Below, piece after piece: positions 1 through 64,000 of a stretch of 64,000 nucleotides of DNA. A program made the translations under genes and the position numbers. The first letter of the stretch is position 1, and each line of letters begins with the position of its first letter. The DNA is from Sulfuricurvum sp. (GTDB taxonomy: Bacteria > Campylobacterota > Campylobacteria > Campylobacterales > Sulfurimonadaceae), in the NCBI RefSeq assembly GCF_028710345.1, contig NZ_JAQTUH010000005.1:1-64000 (forward strand), written 5' to 3'. A model generated the notes under the pieces. The model was not told the DNA's origin and did no database searches. It saw nothing but the letters and a program-made list of their open reading frames with translations.

Positions 1-3000
1 GCGATAGCATCGCAGAAGGTAGTGCTAATACCTTTACGATCAACCTCTCTAACGCAAGCACCACAGCAACAACCGTAAACCTTGCTCTCTCTAATGGCAC
101 CGCAACCGTTGGAACCGATACCGGTACAACGTACAGCGTCAGCTATGATGGAGGAGTGACCTATACAACCCTTGCAGGATCAACCGCAACCGTCCCTGCA
201 AACGCAACCTCGTTCTTGGTACAAGTGAGTACGGTTGCTGATTATGTGAATGAATCTACAGAAACTTATACATTGACTGCAACAGCTAACAGTGTATCAA
301 AAGGAGGAACAGGAACTATTACCAATGTTGATCATGTTCCTACTCCGTTTGCTGATTCAAATACAGTATTGGAAGATAATTCAGCTACCGGTAACGTTTT
401 AACGAATGATACTGACCCAGATAGTGGTACTACACTAAGTGTTACTCAATTTATTATCAATGGTTTAACTTATACTGCTGGTGCAACTGCGGATTTAGCT
501 GGTGTTGGAAAACTTGTCATAAATAGTACAGGTGACTATACTTTTACTCCGGTTACAAACTGGAGTGGTACCGTGCCGACAGCAACATACACTGTTTCTG
601 ATGGTACCATGACTGCAACAAGTACATTAAATGTTTCTGTGACTGCTGTTGCCGATACACCGACAGTCAGTATTAATGGAAGTGCATACATAACGCAAAC
701 CATCGATGTTACAAATGCATCAACTACCAATAACGGCTTTACAATAACGGCATATGATGCTAATGGAACTGCTTTGGTTAATGGAATCAGTACTCATACA
801 ACCGATCCATCAGGATTTGGGGTAGCAGGGGATGTAAATGGTGTAGCTACAGGAGCAAATGCTAAAGGTGATTCTACTGAAATTCAATATGATACTACTC
901 TTAATAAAGCAGAATCTATTGATGTAAAATTTAGTAATTCTGTATCCTCTATTGATGTTTCATTTGCATGGCAAAATAATCACGAAACAGTAGAAGTTCA
1001 ATTCTACAGCGGGAATCATGTGTTGGTCGGAACAAGTACTTATTACGGAGGTTTTGACGGTGCTGATCCAGCCAAGACTCTATCTCCATCTAGCGGCGTA
1101 TCTTTTAACGAAGTTGTATTTACTACTCCTGCTGTGGGTGATGACTATTTGATTCACTCAATTTCGTTTGAAAAATTGTCAGCCTCAACTTCAACGGTGA
1201 CAACAAACGACAACAGTACAGTTAGCTTGAATGTTGCATCTGCATTGACTGATACTGATTTATCAGAAACATTGGTTACAAAAATTAGTGGAATTCCTGC
1301 TGGATATACAATTACGGATGGAACTAATACCTTTACAGCAACTACGGGTTCAACAACTGCCACCGTAACAGGTTGGAATTTAGCTGCATTACAATTAGAT
1401 GTACCTATGAATAGTAGTAGCGGTACTGTGACATTGACGGCTACGGCTACGGCTACAGAAACATCTAATAGCTCTAATGCTTCAGCTTCAGCAACTTTTG
1501 ATATTGTTGTTGTTCATAAAAATAGTGTACCAACAACTCTTCCTGTGACTGTTAGCGGAAATGAAGATAGTGTAATCCCAATTACGTTAACTGCTAATGA
1601 TGCCAATGGTACAGTAGCAAGTTTTGTACTTAACAGTCAGCCACTTAACGGTTTACTCTATTTAGATGCTGCTATGACACAACTTGCACCAGGCAATACT
1701 GCATTAACGGCAACCGGCAATGCATTGACATTGTATTTTATGCCTGATAGTAATTGGAATGGTGCTACTACTTTTAATTTTAATGCAGTAGATAATGAAG
1801 GGGCATCTTCTTCGACAGTTTTAGGAACTATTAATGTCGCACCAGTGAATGATGGAACATCGATTACCATTAATGATGCTTTCTATACAACGATTGGTAC
1901 ACCAATTACTATTACAGCGGCACAGTTGTTGTCTAATGATACTCTCATTGACCATGCTAAATTGACAGGTATCACAAATATTACTACTCCAAATGGAACA
2001 TTAGTCGATAATGGTAATGGTACCTATACCTTTACCCCATCATCGGTTGGAACAGGAACTTTCCAATATACCTTGACTGATGATAATGGCGATACGTCAA
2101 CAGGAACAGTAACCTTAGGCTCATACGCAGCAGGCACGGTTATTCAAAATGTTTATGAATCTGGCTTGTCTTCCGGCTCAATGGCAAGTGATGCATACAC
2201 TCCGATAGTACAAACGGGTGCATTGGGTTCTATCACAAATATCGTTGTGAATGGAATAACCTATACACTTACAGCAAGTAATACGACGATTACAACCACG
2301 TACGGTCATTTAGTTGTTAATAATACAGGTTCTTATACCTATACATTGGATCATGCAGTTAATAATAGTACGCAAGCTGGCGCAACATCTACCGATTATA
2401 CAGAAATATTTACAGCAACGAAAACAGCAGGGGGGAGCGCAATACTTAACATGGTTATCCATGATGATACACCATCAGCAACACCAGGGACAGTCATTAT
2501 CCCAGAAAGTACATTGCCGTCTTATAATATTGTCCTTGTCCTAGATTGTTCAGGAAGTATGTTAAATGCAGTAAACGGTGGTGAGGTAAAAGATGGAAAT
2601 GGTAACTACAGTACTCGTATGCAAATGGCACAAAGTGCACTCAAATCGCTTGCAGCCGAATATTTTTCACAAACATCGGATATAGCAATTAAAGTTGTTT
2701 TATTCGCAGGAAATAACACTGCAAGTTTGGCGAATGATAGTATTCTTCTTAATGGTGGAGCTGCTTATACCTCTTATGCAGCTATTTCGACTGCCATTGA
2801 TGGTGTCGCAACGACAACGGTTACGGCTACAGCTGCTACGAGTACTGTTAATACTGCATATAGCAGTGTGTTTGGTATGATGACCGATTACCAATCGGCA
2901 TTGGCAAAAGCACAAACTGCCATGGGAACGGGTGTCGCAGGAAAAGATAATATTGTTTATTTTGTATCGGATGGGGCACCCACTAGAGGTGATATGACTA

Positions 3001-5681
3001 CTGCACCGGAAGTTGCATACAACACATGGGCTGCAACGAATAATATTACATCGTATGCAGTGGGAATCGGGACAGGGATTACCGATGCATCCAAATTAAA
3101 TCTAATCCATAATGTTGATTCGTTAGGGGATGGCGTAGTAGATCCGGCTATTATGGTTCCAGAACTCAGTTCTCTTGAATCGACATTGCTTTCAACCGTT
3201 CCACCGTCATTCGGAGGGAATGTATTGGAAGCATCAGGACATCAAACAGTAACCTACGGTGCAGATGGCGGATATATTTCGAAAATGACATTGTCGCTTG
3301 ATAGTAACGGTGATGGTATAGCTGATACCGATGTTGCATTTACTTATAATAAAACGACAGGGGTAATTACGAGTGATCATAGTACGATAACCGGTTGGAG
3401 CACTTTAACCGCTTCTTCGATGATACTTGGAAGTGCTAATGGATTTACACATGGTTCTGTTGTCTTTAACTTTACTACCGGTGATTATACGGTTTATACA
3501 CAAGGGACTGCTTCAGCAGGAACAACATTTAATCTAAACTTTATCGTTACTGATAATGATGGTGATACAACATCAACCTATCAAACTATTGATATTGTTA
3601 ATGGTAAACCTATCGCGAATAATGATAGCGATACTTTATTTGCAAAAAATACTTCTCTTACTGGAAATGTGGTAACGGGTGAAGGGACTGATGGAGGATT
3701 GAGTCTTGGTAATCAAGTAACACAGTTTACAGCGCAAGGAGTTGGAGTTGACCATATTATCGACAATGCTGTGGTAACATCGATTAACTTCCATGGAGTA
3801 AATTACACCCTTGGGTCTTGGAGTGGAAGCACCTTTACCGCAGCAAATAGTAGTGGCAGTGGAACAGGATATACATATACTATTACAAATGGTCAGTTAA
3901 CATGGAATGCGACAAGCGGTGGACAGCAACTGGTATTCAATACCGATGGTTATTATAAATATACACCGCCGACAGTGGACGTTCCAACACAAACGCTAGC
4001 TGCATTGCAAACGGTTAATCTAACCAGTTTGGCAAATGTGACTGCTGGAGGATTAACATTACAAGGTTTAACAGCAGTCGATACGGTAGCTCATACCACT
4101 GCTACACAATCCTTTACATCGACGACTACCGTTGCTACTGCTTCAACAGCAGGGGTGACTTTAAGTGCAAAAGATTATCTCGGTGGAACAGCTGCAACAT
4201 TGTCTTATGCTACTGCTGGAGCTAGAATTGATTCGACAGGAACAACAACAGATAGTACAACAGCAATTGATAAAAATGAAGCACTGACGATTAGTTTTAG
4301 TACAGCAAAATTTGTGCAGGGTGTGAATGATCCTGTAATAACATTGACTGTCGCTACAGCAGGAAATGTAGTTTATAATGTTTACAATACGAGTGGTGTA
4401 TTCTTAGGTAACACTACTGTTGCAGTGGCAGCAGGGACACAAACGATTTCACTAGCAGGTTATTCAAATGTTGGATCTGTTTCTGTTCAAGCAACAACAG
4501 CAGCTATTCAAGTAAAAAGTGTCACTTATGCCGATCCAACTACTGCGAGTGTAACCTATCAAGCCGCGGGTGCAGGAGTTACCGGAAATGTGGTTGGTGT
4601 TGATACACTAGAGTCGTTGGTGATTAATTTTAATCAAGCAACGTATGCAGCCGGAGTAACAAATGTCACTTTGACTGCGTCACGTGCAGATACGTTTACC
4701 TATACCATTTATGGTATTGATGGGGCGTTATTAGGACAAACCAGTAGTGCAGCCGCAACATTTACAACTGATCCAACCTATAGTAATATTGGGAAAATCG
4801 TCGTTACAGCAGCATCGGATACTACTATTAGTACAACGTTTAGTAGCATTAAATTTCAATCGATTACGAATAACGCTACTGCAACGGCTGTCGATGGAAC
4901 GGATGTTACCTATACGTTAACAGACAGTACGGGTGATCAATCATCGGCAATGTTACATCTTAATATTGTATCGAATGAGTATACCGGAACCAGTGGAAAT
5001 GATACTATCACAGGTAGTACAGGTAATGATTCCATATCTGGTCTTTCTGGTGATGATACAATCCATGGCGGCACCGGTCATGACATTATCAACGGTGGAG
5101 ATGGTAATGATACTCTTTATGGAGATGCGGGCAATGATACCATTAACGGTGGTGCAGGAATAGATAGCATCTATGGTGGTGATGGTAACGATATCATTGA
5201 TGGAGGCACTGGAGCCGATAGTATCGATGCAGGTGCCGGAAATGATACCATCACATATGATGCAGCAGATACAATGATCGATGGTGGAAGCGGCATGGAT
5301 ACAATCCTACTTGCGAGTGGAACGTCGATTGATTTCAGTTTGCTTAATACTTCTAATGATACTATGCATCAAGTTGAAATCATCGATCTTAAACCAAATG
5401 GTGATCATAAATTAACAAATCTAACGTTGCAAGATGTTCTTGATATTACTCAAGATACTGCGCATACAGTTCAACCATCGAGTGAACTAGTCATACTCGG
5501 TGATATGGGTGATCAAGTAACGTTACAAACGAATGCAACACACAGCGATTGGTATAAATCAGGTACAGGAACGGTTCTTGATAAAGATAATATTTCTCAT
5601 GATGTAAATATTTACCAAAATCATAGTGATCCAACTGTTACCGTTAAAGTTGAACAAACAATCGATCAACATCTTGTGTAA
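1..5681 (+). CDS. Giant RTX adhesin, 3' part (LapA-like), 5'-truncated by window
   Basis: The frame is open from base 3, so the start lies left of the window; the GTG at 156 is only the first in-frame start codon visible. About 1,890 residues remain, rich in Thr, Ser, Asn and Gly. Seen: cadherin/VCBS-like blocks (NVLTNDTDPD near 391), a von Willebrand A domain at about 2520-3180 with MIDAS-type DCSGS, ten RTX nonapeptides at 4995-5264, and a roughly 140-residue C-terminal tail as expected for a type I secretion signal. In the LapA/LapF class such proteins are exported by a type I system, held in the outer membrane by an N-terminal plug, and mediate surface attachment. The lapG- and lapD-like genes directly downstream support this class. 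The N-terminal retention module and its cleavage site cannot be checked here. Confidence 0.9.
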   Translation, partial: DSIAEGSANTFTINLSNASTTATTVNLALSNGTATVGTDTGTTYSVSYDGGVTYTTLAGSTATVPANATSFLVQVSTVADYVNESTETYTLTATANSVSKGGTGTITNVDHVPTPFADSNTVLEDNSATGNVLTNDTDPDSGTTLSVTQFIINGLTYTAGATADLAGVGKLVINSTGDYTFTPVTNWSGTVPTATYTVSDGTMTATSTLNVSVTAVADTPTVSINGSAYITQTIDVTNASTTNNGFTITAYDANGTALVNGISTHTTDPSGFGVAGDVNGVATGANAKGDSTEIQYDTTLNKAESIDVKFSNSVSSIDVSFAWQNNHETVEVQFYSGNHVLVGTSTYYGGFDGADPAKTLSPSSGVSFNEVVFTTPAVGDDYLIHSISFEKLSASTSTVTTNDNSTVSLNVASALTDTDLSETLVTKISGIPAGYTITDGTNTFTATTGSTTATVTGWNLAALQLDVPMNSSSGTVTLTATATATETSNSSNASASATFDIVVVHKNSVPTTLPVTVSGNEDSVIPITLTANDANGTVASFVLNSQPLNGLLYLDAAMTQLAPGNTALTATGNALTLYFMPDSNWNGATTFNFNAVDNEGASSSTVLGTINVAPVNDGTSITINDAFYTTIGTPITITAAQLLSNDTLIDHAKLTGITNITTPNGTLVDNGNGTYTFTPSSVGTGTFQYTLTDDNGDTSTGTVTLGSYAAGTVIQNVYESGLSSGSMASDAYTPIVQTGALGSITNIVVNGITYTLTASNTTITTTYGHLVVNNTGSYTYTLDHAVNNSTQAGATSTDYTEIFTATKTAGGSAILNMVIHDDTPSATPGTVIIPESTLPSYNIVLVLDCSGSMLNAVNGGEVKDGNGNYSTRMQMAQSALKSLAAEYFSQTSDIAIKVVLFAGNNTASLANDSILLNGGAAYTSYAAISTAIDGVATTTVTATAATSTVNTAYSSVFGMMTDYQSALAKAQTAMGTGVAGKDNIVYFVSDGAPTRGDMTTAPEVAYNTWAATNNITSYAVGIGTGITDASKLNLIHNVDSLGDGVVDPAIMVPELSSLESTLLSTVPPSFGGNVLEASGHQTVTYGADGGYISKMTLSLDSNGDGIADTDVAFTYNKTTGVITSDHSTITGWSTLTASSMILGSANGFTHGSVVFNFTTGDYTVYTQGTASAGTTFNLNFIVTDNDGDTTSTYQTIDIVNGKPIANNDSDTLFAKNTSLTGNVVTGEGTDGGLSLGNQVTQFTAQGVGVDHIIDNAVVTSINFHGVNYTLGSWSGSTFTAANSSGSGTGYTYTITNGQLTWNATSGGQQLVFNTDGYYKYTPPTVDVPTQTLAALQTVNLTSLANVTAGGLTLQGLTAVDTVAHTTATQSFTSTTTVATASTAGVTLSAKDYLGGTAATLSYATAGARIDSTGTTTDSTTAIDKNEALTISFSTAKFVQGVNDPVITLTVATAGNVVYNVYNTSGVFLGNTTVAVAAGTQTISLAGYSNVGSVSVQATTAAIQVKSVTYADPTTASVTYQAAGAGVTGNVVGVDTLESLVINFNQATYAAGVTNVTLTASRADTFTYTIYGIDGALLGQTSSAAATFTTDPTYSNIGKIVVTAASDTTISTTFSSIKFQSITNNATATAVDGTDVTYTLTDSTGDQSSAMLHLNIVSNEYTGTSGNDTITGSTGNDSISGLSGDDTIHGGTGHDIINGGDGNDTLYGDAGNDTINGGAGIDSIYGGDGNDIIDGGTGADSIDAGAGNDTITYDAADTMIDGGSGMDTILLASGTSIDFSLLNTSNDTMHQVEIIDLKPNGDHKLTNLTLQDVLDITQDTAHTVQPSSELVILGDMGDQVTLQTNATHSDWYKSGTGTVLDKDNISHDVNIYQNHSDPTVTVKVEQTIDQHLV
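4995..5264 (+). repeat. Ten tandem RTX nonapeptide repeats (27 bp units)
   Basis: Ten consecutive nine-residue units of the form GxDxIxGGx, from GNDTITGST to GNDTITYDA, sit in phase at 27-bp spacing inside the adhesin gene. In RTX proteins such repeats bind calcium outside the cell, forming a parallel beta-roll that drives folding after type I secretion. They lie just before the C-terminal secretion tail, which is the usual place. Confidence 0.93.
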
Positions 5682-5701
5682 AATTTCGATAGAATAAGGG
5701 T

Positions 5702-6346
5702 ATGAAAAAGAGATTTACCCTTTTCATCGTTTTGGCGGTTTTGACCGCTACCCTCATTAGCTCTCCCGAATTTTTTATTGCTAAACCTTTTTTGGATAAA
5801 ATCGAAAAAGAGTATGGTGCATTTGCCCTTCGTCGTGCGGTATCTTTAGTGGCTATGATGAACAGTGTCAGAGATGCTGATGAGATGAATAAGCTTGAAA
5901 GTGTTAATGAATTTTTTAATCGTACACCCTATGCATCGGATCAAACAACATGGGGGGTAAGTGATTACTGGGCAACACGGTTAGAATTTATCGGTCGTGA
6001 TAAAGCTGATTGCGAAGACTATGTTATCGCTAAATATTTTACCCTTAAAGAACTGGGTGTTTCACCCAAAAAGCTTTACATGACGTATGCTAAATCGTTA
6101 CGTTATCGAACTGCTCATTTAGTGCTTACCTATTATGAAACCCCTAAATCTGTCCCTTTGGTCTTGGATAACTACAATTACAAGATTCTCCCTGCATCGG
6201 CACGTAATGATTTGGTACCGATATACAGTTTTAGCGGCGATGAGCTTTTTTCTGCCAAACAAGCCCAAATCGGAAAACTCGTACCTGCTTCAGGGGAGCA
6301 AAAACGTCCGTGGAACGAACTTACAATCACACAACAAAAGGAATAA
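5702..6346 (+). CDS. lapG: LapG-like periplasmic cysteine protease (transglutaminase-like)
   Basis: A 214-residue protein with an N-terminal membrane/signal segment (residues 5-22) and the bacterial transglutaminase-like cysteine protease fold. The expected Cys-His-Asp triad is visible as DCEDY (Cys104), TAHL (His139) and LDNYN (Asp156). LapG proteases cut the N-terminal retention module of LapA-type adhesins in the periplasm and so release the cell from the surface; calcium is needed for activity in studied members. It starts 20 bp after the adhesin stop and ends 3 bp before the lapD-like gene, so the three are probably co-transcribed. Family assignment is strong; the substrate is inferred from position. 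Confidence 0.9.
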   Translation: MKKRFTLFIVLAVLTATLISSPEFFIAKPFLDKIEKEYGAFALRRAVSLVAMMNSVRDADEMNKLESVNEFFNRTPYASDQTTWGVSDYWATRLEFIGRDKADCEDYVIAKYFTLKELGVSPKKLYMTYAKSLRYRTAHLVLTYYETPKSVPLVLDNYNYKILPASARNDLVPIYSFSGDELFSAKQAQIGKLVPASGEQKRPWNELTITQQKE

Positions 6347-6349
6347 ATC

Positions 6350-8308
6350 ATGAGCTTATTTAAACAACTTGCCATTATGTTGACGCTGTTTTTAGGGATT
6401 ATACTCGCTTCGGTTATGGTACTGAACTTTAAAACGGCGAGTGAATTTATCCAAAATCAGCTCTATACAGATGCTAAAAATACGGCACATTCATTAGGAC
6501 TTTCGCTCTCAAAAGTAGCTGATCCAAATGATCCATCAAGCATGGAGACGATGATTAATGCGATTTTCGACAGCGGGTATTATCAAAGTATAGAACTGGA
6601 TGATTTGGATGGCAAAGTGGTGTATGAACGTCATAACGATATGCTCGTGAGTGATGTACCGCAATGGTTTATTTCGGCAGTAAAAATTGAGAATGCGAGT
6701 GCAACCAGTAATATTATGATAGGTTGGAGTCAATTTGGGACATTACACGTTAGCGGTCATACGGGAAATGCTTATCGTCAATTGTACTCGACATTGATCA
6801 ACCTTATTGAAACTTTTTGTATGATGGGTATCGTTGTTTTTGCTTTTCTCTATATCCTTCTCAGCTTTAGCTTAAAATCACTCAAACGGATAAAAGATCA
6901 GGCCAAAGCGATTATAGACAATCAGTTTATTTTTGAAGAGAAAATCCCGTTTACGACGGAATTTCGTTCTGTAACGGTTGCTATGAATGCAATGGTAGGT
7001 AAGGTTAAAGATATTTTTGAACGTGAAAATGAAACACTTCGACGTTATCATGAATTGCTCTACAAAGACAGCGAGACGAAACTCTATAATCGTCGCTATG
7101 TTGTCTCGAAACTCCCCGATTATCTCCAAGCCGATACCTCTAATTGTGTCGGTATGTATGCATTGTGCAGTTTTGATGAGTTGGATCACTTTAAAAAAGA
7201 GTTTGGTTATGAAGCGTATCATCATCTGATGATTGATTTTTCAAACGAATTGAATAGTCAATTTTCACAGAGTCCCTCATCGATGATTGCACGACTGAAT
7301 GAGAGTGATTTTTTTGTGGTTCTTCCAGCACAAAGTTTGAACGAAATTCATAAGGGTATGAGTGCTGTGATGGAACAGCTAAAAGAGCAGCTGTATAAAG
7401 AGTATGAAGGATCTTCGGAATATCTTATTTTCGGATGTGCACTCGGAAATTACAGTGAAAAAGATACCCTTAAATCACTATTCTCACGCGCTGATTATTC
7501 GGTTACTCATGCAAAATTACGAGCAAATTTTACGATTGATATTGCTCATGAAGAGGAATATGCTTTGGTTCTCGGTCGTGAAGAGTGGCGTCAAGAACTG
7601 TTATTATCATTGGAAGAGTCCCGAATGTTATTGGCATTTCAAAGTGTTGTTAGTTTCCATAATGATGCGTCAACTGTATTACATGAAGAGATATTCCTAC
7701 GACTTCTTGATCGTGAGGGGGTAATTCACTCGGCAGGATATTTCATTCCGGTTGCAACCAGTCTTGGACTTGTAGAACAGCTTGATCGATATATGATCTC
7801 AAAAGTGCTTAAACATCTAAAGGATGATGGCTCAACAGTTTCTATGGCTCTTAATCTTAGTAGTGATTTTGTTACCAAATATACCAATATGGAATGGCTC
7901 AAAGAACAATTAAGTGCTTTTGCTAAAACCAATACGACCCCATTGTGGTTTGAGGTGAGTAATTCAATAGCACTTTCTGAGATAGATGCGGTTAAAAATA
8001 TCAGTATGTTGGTTAAAAGTTTTGGTCACCGTTTTGGTATTGACCATTTTGCTATTCCAGAGAGTGGGGCAGGGTATTTGCAAGTGATTCGTCCCGATTA
8101 TGTTAAATCCAATGGATCGTATTTGAGTGATATGATGATCGATAAAGAAAACGGCAACTCACGAGAGAGTTTTCATAATCTTGCAAAAAGTTTAGGGATT
8201 TCTATCATTGCAATTATGATTGAAAACACAGAACAAATGGAAGAGCTTCGTCAGATAGGGCTAAATAACTTCCAAGGCTCATTTGTCGCTCCGGTAGCAA
8301 TGTTATAA
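6350..8308 (+). CDS. lapD: LapD-like c-di-GMP receptor with degenerate GGDEF and EAL domains
   Basis: A 652-residue inner-membrane protein: N-terminal membrane helix (about 5-25), periplasmic LapD/MoxY-type domain (about 26-150), second helix (about 150-175), HAMP linker, then GGDEF-like and EAL-like domains. Both output motifs are degenerate: NESDF stands where GGDEF is expected, and EIFLRL replaces EALVR. LapD proteins do not make or break c-di-GMP; they bind it through the dead EAL domain and then sequester LapG in the periplasm, protecting the adhesin. The direct adhesin-lapG-lapD order supports this role. The start ATG follows the lapG stop by 3 bp. Confidence 0.9.
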   Translation: MSLFKQLAIMLTLFLGIILASVMVLNFKTASEFIQNQLYTDAKNTAHSLGLSLSKVADPNDPSSMETMINAIFDSGYYQSIELDDLDGKVVYERHNDMLVSDVPQWFISAVKIENASATSNIMIGWSQFGTLHVSGHTGNAYRQLYSTLINLIETFCMMGIVVFAFLYILLSFSLKSLKRIKDQAKAIIDNQFIFEEKIPFTTEFRSVTVAMNAMVGKVKDIFERENETLRRYHELLYKDSETKLYNRRYVVSKLPDYLQADTSNCVGMYALCSFDELDHFKKEFGYEAYHHLMIDFSNELNSQFSQSPSSMIARLNESDFFVVLPAQSLNEIHKGMSAVMEQLKEQLYKEYEGSSEYLIFGCALGNYSEKDTLKSLFSRADYSVTHAKLRANFTIDIAHEEEYALVLGREEWRQELLLSLEESRMLLAFQSVVSFHNDASTVLHEEIFLRLLDREGVIHSAGYFIPVATSLGLVEQLDRYMISKVLKHLKDDGSTVSMALNLSSDFVTKYTNMEWLKEQLSAFAKTNTTPLWFEVSNSIALSEIDAVKNISMLVKSFGHRFGIDHFAIPESGAGYLQVIRPDYVKSNGSYLSDMMIDKENGNSRESFHNLAKSLGISIIAIMIENTEQMEELRQIGLNNFQGSFVAPVAML

Positions 8309-8313
8309 TTGAA

Positions 8314-8400
8314 TTAATCAGTTTTTTTCTTACGGGTGAGGACGAATGCGAAAACTGCTACAACCGCGAGAAGTATAAAAATATTGCCTTGTTCGACCAT
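8314..8400 (-). CDS. 28-residue single-helix membrane microprotein
   Basis: On the minus strand an ATG at 8400 opens 28 codons ending in TAA at 8314. A good ribosome-binding site (AAAGGA, about 6 nt before the ATG) precedes it. The product begins MVEQGN, has one hydrophobic stretch of about 16 residues (IFILLAVVAVFAFVL) and ends in a basic tail (TRKKKTD), a typical single-span topology with the tail in the cytoplasm. It is convergent with lapD, 5 bp from its stop. I do not recognise a family. Support is the SD plus membrane-like composition; the short length makes a chance ORF possible. Confidence 0.55.
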   Translation of the reverse strand: MVEQGNIFILLAVVAVFAFVLTRKKKTD

Positions 8401-8476
8401 AAAGTGTCCTTTAAAATGTATGAATTACAGATTATACCATAGCGCACTGTAAGTGATATGAGCGTACACTTCGATT

Positions 8477-10216
8477 ATGAAAACCATAACCCCCGAAACC
8501 CTCCGTTACCTACCCACCACCCGTGCCGAAATGGACTCACGCGGATGGGAACAATGCGATGTAATTCTTATAAGTGGTGATGCCTATATCGATTCACCTT
8601 TTATCGGGGTTGCGGTCGTGGGGCGTATATTGGAGCGGGAGGGGTATCGTGTCGGGATTATCGGACAGCCTGATATCACTACCGATGATGTAATGCGCTT
8701 GGGTGAGCCGAAACTCTTTTGGGGGGTGAGCGGCGGGAGCGTCGATTCGATGGTCTCCAACTATACCGCGACCAAAAAATTCCGCAACAGCGATGACTAT
8801 ACCCCCGGTGGTGTCAATAATGCACGACCCGATCGTGCGACGTTGGTTTACACCAACCTAATCCGCAAATATTTCAAAAACACCGTCCCTATCGTCCTCG
8901 GAGGTATCGAGGCGAGTTTACGCCGTGTTACCCATTATGACTACTGGACGAACAAACTGCGTAAACCGATACTCTTTGATTCCAAAGCCGATTATCTCAT
9001 TTACGGAATGGGGGAGGGGGCGATTGTTTCTCTGCCCAAAGCGTTGTCAAACGGTGAATCTCCCCATAACATTCGAGGGGTATGCTATATTGCGAAAGAG
9101 CCACGTGAAGAGTATTTGAGACTTCCATCCCATCAAGAGTGTTTAGATGATAAAGAGCGCTACATCGATCTCTTTGATGCGTTTTACGATAACAATGACC
9201 CCATCTCGGCAAAAGGGTTGTGTCAAGAGGTAGACGGACGCTACGCGATCCAAAACCCTCCCGCCGATTATTTGGATGAGAACGAAATGGACGCGGTATC
9301 TGCATTGCCCTTTACCCGTGAGCTTCACCCTTACCATCGACCCAAAGGTGCTGTGAAGTGTCTGGAGACGATCAAATTTTCTATCATGACCCATCAAGGG
9401 TGCTGGGGAGAGTGTAATTTTTGTGCTATCGGCGTTCATCAGGGGCGTACTATCCGTACCCGCAGTGAGGAGTCCATCCTAAAAGAGGCGACGCAGTTTA
9501 CCGAGTACAAAGATTTCAAAGGAATCATCAGCGACGTCGGAGGCCCAACGGCAAACATGTACGGCTATGAGTGTACTAAAAAGCTCAAACACGGTACGTG
9601 TGCTCATCAGAGATGTGTCGATGATACCCATCTTTGCAAATCCATGAAGGTCGATCACACCCGTGTCATCAATCTCCTTCGACGGCTTCGTGAAGTACGC
9701 GGAATCAAAAAAGCATTTGTCGCTTCGGGTGTTCGTTATGATCTCATAAACGAGGATAAAGCTCAAGGATACGAATATCTCAAAGAGATGGTGCGCCACC
9801 ACATCTCAGGACAGATGAAAGTCGCCCCCGAACACACCTCCGATCATGTCCTCCACCTCATGAACAAACCGGGGAAACAAACCCTCGTCGATTTTAAAAA
9901 GCTCTATGATCAGCTCAACCGCGAAGAGGGGAAAAAGCAGTTCTTGACCTACTATCTCATCGCCGCCCATCCGGGATGTACCGAGAAAGATATGCACGAT
10001 CTCAAACGCTTTACTACGGATGAGCTAAAGATGAACCCTGAACAAGCACAGGTCTTTACCCCGACCCCTGGAACGTATTCTGCCGTGATGTACTACACCG
10101 AGATGGATCCTGCCACCCGCAAAAAAATCTTCGTTGAAAAAGATACGGCGCGTAAAGAGAAACAAAAACAGATTGTTGTTGCTAAAGATAATTTTAAGAG
10201 CGGGTTTGGGAGTTAA
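8477..10216 (+). CDS. ygiQ: YgiQ family radical SAM protein
   Basis: A 579-residue protein matching the YgiQ/UPF0313 radical SAM family in length and sequence. The N-terminal third has the cobalamin-domain-like start (VILISGDAYIDSP) and the iron-sulfur motif CxxxCxxC is seen at Cys309, Cys313 and Cys316 (HQGCWGECNFC). The family is widespread but its substrate is not established. It has its own upstream gap of about 160 bp and no operon partner. The last 26 bp of the gene are repeated about 960 bp downstream (see 11173-11198), which suggests that the DNA after it was inserted at the gene end. Confidence 0.93.
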   Translation: MKTITPETLRYLPTTRAEMDSRGWEQCDVILISGDAYIDSPFIGVAVVGRILEREGYRVGIIGQPDITTDDVMRLGEPKLFWGVSGGSVDSMVSNYTATKKFRNSDDYTPGGVNNARPDRATLVYTNLIRKYFKNTVPIVLGGIEASLRRVTHYDYWTNKLRKPILFDSKADYLIYGMGEGAIVSLPKALSNGESPHNIRGVCYIAKEPREEYLRLPSHQECLDDKERYIDLFDAFYDNNDPISAKGLCQEVDGRYAIQNPPADYLDENEMDAVSALPFTRELHPYHRPKGAVKCLETIKFSIMTHQGCWGECNFCAIGVHQGRTIRTRSEESILKEATQFTEYKDFKGIISDVGGPTANMYGYECTKKLKHGTCAHQRCVDDTHLCKSMKVDHTRVINLLRRLREVRGIKKAFVASGVRYDLINEDKAQGYEYLKEMVRHHISGQMKVAPEHTSDHVLHLMNKPGKQTLVDFKKLYDQLNREEGKKQFLTYYLIAAHPGCTEKDMHDLKRFTTDELKMNPEQAQVFTPTPGTYSAVMYYTEMDPATRKKIFVEKDTARKEKQKQIVVAKDNFKSGFGS

Positions 10217-10243
10217 ATGTTTTATCATAAAAGGAGGTTGTAA

Positions 10244-10741
10244 ATGAAAATAAAATTATTGATAATACTTGCTGGTCTAATTCTATTGATTGGATTTTTT
10301 TATTTTTATGATTTTAATCGGGAAGGGCATGGATTGGAGATTGAGAATCATTCGGATGGCAATATCACAATATTAAAAATTGTCAATGATGATAAAGAAT
10401 TAATTCTTCCAATAGGCGCAGGAGTTTTAGAATCAAAACCACATAATCAAAACGTTTTCAATCATGATTCTATTGGTGGGTGTGATGTTTTAACGTCTGG
10501 ACGCTATACGCCTGGTACTCTTAAAATTACCATTAAAAATGAAATTGGCGAAATAAAAACTGCTTCATGTATTTTAAAACGTTCAAGAAATGTAGGTATT
10601 TCCTATGATAGTGAATTTATTGTTCAGTATATGGGTAATAATCAATTGATGTGTCGAAATATAGGTTTTGAAGGAGTTGATTGTGCTTCTCCTGATCGAA
10701 GATTAGGAATCAAAATTATAGATGCAAATACATCTTCTTAA
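10244..10741 (+). CDS. Hypothetical exported or membrane-anchored protein
   Basis: A 165-residue protein that I do not recognise. The N-terminus is a clean membrane segment (residues 3-23, followed by a short aromatic stretch), with no lipobox, so the rest is probably periplasmic. Four cysteines in the exported part (GGCDV, ASCIL, LMCRN, VDCAS) could form two disulfides. A strong AAAGGAGG site precedes the ATG. The DNA is more AT-rich than ygiQ before it, and the gene lies inside the patch bounded by copies of the ygiQ tail, so recent acquisition is plausible. Confidence 0.7.
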   Translation: MKIKLLIILAGLILLIGFFYFYDFNREGHGLEIENHSDGNITILKIVNDDKELILPIGAGVLESKPHNQNVFNHDSIGGCDVLTSGRYTPGTLKITIKNEIGEIKTASCILKRSRNVGISYDSEFIVQYMGNNQLMCRNIGFEGVDCASPDRRLGIKIIDANTSS

Positions 10742-10753
10742 ATATCTTGTATA

Positions 10754-10840
10754 ACTTACTTTTCCGTTCGTGGTGAGCTTGTCGAACCATGAACTACACA
10801 CCCTTCGACAGGCTCAGGGCGAACGGGGTAAAATAAGTAA
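10754..10840. repeat. REP/MITE-like palindromic element
   Basis: Two inverted arms of about 26 bp, 10764-10789 and 10801-10826, share CCGTTCG, TGAGC and TGTCGAA in the same order. Similarity continues outward as ACTTACTTTT versus the reverse complement of AAAATAAGT. The core (TTCGACAGGCTCAGGGCGAACGG type) resembles a palindromic repeat that recurs between genes in many bacterial genomes. It would fold into one long hairpin and may also end transcription of the gene before it. Confidence 0.75.
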
Positions 10841-10909
10841 ATGCAAATTTACTCTCATTTAGCCGAAATAAGATAAAATATTTAACAAGAAAAAAAAGGG
10901 GGTTGAATT

Positions 10910-11149
10910 ATGATAAGTTTATCTATTCAAGAACCGAAAATCGAGCATTTTTTTAAACATTCACAAGAAGAGATGATCAAAGCACTGCGCTTTATCGTTG
11001 AACATGAGATCGACTATGTTGAATCCTCATACGAGCTTTCGGCTGAACAAAAAAAAGAGCTTTCATCACGTATCGAGTCGTATCACAATGATCGCTCCAT
11101 TGGAAAATCATGGAGCGACATCAAGAATTTATTATTGTTTCGAGATTGA
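10910..11149 (+). CDS. Orphan addiction-module antitoxin-like protein (TIGR02574-like)
   Basis: A 79-residue protein whose C-terminal half (LSAEQKKELSSRIESY followed by GKSWSDIKNLL) follows the pattern of the putative addiction-module component family TIGR02574, where a conserved GxSW-x-E/D-I/V segment is typical. These are usually antitoxins paired with a RelE/ParE-type toxin just downstream. No toxin frame follows here: the 45 bp after the stop hold only a repeat of the ygiQ tail and the end of the convergent gene. An SD-like AAGGGGG lies about 6 nt before the ATG. The N-terminal 30 residues are not typical, so the family call is moderate. Confidence 0.6.
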   Translation: MISLSIQEPKIEHFFKHSQEEMIKALRFIVEHEIDYVESSYELSAEQKKELSSRIESYHNDRSIGKSWSDIKNLLLFRD

Positions 11150-11172
11150 ATTTTAGATGTTACAAAAGGAAT

Positions 11173-11198
11173 ATTTTAAAATCGGATTTGGGAGTTAA
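11173..11198 (+). repeat. Direct repeat of the ygiQ 3' end
   Basis: Bases 11173-11198 match 10191-10216, the last 26 bp of ygiQ including its TAA, at 23 of 26 positions. The copy even keeps the frame: an ATG at 11157 would read MLQKEYFKIGFGS, compared with KDNFKSGFGS at the end of YgiQ. The two copies bracket about 960 bp holding the unknown exported protein, the palindrome and the orphan antitoxin. This is what an insertion at a gene 3' end, or a tail duplication, would leave. Confidence 0.7.
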
Positions 11199-12994
11199 TA
11201 AAGCGGTTCCGGTTTTCCGGTGTAATATCCTTGGGAATAATCGATCCCATGTTCTTGAACAGCGACATAAATCGCTTCATCACTGACAAATTCGGCAATC
11301 GTTGCAGCCCCAATTTTACGAGCAAAATCGACGATAGTATCGATAATGATAGCGTGACGGTTGTTGGTTGTTATTCCGCGAATAAGTGAACCGTCGATTT
11401 TGATATAATCGACTCCCAATTTTAAGATATTTTCAAAATTTGAGTATCCTGTTCCAAAATCATCAATAGCGATTTTAGCCCCTAACGCTTTTACTTGGGT
11501 AATAAAGTGGGTTACTTCATCGTAATTTTCTATCCCCTCAGACTCCAAAATTTCAAATACAATGCGAGAAGCTGTGTTCGTTTCGGTAATGATTCGGATA
11601 ATCTCACTTACAGTGGATGGGTTTCGTATGTCACTGTCTGAGAGATTAATGGAAAACTCTTCATGACGATTTTCAAAAACATGACAGGAGTGTTTGACCA
11701 CCTCTCGTGTAATTTGGGGATAGAGCTTGGTTTTTTTTGCAATCGATAAAAAATCATTGGGGAGGATAAGTACTCCGTTTTCATCTCTCATCCGTACCAA
11801 AGCTTCGTATTTATCAATTTTCCCCGTCTTGATGTTAACGATAGGTTGAAAATAACAGTGTATCCGTTCTGAAGCGAGTGCTTTTCGGATAGAACCTGCC
11901 ATGGCAATATTGGTTTTATAGGTTTGCTCGACGTTGTGATGCTCTTTGTAGAGGGCAATAGGTGTTTTGCGCTCTTTAGCTGAATGAAGAGCAATATCAG
12001 CATGAGTAAGGAGCTTATTACCTCCAATAGAAATGCCGATTGATAATCCTATATGTATGGACTCATCATCAATGATAAATGCTTTTTCTTCGAGATTAGT
12101 AAGGATAGTATTCATTTGTGAACGCACTTCATGCCATTCTAATGAATCATTGAAAAGGACAGCGAATTCATCTCCTCCGATACGATAAGGATGAGGATAG
12201 ATAGTTTGAAGCCATTCACTGAGTTGACGCAAAATAGCATCACCCGCTTTAATACCGAAAAAATCGTTAATCTCTTTAAAGTTATCGATGTTAAAAATAG
12301 CACATCCCGTTGGATTATTGGATTCTAAATCGAGAATAATTTTTTGTCGGTTAGGGAGGGAAGTCAATTGATCGTAATAGGCTAATGTTAATAATTTTTC
12401 TTGATGAGAATCAATCTGAGTTTCATAAAATGAACGCGTTAATACTATATTGACGATAAAAGCACAAATCTCAAGAAGACGCTTGTGAAAACCGGAAGGG
12501 GAACGGTGTTCAAAAGAGCTGAGGGCAAAACTCCCGATTGCTTTTCTATTTTTGTCTCGAATAGGCATAGACCAGCAAGAGCAGAGGTTAAAATCATACG
12601 CTATATGTCTGAGGTCACTCCAGCGTGCATCTGTTTTGGTATCTTTGACGTATTGAGGTTCGTTATGAAAAACGGCATTTCCGCATGATCCCCCTCCTGT
12701 GCCAGGTTTAAGACCTGCTAGTGCATTATGTCCAACTTCTGGGATTGAGGGAGCTGATATCACACTCATTAATCCGTTGTCAGGATTCAATAGCATGATA
12801 GAGGCAACAGAGTTCGGAAGTAACTTTTCAGCCATTTGGCATAAGGTGGATAATACTATCTGCTCATTCTTGCCAGTTGCAATAAGTTCAAAAATCTTTT
12901 CTTGTATGTCGAGAATTTTGGTGTATTCAATAGGGGTAAGGATAACCTCTTCTTCACTCTCTAATGATTGGCAATGTGCTGTAGTTTGGGACAT
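11195..12994 (-). CDS. GAF-GGDEF-EAL c-di-GMP turnover protein
   Basis: A 599-residue soluble protein: GAF sensor domain (about 30-190, with GTGGGSCGNAVF), GGDEF domain with intact RIGGDEFAVLF (motif 273-277), and EAL domain with intact EALVR (397-399), FEILESEG, DDFGTGYS and KIDGSLI. Such proteins can make and degrade the second messenger c-di-GMP; which activity dominates cannot be told from sequence. An SD (AAGG, 6 nt before ATG) and a TATAAT box at 13021-13026 precede it. Its EAL half is clearly paralogous to that of the gene ending at 17526. Likely input to the LapD switch nearby, but that link is inference. Confidence 0.92.
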   Translation of the reverse strand: MSQTTAHCQSLESEEEVILTPIEYTKILDIQEKIFELIATGKNEQIVLSTLCQMAEKLLPNSVASIMLLNPDNGLMSVISAPSIPEVGHNALAGLKPGTGGGSCGNAVFHNEPQYVKDTKTDARWSDLRHIAYDFNLCSCWSMPIRDKNRKAIGSFALSSFEHRSPSGFHKRLLEICAFIVNIVLTRSFYETQIDSHQEKLLTLAYYDQLTSLPNRQKIILDLESNNPTGCAIFNIDNFKEINDFFGIKAGDAILRQLSEWLQTIYPHPYRIGGDEFAVLFNDSLEWHEVRSQMNTILTNLEEKAFIIDDESIHIGLSIGISIGGNKLLTHADIALHSAKERKTPIALYKEHHNVEQTYKTNIAMAGSIRKALASERIHCYFQPIVNIKTGKIDKYEALVRMRDENGVLILPNDFLSIAKKTKLYPQITREVVKHSCHVFENRHEEFSINLSDSDIRNPSTVSEIIRIITETNTASRIVFEILESEGIENYDEVTHFITQVKALGAKIAIDDFGTGYSNFENILKLGVDYIKIDGSLIRGITTNNRHAIIIDTIVDFARKIGAATIAEFVSDEAIYVAVQEHGIDYSQGYYTGKPEPLY

Positions 12995-13020
12995 CTAACA
13001 CCTTACATAATTCATAAACT

Positions 13021-13026
13021 ATTATA
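13021..13026 (-). promoter_or_regulatory. -10 box (TATAAT) for the GAF-GGDEF-EAL gene
   Basis: A perfect TATAAT on the minus strand would start transcription near 13014 and give a leader of about 20 nt before the ATG at 12994. A weak TTGCAT lies 19 bp upstream. Campylobacterota vegetative promoters often lack a conserved -35 box. Confidence 0.55.
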
Positions 13027-13150
13027 ACTATACATTAAAAGTTCTATGCAAAGTTTTAAAAAAAAGAGTTAGCTGTTGAGGAAGAATATTTTCCCTCTTA
13101 CCTCTCTTTTAGTTTCATTCCTCTACAATAAACTTTCTAAAGTTCAACAA

Positions 13151-13411
13151 ATGGAATACTTTTTGCGTATCGATAAATTTCTTAATGCAGTTAATCTGAC
13201 CAAACGCCGTACCATTGCCCAAGATATGATTGGTGAAGATGTGGTACTGCTCAATGACAAAGCGGTAAAACCCGCTAAGAATGTGGCTGTCGGTGATATC
13301 ATTACCCTCGTTTATTTGGCAAAAACTCTTCGTTATGAAGTGTTGGCGATTCCGACACTTAAATCGACTCCTAAATCTCAACAAAATCTCTATATCAAGG
13401 AGCTAGTATGA
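13151..13411 (+). CDS. S4-domain RNA-binding protein (HslR/RqcP-like)
   Basis: An 86-residue single S4 domain starting MEYFLRIDKFL, with the RNA-binding signature LTKRRTIAQDMI and GDxI turn. Proteins of this size in the HslR/RqcP group bind 23S rRNA or peptidyl-tRNA on split 50S subunits during ribosome rescue. The ATG at 13151 is preferred over the TTG at 13076, because family members begin within a few residues of RIDKFL. It overlaps trpD by 4 bp (ATGA). A TACAAT box at 13124-13129 could be its promoter. The same protein precedes TsaE and LptB in related genomes as I recall. Confidence 0.82.
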   Translation: MEYFLRIDKFLNAVNLTKRRTIAQDMIGEDVVLLNDKAVKPAKNVAVGDIITLVYLAKTLRYEVLAIPTLKSTPKSQQNLYIKELV

Positions 13412-14388
13412 TTGCCACTAAAGCTCATTTTGAAGCACTTTTTGAGCATCGCATGAATGACGAGGAGATGCGGGAGTTTTTATCAACTCTTCCACTCAAT
13501 GAATCAACCTCTTCATCGATGATAGCAATCGCCGCTGAAGTGATGCGTAGACACTCTATCATCCTCGAAGTTCCTGCTGAACTCAAACCGAAACTGATTG
13601 ATGTCGTCGGAACTGGGGGAGATAAAAGCGGCAGTTTTAACGTTAGCTCTACCGTCTCTATCCTCTTGGCGGGATGCGGTGCGTATGTGGCTAAACACGG
13701 TAATCGCTCGATTACCTCAAAATCGGGAAGCGCAGACGTGTTGGAGTATTTGGGGGTTAAGCTCGATTTGAGTTTAGACAATAGTTCACGGTTGCTTCAA
13801 GAGACGGGTTTTACTTTTTTGTTTGCCCAATACCACCATCCGGCGATGAAATTTATTATGCCGATTCGTCGCTCTATTCCTGAAAAGACCATCTTTAATA
13901 TATTGGGTCCTCTAACCAATCCGGTAGGATTATCGAAAATATTACTCGGTGTTTTTGATGAAGTGTTTGTTCCGAAAATGGCGGAAGCGGCGCGTGAACT
14001 GGGGATGAAATCGGCGATAGTGGTGAGCTCACGTGAAAAGATGGATGAAATCAGTATCAGCGATGTCACTTCTGCGGGTTATTTGCATAACGATGTAATC
14101 GAGTATTTCGAAATCGATCCACAGATGTATGGGATCAAAAAAGCTCCGTTTGAAGCGATACTCGGTGGCGAAGCAGAACAAAATGCCGTGATTATGCGCA
14201 ATATTTTCGCCAATAAAGCGACCGATGCACAGCGGGATATGGTACTGATTAATGCAGCATTCGCACTTCTCGCTGATGGTCAAGCACGAGATGTCCAAGA
14301 GGGTTTAGAGATTGCACGTGATGGATTACAAAGTGGTAAAGCGGAACGTAAACTCGAAGAGATTATTGCGGTGTCGTCAAAACTATGA
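13408..14388 (+). CDS. trpD: Anthranilate phosphoribosyltransferase
   Basis: A 326-residue enzyme that joins anthranilate to phosphoribosyl pyrophosphate in tryptophan synthesis. Visible family motifs: the glycine-rich PRPP loop VVGTGGDKSGSFNVS (near residue 67), KHGNRS and SGSADVLEYLG just after, and the NILGPLTNP segment. Length is typical for the unfused enzyme. It is embedded in a housekeeping operon with no other trp gene in view, overlapping the S4 gene by 4 bp upstream and tsaE by 4 bp downstream. Confidence 0.95.
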   Translation: MIATKAHFEALFEHRMNDEEMREFLSTLPLNESTSSSMIAIAAEVMRRHSIILEVPAELKPKLIDVVGTGGDKSGSFNVSSTVSILLAGCGAYVAKHGNRSITSKSGSADVLEYLGVKLDLSLDNSSRLLQETGFTFLFAQYHHPAMKFIMPIRRSIPEKTIFNILGPLTNPVGLSKILLGVFDEVFVPKMAEAARELGMKSAIVVSSREKMDEISISDVTSAGYLHNDVIEYFEIDPQMYGIKKAPFEAILGGEAEQNAVIMRNIFANKATDAQRDMVLINAAFALLADGQARDVQEGLEIARDGLQSGKAERKLEEIIAVSSKL

Positions 14389-14798
14389 TGAAACTTTCTC
14401 GTGATCAATTACCGCAGTTATGTGAGAAGATCATCACTACATTGCCACAAGGCGGTGTAGTCATTTTGCAAGGTGATTTGGCAAGTGGTAAAACAACATT
14501 TACACAAAATTTTGCCCGATTTTTGAATCTTGAGGATGCAGTAACATCTCCTACTTTTTCGCTTCAACAAATCTATGGAGGAGATTTGTTTCATTATGAT
14601 CTCTACAATTATGGGTTTGAAAAATTTATCTCTTTGGGGATGATGGAAGAATTAGAACGTACGGGATATCACTTGATCGAGTGGGGAGATGAACAATTAA
14701 TTTCACTGTTGTCGCAGGCAGGATTTGCGTATTGTGTGATAAAAATATCGAAATGCGAAGATAATATTAGATGTTATGAGGTAGTTAATGGAAAATAA
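14385..14798 (+). CDS. tsaE: tRNA threonylcarbamoyladenosine biosynthesis ATPase TsaE
   Basis: A 137-residue P-loop ATPase of the YjeE/TsaE family, with Walker A GDLASGKTTF near residue 30, the family segment TSPTFSLQQIY, and HYDLYNY. TsaE works with TsaB and TsaD to make the t6A modification at position 37 of ANN-decoding tRNAs. It starts inside the trpD stop (ATGATG; either ATG could be used) and overlaps lptB by 11 bp. Confidence 0.93.
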   Translation: MMKLSRDQLPQLCEKIITTLPQGGVVILQGDLASGKTTFTQNFARFLNLEDAVTSPTFSLQQIYGGDLFHYDLYNYGFEKFISLGMMEELERTGYHLIEWGDEQLISLLSQAGFAYCVIKISKCEDNIRCYEVVNGK

Positions 14799-15522
14799 AA
14801 TTCATACATTAAAGATCGATTCATTGGTGAAAACGATAAAGCACCATGAGATTGTTCGAGGTATTAGTATGGAGTTAAAAACCGGAGAGGTTGTAGGTCT
14901 TTTAGGACCAAACGGTGCGGGTAAAACGACTACATTCTACATGATATGTGGTTTGGTGGAAGCAACTTCGGGTAATGTCTATATTGACGAGAATAATGTC
15001 TCTGGATTACCACTGCATAAACGTTCACAAATGGGGATAGGATATCTCCCTCAAGAGGCTTCTATCTTTAAAGATTTGAGTGTCGAAGAGAATTTGATTA
15101 TTGCCGCTCAAGCAGGAAAATTGAGTAATGAGATGAGAGAAAAAAGGATCGAAGAGTTGCTAGAGATGTTTAACATCGAACCAATCCGAAATCGCAAAGG
15201 GATCAATCTCAGCGGCGGTGAGCGACGACGTGCAGAGATTGCCCGCGCTTTGGTCAATAAACCCCGTTTTTTACTCCTCGATGAGCCGTTTGCAGGAGTT
15301 GATCCTATCGCGGTAATGGATATTCAAAACGTCATTAAACAACTGGTCGAGTATGGAATAGGGGTACTGATAACAGATCATAATGTTCGTGAAACATTGG
15401 CGGTATGTGATCGTGCCTATGTTATCAAAAGCGGTGAACTGCTCGCATCGGGGAGCAGTGATGAGATTGCTCATAATAGCGATGTTCGTGAACACTATCT
15501 GGGCGAATCGTTTAAACTTTAA
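14788..15522 (+). CDS. lptB: LPS export ABC transporter ATPase LptB
   Basis: A 244-residue ABC ATPase with Walker A GPNGAGKTT, signature LSGGERRRAEIARAL, Walker B FLLLDEPFAGVDP and the switch histidine in ITDHNVRE, the sequence style of LptB. It powers extraction of lipopolysaccharide from the inner membrane through LptFG towards the LptC-LptA bridge; lptC and lptA lie further along this window at 35000-36011. It is followed by rpoN after 3 bp, the common lptB-rpoN arrangement. Confidence 0.95.
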   Translation: MENKIHTLKIDSLVKTIKHHEIVRGISMELKTGEVVGLLGPNGAGKTTTFYMICGLVEATSGNVYIDENNVSGLPLHKRSQMGIGYLPQEASIFKDLSVEENLIIAAQAGKLSNEMREKRIEELLEMFNIEPIRNRKGINLSGGERRRAEIARALVNKPRFLLLDEPFAGVDPIAVMDIQNVIKQLVEYGIGVLITDHNVRETLAVCDRAYVIKSGELLASGSSDEIAHNSDVREHYLGESFKL

Positions 15523-15525
15523 ATC

Positions 15526-16797
15526 ATGGCAGCACTTCGGGTAAAGACATCGGTTGAGGCGAAGAACAAGCTCTCGAACACATTACGCAATTGGCTCCCG
15601 ATTCTCCATTCGAGTTTAAGTGATTTGGGTGAAGCGATGGCTCCGTTTGTCGAGAGCAATCCGCTTATCGAAATCAAATCGGGCTACGAAGAATCTTTTG
15701 AAGCTAAAATCCCAAAAAAAATACAGTATGGCTATGTTCAAAACTCCCATTCGCAAGCGATCGAAGCACTCACTGTTCAACATAAAAGTTTGTATGATGT
15801 TCTCGATGAGCAGTGTGAAGCTCCACTTTTTCCTACACCGATTTCTCAAGCTGTTGCCCATCATGTGTGTGAAAACCTCGATGAAGGGGGATATTACGAG
15901 GGTGATGATACAACATTTTGTGCTGCGAATGGGATAACCATCGAGCAATTCGAAAAAATACGTGATAGATTTCGCCATGTAGAACCGGTAGGAGTTGGAG
16001 CGCGTGATCTTAGTGAGTCTTTTTTATTTCAGCTCGAACACGCCTCTATTAGTGATGAGGCCTATCCGTTAGCCCTCGAGATGTGTCACAATCTCGAATC
16101 GTTAAACCGTTATCATAAAGAGAGCTGTTTTAGTGAAGTGATGCGGGTGATCGGAAGTTTTAAAAATCCCCCTGCAATCGATTTTTTGGAAGATTCTCAG
16201 CAAGTAATTCCTGATTTGATGATATTTAACGATCCGGATGAGGGTATCGAGGTAAAACTAAATGATCAATATTATCCGAGTATTACGATTGATAACGACT
16301 ATGGGATTGATCACTCCTTTATCTCCCAAAAATTCAAAGAGGCTAAAAGTCTCGTCGATGCATTGGAGATGCGTAAAGCAACGCTGTATAAAGTAGGGCT
16401 TATGATTGTTGAATATCAATACGACTTTTTTCTTGGCGGTGCCATTAAACCTCTTACTCTTAAAATGCTTGCTGATGAGTTTGGGCATAACCCATCGACA
16501 ATCTCTCGTGCTATTGCGAACAAATACATTGCCTGTGATCGCGGAATCTATGCGATGAAAGAGTTTTTTACCACCGCCATCGATGAGGATATTTCCAATG
16601 CCGCAATCAAAGAGTATGTGGCAGAACTGGTTAAAAACGAATCGCATAAAAAACCGCTCAGTGATATGAAATTGCTTGATTTAGTACAGAAAAAGTTTAA
16701 TATCACGATGGTGCGTCGAACTATCGCTAAATACCGTTCCCAAGCCAATATCGCCGGATCAAGCGAGCGTAAAAAATTGTATCAGCTTGGACGATGA
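15526..16797 (+). CDS. rpoN: RNA polymerase sigma-54 factor
   Basis: A 423-residue sigma-54 protein. The C-terminal RpoN box is clear as RRTIAKYR (about 397-404), and the core-binding and HTH regions (AVAHHVCENLDEGGYYEGD; HNPSTISRAIANKYI) match the family. Region I is short and Gln-poor compared with enterobacterial RpoN, beginning with VKTSVEAKNKLSNTL. In this phylum RpoN mainly controls flagellar hook and basal-body genes. It follows lptB by 3 bp and overlaps the next gene by 4 bp. Confidence 0.95.
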   Translation: MAALRVKTSVEAKNKLSNTLRNWLPILHSSLSDLGEAMAPFVESNPLIEIKSGYEESFEAKIPKKIQYGYVQNSHSQAIEALTVQHKSLYDVLDEQCEAPLFPTPISQAVAHHVCENLDEGGYYEGDDTTFCAANGITIEQFEKIRDRFRHVEPVGVGARDLSESFLFQLEHASISDEAYPLALEMCHNLESLNRYHKESCFSEVMRVIGSFKNPPAIDFLEDSQQVIPDLMIFNDPDEGIEVKLNDQYYPSITIDNDYGIDHSFISQKFKEAKSLVDALEMRKATLYKVGLMIVEYQYDFFLGGAIKPLTLKMLADEFGHNPSTISRAIANKYIACDRGIYAMKEFFTTAIDEDISNAAIKEYVAELVKNESHKKPLSDMKLLDLVQKKFNITMVRRTIAKYRSQANIAGSSERKKLYQLGR

Positions 16798-17537
16798 ATA
16801 CTATTAAAGAGCGTCTAGAAGCTGAAGTAGTTCTACGTAATTGTGCTGATGAACTGTGTGAGGATAAACCTGATCCATTAATGGTGGCGCGATATTGGGG
16901 TGATGAGTGTTCGGCATTGACTTGCGCACTGTTTGCGTATGGAAATGTAAAAGCCATCATTTCGTTGCTCCAATCGCTGGATATGAGGATTATTGATCAT
17001 AACGAATCCACTATTCAAGAAGTATTGCATAACAAATATTACCGTTTTCAAAACTCTGAGGATATTATTCAGTGGTTCATTACATTAAAACGGTTAAAAG
17101 AACTTGGTGGGGTTGAAAAACACTTTGCTCATGGCTACCAAAAGGGTGGAGTGATAGAGGGGATTAATAGTCTCATCGAAACACTCTATGAGCTCAATCC
17201 CTATCGCTCTAGCGGATACACTTTTCTCATCGGTAAACCCATCACGAAAAACTCATCAGCGATGAAACGGTGGATGATGTATCTGAGATGGATGGTACGA
17301 TATGATCATTTGGATATGGGGTTATGGAAAGTAATGTCACCTCGTGAGCTGATTATGCCTCTCGATACTCATACGTTTAATGTCTCAAAACGCTTAGGGC
17401 TTTTGCATAGGAAACAGTGTGATCTAAAAGCGGCAGTAGAGCTTACGAATGCGTTGAAAAAATTCGATCCAGATGATCCGATAAAGTACGATTTCGCACT
17501 CTATCGATTAGGGCAAGAGAAGAGATTAGAAGGTTAA
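16794..17537 (+). CDS. TIGR02757 (DUF2400) family protein
   Basis: A 247-residue protein with the hallmarks of the TIGR02757 family of unknown function: DPLMVARYWGDE near the N-terminus, the GNVKAI segment, and a C-terminal MPLDTHTFNVSKRLGL stretch reminiscent of the helix-hairpin-helix/DNA glycosylase fold. It overlaps rpoN by 4 bp, and its stop overlaps the convergent GGDEF-EAL gene by 12 bp. A DNA-repair-like role is sometimes guessed for the family from the fold, but nothing here proves it. Confidence 0.8.
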   Translation: MNTIKERLEAEVVLRNCADELCEDKPDPLMVARYWGDECSALTCALFAYGNVKAIISLLQSLDMRIIDHNESTIQEVLHNKYYRFQNSEDIIQWFITLKRLKELGGVEKHFAHGYQKGGVIEGINSLIETLYELNPYRSSGYTFLIGKPITKNSSAMKRWMMYLRWMVRYDHLDMGLWKVMSPRELIMPLDTHTFNVSKRLGLLHRKQCDLKAAVELTNALKKFDPDDPIKYDFALYRLGQEKRLEG

Positions 17538-19460
17538 ATGTCCTGGATTACCGATATAAAATCCTTGAGCATACTCAACATGTGATAATGATTTGAGAAG
17601 AACAAATGTTTCGTCATCTTCAACATTCTCTGCAATGGTCATTGCCCCTAAACTCTCTGAAAAAAGGTGTATTGATTTAATAGCATTAATGTATTTTTGA
17701 TCCTTAGTTAGCTTAGCGATTAAGGACCCGTCAATCTTGATAAAATCAACATTCAAATGAAGAAGTTGCATAAGATTGGAATAGCCTGCCCCGAAATTAT
17801 CAACAGAAATTCTTACCCCTAATTTTTTCATACGTTCAATAAAGAGACTAATTTCTGAAAAATAACGGTAGATATCCTCTTCACAGAGTTCAAAAATAAT
17901 CTGTTTGGCGGTATTGGTTATGACGATAGTTTCTTCGATGTAGCGTAAAGTATGGGCATTGGTAATATCATAGGAACATAAATGGATTGAAAAACCCTCT
18001 TGACGATGTTGAAATGTTTCACATGCTTGACGGATAACTTCGCGTGAAATTTCAGGATAGAGAGCTGTTTTTTTAGCAATATGCAAGAAATTATGGGGAG
18101 TGAGAATTGATGCATCTTTGTCAATAAGACGTGCTAATGTTTCATAACCGAGGATTTTACCGGTTTGTGTCGAAATGATTGGTTGATAATAGCAGATAAT
18201 TCGTCCGTCATAATAGGCTTCACGTATGGATGAAGCAATATCTAAATGCTCTTTTTGGTGTATTTCCAGCTCATTTTCTTCATCATAAATAAAGAATGGT
18301 TCACCGGTTTCGCTAGCGATAGCAAGTGCTTCATCGGCATGCGCAAGTGAGAGATGCTCATTTGTATCTATACCTATTCGGATATTAAGGGTTATTTTTT
18401 CATGCAAGACATTAAAAGGGTGTTCATTGAGGGATTGAAATAAGGATTCAATAAATGCATTGATATCGGTCGGCACTGTTTTATGTTTGATAAGTATAGC
18501 AAATTCATCACGACCTAAACGATAGGCATCAATACCAAGCTTTGCGAGAAATAATGCAAACTGTTGACGTAGAGAGTCAGCAATCGCTGAACCAAAAAAG
18601 TGGTTAAGTTCTTGAAGATTGGTGAGATGGATAATAAAAAGAGCTTCATATTGGTTTCGATCCATATCATAAAAAAGTCGATAGCGATTTGGTAAATGGG
18701 TGAGGGGATCGAGAAATCCCTCTTTCACAAGTTCTTTGGTTTTTTCTTCAATACGATCATCTAAGATTGAGGTTGTCTCATAAAGCTTCTTATTCGTTGT
18801 CTCTACCTCTTCACTTAGACGCTCGGCGGTATCTGATAACATATTTCGATAGAGGATTAAAAGCGGTAAACTTCCTAAAAAGATGATTATTGATTTGGCT
18901 ATGGTATCGAAGATAGCTGTTTGAGATTGCTGTTGCAAGGATACAGGTTCTGAAACGGCAATGATAAGATAGTGTATACCTGATGTTGTGGTGTGAGGAA
19001 CATAAAAAGTGTGTTCACCTTCCTCTTTATCGAGTTCAAATAAAGGTTGATTGGTTTTTAAAATAGATAAAAATTTCTCTTTATTTTCCACAATCGAATC
19101 AAGAGTCTGTATCGGTTTGTTAGCAGAAGATGTACTGATATTGCCAATACCGTATCGTAAAGTATTATTACTGTCTAAAATAACTGTGTAAATTTGGCGC
19201 ATATGATGGCTATAAGCAAGTTTTGTCAAATTTTCAACATAGGTTGCGTATTCTACCGGAGTGATTTGATTTAAAAGCAATGGATCGATGAGATTACCAT
19301 TAATAATAACAGAAGAGGTGGAAGATGCATCCACTAAACCATCATGAATTTTTTGAATATGAGCTGATTTAGCACTGTAATATTCTCGAATTCCTATTCC
19401 AGATACTACAGCGAAAAAGAGCAATAACGCAATAAAGAACTTTCTACTATCCACTTTCAT
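17526..19460 (-). CDS. Membrane GGDEF-EAL protein with degenerate motifs
   Basis: A 644-residue inner-membrane protein: helix near residues 8-25, periplasmic sensor of about 170 residues, a second helix (IIFLGSLPLLILY), a short coiled segment, then GGDEF and EAL domains. Active-site motifs are altered: GRDEF replaces GGDEF, ETL replaces EAL, and DNFGAG replaces DDFGTG, losing one metal-binding Asp. KIDGSLI is kept. It is probably a binding or regulatory protein rather than a full enzyme. I chose the ATG at 19460 because GGAG sits 7 nt upstream; an ATG 3 bp earlier is possible, and the frame stays open further upstream without an SD. Confidence 0.88.
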   Translation of the reverse strand: MKVDSRKFFIALLLFFAVVSGIGIREYYSAKSAHIQKIHDGLVDASSTSSVIINGNLIDPLLLNQITPVEYATYVENLTKLAYSHHMRQIYTVILDSNNTLRYGIGNISTSSANKPIQTLDSIVENKEKFLSILKTNQPLFELDKEEGEHTFYVPHTTTSGIHYLIIAVSEPVSLQQQSQTAIFDTIAKSIIIFLGSLPLLILYRNMLSDTAERLSEEVETTNKKLYETTSILDDRIEEKTKELVKEGFLDPLTHLPNRYRLFYDMDRNQYEALFIIHLTNLQELNHFFGSAIADSLRQQFALFLAKLGIDAYRLGRDEFAILIKHKTVPTDINAFIESLFQSLNEHPFNVLHEKITLNIRIGIDTNEHLSLAHADEALAIASETGEPFFIYDEENELEIHQKEHLDIASSIREAYYDGRIICYYQPIISTQTGKILGYETLARLIDKDASILTPHNFLHIAKKTALYPEISREVIRQACETFQHRQEGFSIHLCSYDITNAHTLRYIEETIVITNTAKQIIFELCEEDIYRYFSEISLFIERMKKLGVRISVDNFGAGYSNLMQLLHLNVDFIKIDGSLIAKLTKDQKYINAIKSIHLFSESLGAMTIAENVEDDETFVLLKSLSHVEYAQGFYIGNPGHLTF

Positions 19461-19489
19461 CATAACACTCCACACTGGTGATAATTGAT

Positions 19490-19495
19490 AGTATA
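19490..19495 (-). promoter_or_regulatory. -10 box (TATACT) for the membrane GGDEF-EAL gene
   Basis: TATACT on the minus strand would start RNA near 19483, leaving about 20 nt with the GGAG site before the ATG at 19460. It supports the shorter start, because longer forms of the protein would begin upstream of this promoter. Confidence 0.45.
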
Positions 19496-19551
19496 TCATT
19501 TTTTTTAATATTCTATAGAACTCCCAAGATAATACAAAAATAATTCTATGG

Positions 19552-19557
19552 TACAAT
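19552..19557 (+). promoter_or_regulatory. -10 box (TACAAT) for the COG3400-aroB-mscS operon
   Basis: TACAAT lies 28 bp before the ATG at 19585 in the 124-bp gap between divergent genes. No convincing -35 is seen 16-18 bp upstream. Confidence 0.4.
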
Positions 19558-19584
19558 CACGCCAATTATTTAAAGTTGAGTCAA

Positions 19585-20994
19585 ATGAAAAAAATTTTAA
19601 TCGTTAGTGACGGGGCAATCGGTAACCATTTTATTGAGGGGGTTATCGGTACGCACACCACCGAAAATGTCTATTATGTGATTTCTCCTAAAGATACGGA
19701 TGGATATAGTGGTTACAATCCCTCACGCTTTAAATTTTTCAATTTTGATCCGACCAGTTACTATAAAATTTCTAATATTTTAAAAACTGATTTTACCCAA
19801 GCTATTTTAGCAATGGAAAATCAAACGGAACTTCGCCAAACTATCAGTAATATCCGTGCTCTTAAGCCAAATATTCGCATTATTGCCCTCGACTTATGGA
19901 ACTCTAAAAGTCAAGATGATGGTGTTGAGTGGATTAATATGCGTCAAATATTATCATTAAATCTCATTGATCGCCTCCCAAATATCCCTGTTTTGGCTCA
20001 AAATATTGGATTGGGTAATGGCGAAATTATGGAAGTTTTAGTCCCTTTTGGGAGTTCGTTTGTTTACCGACATATCGGTTCAATCGAACAAAACAACTGG
20101 AAAATAGCAGCGATTTATCGGAACCGACAACTTATTATCCCCAGTGATCAAAAGATGATTCAACCGAATGATATTTTGGTTTTAATAGGAGAACCAAGTG
20201 TTTTAAAATCGGTGTATCGTGCCATCAAACGGGAATTAGGGCAATTTCCTGCCCCTTTTGGAAGCAAGCTTTATTTGTATATCGATATGGCGCATGAAAA
20301 GGCTCATAGTATTTCAGAGTTGGTACGTCGTAGCGTCTACATACAGCGTAAACTTAAAAAGCCGTTACTTATTAAAATTGTTAATCCTAGTAGCGTCGAA
20401 ATTTTACGAATGATAAAATCGTATGCCACAAAAGGGGTTGAGATAGAGATTCTTTATAAAATTTCTATGGATGATGATTTCATTTTAAACGATATCAAAA
20501 AACACCATATCGGACTTTTTATCGTTTCTCAAAGTATGTTTGCTCGTACATCTATTCGAGAAAAGTTATATGAAGGAAACGTACCTGTCTTAAAATTGGC
20601 AAATCGCTCATTTTCGCAGCTTCAACAAGCATTGGTTATTTTGGGTGATGATAACCACGTAGAACATATCTCGACTACCGTATTTGATGTTGCTTCTCAG
20701 CTTGGATTTAATCTTGAATTGATCGATTATACGATTGAGGAGCGTGAGAATATTACGCAGTCGATTGAACATTTTAGCAACCTCTCTACGATTTTTTCTA
20801 AATCTATTACGGTTGTTAAAACCGAAGACAATCCAATCCGTTTCTTGCGAGAGTACGATAATTTTTTACAATGCCTCCCTTTTACTCGAAAAATGTTTCA
20901 AAGCCCACTTAAACGTTTATTTGCAACTGATCCTGAAATTTTATATATGAAATTGGACAATTATCATCAGTTATTTATCCCTACACAAATATAA
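19585..20994 (+). CDS. COG3400-like protein with NAD-binding and RCK_C domains
   Basis: A 469-residue cytosolic protein. The N-terminus KKILIVSDGAIGNHFIEG looks like a Rossmann beta-alpha-beta unit, and residues about 145-215 (GNGEIMEVLVPFGSSF through QPNDILVLIGEP) match an RCK_C/TrkA-C domain, the ligand-binding module of potassium channels and transporters. The C-terminal half is a second Rossmann-like unit of unknown role. No membrane segment is present, so it would regulate a partner rather than form a channel. It precedes aroB and mscS, an order I recall in Campylobacter. The ATG at 19585 is preferred over the TTG at 19576. Confidence 0.7.
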   Translation: MKKILIVSDGAIGNHFIEGVIGTHTTENVYYVISPKDTDGYSGYNPSRFKFFNFDPTSYYKISNILKTDFTQAILAMENQTELRQTISNIRALKPNIRIIALDLWNSKSQDDGVEWINMRQILSLNLIDRLPNIPVLAQNIGLGNGEIMEVLVPFGSSFVYRHIGSIEQNNWKIAAIYRNRQLIIPSDQKMIQPNDILVLIGEPSVLKSVYRAIKRELGQFPAPFGSKLYLYIDMAHEKAHSISELVRRSVYIQRKLKKPLLIKIVNPSSVEILRMIKSYATKGVEIEILYKISMDDDFILNDIKKHHIGLFIVSQSMFARTSIREKLYEGNVPVLKLANRSFSQLQQALVILGDDNHVEHISTTVFDVASQLGFNLELIDYTIEERENITQSIEHFSNLSTIFSKSITVVKTEDNPIRFLREYDNFLQCLPFTRKMFQSPLKRLFATDPEILYMKLDNYHQLFIPTQI

Positions 20995-21020
20995 GATTAA
21001 GCCCATTTAAAGTATTATAG

Positions 21021-21026
21021 TATAAT
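21021..21026 (+). promoter_or_regulatory. -10 box (TATAAT) upstream of aroB
   Basis: A perfect TATAAT in the 60-bp gap before aroB would start RNA near 21033, about 22 nt before the ATG at 21055. It suggests that aroB and the genes after it can be transcribed independently of the COG3400 gene. Confidence 0.5.
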
Positions 21027-21054
21027 TCTATACCCTTATTTTAGCAGGCTTTTT

Positions 21055-22119
21055 ATGACACTGAACATCACACTTAATCGCACCATTGACGACTCTTATC
21101 CGATTCATATCGGGCCACTTTCTCTTATCGAATTTAATGGCAAAGTAGCTATTCTCACCAATCCGAAAATTGCAGGATTGCATTTGCAAACGCTCCTTGG
21201 ACAACTACGTGCCAAAGAGGTCTATATTATTACAATTCCTGATGGTGAACAGTACAAAAATTGGGAAAGTATAGAGTTTATTTTAGATCGGATGTTCGAT
21301 CACCGCCTAAACCGTAAATCACTGTTGATTGCTTTTGGTGGTGGTGTTATCGGTGATATGGGGGGATTTGCATCGAGCCTGTATAACCGTGGTATCGATT
21401 TTATTCAAATCCCGACCACCCTTTTATCCCAAGTTGATGCGAGTGTCGGTGGAAAAACGGGGATCAACAACAAATACGGAAAAAATCTCATCGGTGCGTT
21501 TCATCAACCGCGTGCCGTTCATATTGATCCGAGTTTTTTATCCACGTTGCCAAGTCGTGAATTTGGAGCAGGGGTAGCTGAGATTGTTAAAATGGCAGTG
21601 ACGTTTAATCGTGATTTTTTCGAATGGTTGGAGAATAATAATCTCCAACACGGCGATAATCTTATAACAGCAATCACCAAAGCGGTTGAGACAAAAGCGC
21701 GTGTGGTTGAAGAGGATGAAAAAGAGCAGGGGCTTCGTGCGGCACTAAATTACGGACATACTTTCGGGCATGTTATTGAAAATGAGACTAAATACGAGAC
21801 CTATTTACATGGGGAATGTGTTGCCATCGGTATGGTGATGGCAAACGAGTTGGCTGTTGTATCGGGGCTTATGAATAGCGATGAAGCGATGCGGGTTAAG
21901 AACTTATTAGCAAAATATGATCTTCCGCTTTCGTACACAATAGTCGATGTCGAAAAATTTTATCAGGCTTTTTTCTTGGATAAAAAAAGTGCCGACAGTG
22001 CCATTACATTTATCCTTCCTCGTGGAATCGGTGATGTTGAGATTACCGATAGTATTGAGCCGGCAATAGTCAAAAAAGTACTTTCTACTTTTTCAGCTAT
22101 TGATGGTGGATTGTTTTAA
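21055..22119 (+). CDS. aroB: 3-dehydroquinate synthase
   Basis: A 354-residue enzyme for the second step of the shikimate pathway (DAHP to 3-dehydroquinate; NAD and a divalent metal needed). Family motifs include the NAD-binding DGEQYKNW, AFGGGVIGDMGGFASSLYNRG, PTTLLSQVDASVGGKTGIN, and the metal-ligand region LNYGHTFGHVIE. It has an AGG site 6 nt before the ATG. The mscS gene begins on the base after its stop. Confidence 0.96.
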   Translation: MTLNITLNRTIDDSYPIHIGPLSLIEFNGKVAILTNPKIAGLHLQTLLGQLRAKEVYIITIPDGEQYKNWESIEFILDRMFDHRLNRKSLLIAFGGGVIGDMGGFASSLYNRGIDFIQIPTTLLSQVDASVGGKTGINNKYGKNLIGAFHQPRAVHIDPSFLSTLPSREFGAGVAEIVKMAVTFNRDFFEWLENNNLQHGDNLITAITKAVETKARVVEEDEKEQGLRAALNYGHTFGHVIENETKYETYLHGECVAIGMVMANELAVVSGLMNSDEAMRVKNLLAKYDLPLSYTIVDVEKFYQAFFLDKKSADSAITFILPRGIGDVEITDSIEPAIVKKVLSTFSAIDGGLF

Positions 22120-23763
22120 ATGAAACTATTTTTAGCTGTTTTACTCGTAATTTTTACCCTTGCATCAACGCTTGATGCCACCACAAAGCAGGAGAAATTA
22201 AAACTCAAAGAGGAGAAAGCACTTCAAGCTCAACTGGATGCCTCAGCAAAAGAGGCTGAGCTTCAAAATGTTCAAGATGAGCTTTCAAAAATCAAAAAAG
22301 AGCTTTCACGTGATAATAGTATATGGATTAAAAGCTATAACTCGTTTATGGCGTATCAAGAAGCACGTAAAAGTCTTCGCGAGGTTAGATCCAGGCTCGA
22401 TCAGCTCCAAGATTACACCCCAAGTGTAGAGCGTAAATTAGAATCGGAAGCGTTGCAAGCAAAAGAAAAAATTCTGACCGATCAAGTAGAGTTACTCAAA
22501 GCTCAAGGGACATCTCCTTTTGTTTCACTTCTTAAACCGGATGAAGCGGGAACACTCCCCTCAATCACTAATCCATTTCAAATAGTTACGGGTCTTTCGT
22601 ATGTTAAACGTCTTAATAGTCAGTATCAGGATTATGTTTTACGGGAAGATGATTTACAAGAGCTTATCTCATTATTGGAACGTCAAGTTACGGTATACAA
22701 AGACTTGATACGCCTTAACCCAAAAGGAGATTATGAGGTAGAACTGGAAGCGACGCTTCTTCAAGTCGAAAAGTTTAAACTTGCGCTCGATACTTTAATC
22801 TCGACCGCAGATGTTTATGAAAAACGGATTGAATCGACCGAAGCAAAAATCAACAAAGAGATAAAAGATCAGCTCTATAAGTTGTTTAATATCGGATTGG
22901 TCATCTTTATCTTGTTTTTCCTCTCTTTTTTACTGAAACGGGTCATTAAACGCTACATTCTCGATAATGAGCGGTTTTACACGGCAAATAAGATTTTAAC
23001 CTTTGTCAATTTTACCTTGATTATTTTGATTTTGATGTTTAGTTATATCGATAATGTGGGCTATCTCGCAACCGTTCTTGGATTTGCTTCAGCGGGTCTT
23101 GCTATTGCGATGCGTGACTGGTTCATGTCTGCATTGGGGTGGCTAGTTATCGTCGTTGGTGGTTCGATACATGTGGGTGATCGTATCCGTGTCGAAAAAG
23201 ACGGGATGATCTATTTAGGAGATGTCTTGGACGTTTCACTTCAACGGATTACACTACTGGAAGATATAACCTTAACTACTGTTATGCATAACCGTCGGGG
23301 TGGACGTATTATATTTGTCCCGAATAACTATATTTTTACCTCACTAATCGCCAACTATACCCATGGTTCTCTTAAAACTGTGTGGGATGGGATTGATATT
23401 GTTATTACCTTTGATTCGAACCATAAAAAAGCGTCTCACATTGCCAAAGAGATTTGCCGAAAATATTCTAAAGGCTACACCGATATTACCCGTAAACAAC
23501 TCAACAAATTGCGTGATCGCTACAGTTTGAAAAATACCAATGTTGAGCCCCGTATTTTTACCTTTATCGAGCCAAACGGGATGAAAGTAAGTGCTTGGTA
23601 TTTGACCAACGCGTATGCTACTTTGACGTTGCGCAGTACGATATCTGCTGAAATTGTTGATGCGTTTAATATAGAGGATGATATTACGATTGCGTATCCT
23701 ACACAAATGATTTACGCCTCTCCTAGCGCCGCAAAATCTCTTATGCCGATTGAAGAATCATGA
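22120..23763 (+). CDS. MscS-family mechanosensitive channel with periplasmic coiled-coil domain
   Basis: A 547-residue protein with a signal peptide (cleavage near residue 20), a long charged periplasmic coiled-coil region (about 25-255), membrane helices at about 258-275, 290-310 and 315-375, and an MscS core. The pore-lining TM3 pattern is visible (GFASAGLAIAMRDW), followed by the beta domain (VGDRIRVEKDG). Such channels release solutes under osmotic downshock. It is larger than E. coli MscS (286 aa), the extra part being the exported N-terminal domain. It overlaps mtaB by 4 bp. Confidence 0.92.
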   Translation: MKLFLAVLLVIFTLASTLDATTKQEKLKLKEEKALQAQLDASAKEAELQNVQDELSKIKKELSRDNSIWIKSYNSFMAYQEARKSLREVRSRLDQLQDYTPSVERKLESEALQAKEKILTDQVELLKAQGTSPFVSLLKPDEAGTLPSITNPFQIVTGLSYVKRLNSQYQDYVLREDDLQELISLLERQVTVYKDLIRLNPKGDYEVELEATLLQVEKFKLALDTLISTADVYEKRIESTEAKINKEIKDQLYKLFNIGLVIFILFFLSFLLKRVIKRYILDNERFYTANKILTFVNFTLIILILMFSYIDNVGYLATVLGFASAGLAIAMRDWFMSALGWLVIVVGGSIHVGDRIRVEKDGMIYLGDVLDVSLQRITLLEDITLTTVMHNRRGGRIIFVPNNYIFTSLIANYTHGSLKTVWDGIDIVITFDSNHKKASHIAKEICRKYSKGYTDITRKQLNKLRDRYSLKNTNVEPRIFTFIEPNGMKVSAWYLTNAYATLTLRSTISAEIVDAFNIEDDITIAYPTQMIYASPSAAKSLMPIEES

Positions 23764-25004
23764 AGCCAAAAGTTTATTTTAAAACGTTCGGTTGTCGCAC
23801 CAATCTGTTCGATTCCCAAGTGATGATGAGCGGTTTAAGCGACTATGAGGTGACGGAGAATGAATCCGAAGCTTCTATCGTTGTCGTTAATTCCTGTACG
23901 GTTACCAACGGTGCTGATGTAAGTGTTCGTGGCTATATTAATAGTGTCGAAAAGCGCGGACAAAAGATTTTTCTCACCGGTTGCGGTGCCCATACCAAAG
24001 GGGAGGGGCTTTTTGGTGCGGGGAAAGTACACGGCGTATTCGGTCAGTCGGAGAAGATGAAGATTAATACTCTTTTATCGACAACAGAGCGTTTTTATGA
24101 GATTGGAGATTTGAATTATATCGATGATGCGATTGTGGATGAGTTTATCGGAAAATCACGAGCATTTATCAAAATCCAAGAGGGGTGCAATTTTCGGTGT
24201 AACTACTGTATCATCCCCTTTGTTCGCGGTGATGCACGGAGTATGGATGAATCTAAGATTTTAGAACAAGTGAACCGTTTGGCGGGGAATGGATTTGGGG
24301 AGTTTGTCCTAACGGGGACCAATGTCGGAAGTTATGGTCAAGGCGAGGGGCGTAATATTGCGGAACTGATGAAAAAGATGTCCCTCATCCGTGGTGTGCG
24401 TCGTATCCGAGTAGGTTCACTCGAACCGATTCAGATTAATGACTCTTTTCGAGAAATATTGGGTGAATCGTGGTTGGAGAGACATCTCCATATTGCGATA
24501 CAACACAGCTCCAATGAGATGCTTCGCCTGATGAACCGCCGTAACCGTTTTGAGAGTGATCGTGAACTTTTTGGGATGTTGCATGAGCGCGGATTTGCTT
24601 TGGGAACCGATTTTATCGTCGGGCATCCGGGGGAGAGTGATGCGTTGTGGGAAGAGGCAATGAAAAATATTCAAGAGCTTCATTTGACACACATACACCC
24701 CTTTACCTACTCCAAGCGTGATGGTACACCGAGTGCTCTGATGAAAGATCAAATTAACGGCGCAGTATCGAGTAAACGTCTTGCGGAACTTAATAGTTTA
24801 ATAAATGCGAATAATCTCCGATTTCGCCGAAACGTTACTTCTCCACTCGATATTTTAGTAGAATCAGGAGATAATGGACTTTACAGCGGTTTGGATCAAT
24901 TTTTTAATAAGATTGTTATAAAAAGCGATGAAGATTTAGCGGGAAATTGGATTACACTAGAGAAATACGAGGTAGAAAATGAACATAACACAGCTCAAGT
25001 TTAA
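23760..25004 (+). CDS. mtaB: tRNA t6A37 methylthiotransferase MtaB
   Basis: A 414-residue radical SAM methylthiotransferase. The N-terminal UPF0004 domain has the three auxiliary-cluster cysteines (FGCRTN, NSCTVT, TGCGAH). The radical SAM motif is CNFRCNYC near residue 145. The overall pattern (IQEGCNFRCNYCIIPFVRG, then TGTNVGSYG) is of the MtaB type, converting t6A to ms2t6A at A37 of tRNA-Lys. TsaE, acting on the same tRNA position, is encoded in the same window. It overlaps mscS by 4 bp and the FtsH-like gene by 26 bp. Confidence 0.88.
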   Translation: MKPKVYFKTFGCRTNLFDSQVMMSGLSDYEVTENESEASIVVVNSCTVTNGADVSVRGYINSVEKRGQKIFLTGCGAHTKGEGLFGAGKVHGVFGQSEKMKINTLLSTTERFYEIGDLNYIDDAIVDEFIGKSRAFIKIQEGCNFRCNYCIIPFVRGDARSMDESKILEQVNRLAGNGFGEFVLTGTNVGSYGQGEGRNIAELMKKMSLIRGVRRIRVGSLEPIQINDSFREILGESWLERHLHIAIQHSSNEMLRLMNRRNRFESDRELFGMLHERGFALGTDFIVGHPGESDALWEEAMKNIQELHLTHIHPFTYSKRDGTPSALMKDQINGAVSSKRLAELNSLINANNLRFRRNVTSPLDILVESGDNGLYSGLDQFFNKIVIKSDEDLAGNWITLEKYEVENEHNTAQV

Positions 25005-26649
25005 TCGTAATCAGCTCATTGTATTAGCATCGGGGGGAATAATTCTTTTATTACTTCTGTATGCCCTTCTACGTGAGAGTAGTGCTCTTGTATCTCTTGA
25101 TGAAGCGACCCGTATTGTTCAGTCGAATCAAGTTGAAAAAGCGGTGATTGACGGAGGATATCTCTATCTTTTTACCGAAAAAGAGGGTGTTGCTAAAATT
25201 CCATCATCACAAGTCCCTTTAGAATTAACTTCACATCTCAAAATCGAGGAAAAAAAGTCGAATGGATGGATTTGGCTATTTTTGGTTGTAACGGTCATTT
25301 TAGGAGCTATCGGATGGGTTTATAATACTCGCCGTATCGATGCCATCGTTCATGAAGAGAGAACGCCACCTCCTTCACCGACTAAATCACTCGAAGCTGA
25401 AGCCTCGTCACCATCTTCACCCACTCCGGTAAAATCGACGGTGCGCTTTAGCGATATCGGTGGGATAGGTGATGTCAAAGAGGAACTCGAAGAGATTATC
25501 GATTTTTTACGCAATCCGAAACGCTACTACAGCTTTGGTGCCCGTATGCCACGCGGTGTATTGCTCGTAGGCCCTCCGGGCGTCGGTAAAACGATGATTG
25601 CCAAAGCGGTTGCCGCCGAAGCGGATGTCCCTTTTTTCTACCAAAGCGGTGCATCTTTTGTCCAAATTTATGTCGGGATGGGGGCAAAACGGGTACATGA
25701 ACTCTTTGCCGCCGCGAAAAAAAATGCCCCCTCCATCATCTTTATCGATGAGATAGATGCGGTTGGTAAAAAACGGGGTGGTGAGCGTAATGATGAGCGG
25801 GAGGGGACGCTTAATCAGCTCTTGACCGAGATGGATGGGTTTGAGGATACCAGCGGTATTATCGTCATCGCCGCTACCAACAATATCGATATTATGGACA
25901 GTGCATTGCTCCGTTCGGGGCGATTTGATCGTCGTGTTTTTGTGGAGCTTCCGACAGCAAGTGAACGTATCTCTATTTTGGAAAAATATCTCCACCATAT
26001 TCCGCACGATTTAAAAACCGAAGATGTCGCGAAAATGACGGTAGGATTTAACGGTGCTTCATTAGCCGCATTAGTCAATGAAGCGGCGTTATTATGTCTG
26101 CGTAACCGCGAATTTCAAGTCAACATGACCCATTTTTTAGCCGTCAAAGATAAAGTAATGTTGGGTAAAAAACGTCTCACCATGCTGAGCGATAAACAGC
26201 GTCAATATCAAGCACGTTATCAAGCGGGAAAAGTGTTTGCCGCTACATGGTTTGATTTAGCGTATGAAAAAATCACCCTCAGTAATGATACGATTACCCC
26301 TCCCGTCTCCGAGCCTCTGCTAAAACACGAGATTGAATCGCATGTACGGATACATCTCGCCGGACTCGCTGCGTGTGAGTTACGTTTCGGTGAACATGCT
26401 TCATCTGTATCGCATGATTTAGAGGTGGCTAGAACACTGGTAAAATCGATGGTTAATGAATACGGTATGGGAAGTTCACTCTTTCCAAAGCCAAGTGATA
26501 GTGAAGAGTTAATGAAACGGTTGTTCGAAGAGACGAAGATTTTATTGGAACGATATGAAAAACCGGTAGAGAAAATAGAGGCGATTTTGAGCGAATATGA
26601 ACATATCTCCAAATCGTTAGCCAAAGAGACTATGCGTGATATTTTATAG
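24979..26649 (+). CDS. FtsH-like membrane AAA ATPase lacking the zinc protease motif
   Basis: A 556-residue protein with two membrane helices (about 15-31 and 97-116) around a small periplasmic domain, then an FtsH-type AAA module: Walker A GPPGVGKT (198-205), Walker B IIFIDEID (253-260), pore-loop FVQIYVGMG, and arginine fingers LRSGRFDRR. The C-terminal region aligns with the FtsH peptidase domain, but HEAGH is replaced by YQAGK (Tyr414, Gln415, Lys418), so zinc cannot be bound in the usual way. The distal Asp-containing segment SHDLEVAR is still present. It is likely an unfoldase or scaffold without proteolysis. A similar protein occurs at this locus in Campylobacter as I recall. Confidence 0.88.
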
Positions 26650-27154
26650 CGGTTTTTCCCTCAAAAACGAGACTCACTATTTCGATAATTTTTTAGAAAA
26701 GAGTCTCTATAGCGTCGCTGGATTTAGCTACGGCTCCATCAAAGCGGCACACTATGCTCTCGAAGCAACCCATCGTATCGATACCTTGCAACTTTTTTCC
26801 CCAGCTTTTTTTCAAACACAAACTGAAGCGTTTAAAAAACTGCAACTAAAAGGATTCGTCCGCTCTCCACAAGGATATCGGGAGAGTTTTCTCATCAACT
26901 GCTTCTCCCCCTATCCCGTACATGACGTTGAACTCAATCATGAAGATAATGAGGAAAATCTCCGAGAACTTCTCTATTTTGAGTGGACAAACGAGTTGAT
27001 GGAGGCTATACGCTCCAAAGGGGTACGGATTGAGGTCTATTTAGGACTCGAAGATCGTGTGATAGATGTTGCAAGCACGCGCGAGTTTTTTCTCCCTTAT
27101 GCTACTGTCACATCGATTCGAAGAGGAAACCATTTTTTACAGGAGGGGCTGTGA
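26636..27154 (+). CDS. bioV: Pimeloyl-ACP methyl ester esterase BioV
   Basis: A 172-residue alpha/beta hydrolase of the BioV type described in Helicobacter. It frees pimeloyl-ACP from its methyl ester to end the first stage of biotin synthesis, the task done by BioH in E. coli. Visible: FYSGFSL at the N-terminus, nucleophile elbow GFSYGS, an acid in GLEDRV and the C-terminal histidine in RGNHFL. Start is GTG at 26636, overlapping the FtsH-like gene by 14 bp; the ATG at 26632 is in the other frame. The length fits BioV rather than the longer BioH. Confidence 0.82.
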   Translation: MIFYSGFSLKNETHYFDNFLEKSLYSVAGFSYGSIKAAHYALEATHRIDTLQLFSPAFFQTQTEAFKKLQLKGFVRSPQGYRESFLINCFSPYPVHDVELNHEDNEENLRELLYFEWTNELMEAIRSKGVRIEVYLGLEDRVIDVASTREFFLPYATVTSIRRGNHFLQEGL

Positions 27155-27155
27155 A

Positions 27156-27224
27156 ATGGATGGTATTAAAATCAGAAACCTCTTTAAACTTTATGAAGAG
27201 ATGATGGATAGGGAATCAAAATGA
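27156..27224 (+). CDS. 22-residue mini-ORF coupled to the DUF3800 gene
   Basis: ATG at 27156 reads 22 codons (begins MDGIKIRNLF, ends DRESK) and stops in TGA overlapping the ATG of the next gene (ATGA). No strong SD is seen, though it lies just after the bioV stop and could be reached by re-initiation. It may be a leader that couples translation, or a remnant of a longer gene lost when DUF3800 was placed here. I do not recognise it. Confidence 0.3.
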   Translation: MDGIKIRNLFKLYEEMMDRESK

Positions 27225-27949
27225 ATTTCAGCAACTACATCGTTTATGTCGATGAAAGCGGTGACCATTCACTGACGTCTATCAATAAAGATTTCCCGAT
27301 ATTTGTTTTGGCTTTTTGTATTTTCGACAAAGAGAAGTATTCTCAAAGTGCAGTTTTAAAACTCAAAGATTTCAAATTTAAGCATTTCGGTCACGATATG
27401 GTGGTGCTTCACGAAAATGAGATTCGTCGAGATAAGGGTTGGTTCAAAATTCTTAATTCAAAAGAGAAAAAAGAGGCTTTTATAGATGAATTGACACAAA
27501 TCATCTATGAGGAAGATTTTACGATTATCGCTACGGTCATCCAAAAAGACAAACTGTTCAGTCATACGAATAGTCCATACGATATCGCTCTAAAATATTG
27601 CATGGAGCGAACCTATCGATTTTTGGAATCGAAAAATGAACATACTAAAATGACACATATCATCGTAGAACAACGAGGGAAAAACGAAGACGAAGAATTG
27701 GAACTCGAATTTCGCAGAGTATGCGACGGATATAACTTTAAAAATATACGGTTTCCTTTTGAAATTATTCTCGCCAATAAAATGAGCAATTCAGCAGGTT
27801 TGCAACTGGCTGATTTGGTGGCTCGACCGATTGGATTGAGTGTTCTCAAACCTGAACAGACAAATAGAGCATTTGAAGTGCTAAAAGATAAATTTCATAA
27901 ATCAGATAGTGGGAGAGTTGAAGGAGTTGGGCTTAAAGTATATCCATAA
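27221..27949 (+). CDS. DUF3800 family protein
   Basis: A 242-residue protein starting NFSNYIVYVDESGDHS; the YVDESGDH motif near residue 8-15, a later conserved Glu/Arg region (IIVEQRGKNEDEELE) and the C-terminal SAGLQLADLVARP motif mark DUF3800. The family has an RNase H-like fold with conserved acidic residues and is often found in mobile or defence contexts, but its activity is not settled. An SD (TAGGGA, 6 nt) precedes the ATG. It sits between bioV and mogA without functional relation to either, so it is probably an accessory gene. Confidence 0.82.
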   Translation: MNFSNYIVYVDESGDHSLTSINKDFPIFVLAFCIFDKEKYSQSAVLKLKDFKFKHFGHDMVVLHENEIRRDKGWFKILNSKEKKEAFIDELTQIIYEEDFTIIATVIQKDKLFSHTNSPYDIALKYCMERTYRFLESKNEHTKMTHIIVEQRGKNEDEELELEFRRVCDGYNFKNIRFPFEIILANKMSNSAGLQLADLVARPIGLSVLKPEQTNRAFEVLKDKFHKSDSGRVEGVGLKVYP

Positions 27950-28011
27950 AAAGCAAAAAGCCCCAGAGAATCCTCTGAGGCTTGAAGCCGATCGCCAATC
28001 TGCAATCCAGT
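27950..28011 (-). ncRNA. Candidate small RNA with its own promoter and terminator
   Basis: On the minus strand a strong promoter (28018-28047) would start RNA near 28011. The transcript runs about 60 nt and ends in a terminator: arm AGCCUCAGAG (27982-27973), loop GAUU, arm CUCUGGGGCU (27968-27959), then UUUU-GC-UUUU to about 27951. All ten base pairs form in this orientation (one U-G wobble), whereas the plus-strand copy has an A-C mismatch and no U tract, so the element is oriented minus. The transcript reaches the stop codon of the DUF3800 gene, so it is convergent to it. No ORF is evident inside. I cannot name a family. Confidence 0.65.
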
Positions 28012-28017
28012 GTAGTT

Positions 28018-28047
28018 ATTATACTCAAGTTTTATTTAAATTGTAAA
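28018..28047 (-). promoter_or_regulatory. Sigma-70 promoter of the candidate small RNA
   Basis: TTTACA at 28047-28042 and TATAAT at 28023-28018, separated by 18 bp, on the minus strand. This is one of the best-matching vegetative promoters in the window, in a stretch with no minus-strand protein gene to serve. Confidence 0.65.
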
Positions 28048-28107
28048 GAAAACTTCAAAAGATTAGGAGAACAAACGTGACTTTATTTATTAATTTAGGA
28101 GAAAATA

Positions 28108-28629
28108 ATGATTAAAATAGGGGTTATTACCGCATCAGACCGTGCAAGTGCAGGGATTTATGAAGATATTTCAGGGGTTGCGATCCAAGAGTCGATGAAG
28201 GATTATCTAAAATCTGAACATGAGATTGTGTACCGTTGTATCCCTGATAATCAAGATACGATTGAAGAGACGATGATGGAGTTGTGTGATCGTGAGGGGT
28301 GCTGTTTAGTAGTAACAACAGGAGGGACAGGTCCTGCACGTCGTGATGTGACTCCTGAGGCGACGGAGAACGTCTGTGAGAAGATGATGCCGGGGTTTGG
28401 TGAGTTAATGCGTTCTGTGAGCCTTAAATACGTCCCTACAGCGATCCTTTCACGTCAGACGGCGGGAATCCGTGGCAAGAGCCTTATCATCAATCTTCCG
28501 GGGAAACCTAAATCGATTCGTGAATGTTTGGACGCGGTATTTCCTGCTGTGCCGTATTGCATCGATTTGATTGAGGGACCCTATTTGGAATGTAACGAAG
28601 CGGTTATTAAAGCGTTTCGTCCCAAATAG
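28108..28629 (+). CDS. mogA: Molybdopterin adenylyltransferase MogA
   Basis: A 173-residue protein of the MogA/MoaB fold that adenylates molybdopterin before molybdenum insertion. Visible: GVITASDRASAGIYED at the start, the substrate loop TTGGTGPARRDVTPEAT, and PGKPKSIRECLDAVFPAVPYCIDL near the end. The AGGAG site is 6 nt before the ATG. mobB at 48001 belongs to the next steps of the same cofactor pathway. A GTG at 28077 with its own AGGAG could make a 12-residue leader overlapping the start, which I consider unproven. Confidence 0.93.
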   Translation: MIKIGVITASDRASAGIYEDISGVAIQESMKDYLKSEHEIVYRCIPDNQDTIEETMMELCDREGCCLVVTTGGTGPARRDVTPEATENVCEKMMPGFGELMRSVSLKYVPTAILSRQTAGIRGKSLIINLPGKPKSIRECLDAVFPAVPYCIDLIEGPYLECNEAVIKAFRPK

Positions 28630-28677
28630 TAAAAAATGGCAAATTGCAAGATTTTTAGCCTTGAGCGAAAAGTGAGT

Positions 28678-28683
28678 TATAAT
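28678..28683 (+). promoter_or_regulatory. -10 box (TATAAT) for the nadK operon
   Basis: A perfect TATAAT would start RNA near 28690, only about 11 nt before the GTG at 28701. This leader is too short for a normal SD and makes the nadK start uncertain. It probably drives the long operon from nadK onward. Confidence 0.5.
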
Positions 28684-28700
28684 AGAGTCAAAATGAATTT

Positions 28701-29567
28701 GTGAGTAAAATATTGAAATTAACAACTATTAAACGTGTCGGTATTGTATTACGCCCCTCCACACCAGAGCTCAAAGAGATGTTTTTTGAAGCAAAACGGA
28801 TTTTTGAATCCCGTGGCATTGAGGTTATTATTGATAATATCAGTGGTGGTATGATTGATGTAATGGGTCAGCCTTTTGATATGATGTGTGAAAATAGCGA
28901 TTTTTTAATGACGATAGGGGGAGATGGGACGTTGATCTCCGCCGTTCGACGCTCATACCATTATCAGTTGCCTGTTTTGGGAATTCATGCCGGAAAACTT
29001 GGATTTTTAGCCGATTTGGATTTTGCAGAACTTGAAAATTTTATCGAAAAAATGTTACTTGGTGAATATCGTATCGATCAGCGCGCTATATTGCAAGCGA
29101 CGATTGTAACTCAAAAGGGGGTTAATGAGGTATTCGCATTTAACGATATCGTATTAACACGCCCCTCTATTGCTAAAATGATTCATGTCGAGACTTATGT
29201 TGATGGGCAAAGTTTTAACACTTACTATGGCGATGGAGTTGTCGTCTCTACTCCGACAGGTTCAACCGCGTACAACCTCTCCGCAGGGGGACCGGTTCTT
29301 TTCCCATTATCTCAGGTATTTGCCTTGACACCGATATGCCCCCATTCGCTCACACAGCGTCCTATGGTTTTTCCGGGGCATTTTGAAATCGAGATGAAAA
29401 CGCCCGACGCGAGTGCATTGGTTATCATAGACGGTCAAGATTTAGTAAAAATCAGCCATAAAGATACCGTCAATATCAAACTAGCGAGTGGAACAGCCCA
29501 TCTGATTCATCGAAAAGAGTTTAACTATTTTGAAGTACTTAAAGAAAAAATGGGCTGGGGGAAATAA
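28701..29567 (+). CDS. nadK: NAD kinase
   Basis: A 288-residue enzyme that phosphorylates NAD to NADP. The diagnostic GGDGT (TIGGDGTLIS, near residue 75) and the downstream DGVVVSTPTGSTAYNLSAGGP region are intact. The GTG at 28701 gives MSKILKLTTIKRVGIVLRP; a TTG at 28713 is an alternative start and neither has a clear SD. recN follows after 3 bp. Confidence 0.94.
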   Translation: MSKILKLTTIKRVGIVLRPSTPELKEMFFEAKRIFESRGIEVIIDNISGGMIDVMGQPFDMMCENSDFLMTIGGDGTLISAVRRSYHYQLPVLGIHAGKLGFLADLDFAELENFIEKMLLGEYRIDQRAILQATIVTQKGVNEVFAFNDIVLTRPSIAKMIHVETYVDGQSFNTYYGDGVVVSTPTGSTAYNLSAGGPVLFPLSQVFALTPICPHSLTQRPMVFPGHFEIEMKTPDASALVIIDGQDLVKISHKDTVNIKLASGTAHLIHRKEFNYFEVLKEKMGWGK

Positions 29568-29570
29568 TCG

Positions 29571-31118
29571 GTGATCGAGCGTTTTTATCTCAAAGAGTTT
29601 CTTAGTTTTAAAGAGGCTGAACTCGAATTTAATCCCGGGTTAATCGTTTTTACCGGACCCAGCGGAAGTGGAAAATCGATTTTAATGCGTTCGATTTTGG
29701 CATCGGTAGGGCTTGATAGTGTCGAAGCATCGATATGTGAATCTTCGGTCAAATGGCAAATTGATGAAGAAGAGTATGGGATTGAAAATGATGATATCAA
29801 TATTTTTCGTCATGTCAAAAAAGAGAAAACCTCCTATTTTATCAACAACCAACGCACCTCAAAATCCTCTATGGAGAAGATTAGCGGAGGGTATTGCCGT
29901 CATTTGAGTTTAAAAGATTACAGCGATTTTGAACCTTTGTCACTGCTCAAAATGGTGGATGAAAAAATAGCGATTGGTATGGCAGAATATACTCAAACTC
30001 TCCAAAAACATAAAGAGATATTTGAGATACACAAAACACTGGTGGAGGAGTTGCGCTCTATAGAAGCCCAAGAATCAAAACTCGCAGAACTTAAAGAGTT
30101 TGCCGCCTTCGAAATTGCTAAAATCGATACTATCAAACCCACTTTAGGGGAAGATGAAGAGCTCTCGATGATTAAAAAACAGCTCTCTAAAAAAGAGAAG
30201 ATTGAAGAGGCGATAAAAAGTGCCGAAGAGATTTTGCGATTTGAAAATCAGGTCACTTCGGCATTGTCACTGTTAGATGTTGAAAGCGGTTTTTTTGACG
30301 ATGCGATGAATGAGTTACGGGGTGTTTTTGAGGGGGCTATGGATAAACTAGAGCTTCTCGAAGAGGTCTCTATCGAAGAGGTTCTTAACCGTATCGAATC
30401 GCTTGCAGAACTGAAACGTCGTTACGGCGGTATTGCCGAAGCACTCGAATACCGTGAACAAAAGTCCAAAGAACTGGAATCGTATGAAAACATCGAATAC
30501 TCGAAAAAAGATTTACTCCGTAAAATCCAAGAGTCCCAAACTCTTTTGATAGAGTTATCACAAAAACTTTCAAAAGAGCGTCATGAGACAATTCCATCGC
30601 TGTTAGAAAAACTCAATACGTATCTTTCTATGCTCTATTTACGTCCCGCAACATTGTCGATTATGACAACTGAACATCATGGTGCAGGGGTAGATAAGAT
30701 AGTTTTAGGATTAGAGGGGACTTCATTGGATAAGCTCAGTTCAGGGGAGTTTAATAGGCTCCGTTTGGCACTATTATCCCTACGGGTGGAGAGTATGGAT
30801 GATGAGGGTGGAGTGCTGATGCTCGATGAAATCGATGCGAATTTGAGCGGTGAAGAGTCGATGAGCGTCGCTAGGGTCTTACGCCATCTCTCTTCACGGT
30901 ACCAAATCTTTGTCATCTCCCATCAACCGCAACTCACCTCGATGGGGCAACAACACTTTTTGATCTATAAAGACGATGAGAGTCGTGTCCGTGAGTTGAA
31001 TGAGGGGGAAAGAGTCGAAGAGATTGCTCGTATAATCAGCGGTGATGCTATCAGTGAAGAAGCCAGAGGATTCGCACGTGATCTTTTTGAACGTGTTAAG
31101 TTGGAGTATAGATTATGA
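29571..31118 (+). CDS. recN: DNA repair protein RecN
   Basis: A 515-residue SMC-like ATPase for recombinational repair of double-strand breaks. Walker A GPSGSGKSIL (near residue 29), long central coiled coil, the signature LSSGEFNRLRLAL, and Walker B VLMLDEIDANLSGEE are visible. It is somewhat shorter than E. coli RecN (553 aa), through a shorter coil. GTG start 3 bp after nadK; its stop overlaps tatD by 4 bp. nadK-recN adjacency is common in bacteria. Confidence 0.94.
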   Translation: MIERFYLKEFLSFKEAELEFNPGLIVFTGPSGSGKSILMRSILASVGLDSVEASICESSVKWQIDEEEYGIENDDINIFRHVKKEKTSYFINNQRTSKSSMEKISGGYCRHLSLKDYSDFEPLSLLKMVDEKIAIGMAEYTQTLQKHKEIFEIHKTLVEELRSIEAQESKLAELKEFAAFEIAKIDTIKPTLGEDEELSMIKKQLSKKEKIEEAIKSAEEILRFENQVTSALSLLDVESGFFDDAMNELRGVFEGAMDKLELLEEVSIEEVLNRIESLAELKRRYGGIAEALEYREQKSKELESYENIEYSKKDLLRKIQESQTLLIELSQKLSKERHETIPSLLEKLNTYLSMLYLRPATLSIMTTEHHGAGVDKIVLGLEGTSLDKLSSGEFNRLRLALLSLRVESMDDEGGVLMLDEIDANLSGEESMSVARVLRHLSSRYQIFVISHQPQLTSMGQQHFLIYKDDESRVRELNEGERVEEIARIISGDAISEEARGFARDLFERVKLEYRL

Positions 31119-31897
31119 TTATCGACACACATGTCCATCTCGACGATGAACGCTATCGTGACGATTTTGATGCAATGATGGAGCGTGCCCTGAAAGCTGA
31201 TGTTCGAGCCTTTGTTATCCCCGGAGCGCACCCCGCTACGTTGCCGCGAGCAGTTGAGATTTGTGAACACTATCCTAATGTCTATTTTGCGGTTGGGGTT
31301 CACCCTTACGATATGGAGCATATGGAATCGGTCGATTTTGAGTCTTATGCGGTGCATCCCAAATGTATCGCAATCGGAGAATGCGGATTGGATTATTTTC
31401 GTCTTGAAGGGACGGATGAAGAGAAATTAAGAGAAAAACAAAGACAAGAGGAGGTCTTTCGAACACAAATCCGTTTTGCGAAAAAAGTACAAAAACCTTT
31501 GATCGTCCATATCCGTGATGCTTCTCATGATGCAAAGATGATTTTATTGGAAGAGGGTGCAGGAGAAGTAGGGGGAGTGCTCCATTGTTACAATGCTGAT
31601 GATGAACTTCTCTCACTTTCAGAGCAAAATTTTTATTTTGGGATTGGTGGTGTTGTAACGTTTAGTAACGCTAAAAAATTGATCAATATTCTACCCCGCA
31701 TTCCAAAAGATAAATTGATACTCGAAACAGATGGCCCCTACCTAACCCCGCATCCTCATAGAGGAGCGCGTAACGAGAGTGCCTATACTCGTTTGGTAGC
31801 CCAAAAAGTATCCGATCTTTTAGAGAGTGAAATCGAGGATATCGAATCTTTGACAACACAAAATTCAACAAGGTTATTTGGAAATTTAATAGTTTAG
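31115..31897 (+). CDS. tatD: TatD family metal-dependent deoxyribonuclease
   Basis: A 260-residue TIM-barrel hydrolase. Metal-binding residues are seen in DTHVHLDD near the N-terminus, GECGLDYF near residue 90, PLIVHIRDA, the VLHCYNAD segment, and LETDGPYLTPHPHRG towards the C-terminus. TatD proteins are metal-dependent DNA exonucleases linked to repair; earlier links to Tat export were not confirmed. It overlaps recN by 4 bp. Confidence 0.93.
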   Translation: MIIDTHVHLDDERYRDDFDAMMERALKADVRAFVIPGAHPATLPRAVEICEHYPNVYFAVGVHPYDMEHMESVDFESYAVHPKCIAIGECGLDYFRLEGTDEEKLREKQRQEEVFRTQIRFAKKVQKPLIVHIRDASHDAKMILLEEGAGEVGGVLHCYNADDELLSLSEQNFYFGIGGVVTFSNAKKLINILPRIPKDKLILETDGPYLTPHPHRGARNESAYTRLVAQKVSDLLESEIEDIESLTTQNSTRLFGNLIV

Positions 31898-31929
31898 TGG
31901 TATCATATTTAACTTAAGAGGAGGGTACT

Positions 31930-33138
31930 TTGCGTTGGTTACTTTTCCTAATAATGATTCCTTATCCTCTTTTTTCTCTTGCATTTGATACCCACGATTC
32001 AAAAAAATCAGAAGTTTTAAAACATTTTGATGTCCCTTCCTCTTTTTTAAACGACCCATATTTGCATGATGAGTACAGTGAGCGAAAACGTGATTGTTCA
32101 CTTAACGGATTTGCTAATTCATCTGATAATGCCGATATATTGATACCTATGCTCTCCTCTATTATTGCTCAATCGGATCTTCCTGAAGAGTTTTTATTTA
32201 TTGCCTTGGCAGAATCAGGACTTGATACCGTCTCAACCTCTTCGCGCGGGGCGAGCGGATTGTGGCAATTTATGCCTGAGACAGGAAAAGTGCACGGACT
32301 GAAAATTACCTCTTATGTGGATGAGAGGTGTGATCATATTAAATCAACGCGAGCCGCTATTACCTATCTCTCACAGTTACATAAGCAGTTTGGAAAATGG
32401 TATTTGGCTATCATTGCTTACAATTGCGGTGACGGCAAACTTTCCCATGCTATTAGAGAAGCCCATAGCAGTGAACTTAGTGTCTTAACCAATCCCAATA
32501 AAGGGTACATCCCCCCTGAAAGCCGTCGATATATCCGTCGTATTTTGGCTCTTGCACTGCTAGCCAGTGATCGTGTATTTTTAGAACAGATTCAATATGA
32601 CCATTTAATCGGTGTAGCATCTAAAAATCCTATTGCAACCGTCTATTTGCCTGAAGGGGAGGAGATTGATAATTTGGCAGCTGTTTTAGAGATGCCAAAA
32701 CAAAAATTAAAGTTCCTTAATACCCATCTTAAACGGGGTGTTACCCCTCCAAATGTTAACTCCTATCCGGTCTATATCCCTGAATCCAAACTTGCCTTAT
32801 TTCAAGCAAAATATCATCCAAAAGGGTTAAAAAATTATTTTGTGATGCATAAAATCAAATCAGGTGAGAGTTTGGTATCACTTTCGAAGCGTTACAATGT
32901 AGAGCGCTCAGCCATTATGTCTGAAAATATGCTCAGCGAAAAAGATGAGATGAAAGAAAACCGTAATCTTAAAATTCCTCTTAGCCGTACATTTATTAAA
33001 AAGGAGGTTATTGTTTATGAAGAACCTCCCGTTTCAGCGATAAAAATGTATAATTTCAATCTTGACAATCTAAAATCGCGTAATCCATTCAACCCCCCTA
33101 AAGTAAATGAGAATGAGGAATCCAAGCTTGCTAACTAA
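31930..33138 (+). CDS. mltD: Membrane-bound lytic murein transglycosylase with LysM (MltD-like)
   Basis: A 402-residue exported protein with a signal peptide, an SLT domain (ESGLDTVSTSSRGASGLWQF, the catalytic Glu in this ES segment; AYNCGDG later), and one C-terminal LysM domain (KIKSGESLVSLSKRYNV). It cleaves peptidoglycan glycan strands. It starts with TTG at 31930, supported by AGGAGG about 6 nt upstream and by the signal peptide beginning there. It overlaps rlpA by 32 bp. Confidence 0.9.
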   Translation: MRWLLFLIMIPYPLFSLAFDTHDSKKSEVLKHFDVPSSFLNDPYLHDEYSERKRDCSLNGFANSSDNADILIPMLSSIIAQSDLPEEFLFIALAESGLDTVSTSSRGASGLWQFMPETGKVHGLKITSYVDERCDHIKSTRAAITYLSQLHKQFGKWYLAIIAYNCGDGKLSHAIREAHSSELSVLTNPNKGYIPPESRRYIRRILALALLASDRVFLEQIQYDHLIGVASKNPIATVYLPEGEEIDNLAAVLEMPKQKLKFLNTHLKRGVTPPNVNSYPVYIPESKLALFQAKYHPKGLKNYFVMHKIKSGESLVSLSKRYNVERSAIMSENMLSEKDEMKENRNLKIPLSRTFIKKEVIVYEEPPVSAIKMYNFNLDNLKSRNPFNPPKVNENEESKLAN

Positions 33139-33937
33139 AATATTTTTATCGTTGTCTATCCTGATACTAAGCGGTTGTACAACGTATAAAGGTTCTTACT
33201 CTTATAAACAACCAAAATCCTCAAAAAAAACTCCATCGGCAGTTTTGGACAGTGCACCATCGGATATTATGAAAAAAAATGGTGAACCGGTTGCATCAAT
33301 GCGTCCTTATACAGTATTGGGTAAAGAATATTATCCTACAGTTGTGGCAATAGGAGATACATTTTCAGGTCGTGCAAGCTGGTATGGATCGGAATTTCAT
33401 GGAAAAATGACCAGTAGTGGTGAAACGTATGATATGAATGCGTTGAGTGCTGCTCATAAAACGTTGCCAATGAATACCGTTGTTCGGGTAACGAATCTTG
33501 ATAATAATCTTAATACCGTTGTCCGAATAAATGATCGAGGTCCTTTTGTAGAGAGCCGAATTATTGATCTCTCCTACGCTGCAGCGAAAGAGATTAATTT
33601 AGTCGGAAAAGGGAATGCAAACGTCCGATTAGAGGTATTAGGATTTGAACCGACAGGGACTAAAACTATCGATTATAAAGTGATGTCAGCAGGACCAAAA
33701 CAGGAAATTCTTACCTCTTTTGCCGTTCAGATCGGTGCATTTGCCAACATCAATGGTGCAGTTGAAACACAGAAAAAGTATGCGAGTTTCAAAGGATACT
33801 CTGCAATCATCAAAGATTCACAGTATAATAACGATAAACTATACCGTGTATGGCTACGTGGATTTAGAAGCGAAGCTGAAGCTCGAGATTTCATAGCACA
33901 AGGCTATTTTAGTGGCCAATTTATTACAAGGGAATGA
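33107..33937 (+). CDS. rlpA: RlpA-like septal lytic transglycosylase lipoprotein with SPOR domain
   Basis: A 276-residue lipoprotein: lipobox LSGC with Cys24, double-psi beta-barrel with RlpA motifs (ASWYGSEFHGKMTSSGE, AAHKTLPMNT, and the NDRGPF segment with catalytic-type Asp), and a C-terminal SPOR domain (FAVQIGAFAN) that binds denuded glycan at division sites. It pairs with the transglycosylase gene just upstream, with which it overlaps. Two ATGs (33107, 33113) are possible starts. Confidence 0.92.
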   Translation: MRMRNPSLLTKIFLSLSILILSGCTTYKGSYSYKQPKSSKKTPSAVLDSAPSDIMKKNGEPVASMRPYTVLGKEYYPTVVAIGDTFSGRASWYGSEFHGKMTSSGETYDMNALSAAHKTLPMNTVVRVTNLDNNLNTVVRINDRGPFVESRIIDLSYAAAKEINLVGKGNANVRLEVLGFEPTGTKTIDYKVMSAGPKQEILTSFAVQIGAFANINGAVETQKKYASFKGYSAIIKDSQYNNDKLYRVWLRGFRSEAEARDFIAQGYFSGQFITRE

Positions 33938-33938
33938 G

Positions 33939-34511
33939 ATGATTCAAAAAAGTCGTAAAACAAAAGAGACCGATATTTCTCTCACTTTAAATCTCTACGG
34001 TGAGGGGAAAAGTACCATCTCTACCGGAGTTGGATTTTTGGATCATATGTTGGAAAGCTTTGCAAAACATGCGTGGATGGATTTAGAAATCACCTGTGTC
34101 GGTGATACTCATATTGATGACCACCACAGTGTGGAAGATGTAGGGATTGTTTTAGGGCAAGCGTTGAGAGAAGCGATGTATCCGATTCAAAATGTTGAGC
34201 GTTTTGGAAACAGCGTCGTCGTTATGGATGAAGCAAGTGTATCGTGTGATTTGGATTTAAGTAATCGCCCTTATTTACACTGTGAGCTGGATATTAATGG
34301 AAAAGTAGGCTCTTTTGATACCGAATTGGTTGATGAGTTTTTTCGTGCCGTCATCTTTAATGCTGGAATCAGTGCCCATATCGTTCAGCAACGCGGTTCG
34401 AATAATCACCATATTATCGAAGCCTCTTTTAAATCATTTGCCGTCTCTCTTCGCCGTGCATTGGTTAAAAATGACCGTGCAGGGACACCAAGTACTAAAG
34501 GTGTGCTGTGA
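33939..34511 (+). CDS. hisB: Imidazoleglycerol-phosphate dehydratase
   Basis: A 190-residue single-domain HisB for histidine synthesis, without the fused phosphatase found in enterobacteria. The two metal-binding His motifs DDHHSVED and NNHHIIEA are intact. The ATG at 33939 is chosen because AAGGGA lies 5 nt before it and the protein then begins at the family start (RKTKETDISL). No other his gene is nearby; it sits between cell-wall and LPS genes. Confidence 0.95.
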   Translation: MIQKSRKTKETDISLTLNLYGEGKSTISTGVGFLDHMLESFAKHAWMDLEITCVGDTHIDDHHSVEDVGIVLGQALREAMYPIQNVERFGNSVVVMDEASVSCDLDLSNRPYLHCELDINGKVGSFDTELVDEFFRAVIFNAGISAHIVQQRGSNNHHIIEASFKSFAVSLRRALVKNDRAGTPSTKGVL

Positions 34512-34999
34512 TTCGTCTCATTATTCTTGATGTTGACGGATGTCTGAGTGATGGAAAGATTACCTATACCCATGAGGGAATTGAGCTAAAAAATTTTCAT
34601 GTTCGTGATGGATTCGCACTAAAATCGATTGTGAAAATGGGATATGAAGTGGCAATTATTACCGGTCGTGATTCGGCAATCGTCACAAATCGTGCACGTG
34701 AACTTGATATACCGCACCTTTTTCAAGGGGTCAAAGATAAAAGGGCAGTGGCTCAAGAGTTGTGTCAAACTCTTGGTATAGAACCCAGTGAAGTAGCTGC
34801 AATCGGTGATGATTTGAATGATCTTAAACTGCTTCAATGGGTAGGAAGAGCGTTTTCACCCAATGATGCATTAGAATACATACAATCATCAACTCATGTT
34901 TTAGAACGTCGAGGCGGTGATGCGTGTGTCCGTGAAATGATTGATATTATTCTCAAAGAAAACGGCGATGAAGAGCGCTTTGTGAGTGCATGGATTTAA
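34508..34999 (+). CDS. kdsC: 3-deoxy-D-manno-octulosonate 8-phosphate phosphatase KdsC
   Basis: A 163-residue HAD phosphatase of the small C0-cap-less type. It has the nucleophile motif LDVDGCLSDGKI, then TGRDSAIV, a conserved Lys (GVKDKRA) and GDDLNDLKLL. It makes free KDO for the LPS inner core. GTG start overlapping hisB by 4 bp; lptC begins on the next base after its stop, grouping KDO supply with LPS transport. Confidence 0.93.
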   Translation: MIRLIILDVDGCLSDGKITYTHEGIELKNFHVRDGFALKSIVKMGYEVAIITGRDSAIVTNRARELDIPHLFQGVKDKRAVAQELCQTLGIEPSEVAAIGDDLNDLKLLQWVGRAFSPNDALEYIQSSTHVLERRGGDACVREMIDIILKENGDEERFVSAWI

Positions 35000-35509
35000 A
35001 TGTCGATTAATCTCTTTTTTATTGTGATTTTTGCTTTGCTTGTTGGAATGTTTGAATATTTTCAACCGCATGATATAAGTAACAAAGATATGAAAGAGGT
35101 TCCTCAATTTGAATTAAATAATTTTATCATTTATGAGATTTCACCATTAAAGATTAATCGTTATTTTGAAGGGAAGCACGGTCTCCATTACAGTGATCGA
35201 TACGTTATTAAAGAGGGGAAATTTACCAATAACGAAAGAGCTCTTTTAGAATCGATTCGTGCGGACAATGCTCTATATAAGGGGGATCTTGTAACCCTCA
35301 ACGGAGGTGTCCACTATGTACGCTCAGATGGAGTTAATTTTTACTCTGAAGAGGGGCAATATGATCAAAAAAACGGCTTAATCAAAACCGATAGAGCCTT
35401 TAAGATTACGAAAGAGGGGAACTCAATTTCGGGAATCCATCTTGATTATAATCTCAATCTTGATACGGTTTCGGCAGACCGAATTCAAGGTGTCTATCAA
35501 TTAAAATAA
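35000..35509 (+). CDS. lptC: LPS export protein LptC
   Basis: A 169-residue bitopic protein: N-terminal membrane helix (about 3-18), then a periplasmic beta-jellyroll rich in short strands (FIIYEISPLKINRYFEG, YVRSDGVNFYSEEGQYD). LptC links the inner-membrane LptB2FG complex to periplasmic LptA. It lies between kdsC and lptA in the standard order. The sequence is divergent from enterobacterial LptC, so the call leans partly on context. Confidence 0.82.
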   Translation: MSINLFFIVIFALLVGMFEYFQPHDISNKDMKEVPQFELNNFIIYEISPLKINRYFEGKHGLHYSDRYVIKEGKFTNNERALLESIRADNALYKGDLVTLNGGVHYVRSDGVNFYSEEGQYDQKNGLIKTDRAFKITKEGNSISGIHLDYNLNLDTVSADRIQGVYQLK

Positions 35510-35519
35510 GGGATAAACT

Positions 35520-36011
35520 ATGTATAAACGACTAATATTTTTTTTACTATTTTCGGCTTTATCGATGAGTGCTAATGAACTTAAAGTTCTCTCCGATAAC
35601 TTTAAAGGGGATCAGCCAAAAGGGTTATCGGTTTTTACCGGTAATGTTAAAGTTACAAAAGGGTTGGATGAATTAAATGCATCGAAAGTGACCATTTACA
35701 CCGATGCCTCTCGTAAACCAACTAAATACATTGCTGAGGGTGATGTCTCATTTTATATCGTTACGGAAAATAATGAAAAATATCGTGGTAAATCACAACG
35801 GGCAGTCTATCTACCCAATGAGAGTGAATATCAGTTTTATACTAAAGTTGATTTGATTCGAATAGATGATTATCGTCGTGTAAAAGGGGACAAAGTAGTA
35901 GTAAACGAAGTTCATGGCTTTGCAAATGCCGACAGTGTTGATGGTGAACCGGTGTTGATGATTTTTACGATGCAAGATAAAAATGCAACCAAAAAAGGTT
36001 CATCAAAATGA
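35520..36011 (+). CDS. lptA: Periplasmic LPS transport protein LptA
   Basis: A 163-residue protein with signal peptide (cleavage near SMSANE, residue 18) and an LptA/OstA beta-jellyroll (SDNFKGD, FTGNVKVTKGLDEL, ASKVTIYTD, AEGDVSFYI). It forms the periplasmic bridge that carries LPS to LptDE. The AGGGAT site lies about 5 nt before the ATG; the stop overlaps engB by 4 bp. Confidence 0.9.
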   Translation: MYKRLIFFLLFSALSMSANELKVLSDNFKGDQPKGLSVFTGNVKVTKGLDELNASKVTIYTDASRKPTKYIAEGDVSFYIVTENNEKYRGKSQRAVYLPNESEYQFYTKVDLIRIDDYRRVKGDKVVVNEVHGFANADSVDGEPVLMIFTMQDKNATKKGSSK

Positions 36012-36619
36012 TAGAGATTATTGAATCAGCTTTTCTCACCTCTGCTCCCACCATCCGTTTAGCTCCTGAAAATGAGTTTCAAAACGAAGTTGCGTTTATG
36101 GCACGCTCAAATACAGGTAAAAGCTCTCTTCTTAATACTTTGACGCAACGTAAATCATTGGCTAAAGTATCGGCGACACCGGGTAAAACACGTTTGATTA
36201 ACTATTTTGATGCTGTTTTTATGGATCGTGATAGCGGTGAGAAAATCAGTGCAATATTGGTCGATTTACCGGGATTTGGATACGCAAAAGTTGCCAAAAG
36301 TTTAAAAACCGATTGGGAGAGTAATCTCACTAATTTTATTGCCGAGCGAAAACAAATACGAGTGTTTGTCCATTTGATCGATTGTCGTCATCCCGATTTA
36401 GAGATAGATGCATCGGTAGCAGAGTATTTACGAGATATTTGTTCAGAAGATCAACATATACTCCAAGTCTATACGAAAATTGACAAACTTAATCAAAAAG
36501 AGCTCAATGAGCTTAAAAAACGGTTTCCGAATGCATTGATGGTTTCTAATTCGAAACGTCGCGGAGTTGATAAAATTGTCTCTGTTTTATACAAAATGTT
36601 AAAGGGGAATGAAGAGTGA
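36008..36619 (+). CDS. engB: Ribosome biogenesis GTP-binding protein EngB/YsxC
   Basis: A 203-residue TRAFAC GTPase. Motifs: G1 ARSNTGKSSL (near residue 32), G2 region TPGKTRLINYF, G3 VDLPGFGYAKV, G4 TKIDKL, G5 SNSKRRG. It acts in assembly of the 50S subunit. It overlaps lptA and argA by 4 bp each. Confidence 0.95.
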   Translation: MIEIIESAFLTSAPTIRLAPENEFQNEVAFMARSNTGKSSLLNTLTQRKSLAKVSATPGKTRLINYFDAVFMDRDSGEKISAILVDLPGFGYAKVAKSLKTDWESNLTNFIAERKQIRVFVHLIDCRHPDLEIDASVAEYLRDICSEDQHILQVYTKIDKLNQKELNELKKRFPNALMVSNSKRRGVDKIVSVLYKMLKGNEE

Positions 36620-37080
36620 GTGAAATATTCTTTAAAAAACCTACACTTCACGATATCCCATCGATGCAGGCATTGGTAGCACCGCAGATAGAGAATGGGG
36701 TGATATTAGCCCGTAGTGATGATGAGATAGCCACTAATATTCGATCTTATACTTTGGCGATGGATGGTGAAAAATTGATTGGTTTTTGTGCCCTTCATAT
36801 CCATTCTCCTAATCTTGCCGAAATACGTTCTATGATTATTGATGAAACATACCGAGGAAAGAAGATTGGGAGTACTTTAGTTGATACAGTGTGTCAAGAA
36901 GGTAAAAAATTAGGATTACATGAAGTTTTAGCGCTGACATACCAACAACTTTTTTTTGAACGTTTAGGGTTTATTGAAATCCCTAAAGAGTCTATTCCCG
37001 AACATAAGATTTGGGCTGATTGTATAAAATGCAAACATTTTCCTATATGCAACGAAGTATCACTTATCAAAACACTCTAA
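36616..37080 (+). CDS. argA: Single-domain GNAT, probably N-acetylglutamate synthase (short ArgA type)
   Basis: A 154-residue GNAT acetyltransferase with acetyl-CoA loop RGKKIGSTLV and the C-terminal pattern FFERLGFIEIPKESIPEHKIWADCIKC. The FFxxxGF...K-IWxDCxxCxxFPxC ending is typical of short ArgA proteins that make N-acetylglutamate for arginine synthesis. The usual kinase-like regulatory domain is absent. GTG start overlapping engB by 4 bp; the following membrane-protein gene overlaps its end. Confidence 0.78.
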   Translation: MSEIFFKKPTLHDIPSMQALVAPQIENGVILARSDDEIATNIRSYTLAMDGEKLIGFCALHIHSPNLAEIRSMIIDETYRGKKIGSTLVDTVCQEGKKLGLHEVLALTYQQLFFERLGFIEIPKESIPEHKIWADCIKCKHFPICNEVSLIKTL

Positions 37081-37502
37081 GCACACTCTTTTGGATTGTT
37101 GCTTTTAGTTTTTATAGTGCTCTTAGTAGTATTCATCTTTTTTTGCCCCCTATGCTGGCGGTTGTTGGATTTTTATTCTACCTTGCATTGAGTAGGCACG
37201 ATCTTTTTTCGTTAATTGCGTATTCGATTATGTTGTTAATGATTGAAGCTGAAAAAGGGTTTTGGTTTGGGAGTTCCATCGTTTTTTTTACCCTTATAAG
37301 TTATTATTTACTCCCAAAATTAGAACAAAATATGCGATGTACTGTATGTATTAAAGCACTGTTTGTCCTCGCAAGCTATCTTCTATTTTGGATATTTCTT
37401 ACTATGGCGAACGGTATTTTACTCTTACCACAACCCTCATTAGATTGGCACGTCCTTTTTTATATGGGGATTGAATTTTCTGTGATTGCGATATTCGGAT
37501 GA
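37029..37502 (+). CDS. Small polytopic membrane protein, MreD-like
   Basis: A hydrophobic protein of about 157 residues with four or five membrane helices (near 18-36, 38-55, 60-74, 80-98, 110-130). It directly precedes and overlaps (4 bp) the mrdA/PBP2 gene, the position MreD holds in many bacteria, and its size fits. Sequence resemblance is weak because MreD is poorly conserved, so this is mainly an inference from context. Starts at 37029 or 37047 are possible, both inside the end of the argA gene. Confidence 0.55.
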   Translation: MQTFSYMQRSITYQNTLSTLFWIVAFSFYSALSSIHLFLPPMLAVVGFLFYLALSRHDLFSLIAYSIMLLMIEAEKGFWFGSSIVFFTLISYYLLPKLEQNMRCTVCIKALFVLASYLLFWIFLTMANGILLLPQPSLDWHVLFYMGIEFSVIAIFG

Positions 37503-39340
37503 AAATAAAACTTTTACTTGGATTTTTTATACTTGCATGGATAGCATTGATTGTCCGTGTATTTGATTTATCGGTAAGATCCAATGAACACTATGAAACC
37601 TTATCGCAAAACAACAGTATCAAGACAGAACTTTCTCCCCCTGTGCGCGGTGAGATTTTGGATCGACGACTGGAACCGATTGCCATTAATGAACTTGGTT
37701 TTAAAATATCTCTGGCTCCTCATTTAACCAAAGGGGATGATATCCATCTTTTGGAACAAGAAGTTAACTATCTTCTTAGTATGATTCCAACACTTGATGG
37801 GAAAAAAATTATTAAAATTTATCGTGCAGAAGATTCGTATTACAACCATAGTTTTATTGATGTCGTCGATTTTGTCCCTCATGAGACAATGATCCCTCTT
37901 TATGCATTGATGAATCTACGTGAAACAATTAAAATTTCCCCTTCTACAAAACGTCTCTATCCACACGGATATATGGGGTCACATATTATCGGTTATGTTG
38001 CCAAAGCGAATCAAAAAGAGGTTGAAAATAATCCCTTATTACAACTTTTAGGGCATGTCGGGAAAAGCGGGATCGAAAAATATTATAATAATTATCTCCA
38101 AGGTGAAGCCGGGGAGCGACGTATAAAAGTAAATGCCCATAATGTCGAAATCGAAGAGATAGGGCGCAGTGCGACCCAAGAGAACCGTAATCTAGTGCTC
38201 AACTTGGATATGCGGTTGCAAGAGTACATTACCGCAGCTTTTGTAGGCAAAGTGGGAGCGATTGTTGTTATGGATACCAATGGGGCGATTTATGCTGCCG
38301 GAAGTTATCCTGAATATGATCTTAATGGCTTTGTAGAGGGGGTTAGCTCGGATCAGTGGAATTATCTAATCAACAGTGTGTATGCTCCTTTTACCAATAA
38401 AATCGTCAATGGTCTTTATCCTCCGGGCTCTACCGTTAAAATAGGGATGGGACTTGTCTATATTGGTTCTGGTAAAATGGATGAATCGACGGTTATTCAA
38501 AGCACCGGTTCGATGAAGCTCGGAGGTCGAACATTTCGGGATTGGAAAAAAACAGGACATGGACCTACCTCTATCGTCAAAGCAATAAAAGAGAGTTGCG
38601 ACGATTATTTTTACGAGGGGAGTTTGAGAGTAGGGATTGATACGATGAGTCGTGGCATAACACGTATGGGATTGGGGACAAAAACATCGATTGACTTACC
38701 TAATGAATTTGTTGGAACCGTTCCGAGTCGTGAATGGAAACGTAAACGGTTTAAACAACCATGGTTTCATGGTGATACACTCAATTCCTCAATCGGCCAA
38801 GGAGATTTTCTTGCTTCTCCGATTCAAATAGCAGATTTAACAGCACTCATCGCTACGGGTAAACTCCCTGTTCCCCATATTGCTAAAACTATCGGTGATA
38901 AAGAGTTCACACCCAAACCGCGTGATGTTTTGACACCGCTGGAAAAACAAAAACTCCCCTTTATACAACAGGGAATGATCGCTGTGTGTAATGAGAAAGG
39001 GGGAACGGCAACAGGGCATATTACCTCACGTTTTCCGATAGCAGGTAAAACAGGAACGGCACAAACAACAGGGATTTCTCAAAATGTTAAAAACCGTCTG
39101 GATGAAAAAAGTATGGCGTATCTGCAACGCTCTCATGCGTGGTTTACCACATACGGTCCAGTAGAGAACCCTCAGTTTGTTGTGACGGTATTGGTTGAAC
39201 ACGGAGGTCATGGAGGAGAAGTAGCAGGAGAAATGGTATCGGGAATTTACAATAAGCTTTTAGAATTGGGTTACATTAAACTGGGTCAACCTAAACGCTC
39301 TACCCTTGACTCCTCAGTATCAGACTCAACGGCAAATTAA
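37499..39340 (+). CDS. mrdA: Penicillin-binding protein 2 (elongation transpeptidase)
   Basis: A 613-residue class B PBP with an N-terminal membrane anchor (about 5-22), pedestal domain with PVRGEILDRR, and transpeptidase domain. The active-site triad motifs are SxxK (PPGSTVKIG), SCD in KESCDDYF at the SxN position, and KTGTAQ. It crosslinks peptidoglycan in the lateral wall during elongation together with RodA. The stop lies 41 bp inside the convergent ybeY gene. Confidence 0.95.
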   Translation: MKIKLLLGFFILAWIALIVRVFDLSVRSNEHYETLSQNNSIKTELSPPVRGEILDRRLEPIAINELGFKISLAPHLTKGDDIHLLEQEVNYLLSMIPTLDGKKIIKIYRAEDSYYNHSFIDVVDFVPHETMIPLYALMNLRETIKISPSTKRLYPHGYMGSHIIGYVAKANQKEVENNPLLQLLGHVGKSGIEKYYNNYLQGEAGERRIKVNAHNVEIEEIGRSATQENRNLVLNLDMRLQEYITAAFVGKVGAIVVMDTNGAIYAAGSYPEYDLNGFVEGVSSDQWNYLINSVYAPFTNKIVNGLYPPGSTVKIGMGLVYIGSGKMDESTVIQSTGSMKLGGRTFRDWKKTGHGPTSIVKAIKESCDDYFYEGSLRVGIDTMSRGITRMGLGTKTSIDLPNEFVGTVPSREWKRKRFKQPWFHGDTLNSSIGQGDFLASPIQIADLTALIATGKLPVPHIAKTIGDKEFTPKPRDVLTPLEKQKLPFIQQGMIAVCNEKGGTATGHITSRFPIAGKTGTAQTTGISQNVKNRLDEKSMAYLQRSHAWFTTYGPVENPQFVVTVLVEHGGHGGEVAGEMVSGIYNKLLELGYIKLGQPKRSTLDSSVSDSTAN

Positions 39341-39719
39341 ACTCTCGAACGAGTTCTTCTTCTCTGTGGCGCATTTCACCGTTATCAACTTCATGATCCA
39401 TCCCCAAGAGATGAAGCATCCCATGGATAAAGAGGAGAGAGAGTTCATCATTCGCACTATGACCTAACTCATGAGCGACACTTTCAACTTTATCACAACT
39501 GATGATAATACTCCCCAGTGGTGCACCTGGAAATGGATCACTTGGGAAACTAAGGACATCGGTGCTTTTGTCAAATCCGCGAAATTCACGGTTGATTTCT
39601 CGCATTTCAATATCATCGGTGATGATGAGTTCGATTTCTTGGTGACTCAGGGCAGTAGCAATGGTTTCTAAATTGTGAAAGTTATATTCTTTATCGGTTC
39701 GGTTATCGAGTTCTATCAT
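39300..39719 (-). CDS. ybeY: rRNA maturation endonuclease YbeY
   Basis: A 139-residue metalloprotein with the zinc motif HGMLHLLGMDHE (H-x3-H-x5-H) near residue 99-110, and SFPSDPFP/GSIIISCD upstream. YbeY acts in 16S rRNA 3' end processing and ribosome quality control. The 3' end overlaps mrdA by 41 bp in convergent orientation. The ATG is only 6 nt after a TACAAT box with a good -35, and no SD is seen, so the mRNA may be leaderless. Confidence 0.93.
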   Translation of the reverse strand: MIELDNRTDKEYNFHNLETIATALSHQEIELIITDDIEMREINREFRGFDKSTDVLSFPSDPFPGAPLGSIIISCDKVESVAHELGHSANDELSLLFIHGMLHLLGMDHEVDNGEMRHREEELVREFNLPLSLILRSQG

Positions 39720-39725
39720 AATGAC

Positions 39726-39755
39726 ATTGTAGCATAAGCTCTGAATATTTGTAAA
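39726..39755 (-). promoter_or_regulatory. Promoter of ybeY, predicted to start at or near the ATG
   Basis: TTTACA (39755-39750), 18-bp spacer, TACAAT (39731-39726) on the minus strand. Counting 7 nt from the -10 box puts the first RNA base at about 39719, the A of the start codon. Confidence 0.55.
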
Positions 39756-40034
39756 AGTGCCAAAAATAGGGCTTTATATTAACCTAAAATAGGCAAAAAA
39801 TCGGTCACTGACAAACTGAGAACGTATAAATTATGTGACACATCATAAAAAATGAGAAATCCAATATCTGACACTATTTTTCACTTTAGACTTTAGTAAT
39901 ACATAATGATATAGTTTAAGTTATTTAACTACATCTTTGTAAAATTTTTGTTTATATTTCCTTAGTCATTATAATTAAGACAAATTTTGGTACAGTTCAA
40001 AGTGTCACAAAATTAGGTATTAAATAAAAAATTA
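39756..40034. other. AT-rich intergenic region between ybeY and the TIR gene
   Basis: No gene was found. It holds a TTGTTT-N16-TATAAT promoter pair for the plus-strand TIR gene (39948-39953 and 39970-39975; RNA start near 39983) and repeated TGAC motifs: palindromes GTCACTGAC (39804-39812) and ATGTGACACAT (39833-39843), and further TGACAC/GTGTCA copies at 39869-39874 and 40002-40007. These could be regulator sites. The base composition shifts sharply to AT here and stays so through the TIR gene. Confidence 0.5.
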
Positions 40035-41489
40035 ATGTTAGGAAAAAAATTGAAACCAAAAATTTTTATAGGTTCATCAGTTGAAGGATTAAGTGCCGCA
40101 TATGCAATTCAACAAAATTTAGCTCACGATGCTGAATCTACAGTCTGGGATCAAGGCTTTTTTGAATTGTCAAAAACTACTATAGAATCATTGGATAAAG
40201 CATTGGAAACAATGGATTTCGGAATCTTTGTATTTAGTGGTGACGACATTACAATAATGCGAGGGAAAGAATCTTCAGCAGTAAGAGATAATGTACTTTT
40301 TGAATTTGGTTTATTTATTGGAAAGCTCGGAAGAGAAAGAGTTTTTTTTGTTATACCGGATGGCGATTCAATTCATATGCCAACTGACTTATTAGGGATT
40401 ACACCTGGAAGATATAATCCCAATAGGCAAGATAAAAGTTTACAAGCTGCTACTGGTTCAGTATGCAACAGTATTAGAATCCAAATAAAGAAGATGGGTT
40501 TGCTTAGAGATATTGAAGAATTTGGAGATACTAGTGAATCTAGTAATCATATAGAAACTTCTGAAAAAGTATGGACTGAAGATTTTTCTAATAAAGACTT
40601 TTTAGGAGCTAAAGAAAAACTTGAAAAACAAATATTAACAGACGAAGGCGATGAACGTCTTAAAGATGAAGTATGGATGTCTTATATAAATTTTAAAATA
40701 AATGAAAAGCAAGGTCTATTGGAATTGTTTGAACTATATGAAAAACAAAGTAATAATATCGAAGTAGTTAGTAGAATTATGAAAGTGCTTGAATGGGAAA
40801 ACTATATCGACAAAGCGATTGAGTTTGGGAAAACTTCATTGGCAAAAGTTGAAAATAAAAGTGCAATATTAATCAATCTTGCAAATTGTTACAAAAAGAA
40901 TGGAGATGTGCATGAAGCACAAGAACTTTTAAATGGATATGATCCTAGTAATAACCCTGATATTGCTATAGCTCTTGCAGAAATGAAAGAAAATAAAGGT
41001 GAAGCATTATTAATATTACATGCAACATATCAAAATTTTCCAAACAATGAAAAATTAGTTTATAAGTTCGCAAGACTACTCCATGATGAAGGTCATAATA
41101 AAGAAGCTCTATATTTATATAATCTTTTAACAGATAAAAATATTGATAACATTGCCTATTGGGGATATCTAGGCAATACATGTGTTAATTTAAAATTAAA
41201 TGATAACGCCATGAATGCATACAAAAAGGCAGATGAATTATCTATCGGTAGTGAAGCATGGATTGTAGCTAATATTGGAAACTTACTTAGTGCTAAAGGC
41301 TTCTATACAGAAGGAATTAAATCGTTTAAAAAAAGTTTAGAACTTGGTGATGAGTCAGAATATTCTCATGATAGATTAGCTTCTACAATAAAAAATAGAG
41401 AAGAAGAAAATAAGAAATTTCAAAATGAATGTGAAGAAGGTCGCAAGTTATTAAGACATTTTAACGTAACAACAGAAATTCCATTTTAA
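40035..41489 (+). CDS. TIR-like domain protein with TPR repeats, candidate NADase effector
   Basis: A 484-residue protein. Residues about 7-155 match the TIR-like nucleotide-binding family (PF10137/CAP12 type): KIFIGSSVEGL, WDQGFF, VFSGDD and the catalytic-Glu segment DNVLFEFGLFIGKLGRER (Glu90). Residues about 185-470 form helical TPR-like repeats (ALYLYNLLTD, NIAYWGYLGNTCV, GIKSFKKSLELGDESEY). TIR domains of this group are NAD-cleaving or nucleotide-sensing effectors in CBASS and related defences. No cyclase or partner gene is adjacent. The TTG at 40050 (AGGA 6 nt upstream, protein then starting KPKIFIG) is a serious alternative start. AT content is well above the neighbours, suggesting transfer. 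Confidence 0.82.
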   Translation: MLGKKLKPKIFIGSSVEGLSAAYAIQQNLAHDAESTVWDQGFFELSKTTIESLDKALETMDFGIFVFSGDDITIMRGKESSAVRDNVLFEFGLFIGKLGRERVFFVIPDGDSIHMPTDLLGITPGRYNPNRQDKSLQAATGSVCNSIRIQIKKMGLLRDIEEFGDTSESSNHIETSEKVWTEDFSNKDFLGAKEKLEKQILTDEGDERLKDEVWMSYINFKINEKQGLLELFELYEKQSNNIEVVSRIMKVLEWENYIDKAIEFGKTSLAKVENKSAILINLANCYKKNGDVHEAQELLNGYDPSNNPDIAIALAEMKENKGEALLILHATYQNFPNNEKLVYKFARLLHDEGHNKEALYLYNLLTDKNIDNIAYWGYLGNTCVNLKLNDNAMNAYKKADELSIGSEAWIVANIGNLLSAKGFYTEGIKSFKKSLELGDESEYSHDRLASTIKNREEENKKFQNECEEGRKLLRHFNVTTEIPF

Positions 41490-41837
41490 TAAAATCTTGA
41501 AGATAGGAATACGAGGAGCGGGTGATACCTATAACTCATCGAAAGTGGGACTTGGATCTCGCATTTTGGCGAGGCTAAAGCCTCACTTCCAAACAAGTAA
41601 ATAGTTGAAATGTGGACTGGTTGAATTAAATGAGGGGAAAGCACGACTCTTTTTAGGTATTCTCTTGACCAAGACGGTACGAGAAGGGTTCTATTATCAT
41701 TTTTCTTTTATTCAAAGATATAACGAGTGTTGCTATACTTTCACAATTAAAACTTTTTGACGCAAAACGTTTGGAACGAAAAGTCGGGAAAATAAACAAT
41801 AGCATAATCACGCACTAAAAAAGAAAAAGTAGTAAAT
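41490..41837. other. Intergenic region upstream of queC
   Basis: No convincing gene. It holds a small hairpin GAGGC-TAAA-GCCTC (41571-41584) next to CACTTCCAAAC, which resembles part of the palindromic repeats near 46.4 and 46.8 kb. A promoter candidate for queC is TTCAAA-N17-TATACT (41711-41716 and 41734-41739), which would give a leader of about 90 nt. I looked for a preQ1 riboswitch in that leader and do not see its consensus. A stretch of about 44 sense codons (41620-41760) has no start with SD and no recognisable product. Confidence 0.4.
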
Positions 41838-42509
41838 ATGAAAACAAAAAAAGCACTGTGTATTATGAGCGGCGGGATGGATTCGACCCTCGTCACCTAC
41901 ATCATGCGTTCACGCGGTTATGAAATCGTCGCATTGCATTTTAACTATGGTCAGCGTACCGTTACAAAAGAACTCTCTTGCTTCCGTCAAATATGTGAGG
42001 ATTTAGGGGTGAGTGAAAAATATGAGATTGATCTCGATTTTTTTAAAGCTATCGGTGCCTCAGCGTTGACCGATCATAGTATCGATGTACCGACTGGCGG
42101 AATAGAAGCGGGTGTCCCTATCACGTATGTACCGTTTCGAAACGGAATCTTTCTCTCTATCGCTACCGCTATCGCAGAGAAAGAGGGGTGTTCAGCCATC
42201 GCTATCGGTGTGGTCGAAGAGGATAGTAGCGGTTATCCCGATTGTCGTGAGGCATTTATCGAGACATTTCAAAATGCGGCAAATCTAGGAACTAAAGAGA
42301 CGACGAATATTACAATAGAGATGCCACTCGTCCATTTGCAAAAATCTCAAATCGTCGAGGAGTCACTTCGATTAGACGTTCCATTGCATTTGACGTGGAG
42401 TTGTTACCAAAGTGAAGATGCAGCGTGCGGTGTGTGTGATAGCTGTCGATTGCGTCTACGTGGCTTTGAACGTGCCGGAGAGAGGGATCCTATTCCCTAT
42501 ATGGAATAA
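41838..42509 (+). CDS. queC: 7-cyano-7-deazaguanine synthase QueC
   Basis: A 223-residue ATP-dependent enzyme making preQ0, the precursor of queuosine. It has the PP-loop SGGMDSTLV near residue 11, LHFNYGQR, and the zinc-binding cysteines [18 protein letters not shown] at the C-terminus. No other queuosine gene is in the window. DNA composition returns to the host type here, after the AT-rich TIR gene. Confidence 0.95.
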
Positions 42510-42528
42510 TGTATATGAAAATAAATTC

Positions 42529-42544
42529 TGCTTCGACAGAAGCA
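42529..42544. terminator. Short hairpin after queC
   Basis: TGCTTC-GACA-GAAGCA forms a 6-bp stem with a 4-nt loop 20 bp after the queC stop. There is no clear U tract, so it may be a weak terminator or part of a repeat; another hairpin (GGGGC-TTT-GCTCC) follows near 42580. Confidence 0.35.
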
Positions 42545-42615
42545 AGCTTTAGTGCCATAGCGGCTAGCGTAACCTTCGGGGCTTTGCTCCGTAGGTGTTC
42601 AAATTAAAAAATAAT

Positions 42616-43254
42616 ATGTTTGACGCATCAAATTCACCGATAACGATCCATTATCGTCCTCGAAATCGTAATACCTATATTACCATTACCCACAACGGTG
42701 AAGTATGTGTTCGTACACCGTTTAAAGAGCTTTCGCGTGTGAGAAGAGTGTTGAGAGAAAAAGAGAGTTGGATTAACACTAAACTCCATGAGATAACAAA
42801 GCGGGTCTCCTATCAACATACCGTGGGTGAAACTATCCTTTTTCGAGGGGAAGTAGTAGAATTAGAAAGATTTGAATTTTTGAAAAAAAAGGTCGAAAAA
42901 GATCAAAATAGTGTTAATATTGAAAAATATTACCATCAATTTTATAAAAATGAAGCACTTTTAACTCTCCCCTCCCGTATCAATCATTACAGTAAAAAGA
43001 TAGGATTAGTACCCAGTGAAATACGGTATAAAAAAATGCGTAGACGGTGGGGAAGCTGTAGTAGTAGCGGTATAGTTACTTTTAATACGATGATGATGAA
43101 GCTCTCGTATGAACATATCGATTATATTATCGTCCATGAACTTGCCCATCTCAAACACATGAACCATTCCAAAGAGTTTCATGGATTGGTGCGAACGATT
43201 TTAACCGATGAAAAAAAATTACGTTCCGAACTAAAAGCGATGCGAATAGATTAA
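42616..43254 (+). CDS. YgjP-like zinc metallopeptidase (DUF45/SprT-like)
   Basis: A 212-residue protein with HELAHLKHMNHSKEFH, the HExxH zinc motif plus a third histidine spaced as in the YgjP/WLM family, and the preceding family segment RRRWGSCSSSGIVTFN. The N-terminal half (TIHYRPRNRNTYITI, VRTPFKE) also fits. Members are predicted metal-dependent hydrolases of unknown substrate. I chose the ATG at 42616 rather than the GTG at 42595; neither has a good SD. It converges on the next gene, overlapping by 4 bp. Confidence 0.85.
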   Translation: MFDASNSPITIHYRPRNRNTYITITHNGEVCVRTPFKELSRVRRVLREKESWINTKLHEITKRVSYQHTVGETILFRGEVVELERFEFLKKKVEKDQNSVNIEKYYHQFYKNEALLTLPSRINHYSKKIGLVPSEIRYKKMRRRWGSCSSSGIVTFNTMMMKLSYEHIDYIIVHELAHLKHMNHSKEFHGLVRTILTDEKKLRSELKAMRID

Positions 43255-44255
43255 AACTCAAAATCCAGTTGTGTCATCATGGAGCGTGCAGGGTGGAGAA
43301 TCGATTTATCTGCTCCGGCAACCAGTGCAAAATGGAACGAGTTGGTTTGGAGTAGGGCTAATATCTCTTCGGGATAGCCGTAAAAGAGGATGTTCTCAAT
43401 GCCGATAGTGAGATGAGATTTCATTGTTTCAGGCAAAATATAGAGGATTTTTGACCATGAAGCTTGGAGGCGTAAAAAATCGATTTGCTCGTCGATAAGC
43501 TCCAATAACGGCTCAAAAATAACGACTCGATCACTCGTCCCGAACTCTTTGATCTCTAAACGACGGTTGGTAAAGACGGGGATAAAATGCCCCATTTTAC
43601 TAAAGCTTTTGAACTGAAACGGGATACGTAAAAAGGTAAAAAAGAAGAGAAGGTGCTCTAAATAGGGGATAAAGAACGGTGAAAGCATTTGACGCTCATA
43701 AAAGGTGTCGTTGTGGATAAAAGAGGTCTCAAAAAGGGTTTGTTCGATGATGGTGATGGTGGTTGCTTGGGCACGGATGAGTTGATTTGTCTCTATAAAT
43801 ATTTCCGAATCAGTGAGGGCGGGAGAGTAGAGGACAATCGATTTTTTCTCTAATGGCCACAGTTTTTCCCATACTTCCGCCATACTCCCCTCAACGGCAC
43901 AAAAATTTGGTGGAGTAGAGACAGAATGGGCGAGGTGGAGGGTGATAGGATCACACGCATAGACGAGTAAGTCTTTTTCTAGTAGGTAAAAGCGCAATAG
44001 CCGTTTAAGTGCATCATCGATAGAGCTTACTTGTACCCATGCAACTTCGGGATCACCCATCTGAGTGGGTTTGTCAAAGAGGATACCGTATGCTCCGTTA
44101 GCGAGAGCTTCGGGAATATCGCTAGGGTTATAGGCGACAAAAAGAGATCCTCGTTTTACTTTTGAAACCTCAAAGGCAACGGTTTCAAAAAGACTAATAT
44201 TGGGTTCACTATGAAGCGTCCCTTTACTCAGTGCGAGGATATTTTCGAGTCTCAT
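43251..44255 (-). CDS. Mur-ligase N-domain-like protein without ATPase core
   Basis: A 334-residue protein. Residues about 25-75 (FEVSKVKRGSLFVAYNPSD, ALANGAYGILFD) resemble the UDP-binding N-terminal domain of MurE/MurF ligases, but the central GTNGKT ATP-binding loop and the rest of the ligase are missing; the remaining 250 residues match nothing I know. It overlaps metG by 4 bp, a placement I recall from Campylobacter, where the equivalent is also uncharacterised. It could bind a nucleotide-linked wall precursor, but that is a guess. No signal peptide or membrane helix is obvious. Confidence 0.65.
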   Translation of the reverse strand: MRLENILALSKGTLHSEPNISLFETVAFEVSKVKRGSLFVAYNPSDIPEALANGAYGILFDKPTQMGDPEVAWVQVSSIDDALKRLLRFYLLEKDLLVYACDPITLHLAHSVSTPPNFCAVEGSMAEVWEKLWPLEKKSIVLYSPALTDSEIFIETNQLIRAQATTITIIEQTLFETSFIHNDTFYERQMLSPFFIPYLEHLLFFFTFLRIPFQFKSFSKMGHFIPVFTNRRLEIKEFGTSDRVVIFEPLLELIDEQIDFLRLQASWSKILYILPETMKSHLTIGIENILFYGYPEEILALLQTNSFHFALVAGADKSILHPARSMMTQLDFEF

Positions 44256-46198
44256 CCAATAGAGCTTCCAGTTGCTCTTGGTTTTTCGGGACGGATGAGG
44301 CAGAGTCCTTCACTGTCTTTGGCAGCGAGTAACATCCCCTCGGAGAGAAGCCCCATCAGTTTAGCGGGTTTGAGGTTAGCGACAACACACACTTGTGTTC
44401 CAACCAAAGATTGCGGGGTGTAATATTCCCGAATCCCTGCGACGATTTGGCGATGATGCTCTTCACCCAAATCGACTTGTAGCTTGAGGAGTTTGGAACT
44501 TTTTGGAACCTCTTCGGCTGCAACAACAAACCCGATTTTAAGTGACGTTTGGAAAAATTGGTCGATAGTGATAAGCCCTTCGTCATTTACGGTTGTCTCT
44601 TTTTTATCTTCCATTTTTGGTGCAACGACCACAGGTTTTTCCTCCATCATCGCTTTGGGTGCTTCATCCATCAACGGTTCATCAACACGAGGGAATAGAG
44701 GAGGAATTTTTTTGATTGTAAAGGCTTTGAGAAGCTCTTTATTGAGAATTAACGATGTGTAGCTTTGGGTATTGATTTCAAATCCAAGAGCATCGGCAAC
44801 GGTAGCTGTTGTATGAGGCATGATAGAGTGGAGCATTACGACTGCTTTGGCAAGGAGATTCGCAACGAGAGCCACCGTAGCCAACGCTTCATCATTACGT
44901 CCCTCTTTGATTTTCACCCATGGTGCATGCTCTTCAATCGCTTTATTACCGATGCTAAATACTTTCCATAGCTCTTCGAGGTAACGATGGAGTTGAAGAT
45001 CTTTCATGTACTCTTCGAGTGATTCGATGATAGCGTGTGCATCGTTGATCTCTTTGGTGTGGTATTTCAAGACGTCACTACTATCAATTTTAAAATCAGA
45101 GTATTTCTCGCTCATCCCGATGATACGATTGAGGAGATTTCCTAAATCATTAGAGAGATCGGAATTCATACGGTCGATGAGAGCACGTTGGGAAAAATCA
45201 CCGTCTTGACCGAACGGTACTTCGCGCATCATAAAATAGCGGAAATTCTCAGCTCCGTAGTGTTTGGAAACTTCGCGTGGATCGACAACGTTTCCTTTGG
45301 ATTTTGACATTTTTTCCCCATCGCGCGTCCACCAACCGTGTGCACCGATATGGCGTGGCAATGGGAGATCCAAGCTCATCAAGAATGCCGGCCAATAGAT
45401 AGCGTGAAAACGGAGAATATCTTTACCGACCAGTTGCGTTGTAGCCGGCCAAAAATCCATTTTTGCATTGTCATCACCGTATCCGAGTGCTGTGACATAG
45501 TTCATCAATGCATCGAGCCAAACGTACATAACGTGTTTCGGCTCATTGAGAGATTCGGGTAGGTGAACCCCCCAGCTAAAGCTAGTACGGGTGACGGAGA
45601 GATCATTAAGCCCACCGCGTACAAAACTCATCACCTCATTACGGCGTGATTTTGGGAGGATAAAATCACTGTGGGCTTCGTAGTACTCCATCAGAGGCTT
45701 TTCGTATTTACTGAGGCGGAAGAAATAACTCTCTTCTTTGACGATACTCGTAGCACGTCCACAATCGGGACAGTATCCCCCATCCATGAGTTGAGATTCC
45801 GGAAAAAAGGTCTCACAGCTAACGCAGTAGTTCCCCTCATAAAAATCTTTATAAATATCCCCTTTTTCTACCATTTTTAAAAAAGCGGCTTGTACCCCTT
45901 TTTTATGGCTTGCATCGGTGGTACGGATAAACTGATCGTAACTGATATCAAACTCATCCCATAAGTTTTTAAACGTTGCACTGATCTCATCGGCAAATTG
46001 TTGCGTCGGTTTGTCGAGTTTTTTGGCTGCTTCTTCGATTTTTTGACCGTGCTCATCCGTTCCCGTGAGAAAATAGGTCTCATTGCCCAAAAGGCGTGAA
46101 TGACGAGCGAGGGTGTCGGCGATAAAAGTGGTATAAGCATGACCGATATGGGCTTCACCGTTGACGTAATAGATAGGGGTGGTAATATAGTTTTTCAT
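44252..46198 (-). CDS. metG: Methionyl-tRNA synthetase
   Basis: A 648-residue class I synthetase with HIGH as AHIGH near residue 17-21, zinc-knuckle cysteines (CVSC and CPDC), KMSKS in EKMSKSKGNV, and a C-terminal tRNA-binding OB domain (FQTSLKIGFVVAAEEVPKSSKLLKL) joined by a charged linker. The start at 46198 is chosen because AAGG lies 6 nt before it; the ATG at 46204 is closer to the SD than normal. The next gene overlaps its stop by 4 bp. Confidence 0.95.
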   Translation of the reverse strand: MKNYITTPIYYVNGEAHIGHAYTTFIADTLARHSRLLGNETYFLTGTDEHGQKIEEAAKKLDKPTQQFADEISATFKNLWDEFDISYDQFIRTTDASHKKGVQAAFLKMVEKGDIYKDFYEGNYCVSCETFFPESQLMDGGYCPDCGRATSIVKEESYFFRLSKYEKPLMEYYEAHSDFILPKSRRNEVMSFVRGGLNDLSVTRTSFSWGVHLPESLNEPKHVMYVWLDALMNYVTALGYGDDNAKMDFWPATTQLVGKDILRFHAIYWPAFLMSLDLPLPRHIGAHGWWTRDGEKMSKSKGNVVDPREVSKHYGAENFRYFMMREVPFGQDGDFSQRALIDRMNSDLSNDLGNLLNRIIGMSEKYSDFKIDSSDVLKYHTKEINDAHAIIESLEEYMKDLQLHRYLEELWKVFSIGNKAIEEHAPWVKIKEGRNDEALATVALVANLLAKAVVMLHSIMPHTTATVADALGFEINTQSYTSLILNKELLKAFTIKKIPPLFPRVDEPLMDEAPKAMMEEKPVVVAPKMEDKKETTVNDEGLITIDQFFQTSLKIGFVVAAEEVPKSSKLLKLQVDLGEEHHRQIVAGIREYYTPQSLVGTQVCVVANLKPAKLMGLLSEGMLLAAKDSEGLCLIRPEKPRATGSSIG

Positions 46199-46361
46199 TG
46201 ACATCCTTAAACAAATTGACCGTGCATACAGTAGTGATGGAATAATAATCGTTATTTTATCGGGAGTTACATTTGAAAGAATTAAATTGAGGTTTGATTT
46301 TGTCTAATCTATATATGGCTTTTAAGAAAATAAATTAAAATCATGTTTGTTTTACTTTCCC

Positions 46362-46444
46362 CTCGCTTCCAAACTTCAGTTTTTGGGAGTGTATAGCTAT
46401 TTGCTATCTGCATTCCCAACGAGGACGTCGGGAACGAGGGAAAA
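46362..46444. repeat. Palindromic repeat, copy A
   Basis: About 83 bp from CTCGCTTCCAAACTT to GGAACGAGGGAAA, nearly the same as copy B at 46808-46887. Internal inverted repeats include CTATTTGCTATC-type and TTCCCAACG/CGTCGGGAA arms. It lies just downstream of the 69-aa minus-strand gene and may help end its transcript. Confidence 0.75.
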
Positions 46445-46463
46445 ATCCTTTTTTTCAGGTAAT

Positions 46464-46673
46464 TTATTCGCTATTTTCATTATCACTTTCAATTAATTTA
46501 TCTGCGGTATAAGCTAGCTTGATTGCGAGTCTAACAGATCGGTCAATGAGTTCGCTTTCATTACTTGGTGTAAGTTGAGCTGATGTGACATATGCGGCTA
46601 AAAGACGAGATGCCATATGGGCAATAGTATTTTCACTATATTGTAGCTTGAGATAAGTTTCTTCATTATTCAT
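46464..46673 (-). CDS. Small hypothetical protein, 69 residues
   Basis: A short acidic helical protein (EETYLKLQYSENTIAHMASR; LIDRSVRLAIKLAYTADKLI) with no recognised family. The SD AAGGA is 6-7 nt before the ATG, which supports it as a real gene. It has no cysteine, signal peptide or membrane helix. Palindromic repeats lie on both sides, and it interrupts the metG-small-protein-fbp string that is contiguous in relatives as I recall, so it may be an insertion. Confidence 0.6.
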   Translation of the reverse strand: MNNEETYLKLQYSENTIAHMASRLLAAYVTSAQLTPSNESELIDRSVRLAIKLAYTADKLIESDNENSE

Positions 46674-46807
46674 TTTAATTCCTTTATCTTTAAAATTTTG
46701 TTTTCTAACTATTTATTCAAAGAACATATTAGCATTTTAAGGCTATAAAATAAATATTTAATCATATTTTAAATGATTGTTAATTTTTACAAACATTACG
46801 GTGATTA
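46674..46807. other. AT-rich upstream region of the 69-aa gene
   Basis: No gene is seen. It is very AT-rich, with several possible -10-like boxes but none convincing. Confidence 0.3.
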
Positions 46808-46887
46808 CTCGCTTCCAAACTCCAGTTTGGAAGTGCATAGCTATTTGCTATCTGCATTCCCAACGAGGATGTCGGGAACGAGGGAAA
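46808..46887. repeat. Palindromic repeat, copy B
   Basis: About 80 bp nearly identical to copy A (46362-46444), same orientation. Here the first arm pair is perfect: TTCCAAACT-CC-AGTTTGGAA. It is followed by the same CATAGCTATTTGCTATCTGC centre and the TTCCCAACG/CGGGAACG end. The two copies bracket the 69-aa gene. Confidence 0.78.
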
Positions 46888-46898
46888 GTGAAAGCTGG

Positions 46899-46955
46899 AT
46901 TCCCGCCTTCGCGGGAATGACGAGAGAAGGTTAGATTCCGTATCAAGTACGGAAT
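46899..46955. repeat. Two further palindromes: CCCGC-type REP and CCGTA-type
   Basis: ATTCCCGC-CTTC-GCGGGAAT (46899-46918), the core of a very widespread intergenic palindrome (GGATTCCCGCCTTCGCGGG), is followed by ATTCCGTA-TCAAG-TACGGAAT (46935-46955). Both have perfect 8-bp stems. They lie after the stop of the Cys-rich 66-aa gene, next to copy B. Confidence 0.75.
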
Positions 46956-46980
46956 GACTAAGACAGGGAATGATGGCGTG

Positions 46981-47175
46981 TTAAAAATCAAATCCGCCCG
47001 TAGAGCCTTTGGACATACTCTCATAGACACTGCGTACATACTGGGTTCGAACCTCACATCCGATGATTTCAGGGCATTTTAGACAGCTCTCAAACCCTTT
47101 GGATTCTTGACACTGTTCAAGCACTTTTTTTGCCTCATCGAGTTTGGCTTCATAAATGTCGTTAGTTTCTCCCAT
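46981..47175 (-). CDS. Cys-rich small conserved protein downstream of fbp
   Basis: A 64-residue protein (66 if the ATG at 47181 is used) with four cysteines: one in LEQCQESKG, two in SCLKCPEI and one in [10 protein letters not shown]. Their spacing could bind a metal or iron-sulfur centre. It ends in the unusual [10 protein letters not shown]. It overlaps the 3' end of fbp in another frame, so translation is probably coupled. I recall an equivalent small gene between fbp and metG in Campylobacter. Function unknown. Confidence 0.68.
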
Positions 47176-48004
47176 AGACATCCGCTACCACTGAGACTTC
47201 ATAGTTAGAACCGAAAAAACATGGACTGGTGTCGTGAACATGTTTTGTCTCTTTTTCCAATACGCGGTTAGCTCCATCAATAGCGCGACCGCCAGCCGTT
47301 TCAAAAATAAAGGCAAACGGAAATACTTCAAAGAGTTGACGCAATTTCCCCTCCGGTTTATCTGAAGCACCTGGATAGCTGAATAACCCGCCCCCTTTGA
47401 GGAGGATTTGGTGCAAATCGGGAACCATACCGCCTGAATAACGGAGGCGATACCCATCGGCAAAGAAGGCATCAATCATTGCTTTATGGTACGGTGCCCA
47501 ACACTGCTGTGTTCCGCCCGGTGCCATGATTTTCCCTTTTTCATTCAAATGGATCTCTTTGACGTATTCAAATTCTCCAGCTTGGAGGAGGTAGAGTTTT
47601 ACTTTTCCCTCATGCGCAAATACAAGCTCGACACGAGGACCGTAGACGACATAGCAAGAGGCGACCATCTTACTTGCAGTCAATTCACCATCATAAATCC
47701 CGAAAATCGAACCGACACTGAGGTTTACATCGACGAGGGATGAACCATCCAATGGATCAAAGGCGATATGGTAGTGACCATTTTCGTTGAGGAGCATCGG
47801 AAGCTCTTTCTCTTCACTCGCGATGGTGTGGACAGAAGCTATTTTACTCAACTCCTCTTCGATGATTAAATCGCTTTGGATGTCGAGTTGGAGTTGGGTT
47901 TCACCTGAGCTGTTTTGCTCTTGGGAGTAGCCGATGTCTTTTACATCGATGGCGTTTTTGATGCGGATTGCACTTTTTTCGATGGCTTGTAATATGAGTT
48001 TCAT
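47162..48004 (-). CDS. fbp: Fructose-1,6-bisphosphatase, class I
   Basis: A 280-residue FBPase I, converting fructose 1,6-bisphosphate to fructose 6-phosphate in gluconeogenesis. The metal-binding [13 protein letters not shown] segment near residue 80-92 and the substrate region [18 protein letters not shown] are intact, as is ASEEKELP. It is shorter than E. coli Fbp (332 aa). It overlaps mobB by 4 bp. Its product leads via Pgi to the glycogen operon that begins about 700 bp away on the other strand. Confidence 0.94.
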
Positions 48005-48507
48005 TCTAATACCTTTGCGTTGTTTAATATCCAGTTGATGACGTTATCGGGGTTGTTGAGGTCGAGTAGCTCTACATTATCGGGTAAATCATAGTCGGTG
48101 ATGGTAATCGTATGATCAATAGCGAGTGCATTCATATAAGGGAAATAATCGGTATCGATTACATCTCGAAATATACTGATACGGGGTAGGGGGAGATTTT
48201 TAAGCCCCTCAACCAAAAGAATATCAAATTCACCAAATAGTGAAATAATCTCATCTAGTTCTTTATGGCGTTGGGAAAAAAAGGTGGTGCGGGTAGGGGA
48301 GGTAACTACTACCTCTGCTCCAGTATCACTCATTTTGTAGCTATCTTTTCCCGGTACGTCGAATTGAGCTTTGTCTTTTGGGTCATTTTTGATGATAGCG
48401 ACTTGGAGTTGATGATCGTGGATGAGTTTTCGGGCAACTTTTAAAATTAAGGTCGTTTTGCCGCTATTAGAAGGTCCGGTAAAAGCAACGGCTAAACGTT
48501 TTTTCAA
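48001..48507 (-). CDS. mobB: Molybdopterin-guanine dinucleotide biosynthesis protein MobB
   Basis: A 168-residue P-loop GTP-binding protein, [11 protein letters not shown] near residue 10, with [12 protein letters not shown] typical of MobB. It assists MobA in making the guanine dinucleotide form of the molybdenum cofactor. The start is TTG at 48507, with AGGGTGA as SD about 5 nt upstream. mogA of the same pathway is at 28108. Confidence 0.92.
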
Positions 48508-48514
48508 AAAATCA

Positions 48515-48542
48515 CCCTAAACATAAAATTAGGGATATTATA
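48515..48542 (-). promoter_or_regulatory. mobB promoter -10 box with overlapping inverted repeat
   Basis: TATAAT on the minus strand (48542-48537) is followed by CCCTAA-N8-TTAGGG (48534-48529 and 48520-48515). The predicted RNA start (about 48530) falls inside the first arm, and the second arm overlaps the SD (AGGG). It could be a repressor operator, or, if transcription starts a few bases earlier, a hairpin masking the SD. Confidence 0.4.
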
Positions 48543-48734
48543 ATCAAGTATCATTGAAATTTTGTTAAGAATCCTCTGTTTGTATTTAAATAGTTTCGCA
48601 TTAGGTGAAAAATTAGGAATGTTAATGAAAAAACATGCAAGAAAAATGATAAATTGTGTAAAACCTATGTTATGATTAAAAAGAAGCATTTGTTTTGCAT
48701 CGGATATTATACTTTTCACTTATAAAGGAGCCTA

Positions 48735-51242
48735 ATGAAAGCTGTGGTTATGGCAGGTGGATTCGGTACTCGGATTCAACCACTGACAAACTCTATCCCT
48801 AAACCGATGTTACCGATTATGAACCGTCCGATGATGGAACATACGATAGTTAGTTTACGTGATTTGGGGATAAAAGAATTTATTATTTTGCTCTATTTTA
48901 AACCTGAAGTGATAAAAGATTATTTTAAAGACGGAAGTGCGTGGGGGATAAATATTACTTATGTTGTCCCTGATGATGATTATGGGACGGCAGGAGCGGT
49001 TAAAAAGGCTCAAGAGTTTATAGGGGATGAGAATTTTATTATTATTAGCGGCGATTTAGTAACCGATTTCGATTTTCAACAAATTTTTGATTACCATAAA
49101 GCCAAAGAATCAAAATTAACAATTACCCTCACATCCGTAGAAAACCCACTCGAATTTGGTGTTGTAATCGCTAATGAAGAGGGGAAAATTGAAAAATTCC
49201 TCGAAAAACCGAGCTGGGGCGAAGTGTTTAGTGATACGATTAATACGGGTATTTATATTATTGAACCGGAGATTTTAGAGTATATTCCTAAAAATGAGAA
49301 TTTTGATTTTGCTAAAGATTTGTTTCCTCTTTTGATGCGTCAGGGAATCGATTTGATGGCTGGTTATGCACAAGGGTACTGGCGTGATGTTGGAAATCCT
49401 GAGAGTTATCGTGATGTTTACGAAGATATTTTGGCAGGAAAAATCAAATTTAATATCGGCGGTGAAGCGGTTAAATATCCTGATGGTGTATTGATTTGTG
49501 AAGAAGACAATACTCTGGATGATAGTGTCGAAGTAGTTGGAATCGTCCTCATCGGTAAAAATGTTGTGGTAAAAAAAGGGACCAAACTCAGTAATGTGGT
49601 TATCGGTAACAACGTATCAATCGGTACTTCCTCGAAAATAGCGAATACGGTTATTTGGGACGATGTTGAGATTGGTAAAAATGCGAAACTCGATGGGTGT
49701 GTTATCTGTTGCAACAATCATATCGGTAAAAATGTTACGGCGAAGTCCGGATTGATTTTAGCGCAAGGGTGTGAGATAGGAGAATTAGTCGTTATCGAAA
49801 AAGATGTCACTATCTGGCCAAATAAGGTGATCGAAGATGCCGCTATCGTCAGTCGTAGCGTTATTTTGGGTAGTAAATACAAAAACTCTATTTTTGAAGA
49901 TGGGATGGTTATCGGAAAATCAAATGTAGAACTTTCCTGTGAAATGGCAACAAAGCTTGCTGAAGCATTCGGTGCTCAACTCCCAGTCGGTTCTACCGTA
50001 TTGGTATCACGTCACTACGATAAAAGCTCACGTATGCTTAAGCGGGCATTCTTAGGGGGACTTCTCTCTGCCGGAGTTGATGTTGTCGATTATAATGCGA
50101 TCCCAGCCGCGGTAATGCGTTGCAGTTTATCGTTTCATGATAATTATACTGCCGGAATCCATTTCCACCAAAAAATTGATGATCCGACCAGTACGGTCAT
50201 TACCTTCTATAACAATGAAGCACTTCGTATTAATAACGATGTTGCTAAAAAAGTAGAAAAAGCTTTTTTTAAAGAGACGTTTCGGCGTGTTGATTATTCA
50301 CAAATAGGGCAAATTTACCAACTCGATCATAAACGTGAATACGGTGAGTATAAAAAAGGGATGGAAGATATTCTTCAATCGCACCGTTTTAAATGTCTTG
50401 AATGTCGTGTTGCAGTGGATGTAACGCATGGTTTGGCATCTGAAGTATTTCCAGAGATTTTAAATGATTTGGGGATAGAACATATTATGTTTAACGCATA
50501 TGCGGATGAACATCGTCTATCTAATATTAATACATTGATAAAACGTTCGTATGATGATATGGGTGCTGTTATCCAAGCTCTTAAATTGGATGCAGGATTT
50601 ATCCTATATCCTCATGGGCAAAGACTCGATATCTTAAGCAATGAAGGGAAACCTCTGTCGAAACAGACGGCATTGTATGCTGTCTTGACACTTCTCAATA
50701 TGGATGCAAAAGCGCATGGAACAAAAAAACGGGTCTTTTTACCGACGTGGGCAGCTGATATCGTCTACTTCGATCATTTAGAGATTGAGCGAGGACAATA
50801 CGCTAATTTTAAATCGGCTAAGATGAAAACATACGATTTGGTAGCGACGGGAGAGGGGAACTTTACCTTTACTGAATTTGCAACCCATCGAGATTCGATG
50901 TATGCTACCCTTAAAATATTAGAGATGATTGTTACCCACGGTGTCGCACTCTCAGAAATCATTGACTCCCTGCCTCATTTCTTCTATGCGACGATTCAAG
51001 TCCCTTGTTCCCAAGCACTGAAAGGGAAAATGATGCGCCGTTTTCTCGGTGATGCAAAAGGGAAAGAGTCATCAACTCTCGATGGTGTAAAAATTTGGTT
51101 GGATAAAGATGACTGGGTATTGATGATTCCTGATCAATACAGTGATTATTTAAATCTCACTATCCAAGCAAAAGATGATGTAAAAGGGGAACATTACACC
51201 CAGCTTTACAAGGACAAAATCGCGGAGTGGATAAAATCGTAA
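48735..51242 (+). CDS. Sugar-phosphate nucleotidyltransferase / phosphohexomutase fusion
   Basis: An 835-residue fusion. Residues 1-235 are a nucleotidyltransferase (MAGGFGTRIQPLTNSIPKPM, with GTAGAVKKA and the NTGIYIIEPEIL region); 250-385 a left-handed beta-helix of hexapeptides (VVIGNNVSIG, CNNHIGKNV); 400-835 a phosphomannomutase/phosphoglucomutase-like module. The mutase lacks the usual TASHNP phosphoserine loop: AGIHFHQKIDDPTST stands there (about residue 475). Such fusions are known and often named mannose-1-phosphate guanylyltransferases, but here the gene heads a glycogen operon and may supply or regulate ADP- or UDP-glucose. AAGGAG lies 5 nt before the ATG. Confidence 0.85.
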   Translation: MKAVVMAGGFGTRIQPLTNSIPKPMLPIMNRPMMEHTIVSLRDLGIKEFIILLYFKPEVIKDYFKDGSAWGINITYVVPDDDYGTAGAVKKAQEFIGDENFIIISGDLVTDFDFQQIFDYHKAKESKLTITLTSVENPLEFGVVIANEEGKIEKFLEKPSWGEVFSDTINTGIYIIEPEILEYIPKNENFDFAKDLFPLLMRQGIDLMAGYAQGYWRDVGNPESYRDVYEDILAGKIKFNIGGEAVKYPDGVLICEEDNTLDDSVEVVGIVLIGKNVVVKKGTKLSNVVIGNNVSIGTSSKIANTVIWDDVEIGKNAKLDGCVICCNNHIGKNVTAKSGLILAQGCEIGELVVIEKDVTIWPNKVIEDAAIVSRSVILGSKYKNSIFEDGMVIGKSNVELSCEMATKLAEAFGAQLPVGSTVLVSRHYDKSSRMLKRAFLGGLLSAGVDVVDYNAIPAAVMRCSLSFHDNYTAGIHFHQKIDDPTSTVITFYNNEALRINNDVAKKVEKAFFKETFRRVDYSQIGQIYQLDHKREYGEYKKGMEDILQSHRFKCLECRVAVDVTHGLASEVFPEILNDLGIEHIMFNAYADEHRLSNINTLIKRSYDDMGAVIQALKLDAGFILYPHGQRLDILSNEGKPLSKQTALYAVLTLLNMDAKAHGTKKRVFLPTWAADIVYFDHLEIERGQYANFKSAKMKTYDLVATGEGNFTFTEFATHRDSMYATLKILEMIVTHGVALSEIIDSLPHFFYATIQVPCSQALKGKMMRRFLGDAKGKESSTLDGVKIWLDKDDWVLMIPDQYSDYLNLTIQAKDDVKGEHYTQLYKDKIAEWIKS

Positions 51243-53221
51243 TGAAAGTATCATCACTCAAGCTCTCTTTTTTCTGGCATATGCATCAGCCCGATTATCG
51301 GGGGAGTGATGGAGTGATGAAGATGCCGTGGGTGTTTTTACATGCTATCAAAGATTATTATGAGATGCCATGGTTACTAAGTAAGTATTCCGGGTTAAAA
51401 GCGACGTTTAATCTTAGTGCATCGCTTATCGAACAACTAAACCTCTATCAAAATCCTCTCCAATATGATTATTTTTTAACCCTTTGGGCAAAAGAGCCTC
51501 AAGAGCTTGAGTATTCACAGCGAGCATGGTTGGTGAAGTTGATGTGCGCTATGCAGTATGAGACGATGGTACGTCCACTAAAGCGGTATGGCGAACTCTA
51601 TTATCAAGAATATTTCCTCGATGATGAGTTGATCGAGCTGGAGGTTCTTTTTATCCTTGCATGGTGCGGAAACTATTTGAGACTTCATAATGATGTGGTC
51701 AAAAAACTGTTGCTCAAAGAGAGAGGGTATGATTCTGGGGATAAGGAAATATTGCTTGCAACTTTAGGTGGTTTTGTCCAAGAGATTCTCCCTTTGTACA
51801 GCTCTTTGCAAAAACAAGGGATTATTTCCGTCTCAACAACTCCCTATTTTCATCCTATCTTACCGGTATTGCTCGATATGGAGAATGCTGCGCGTGCTAA
51901 CAGTGTTACTAAATTGCCTGCAGGATCATTTTCGCTAACAGACGATGCTAATGAACATATAATACGCTCCATTGAACTCTATAAAGAGACGTTCGGGTGC
52001 GAACCGAGCGGTTTTTGGCCTGCTGAGGGGGGAGTGGATGAGAAGAGTGTTGCACTGTATAAAGAAAATGCGATTCATTGGATAGCCACCGACGAGGCAA
52101 TCTTGTATAAATCTCTTAACGATGAAAATCCCTCATTACGGTACAAACCTTATCTTTTTGATGGGGTGAGTATCGCGTTTCGTGATCATCGTTTAAGTGA
52201 TCTTATCGGGTTTGAATATCGTCATCAAAAAGGGGACGAAGCGACTCATCATTTTATGGCTGAGCTTGAAAAAATTGCCCAAACCGAAGTTGATCCAAGT
52301 GTTTTTGTGATTGTTGATGGGGAGAATGCTTGGGAATTTTACGATAATAACGGATTTGATTTTTTTAGCGCACTTTACACTACACTCTCTGATTGCTCGT
52401 GGTGTAAAACCGTGACGATGGATGAGGTAGCCAAATTTAAAAATCAAGGTACGCTAACCCATCTGGCTCCCGGAAGCTGGATACATGGGACGTTTGATAC
52501 ATGGGTTGGGCATAGTGAAAAAAATAGAGCATGGGAACTGATTTTTCAAACACAGCGTGATGTTGCTACCGCACAGCTTAGTGAGGATATTAAAAAGAAA
52601 ATCAAATATCATCTCTTAGCCTCAGAATGTAGCGATTGGTTCTGGTGGTACGGAGACGATCACAGTACCGATTTCGCACACGAATTTGACGCACTGTTTC
52701 GGGAACATTTAATCCATATCTATAGATTGATGGAGATGGACATACCTCTTAATCTTTTGGAGCCTATTTTATCCAATGTTGTTTCTTACCCATTTTGGAT
52801 TAAGCCAACCAATAAAATATCACCTCTGCTCAATGGAGAAAAAAATTCATTTTTTGAGTGGATGGGGTGTGGAAGTATCGATGAACGTCGGATATTTTCA
52901 ACGATGGACAGATTGCGTGGCCCTGTTAATATTATGTACTATGGATATGATGACACTACCCTTTATATTGCATTAGAGGGGAGAGTTTCCCCCTCATACC
53001 GTATTGTTGCCGATGTTGAAACATGGGGTAAAAGAATCGACATAGTGCCCCTTTACAAGATGGGACGTTTGGAATTTGGAATACCTAGAGAATCGTTGGG
53101 TAATTCATCAGAGTTAACATTACGATTTCATTTGATGGAAGGGGAAACAAATCTTCAAAGCTTACCGGGATTTGGACTCTTAAACATCGATTTTAATCAT
53201 CAAAGTGACTGGTATATTTAG
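51242..53221 (+). CDS. GH57 family alpha-glucan hydrolase (alpha-amylase-like)
   Basis: A 659-residue cytoplasmic GH57 enzyme. GH57 region 1 is FFWHMHQPDYRG; the catalytic nucleophile Glu262 is in GFWPAEGGVDE and the acid/base Asp359 in IVDGENAWE. This GFWPAEG/DGENAWE style resembles the amylase/amylopullulanase branch rather than branching enzymes. The C-terminal 130 residues form a beta-rich domain. The ATG at 51242 shares its A with the previous stop; a GTG at 51227 is also possible. Likely acts on stored or imported alpha-glucan. Confidence 0.87.
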   Translation: MKVSSLKLSFFWHMHQPDYRGSDGVMKMPWVFLHAIKDYYEMPWLLSKYSGLKATFNLSASLIEQLNLYQNPLQYDYFLTLWAKEPQELEYSQRAWLVKLMCAMQYETMVRPLKRYGELYYQEYFLDDELIELEVLFILAWCGNYLRLHNDVVKKLLLKERGYDSGDKEILLATLGGFVQEILPLYSSLQKQGIISVSTTPYFHPILPVLLDMENAARANSVTKLPAGSFSLTDDANEHIIRSIELYKETFGCEPSGFWPAEGGVDEKSVALYKENAIHWIATDEAILYKSLNDENPSLRYKPYLFDGVSIAFRDHRLSDLIGFEYRHQKGDEATHHFMAELEKIAQTEVDPSVFVIVDGENAWEFYDNNGFDFFSALYTTLSDCSWCKTVTMDEVAKFKNQGTLTHLAPGSWIHGTFDTWVGHSEKNRAWELIFQTQRDVATAQLSEDIKKKIKYHLLASECSDWFWWYGDDHSTDFAHEFDALFREHLIHIYRLMEMDIPLNLLEPILSNVVSYPFWIKPTNKISPLLNGEKNSFFEWMGCGSIDERRIFSTMDRLRGPVNIMYYGYDDTTLYIALEGRVSPSYRIVADVETWGKRIDIVPLYKMGRLEFGIPRESLGNSSELTLRFHLMEGETNLQSLPGFGLLNIDFNHQSDWYI

Positions 53222-53230
53222 GAGAGTGAG

Positions 53231-55261
53231 ATGAAAACGTCATTATTATTTGGAATCCATATGCATCAGCCGGTCGATAATTTCGATTGGGTTATTGAAA
53301 TGGGGATAAAAGAGTGTTATGAACCTTTTTTTGAGGTGATGAGCCGTTATCCTGATTTTAAATTCTCTGTTCATTGCAGCGGATGGTTGATGGAGCGTAT
53401 CGAAGAACTTCGTCCGACGTTGTATGAGAAAATTGTTACTTTGGCAAAAAATGGGAGTATCGAGTTTTTTAGTGCGGGGTATTATGAGCCGATTTTGAGC
53501 GTCATACCTGCACAAGATAGGAGAGGACAAATCGGACGGCTAAACGATTCGATTCATGAGCGATTTGGACAAACGCCACATGGGTTATGGCTTACTGAAC
53601 GGGTTTGGGAGTCGTCATTAATCCCTGACCTACACCATTCAGGGATAGACTATACGGTGATGGATGATTACCATTTTCAGTGTGCCGGATTTGATAAAGA
53701 GGTGTTGGACGGTTTTTTTATGAGCGAAGAGGGGGGAGAAGAGATTGGACTTTTTCCGATTAGCCAAAAACTCCGCTACGCGATACCGTTTTTAAACGTT
53801 GAGAGTGCGATATCAGCCATAAAATCATTTAACCGTGAAAAAGATTCGGCGGCGATTATTTTCGATGATGCCGAAAAATTCGGTATGTGGCCCGGAACGT
53901 ATGAGTGGGTTTATGAGAAAAAATGGTTAGAGACGTTTGTAGAGGCAGTATTGGCGGATGAGTCTATTGTGACACGTCATTATGGGGAGTATTATCACTC
54001 TCAAAAACCGCGTGGAATTGCCTATCTTCCCAATGTTTCGTATTATGAAATGGGAGAATGGAGTTTACGCGCCGATGATGCGTTGCATCTTGAATCACAC
54101 AAAGAGGAGATGGGAGTAGAGAAGTATGATGCCTATGGGGTAAAATTTCTCAAAGGGGGGATTTGGAAAAACTTTTTAATCAAGTATCCTGAATCTAACC
54201 GTTTGCACAAACGAACTCTCGAACTCTCTCGTGCATTTCACAGAGGCGAGGGGGATTTTGAGATACCGTTGTATAAAGCTCAAACCAATGATTCTCTATG
54301 GCATGGGGTTTTCGGGGGACTTTATCTCCCCAATCTGCGTGATAATGTCTATACCTACCTCATCGAATGTGAAAATATACGTTATGGTAAGAAAAAAGCA
54401 CTTGTGAGTGATACCAATGAACTTGACGGATATCCGAAATTTAAATCGGTGAGTTCAAAATTGATTGCCCGTTTTGATGCTGCGATAGGTGGACAGCTAG
54501 TAGAGCTCGATCTTCGCGATAAATGTTTTAATCTCCAAAATACTTTAACTCGTCGAAAAGAGGCGTATCACACGAAACTTTTTACCCCTCCTAAAGAGAA
54601 AACACCACCGAGTGAAGAGGGGATAGATACTATCCACCATGCTCATATCGATGCGGATGAGACACTGCGTGATGCGATTATTTATGACTGGTACGGCAAA
54701 AATTCCTTTATCGATCATATTAGCGATGAGTATTTTAACGGAGATAATTTCCGTCATTGTAATTTTCGAGAATACGGTGATTTCGCCAATCAACCTTATG
54801 AGGGGCTAATGGGTAAAAACTCTATTACACTTAAACGTGATGGGGGAATTTATGATGGTGGAGAATTTGCGACAACGATTGAAAAAGAGTTTGAATTTGG
54901 TACGGATTCAATCTCATTTCATCTGAATGTGAGCAGTGAAGCAAAGAAATCTTATCGATACGTGATGGAACATAATTTCCATTTTTGCGACTATGATAAA
55001 GTCTTGATTAATGGAGATAAAGTAGAAGAGAGTGGAGAAATCAAAAATTGTGAGCATTTTGAAATTGTTGACCTTGTTTTGAAAAAAAAGATGACGTTTA
55101 CAGCTGATAAACCTTTTAGCCTCTATTATTTTCAGCTCAAAACACTTTCACAAAGCGAGCATGGATTTGATCTCAGCGTACAGGGGATTAGTATCGCGTG
55201 TGTGTTCGAGATGGATAAGGTATGTGATATCAAAGGTGCATTGGAGATTACTCGTGTCTGA
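53231..55261 (+). CDS. GH57 4-alpha-glucanotransferase
   Basis: A 676-residue GH57 enzyme of the Thermococcus 4-alpha-glucanotransferase type. It has GIHMHQPVDNF at the start, nucleophile Glu123 in WLTERVWES (the same number as in the T. litoralis enzyme as I recall), and acid/base Asp in IIFDDAEKFGMWPGTYEW (Asp212/213). The long C-terminal half fits the DUF1925/DUF1926 beta-sandwich domains. It moves maltooligosaccharide units between chains, the job of MalQ elsewhere. GGAG lies about 6 nt before the ATG; the stop overlaps the next gene. Confidence 0.9.
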   Translation: MKTSLLFGIHMHQPVDNFDWVIEMGIKECYEPFFEVMSRYPDFKFSVHCSGWLMERIEELRPTLYEKIVTLAKNGSIEFFSAGYYEPILSVIPAQDRRGQIGRLNDSIHERFGQTPHGLWLTERVWESSLIPDLHHSGIDYTVMDDYHFQCAGFDKEVLDGFFMSEEGGEEIGLFPISQKLRYAIPFLNVESAISAIKSFNREKDSAAIIFDDAEKFGMWPGTYEWVYEKKWLETFVEAVLADESIVTRHYGEYYHSQKPRGIAYLPNVSYYEMGEWSLRADDALHLESHKEEMGVEKYDAYGVKFLKGGIWKNFLIKYPESNRLHKRTLELSRAFHRGEGDFEIPLYKAQTNDSLWHGVFGGLYLPNLRDNVYTYLIECENIRYGKKKALVSDTNELDGYPKFKSVSSKLIARFDAAIGGQLVELDLRDKCFNLQNTLTRRKEAYHTKLFTPPKEKTPPSEEGIDTIHHAHIDADETLRDAIIYDWYGKNSFIDHISDEYFNGDNFRHCNFREYGDFANQPYEGLMGKNSITLKRDGGIYDGGEFATTIEKEFEFGTDSISFHLNVSSEAKKSYRYVMEHNFHFCDYDKVLINGDKVEESGEIKNCEHFEIVDLVLKKKMTFTADKPFSLYYFQLKTLSQSEHGFDLSVQGISIACVFEMDKVCDIKGALEITRV

Positions 55262-56258
55262 GATACGCTACGATTCATTACATGATACCCATGTCCTTAT
55301 TGCCCCTGAGAGACTCCACCGACCCGACATGATTCCTATTCAGATGATTAATCAAGAAGAAAGTGTCTGCCCTTTTTGTGAGGGGAATGAGCTGATGACC
55401 CCCAAAGAGATTTATGCAATTCGTATTTTGGACTCTCTTGCTAACGGCGTAGGATGGAAAACGCGTGTCGTCCCCAATCTCTATAAAGCAGTCGCTATTG
55501 AAGCTCCCCATTCATACCATCACGGAAATTTTGGATATTGGGATGGATTTGGAGCACACGAGGTGATTATTGATACCTCTATGCATAAAACTTCAATGAT
55601 GCAATGGGATCAACAAGAGCGATGTGATTGGCTCAAAACTCTTCGTCAACGTGTCGGTGATTTACGTCGTGATCAGCGAATTTCGTATCTCTCACTGTTT
55701 AAAAACGAGGGGTTTGATGCTGGGTCAACAATGGCACATTGTCATACACAACTCATAGGGCTTCCCCTTATTCCCAAAGAGATTCACCTAATGAATCGTT
55801 ATGCGGTTGACTATTATAAAGAACATCATCATGCTTTGATAGAATCGATAATTAGCTACGAAGAAGAGTCATTGGTTCGAATGGTAGAGACTCACGGAGC
55901 ATTCAGTGCTTTTTGTCCCTATGCGAGCAGTTACCCTTTTGAAGTGATGATTAGCTCTAAATATCATGTGGGGCAGATTGATACCCTCAATGAAAGTGAT
56001 TTGGATGATCTCGCAACGTTACTGGGGTCTGTATTACTGCGTCTCAAGAGTGAATTAAATAGCTTTTCGTTTAATCTTTCCATCTCAACCCCTCCATTGG
56101 GTGAAGATATCTCTTTGTATGAAGCACATCGTTTGCGAATACGAATAATGCCAAGATTGTATCGATTAGGGGGATTTGAGATGAGTTCTCATATGATGAT
56201 TAACCCTGTTTTACCTGAATTAGCCGCTAAATTATTACGAGGAGAAGAGTATGATTAA
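55254..56258 (+). CDS. galT: GalT-like hexose-1-phosphate nucleotidylyltransferase
   Basis: A 334-residue HIT-superfamily enzyme of the galactose-1-phosphate uridylyltransferase family: zinc-type CPFCEGNE near residue 38, and the active site STMAHCHTQLIGLPLIP (nucleophilic His in the HxH-Q motif). The GTG at 55254 is chosen, because GGAG lies 7 nt before it and the product then starts SEIRYDSLHDT like the family; upstream codons lie inside the previous gene. No other Leloir gene is nearby, so it may exchange UDP/ADP on glucose-1-phosphate for glycogen synthesis instead of serving galactose. Confidence 0.85.
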   Translation: MSEIRYDSLHDTHVLIAPERLHRPDMIPIQMINQEESVCPFCEGNELMTPKEIYAIRILDSLANGVGWKTRVVPNLYKAVAIEAPHSYHHGNFGYWDGFGAHEVIIDTSMHKTSMMQWDQQERCDWLKTLRQRVGDLRRDQRISYLSLFKNEGFDAGSTMAHCHTQLIGLPLIPKEIHLMNRYAVDYYKEHHHALIESIISYEEESLVRMVETHGAFSAFCPYASSYPFEVMISSKYHVGQIDTLNESDLDDLATLLGSVLLRLKSELNSFSFNLSISTPPLGEDISLYEAHRLRIRIMPRLYRLGGFEMSSHMMINPVLPELAAKLLRGEEYD

Positions 56259-57672
56259 AAAAGTGTTGTTTGCCGCAAGTGAAATATATCCTTTTGCAAA
56301 AACCGGTGGGTTAGCAGATGTTGCCTATGCACTCCCTCGTGCATTAAAAAACCTTTATGATGTTACTGTCGTGATGCCACTGTATCGTTCTATCGATAAA
56401 GAGCAATATTCTATTACACCGCTTGGTAAATCATTTACCATCTCCATGGGGGGCGAGAAATATCTTGTTGATTTGTATGGGTGCAGTGTTGATGGCTACT
56501 CGTTTATATTTATTTATTCGCCGATACTGTGTGATAGAGAATTTCTCTATGGTACACCAGAAGAGGGGTATGTGGATAACGGTATACGTTTTGCCCTCTT
56601 TTCGTATGCTATTACGGAATTATTGAAACTAAGAAAGTACGATATTCTCCACCTCAACGATTGGCAATGTGCATTAGCGGCATTACTGGTTCATAAAGAT
56701 CATAACCATTCACCAAAAGTGATTTATACGATACATAATTTGGCGTATCAGGGGATATTTGATTCGACTATTTTAGAATCGGTTGGGATTGAGCGTGACT
56801 ATTATACGATGGGTTCTTTGGAATTTTACGGAAAAGTAAATTTTATGAAAGCCGGAGTTGCCTATGCCGATGAGGTGACTACTGTGAGTCCAACCTATGC
56901 ACGTGAGATTTTAACGGGTGAGTTTGGATGTGGATTGGAAGGTTTTTTACATTTTCATCAAAACAAACTCAGTGGAATTATCAACGGTATTGATAGTGAA
57001 CATTTTTCTCCACTCGCCGATAATGCCCTGATTGCCCCCTATAGTGAGTTTAAAGGTAAAAAAACAAACAAAACCCACTTGCTAAAACAAATAGGTTTTA
57101 AAGGGATTAATAAACCTCTCTTTGCCTTCGTTGGTCGTTTTACATCCCAAAAAGGGATGGATCTTTTGATTGAAACCTTACCTAAAATGGCTCTGTTAGA
57201 GTGCAATATTGTGTTGTTGGGTGAGGGGGAAGAGAACTATCATCAATCTTTGTCTCTTGTGGCAAATGAGCATAAAAATATCCATCTTAGCTTTGGGTAT
57301 GATGAAGCTTTGTCACATCAGATATATGCTGCTGCGGATTTTTTATTGATGCCATCACTCTTTGAGCCGTGCGGTTTAAACCAAATGATAGCTTTTGCTT
57401 ACGGTGCATTACCGATTGTCCATCGTGTCGGAGGATTAGTCGATACGGTGAAGCGATTAGAAACGTATCAAGAAGATAGCTGTTCGGGTTACGGGTTATT
57501 ATTTAGTACGGCAACGTGTCGCTCGCTACTTAGTGTCGTTAAAAAAGGGTGTGAGTTATTTGAGGATAAAAAACATTTTGAACGGGTAATCAATCACAAT
57601 ATGCGATGTGATTTCTCTTGGAAAGAGAGTGCCATAGCCTATGGCGAACTGTATGAGAAAGAGAAAAAATAG
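56251..57672 (+). CDS. glgA: Glycogen synthase, copy 1
   Basis: A 473-residue GT5 glycogen synthase: sugar-nucleotide motif KTGGLADV near residue 15-22, NDWQCALAALL, TIHNLAYQGIF, VGRFTSQKGMD, and EPCGLNQMIAFAYGALPIV with the catalytic-region Glu. It extends alpha-1,4-glucan from ADP- or UDP-glucose. It overlaps galT by 8 bp and ends on the base before the second copy. The two are diverged paralogues, not a recent duplication. All expected motifs are intact. Confidence 0.93.
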   Translation: MIKKVLFAASEIYPFAKTGGLADVAYALPRALKNLYDVTVVMPLYRSIDKEQYSITPLGKSFTISMGGEKYLVDLYGCSVDGYSFIFIYSPILCDREFLYGTPEEGYVDNGIRFALFSYAITELLKLRKYDILHLNDWQCALAALLVHKDHNHSPKVIYTIHNLAYQGIFDSTILESVGIERDYYTMGSLEFYGKVNFMKAGVAYADEVTTVSPTYAREILTGEFGCGLEGFLHFHQNKLSGIINGIDSEHFSPLADNALIAPYSEFKGKKTNKTHLLKQIGFKGINKPLFAFVGRFTSQKGMDLLIETLPKMALLECNIVLLGEGEENYHQSLSLVANEHKNIHLSFGYDEALSHQIYAAADFLLMPSLFEPCGLNQMIAFAYGALPIVHRVGGLVDTVKRLETYQEDSCSGYGLLFSTATCRSLLSVVKKGCELFEDKKHFERVINHNMRCDFSWKESAIAYGELYEKEKK

Positions 57673-59145
57673 ATGGATAAATTAAATATTCTCTTTGCCG
57701 CATCCGAGGTAGTACCGTTTGCAAAAACCGGAGGGTTGGCGGATGTTGCGGGAGCACTTCCAAAAGCTCTTCGTGCACTGGGGCATGATGTACGCCTTGT
57801 TATGCCCCGTTACTACATTGTTGATCGTGAAAAATATTCCCTACGACTGATGGAAGGCTCGTTGGGTGTACCGATGGGGACTATGGGTGAAATGTGGGCA
57901 GGGGTATATGAAGGGGTTCTTCCCGCTACCGATATTCCGATTTATTTTATCGATTATGAACACTATTTTGGACGTAGTGGCTTGTACGATGAGAATGGCG
58001 AAGGATTTAGTGATAACGACAACCGTTTTTTGTTCTTTTCACGTGCGGTAATGCAATTGGCAAAAAAACTCCATTTTCATCCAGATGTGATTCATGCTAA
58101 CGATTGGCATACCGCTGCTATCCCTATGATGCTCAATACCCTTTATGCTTATGATCCTCATTTCGCCTATACCGGTTCATTGCTTACTATCCATAATCTT
58201 CAACATCAAGGGAAGTTTTATAAAGGGGTGATGGATGTTTTAGGGATTGGATGGGAACACTATTTCGAGCTTGAAGAACATGGAAGCATTAACCTTCTAA
58301 AGGGGGGGATAGTTCATGCCGATGCCATTAGTACCGTCAGTTCGAAGTATGCCCAAGAGATTCGTACTGCTGAGTTTGGATGGGGGTTAGAGGGACTTAT
58401 TGATATTAACTCATATAAACTTCATGGAATCCTCAACGGAGTTGATTATGAGGAGTGGAGCCCTGCCGTTGATAGTATGATTTCTTATCATTTTGATATC
58501 GATGATATGATGGGTAAGGGGATGTGCAAAAATACTCTTCAGCAGTTGTTTAATCTCCCTCAAAGAGGAGAGATTCCACTTATCGGATTTGTGGGGAGAT
58601 TGGCGGAACAAAAGGGGATAGAGTTAATTGCCTCATCCATTCACAAACTTTTAGAGATGGACATACAAATCGTCATGTTAGGGGCTGGAGAGAAATGGGC
58701 AGAATCATTTTTTAGTGAGATTGCAGGTATGTATCCTCATAAGTTTGGATGTTTTATCGGCTATCGAAATGATATTGCCCACCAAATAGAAGCTGGGAGT
58801 GATCTCTTTTTAATGCCATCGTTGTTCGAGCCGTGCGGTCTAAATCAAATCTATTCCCTACGTTATGGGACACTCCCGATTGTCCGTGCTACCGGCGGGT
58901 TGGATGATACGATAGAGAACTACCATAACGACGGTGAACACGGGAACGGGTTCAAATTTCACGACGCTACACCTGAAGCATTAATCAATACGGTTGGATG
59001 GGCAGTCTATACATGGTACAATGACCATGACGGGTTTAAAAAGATGCAACACAATGCGATGTCTCAACGTTATGATTGGGAAGGTGCGGCACACGAATAT
59101 GAATCACTTTATCGTCGTATTATTCATGGAAGAAAAGGGGTATGA
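57673..59145 (+). CDS. glgA: Glycogen synthase, copy 2
   Basis: A 490-residue GT5 enzyme with KTGGLADVAGALPKAL, NDWHTAAIP, TIHNLQHQGKF, GFVGRLAEQKGIE and EPCGLNQIYSLRYGTLPIV. This copy is closer to the classic bacterial GlgA pattern than copy 1 (for example QIYSLRYGT and RATGGLDDT). It starts immediately after copy 1 and overlaps glgB by 4 bp. Confidence 0.94.
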   Translation: MDKLNILFAASEVVPFAKTGGLADVAGALPKALRALGHDVRLVMPRYYIVDREKYSLRLMEGSLGVPMGTMGEMWAGVYEGVLPATDIPIYFIDYEHYFGRSGLYDENGEGFSDNDNRFLFFSRAVMQLAKKLHFHPDVIHANDWHTAAIPMMLNTLYAYDPHFAYTGSLLTIHNLQHQGKFYKGVMDVLGIGWEHYFELEEHGSINLLKGGIVHADAISTVSSKYAQEIRTAEFGWGLEGLIDINSYKLHGILNGVDYEEWSPAVDSMISYHFDIDDMMGKGMCKNTLQQLFNLPQRGEIPLIGFVGRLAEQKGIELIASSIHKLLEMDIQIVMLGAGEKWAESFFSEIAGMYPHKFGCFIGYRNDIAHQIEAGSDLFLMPSLFEPCGLNQIYSLRYGTLPIVRATGGLDDTIENYHNDGEHGNGFKFHDATPEALINTVGWAVYTWYNDHDGFKKMQHNAMSQRYDWEGAAHEYESLYRRIIHGRKGV

Positions 59146-61085
59146 TGAATCATCCAATGAGCTATGAGGTCTCACGCTTGAGTGAGATGGATATTTACCT
59201 TTTTAAGCAAGGGACTCATACAAATCTTTACAACAAGCTCGGTTCTCATTCTATGGTACATCAAGGGGACTTTGGGATATATTTTTCAGTGTGGGCACCC
59301 AATGCTGCATATGTGAGTGTACGAGGTGATTTCAACAATTATGATACTCAAAGCCATCCGTTAAAACTTCGTGAGGATGAATCGGGGATTTGGGAGGGGT
59401 TTATTTCAGGTGTTGAGCAAGGGCTCACCTACAAATACCATATCGTCTCCAAATTTCATAACATTATTCATGATAAAAGCGATCCGTTCGGATTTTATGC
59501 TGAAATGCCTCCGAAATCGGCTTCACGGGTGTGGAAGATTGATGATTACGGATGGGAAGATTCGGCGTGGATGGCATCACGGTATCAACACAATGCCCAT
59601 GATGCTCCGATAAGTGTCTATGAAGTTCATTTAGGTTCATGGAGACGGCATGTGGAGGAGGGGGATCGTTATCTTACTTACCGTGAATTGGCGGTAGAAC
59701 TCGTCGAGTATCTAAAAGAGATGAACTACACCCATGTCGAGTTTATGCCCCTCACCGAATATCCGTTTTTCGGTTCTTGGGGATATCAAGTGGTCGGATA
59801 TTTCGCCGCAACGGCGCGATTTGGGACACCGCAGGATTTGATGTATCTGATAGATACGCTTCACCAAAATGGTATCGGGGTGATTATGGACTGGGTCCCC
59901 TCCCATTTCGCCGTCGATATGCACGGTCTTATTAATTTTGACGGTACGGCATTGTACGAACATGATGACCCGCGTCAGGGATTTCACCCAGAGTGGGGTA
60001 GTATCATCTTTAACTATGGGCGTAATGAAGTACAGTCTTTTTTGATTAGCTCCGCGATGTTTTGGGTAGATTATTACCATATCGACGGTATTCGTGTTGA
60101 TGCGGTGGCATCGATGTTGTATCTGAACTATGCACGTAAAGAGGGGGAGTGGATCCCGAACCAATACGGTGGCAATGAAAATCTCGAAGCAATCGAGTTT
60201 CTCAAAAAGCTCAATACCTCTTTGTACGGTGCCTATCCTGATATCGTGATGATTGCCGAAGAGTCCACCGCCTATCCGATGGTGACCCGTCCCGTCGATG
60301 TCGGGGGGCTAGGATTTGGGTTTAAATGGAACATGGGGTGGATGCATGATTCACTCAAATACATGAGTTACAACCCCTTTTTTCGTCAACATCACCATCA
60401 TCAACTCACCTTTAGTATGTGGTATGGGTTTGATGAGAACTTTATGCTCCCGCTGAGTCACGATGAGGTGGTTCATATGAAAGGTTCCCTCATCAATAAA
60501 ATGCCGGGAGATACCAACCAAAAATTTGCCAACCTACGGGCATTGTATGCTTATATGATGGCACATCCGGGTAAAAAGCTTCTCTTTATGGGAGGAGAGA
60601 TTGCCCAATATGCAGAATGGAATTTTGAACGTTCCCTCGATTGGCATTTGTGTGATTTTCCACTTCATGCAGGGCTACAAAAAATGGTTGCTGAGCTAAA
60701 TAGTCTTTATCGTCGTGAGAGAGCACTACACCTTTATGATGAAAAACGGGAAGGGTTTGAGTGGATCGATGATCGTGATTCTAGCCATAATTGTCTCAGT
60801 TTTATCCGAAAAAGTGATAATCCGGATGAAAATATTTATGTGGTGTGCAACTTTGCCGATGAGACACGCTATGATTTTCCGGTTGGGGTAGTTGCAGAGG
60901 GGGAATATGTTGAGATATTTAACTCGCAATCTTTAGTGTATGAGGGATGGAATATTCACAATTCAGAGAGTATAATATCTCGAAATGTACCAATATACGG
61001 TAAAGAATTTTCGATTACCATGACACTTCCACCATTGGGTGTTGTCTATCTAAAAAAACTAATAAGTAAGGAAGAAAAACTATGA
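59142..61085 (+). CDS. glgB: 1,4-alpha-glucan branching enzyme
   Basis: A 647-residue GH13 branching enzyme: CBM48 domain (about 35-130; VWAPNAAYVSVRGDFNNY), then the barrel with EFMPLTEYPFFGSWGYQ, nucleophile Asp in IRVDAVASMLYL, acid Glu in IAEESTAYP and LSHDEVVHMKGSL, and a C-terminal beta domain. It introduces alpha-1,6 branches. Overlaps glgA copy 2 and pgi by 4 bp each. Two starts (59142, 59145) are adjacent. Confidence 0.96.
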   Translation: MMNHPMSYEVSRLSEMDIYLFKQGTHTNLYNKLGSHSMVHQGDFGIYFSVWAPNAAYVSVRGDFNNYDTQSHPLKLREDESGIWEGFISGVEQGLTYKYHIVSKFHNIIHDKSDPFGFYAEMPPKSASRVWKIDDYGWEDSAWMASRYQHNAHDAPISVYEVHLGSWRRHVEEGDRYLTYRELAVELVEYLKEMNYTHVEFMPLTEYPFFGSWGYQVVGYFAATARFGTPQDLMYLIDTLHQNGIGVIMDWVPSHFAVDMHGLINFDGTALYEHDDPRQGFHPEWGSIIFNYGRNEVQSFLISSAMFWVDYYHIDGIRVDAVASMLYLNYARKEGEWIPNQYGGNENLEAIEFLKKLNTSLYGAYPDIVMIAEESTAYPMVTRPVDVGGLGFGFKWNMGWMHDSLKYMSYNPFFRQHHHHQLTFSMWYGFDENFMLPLSHDEVVHMKGSLINKMPGDTNQKFANLRALYAYMMAHPGKKLLFMGGEIAQYAEWNFERSLDWHLCDFPLHAGLQKMVAELNSLYRRERALHLYDEKREGFEWIDDRDSSHNCLSFIRKSDNPDENIYVVCNFADETRYDFPVGVVAEGEYVEIFNSQSLVYEGWNIHNSESIISRNVPIYGKEFSITMTLPPLGVVYLKKLISKEEKL

Positions 61086-62341
61086 TTTTTAGCAAAGAGT
61101 TGTGTTGTACTGAGAATGAAGAGTCTAAACAAAGAAAAGAGAAAGCATTTACCGTTGTCACCCATGAATATACGAGTGGAAAAATCGGTTATTATGGACT
61201 CCCAATCAGTTCAATTAAAACAGTCGATGAGGTGAAATTATTAGAGGATCAAAATCCGTTTTTAGCATCCGGTACGATTAGTGATATCGCCCTGATCGGT
61301 ATTGGTGGTTCCTCATTAGGGGTCAAAGGGATTGATTCACTGTTAAAAGCTAAAAAAATACCCACACGAAATCTCCATTTTTTTGAAAATACCGATCCAA
61401 CAAATATTTCTAAAACATTATCCACATTGACAAAAGAGAATACCCTTTTTATTGTCGCTTCTAAATCGGGGACGACTATTGAGACGATCTCGATTCTAAA
61501 AACTGTTATTAGTTACTATGGGCTTGATATTGAAGGGGATGATCGAAATCGTATACTGGTTATAACCGATGCGGGATCATCATTATCGAAATTTGCCGAT
61601 CATCATGGAATGAGACAGTTTGCAATACCGCTCAATGTTGGAGGACGATTTTCGGTATTGAGTGCTGTTGGTATCGTTCCATTGACATTGGCAGGATACG
61701 ACACTAAAGCTATTCTCGCTGGTGCACAGACATTTTTAGAGAGTTTTTTTAGTCGTCACGAAGATCATCTTTTAGAAAAAGGGTGTTTTCTTTTTGAAAA
61801 TAGTGCAACAATTACCACTAATATACTATTCGCATATGCCAATGAACTTGAAAACATGTGTAAATGGTATGTTCAGTTATGGGGAGAGTCGTTAGGTAAA
61901 ATCGATTTTCATGGAAAAACCGTCGGATTAACCCCACAAGCATTGATCGGTTCGGTGGATCAGCACTCCTTTTTACAACTTCTCATAGAAGGTCCTAAAG
62001 ATAAGAGTGTGACGTTTATCAATATTCTCGATTTTGAGAGTGATTTGATGATTCCGACACTCTCTTTGAAATACCTCGAAAAAACCGATTTTGTTCATGG
62101 CAAAAGTTTTAATGAACTGATAAATCTCCAATGTGCGGCGACAAAGGAGAGTTTAGTTTTAAGTGGTGTTCCAACCGACCAGTTGAGTTTTGAAAAAATT
62201 GATGAAGCTAATATTGGAACGATGATCCTTTACTATGAACTCTTAACGTCTGTTGTTGGTGCGATGATGGAGATAAATCCATACGATCAGCCAGGTGTTG
62301 AACTGGGCAAACAGATTCTCTACAAAAAATTTGATACGTGA
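61082..62341 (+). CDS. pgi: Glucose-6-phosphate isomerase
   Basis: A 419-residue short-form Pgi. Motifs: IGGSSLGVKGI, ASKSGTTIETI, NVGGRFSVLSAVG, LWGESLGK and the C-terminal signature INPYDQPGVELGKQ. It connects fructose 6-phosphate from Fbp with glucose 6-phosphate for the glycogen branch. It is shorter than the 549-residue E. coli enzyme. It overlaps glgB by 4 bp and ends 7 bp before the phosphorylase-like gene. Confidence 0.95.
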   Translation: MIFSKELCCTENEESKQRKEKAFTVVTHEYTSGKIGYYGLPISSIKTVDEVKLLEDQNPFLASGTISDIALIGIGGSSLGVKGIDSLLKAKKIPTRNLHFFENTDPTNISKTLSTLTKENTLFIVASKSGTTIETISILKTVISYYGLDIEGDDRNRILVITDAGSSLSKFADHHGMRQFAIPLNVGGRFSVLSAVGIVPLTLAGYDTKAILAGAQTFLESFFSRHEDHLLEKGCFLFENSATITTNILFAYANELENMCKWYVQLWGESLGKIDFHGKTVGLTPQALIGSVDQHSFLQLLIEGPKDKSVTFINILDFESDLMIPTLSLKYLEKTDFVHGKSFNELINLQCAATKESLVLSGVPTDQLSFEKIDEANIGTMILYYELLTSVVGAMMEINPYDQPGVELGKQILYKKFDT

Positions 62342-62348
62342 GGTTACT

Positions 62349-63992
62349 ATGATTTTACATGATTATGAAATTGACCCCAAATATACAACATGTGTCGCTT
62401 ATTTTTCGATGGAGTTTGCTATCCATCAAGCACTCAAAATTTATTCTGGGGGATTAGGATTCTTAGCCGGTTCGCATATGCGAAGTGCCTACGATCTACG
62501 TCAAAATGTTGTCGGAGTCGGTATTCTTTGGAGTTTTGGATACTATGACCAATCACGTCATGAAGACCGCTCTTTAGAAGCGGAATTTATCCGTAAACAT
62601 TATTATTTCCTTGAAGATTTAGGGATACAGGCTACGGTACATCTTCATTCTCAAGATGTTTACATCAAAGCTTTTTATCTTCCCGCCAATATTTTTAGTT
62701 CAGCTCCTATGATTTTGCTCTCTACCGATATCCCTGAAAATGATTTTTTGGCCCGTACTATTACTCATAAACTCTATGATAATAATGAGGAGACACGTAT
62801 CTCTCAAGAGATCGTATTGGGAATCGGTGGTGTAAAAGTTCTTGATGCGCTTAGACAGCCGATTGATATTTATCATATGAACGAAGGGCATGCAATGCCG
62901 CTTGTTTTTGAACTTTATGCCAAATATCAAAATATGGACGAAGTCAAAAAACGGGTTGTATTTACAACCCATACCCCTGAAGATGCGGGAAATGAACAAC
63001 ATAATATCAATCTGCTCCATAAATTCGGATTTTTTGACGGGTTGCAGTTAGATACGGTACGTTCGATTATGAAAATGGAAAATGATGAGATGTTTAATCT
63101 TACTATCGGAGCATTGCGTTCGAGTAAAATCACCAATGCTGTTTCCAAAATGCACGGTGAAGTAGCAAATCGTATGTGGCTCGATTGTGTAGGTCGTTCT
63201 GAAATTATCCATATTACCAATGCTCAAAATCGTCGTTTTTGGACAGATGGAGGGATGCTTACTGCTCTTGATGATCATGAGGATTATGCCCTTATCGGAA
63301 GGAAAAAACACCTTAAACGAGAACTCTTTAATGTTGTTGCCGATCAAACGGGGAAAATGTTTAATCCAGATGTATTAACGATTGTGTGGGCACGTCGTTT
63401 TGCAGAATACAAACGTCCTGGATTGCTCAAGCACGATTTTGCCCGTTTTAAAAAGCTACTAGAACGCAAGGAAAAGCCGATTCAGGTTATATGGGCAGGA
63501 AAACCCTATCCATTTGATACGAATGCTGTCAATGCATTTAATGAATTGATTCATATTAGTCATGGAATAAAAAATATGGCGGTATTGGTAGGCTATGAGC
63601 TTGAACTCTCTCGAATTTTGAAAAAAGGGTCAGACGTATGGCTTAATACTCCGCGTGTTTCTCGTGAAGCGAGTGGAACGAGCGGTATGACAGCGAGCAT
63701 GAATGGATCTATTCACTTTTCAACGAATGATGGATGGCATCCTGAATATGCAAAACATGGTATCAATGCATTTACTATCCCCGAAATAGATCATACTACC
63801 CCTATAGAGGTACAAGATCGTGAAGATAATAAAAATTTGATGGATATTTTAGAAAATGAAATAATCCCAATGTATTACGATCATGTTGAGCAGTGGACAC
63901 AAATTATGAAAAATACGATGAGCGATGTTATCCCCGCATTTGACTCAGGGCGAATGGCACATGAGTATTATGTGAAGATGTATACCATTTAA
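62349..63992 (+). CDS. glgP: GT35 alpha-glucan phosphorylase-like protein with altered PLP site
   Basis: A 547-residue protein of the short alpha-glucan phosphorylase type: YFSMEFAIHQ, YSGGLGFLAGSHMRSAYDL, NEGHAMPLVFEL, RRFAEYKRPGLL and EASGTSGMTASMNGS. In GT35 phosphorylases the last motif reads GTxxMK and the Lys carries pyridoxal phosphate; here the codon is ACA, Thr448. Two other usual residues are changed (LAGD to LAGS, AGKAHP to AGKPYP). It may thus not be a normal phosphorylase. The ATG at 62349 has GAGG 5 nt upstream. Last gene of the glycogen operon visible; 8 bases remain after it. Confidence 0.85.
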   Translation: MILHDYEIDPKYTTCVAYFSMEFAIHQALKIYSGGLGFLAGSHMRSAYDLRQNVVGVGILWSFGYYDQSRHEDRSLEAEFIRKHYYFLEDLGIQATVHLHSQDVYIKAFYLPANIFSSAPMILLSTDIPENDFLARTITHKLYDNNEETRISQEIVLGIGGVKVLDALRQPIDIYHMNEGHAMPLVFELYAKYQNMDEVKKRVVFTTHTPEDAGNEQHNINLLHKFGFFDGLQLDTVRSIMKMENDEMFNLTIGALRSSKITNAVSKMHGEVANRMWLDCVGRSEIIHITNAQNRRFWTDGGMLTALDDHEDYALIGRKKHLKRELFNVVADQTGKMFNPDVLTIVWARRFAEYKRPGLLKHDFARFKKLLERKEKPIQVIWAGKPYPFDTNAVNAFNELIHISHGIKNMAVLVGYELELSRILKKGSDVWLNTPRVSREASGTSGMTASMNGSIHFSTNDGWHPEYAKHGINAFTIPEIDHTTPIEVQDREDNKNLMDILENEIIPMYYDHVEQWTQIMKNTMSDVIPAFDSGRMAHEYYVKMYTI

Positions 63993-64000
63993 AACAGCTT

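Follow-up and report, generated by a model that had tools for sequence, protein, structure and literature searches.

An unannotated small RNA, encoded on the minus strand of Sulfuricurvum sp. DNA and ending where a DUF3800 gene on the opposite strand stops, very probably is a dedicated functional partner of that protein, as suggested by its conservation in unrelated hosts. Comparison reveals, on the minus strand, two conserved hairpins whose pairs covary, and links the RNA to this DUF3800 subfamily in phages, plasmids and no fewer than four groups of bacteria. Protein and RNA probably belong together as a single unit, with an anti-phage or toxin-antitoxin pair as the most likely kind. The DUF3800 protein, of unknown function, is widespread and a known companion of small RNAs; the present analysis defines one such pair, a 64-nt RNA with a structure supported by covariation and a predicted RNase H nuclease, which are linked strictly one to one in several bacterial groups and have defence genes or phage repressors as neighbours. 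The features of the locus, numbered in the window (the whole stretch of 64,000 nt that was analysed), are the following:

27156..27224, plus strand: 22-codon ORF MDGIKIRNLFKLYEEMMDRESK, read from the sequence, overlapping the DUF3800 start (ATGA)
27221..27949, plus strand: DUF3800 gene, 242 aa, Pfam PF12686
27948..27958, minus strand: U-rich tail UUUUGCUUUUU, overlapping the DUF3800 stop codon
27949..28012, minus strand: small RNA gene, matched by the covariance model R1 of the family (68.4 bits, E 1.5e-19), this copy being one of the model's 45 seeds and its score thus partly by construction
27952..27989, minus strand: helix P3, GGC/GCU, 27989-27987 with 27954-27952, which encloses the terminator stem and abuts H1
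27958..27983, minus strand: terminator hairpin H2, AAGCCUCAGAG-GAUU-CUCUGGGGCUU, 11 pairs
27990..28007, minus strand: hairpin H1, GAUUGC/GCGAUC plus an A-G mismatch, loop GAUU, the most conserved part
28018..28023, minus strand: −10 element TATAAT, read from the sequence, relatives having sigma-70-like pairs in the corresponding position
28042..28047, minus strand: −35 element TTTACA, on the same grounds as the −10 element

The two promoter elements stand 18 nt apart and match the consensus at 11 of 12 positions, and both this promoter (28047-28018, minus strand) and the intrinsic terminator (27983-27958) are found as an earlier reading of the DNA, made from the sequence only, had described them. 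Judging from the distance to the −10 element, the RNA likely starts at A28011 or C28012; its 3′ end lies within the U tract, at about 27949, and meets the stop codon TAA of DUF3800 (27947-27949), the DNA downstream of the terminator stem having the tail TTTTGCTTTTT. The minus strand folds with −28.6 kcal/mol (z −4.6), and none of 200 shuffled sequences was equally stable. Promoter-like sites occur in the window at chance level (13 observed, 10 expected), and the promoter therefore has no significance alone. The pattern of promoter plus terminator is by itself weak evidence, and the support beyond chance is comparative. A second match of R1 in the window, at 63451-63515 with 11.8 bits, was treated as chance.

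Such comparative support came from 45 distinct RNA sequences, which were aligned with MAFFT by sequence only, without structure. The consensus comprises two consecutive hairpins over 64 positions, with 94.2% of the cells paired (97% in H1, 95% in P3 and 92% in H2), and RNAalifold, unaided, arrived at nearly the same structure. Sixteen of the 20 pairs change on both sides, and the cells with such double changes number 121 vs 36 in shuffles, with none of 500 shuffles as good. When the partners were moved by one column, pairing fell to about 54% (55% at most among the slid controls), in a control that leans in favour of the structure because this was defined after viewing the same 45 sequences. 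Pairing on the plus strand reaches 72.2% vs the 94.2% of the minus strand, which pairs better because of conserved G-U pairs, in agreement with the strand specificity previously claimed for the hairpin. H1 and P3 are directly adjacent and can stack.

The leading 30 nt of the RNA had been taken as unstructured and free to base-pair with targets, a view that the comparison does not support: this stretch holds hairpin H1 (28007-27990), followed by the 5′ side of the helix around the terminator stem. In seven Campylobacterota copies, the 23 nt that run from UGG to the end of H1, loop included, are 96% identical, vs 44% for the 45 bp upstream. Conservation extends to every helix and to the 5′ part, with no long variable stretch and thus no variable guide segment. 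On the other hand, both promoter and terminator are kept in relatives, the point on which the sequence-only reading had proposed beforehand to be judged. In 24 of 54 relatives there is, at the right distance, a promoter-like pair with at least 9 of 12 matches, and the mean match in these 54 is 6.3 of 12 vs 2.8 in shuffles.

Beyond what had been read from the window, the RNA turned out to be a constant companion of DUF3800. It occurs in convergent orientation, just 3′ of DUF3800 homologues, in Campylobacterota, in Alpha-, Beta- and Gammaproteobacteria, and on plasmids and phages. The RNA was detected at 94 of 100 homologue loci (model E < 0.001, opposite strand, next to the stop), a set with near-identical copies, so that the 94 are not independent events; the claim of a self-contained minus-strand gene abutting the 3′ end of DUF3800 is in this way borne out by homologous RNAs. 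In nearly all copies the distance to the stop codon is 0-20 nt. The model gave no match in the remaining six loci, all of them more distant, where elements of similar look were seen by eye in two (L158, L161), a different element in three (L063-L065) and L083 completes the list. A search of IMG/VR with the protein alignment yielded 77 loci, nearly all carrying the RNA, while a single protein as query gave no match in the viral contigs.

The covariance search proposed for related genomes was done with R1 over 397 Campylobacterota genomes and gave 11 matches. Each of the seven matches that reach 48 bits is separated by 2-4 nt from a DUF3800 stop codon, and a weaker one (22.9 bits, G014) also adjoins a DUF3800 gene; the matches in G329, G177 and G316 (20-27 bits) lack a DUF3800 of this kind alongside and were treated as chance. 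Seen from the protein side, the DUF3800 subfamily at E < 1e-20 was present in nine genomes, eight with the RNA beside the gene plus G012, whose DUF3800 gene is one of those accompanied by the other element. In a different genus and at an unrelated site, G146 (L062) carries a homologue with 75% amino acid identity and the same element after the stop, with stems that are changed yet still paired. A homologue with 78% identity from Aliarcobacter (L067), the one relative found when genome contigs were searched for the protein with overly strict patterns, has the same RNA element, and so do four further genomes of the phylum, with the gene intact or broken. A BLASTN search of the RNA region against 100 relatives returned only the window itself and chance fragments, because the close relatives are without the module, and two distant DUF3800-RNA pairs searched in E. 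coli genomes gave no match.

Among plasmids, the RNA was found in those of Bradyrhizobium, Paraburkholderia, Novosphingobium, Methylorubrum, Shinella, Devosia, Sinorhizobium, Microvirga and Methylobacterium, and it also occurs in an Acinetobacter record and in the phages JBD68 and Pkon1. The record NZ_CP104448.1 of Acinetobacter baumannii, listed as a plasmid, measures 4.09 Mb and presumably is a chromosome. Each DUF3800 gene has one RNA copy, and where there are two genes, as in Shinella (W07), there are two RNAs. In two cases only, the RNA stands beside a broken DUF3800: in G330 (L072), where the gene is interrupted by in-frame stops or a frameshift and the RNA is intact at 48 bits, and in the Devosia plasmid CP104975.1 (L176, 1605-1749), where an extra RNA lies beside a decayed DUF3800 end.

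The genomic setting of the module differs from copy to copy. The window has, at the junction with mogA, some 950 bp (roughly 27143-28094) that contain DUF3800 and the RNA, adjoining this molybdopterin gene and outside any defence island. Thirty loci of the same genus were fetched for mogA and, the window's aside, 29 upstream regions were read, all of them without DUF3800 and the RNA. In 27 of the 29, only a few bases separate the ATG of mogA from the end of the gene before it (CATTTTTTACAGGAG or close variants); L045 has other DNA at this place and L047 was read on the wrong strand. Copies elsewhere have other neighbours, and a role for mogA was rejected, as the mogA regions read in relatives have no such RNA upstream. 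In the same window, the region 24979-26649 encodes an AAA protein that resembles FtsH, matches peptidase M41 in part (profile positions 57-153) and may be a divergent paralogue of FtsH.

Elsewhere, the module is found inside type I restriction-modification operons, between hsdM and hsdS (L067, L068) or between hsdS and hsdR (L070), it adjoins an integrase in L069, and the PADLOC candidates PDC-S49, S31 and S34 adjoin it in L062, L067 and L072 (the one in L067 being DUF2971), defence-type neighbours that are to be taken as individual instances. PADLOC holds no model for this DUF3800. In the Pseudomonas phage JBD68, where the RNA occupies 28250-28315 of the record, the start of DUF3800 (jbd68_43) and the end of an S24/CI-type repressor gene overlap; in the Paracoccus phage Pkon1 the gene follows that of a CI-like repressor. 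Sites beside CI-type phage repressors are typical for genes expressed in lysogens.

As for the protein, its membership in PF12686 is clear (78 bits vs a cut-off of 21, E 1.6e-21), and the AlphaFold2 model has a pLDDT of 92. The only Foldseek matches below E 0.001 were RNase HII structures (1eke, E 7.1e-5), and superposition with 1eke gave Z 10.8 over 161 residues with an rmsd of 3.4, the values for Argonaute PIWI domains being Z about 8-10, with 9.9-10.3 among the best matches. DUF3800 is therefore predicted to adopt an RNase H fold of the RNase HII/PIWI type. The motif D11-E12-S13-G14 is invariant in both alignments and resembles the D-E-A-G motif of RNase HII; the invariant acidic residues are D11, E12, E150, E156, D157 and D198, and the putative catalytic residues are assigned by motif and fold. 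The short ORF that overlaps the start of the gene is a possible leader for translational coupling with DUF3800. An RNase H fold with catalytic rearrangement and an association with ncRNAs have been noted for DUF3800, and fusions of it with TPR are also found next to Cas12a2 (PMC10910872).

The reading that explains these data best, to which we give an even chance, is a two-gene RNA-protein module where the RNA binds and restrains the nuclease. The gene of an RNase H-fold nuclease would be paired with a convergent structured RNA that has a promoter of its own, ends at the stop codon of DUF3800 and would act by binding the DUF3800 protein through the conserved shape and sequence of the RNA, not through target pairing. 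Binding to the protein is itself probable, because the sequence and shape of H1 are kept, there is no variable guide and the hosts are unrelated. The RNA would be made steadily from a strong promoter and the nuclease held inactive, as in type III toxin-antitoxin systems, until a phage infection shuts off transcription in the host or changes the RNA; the freed nuclease would then act on RNA or RNA-DNA hybrids. An inhibitory direction of the effect on DUF3800, argued by analogy, we rate just below an even chance: RNA left intact beside broken DUF3800 genes (L072, L176) is what one would expect if the protein does the harm and is lost first, and inhibitor and activator directions predict the same conservation. 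In its widest form, our proposal is tentative: an undescribed structural type of DUF3800 RNA and an RNase HII/PIWI-like protein might constitute a compact RNA-controlled anti-phage nuclease distributed in Campylobacterota, Pseudomonadota, plasmids and prophages. If true, it would represent a new layout for an RNA-antitoxin or RNA-cofactor system, with a single-copy, convergent RNA under its own promoter. The role of the RNAs that accompany DUF3800 becomes directly testable with two short genes, including the pair on JBD68, a Pseudomonas phage used in the laboratory.

The main rival to the inhibitor model is an activator model, where DUF3800 needs the bound RNA as a scaffold or sensor for target cleavage, the RNA being an activating or recognition cofactor. 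We see it as a possible reading, though an unlikely one: an RNase HII/PIWI-like fold next to a very conserved RNA would fit it, RNA-dependent nucleases are common in defence, and TPR-fused DUF3800 is found next to Cas12a2 (PMC10910872), but the retention of the RNA beside broken DUF3800 genes is odd for a mere cofactor and there is no variable guide segment. More doubtful is a control of DUF3800 by the convergent RNA gene through transcriptional collision or pairing with the 3′ UTR of the mRNA. The orientation, the 0-20 nt to the stop codon in nearly all copies and the lack of a plus-strand terminator before the RNA, which makes any read-through mRNA fully complementary, are all in keeping with it, yet complementarity requires no conserved structure, and here 16 of 20 pairs covary and the H1 loop is kept. 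A trans-acting sRNA that base-pairs with other genes, as originally read from the window, would agree in size, promoter and terminator with sRNA genes; it is now very improbable, the supposed free leader being a conserved hairpin and the strict co-occurrence with DUF3800 in unrelated hosts being ill-suited to host mRNA targets. Finally, a mere terminator or chance promoter with no functional RNA, conceivable as promoter-like matches are common in the window by chance, is hardly credible given that H1, the most conserved part, lies outside the terminator, that covariation was matched by 0 of 500 shuffles and that there is a single copy per DUF3800.

Returning to the module of RNA and restrained nuclease, its nearest known counterparts differ from it in several respects. 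Type III toxin-antitoxin loci such as ToxIN, CptIN and TenpIN, carried by phages and plasmids, also combine a nuclease protein with a structured RNA partner in the same locus. Their RNAs, however, are tandem repeats upstream of the toxin and on its strand, whereas the window RNA is a single copy, downstream, on the opposite strand and under its own promoter, and their toxins have the ToxN fold while DUF3800 is predicted to be RNase H-like; the type III layout of tandem, upstream, co-directional repeats is thus absent from the DUF3800 module. With RNase HII and Argonaute PIWI, the protein shares the predicted fold and the D-E-S-G motif, but the identity is at most 13% and DUF3800 is a stand-alone protein of 242 aa without guide-loading domains. 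The variable guide segment that marks the RNA of RNA-guided, Argonaute-like systems is absent here.

Small structured RNAs beside DUF3800 genes form a class already, and in many taxa the window RNA has this same position. The motifs of the 2017 work of Weinberg are reportedly numbered from I to XI. At the Rfam cut-offs, no family was matched by the window RNA or by the other members scanned, and the DUF3800 models of Rfam gave no match among the members scanned even at E up to 10. The motif DUF3800-IX (RF02968, cut-off 36.8 bits) had no match in the window or in the loci of 28 relatives, and it is a three-way junction, unlike the two consecutive hairpins seen here. DUF3800-I (RF02969, cut-off 44.2 bits), which spans 115 positions vs 64 for the window RNA type, had no match in the window or in G000; a search over 150 genomes was also without matches, with a control equally silent that makes it uninformative. 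The kind, a DUF3800 with its own RNA, is thus already known, and the present type is without an Rfam match at cut-off; its architecture is unlike that of DUF3800-I and -IX, and it could be a motif of Weinberg 2017 absent from that database. DUF3800-associated RNA motifs are recorded in Weinberg et al. 2017, as cited in PMC10910872, and in Rfam (RF02969, RF02968).

The sRNA BjrC68 of Bradyrhizobiaceae (RF02353) also consists of a hairpin plus a terminator, and weak matches of its model fall exactly on the RNA in L142, L105, L129, L075, L141 and L096. None reached the cut-off of 39 bits (the best, in a relative, had 31.8 bits) and none was in the genome of the window. Of 14 unrelated control genomes, 9 likewise had matches of this model below the cut-off; given these, the similarity may be that of a generic hairpin, and kinship was not accepted. 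BjrC68 annotations below the cut-off look unreliable.

Other DUF3800 subfamilies of the phylum show arrangements of their own. In the subfamily IFCDESNHL (L185-L192, L194, L197, L198, L206) the gene is followed by a short downstream gene in an apparent operon, and no convergent RNA was seen in these loci. In the subfamily YIFVDESGD.DF (L195, L202, L204, L205), the position just 3′ of the gene is taken by another element, convergent and conserved, AAAGGUUCCnAnCUA...UAGGUAGnAUnGGUCA. In L195, where it lies at about 1342-1402, and only there, a weak DUF3800-IX match was obtained; RF02968 found no match in the genomes of another DUF3800 subfamily, and the match in L195 is therefore only a hint. 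A third type of element, AATTGATCACTGCGTAGCGGGGGTCAATT, stands directly after the DUF3800 stop codon, with an upstream TATACT, in L063, L064 and L065, three genomes of the same genus whose DUF3800 is 39% identical to that of the window. With these convergent elements in other subfamilies, the arrangement of a convergent RNA at the 3′ end of the gene seems to be general for part of the DUF3800 family.
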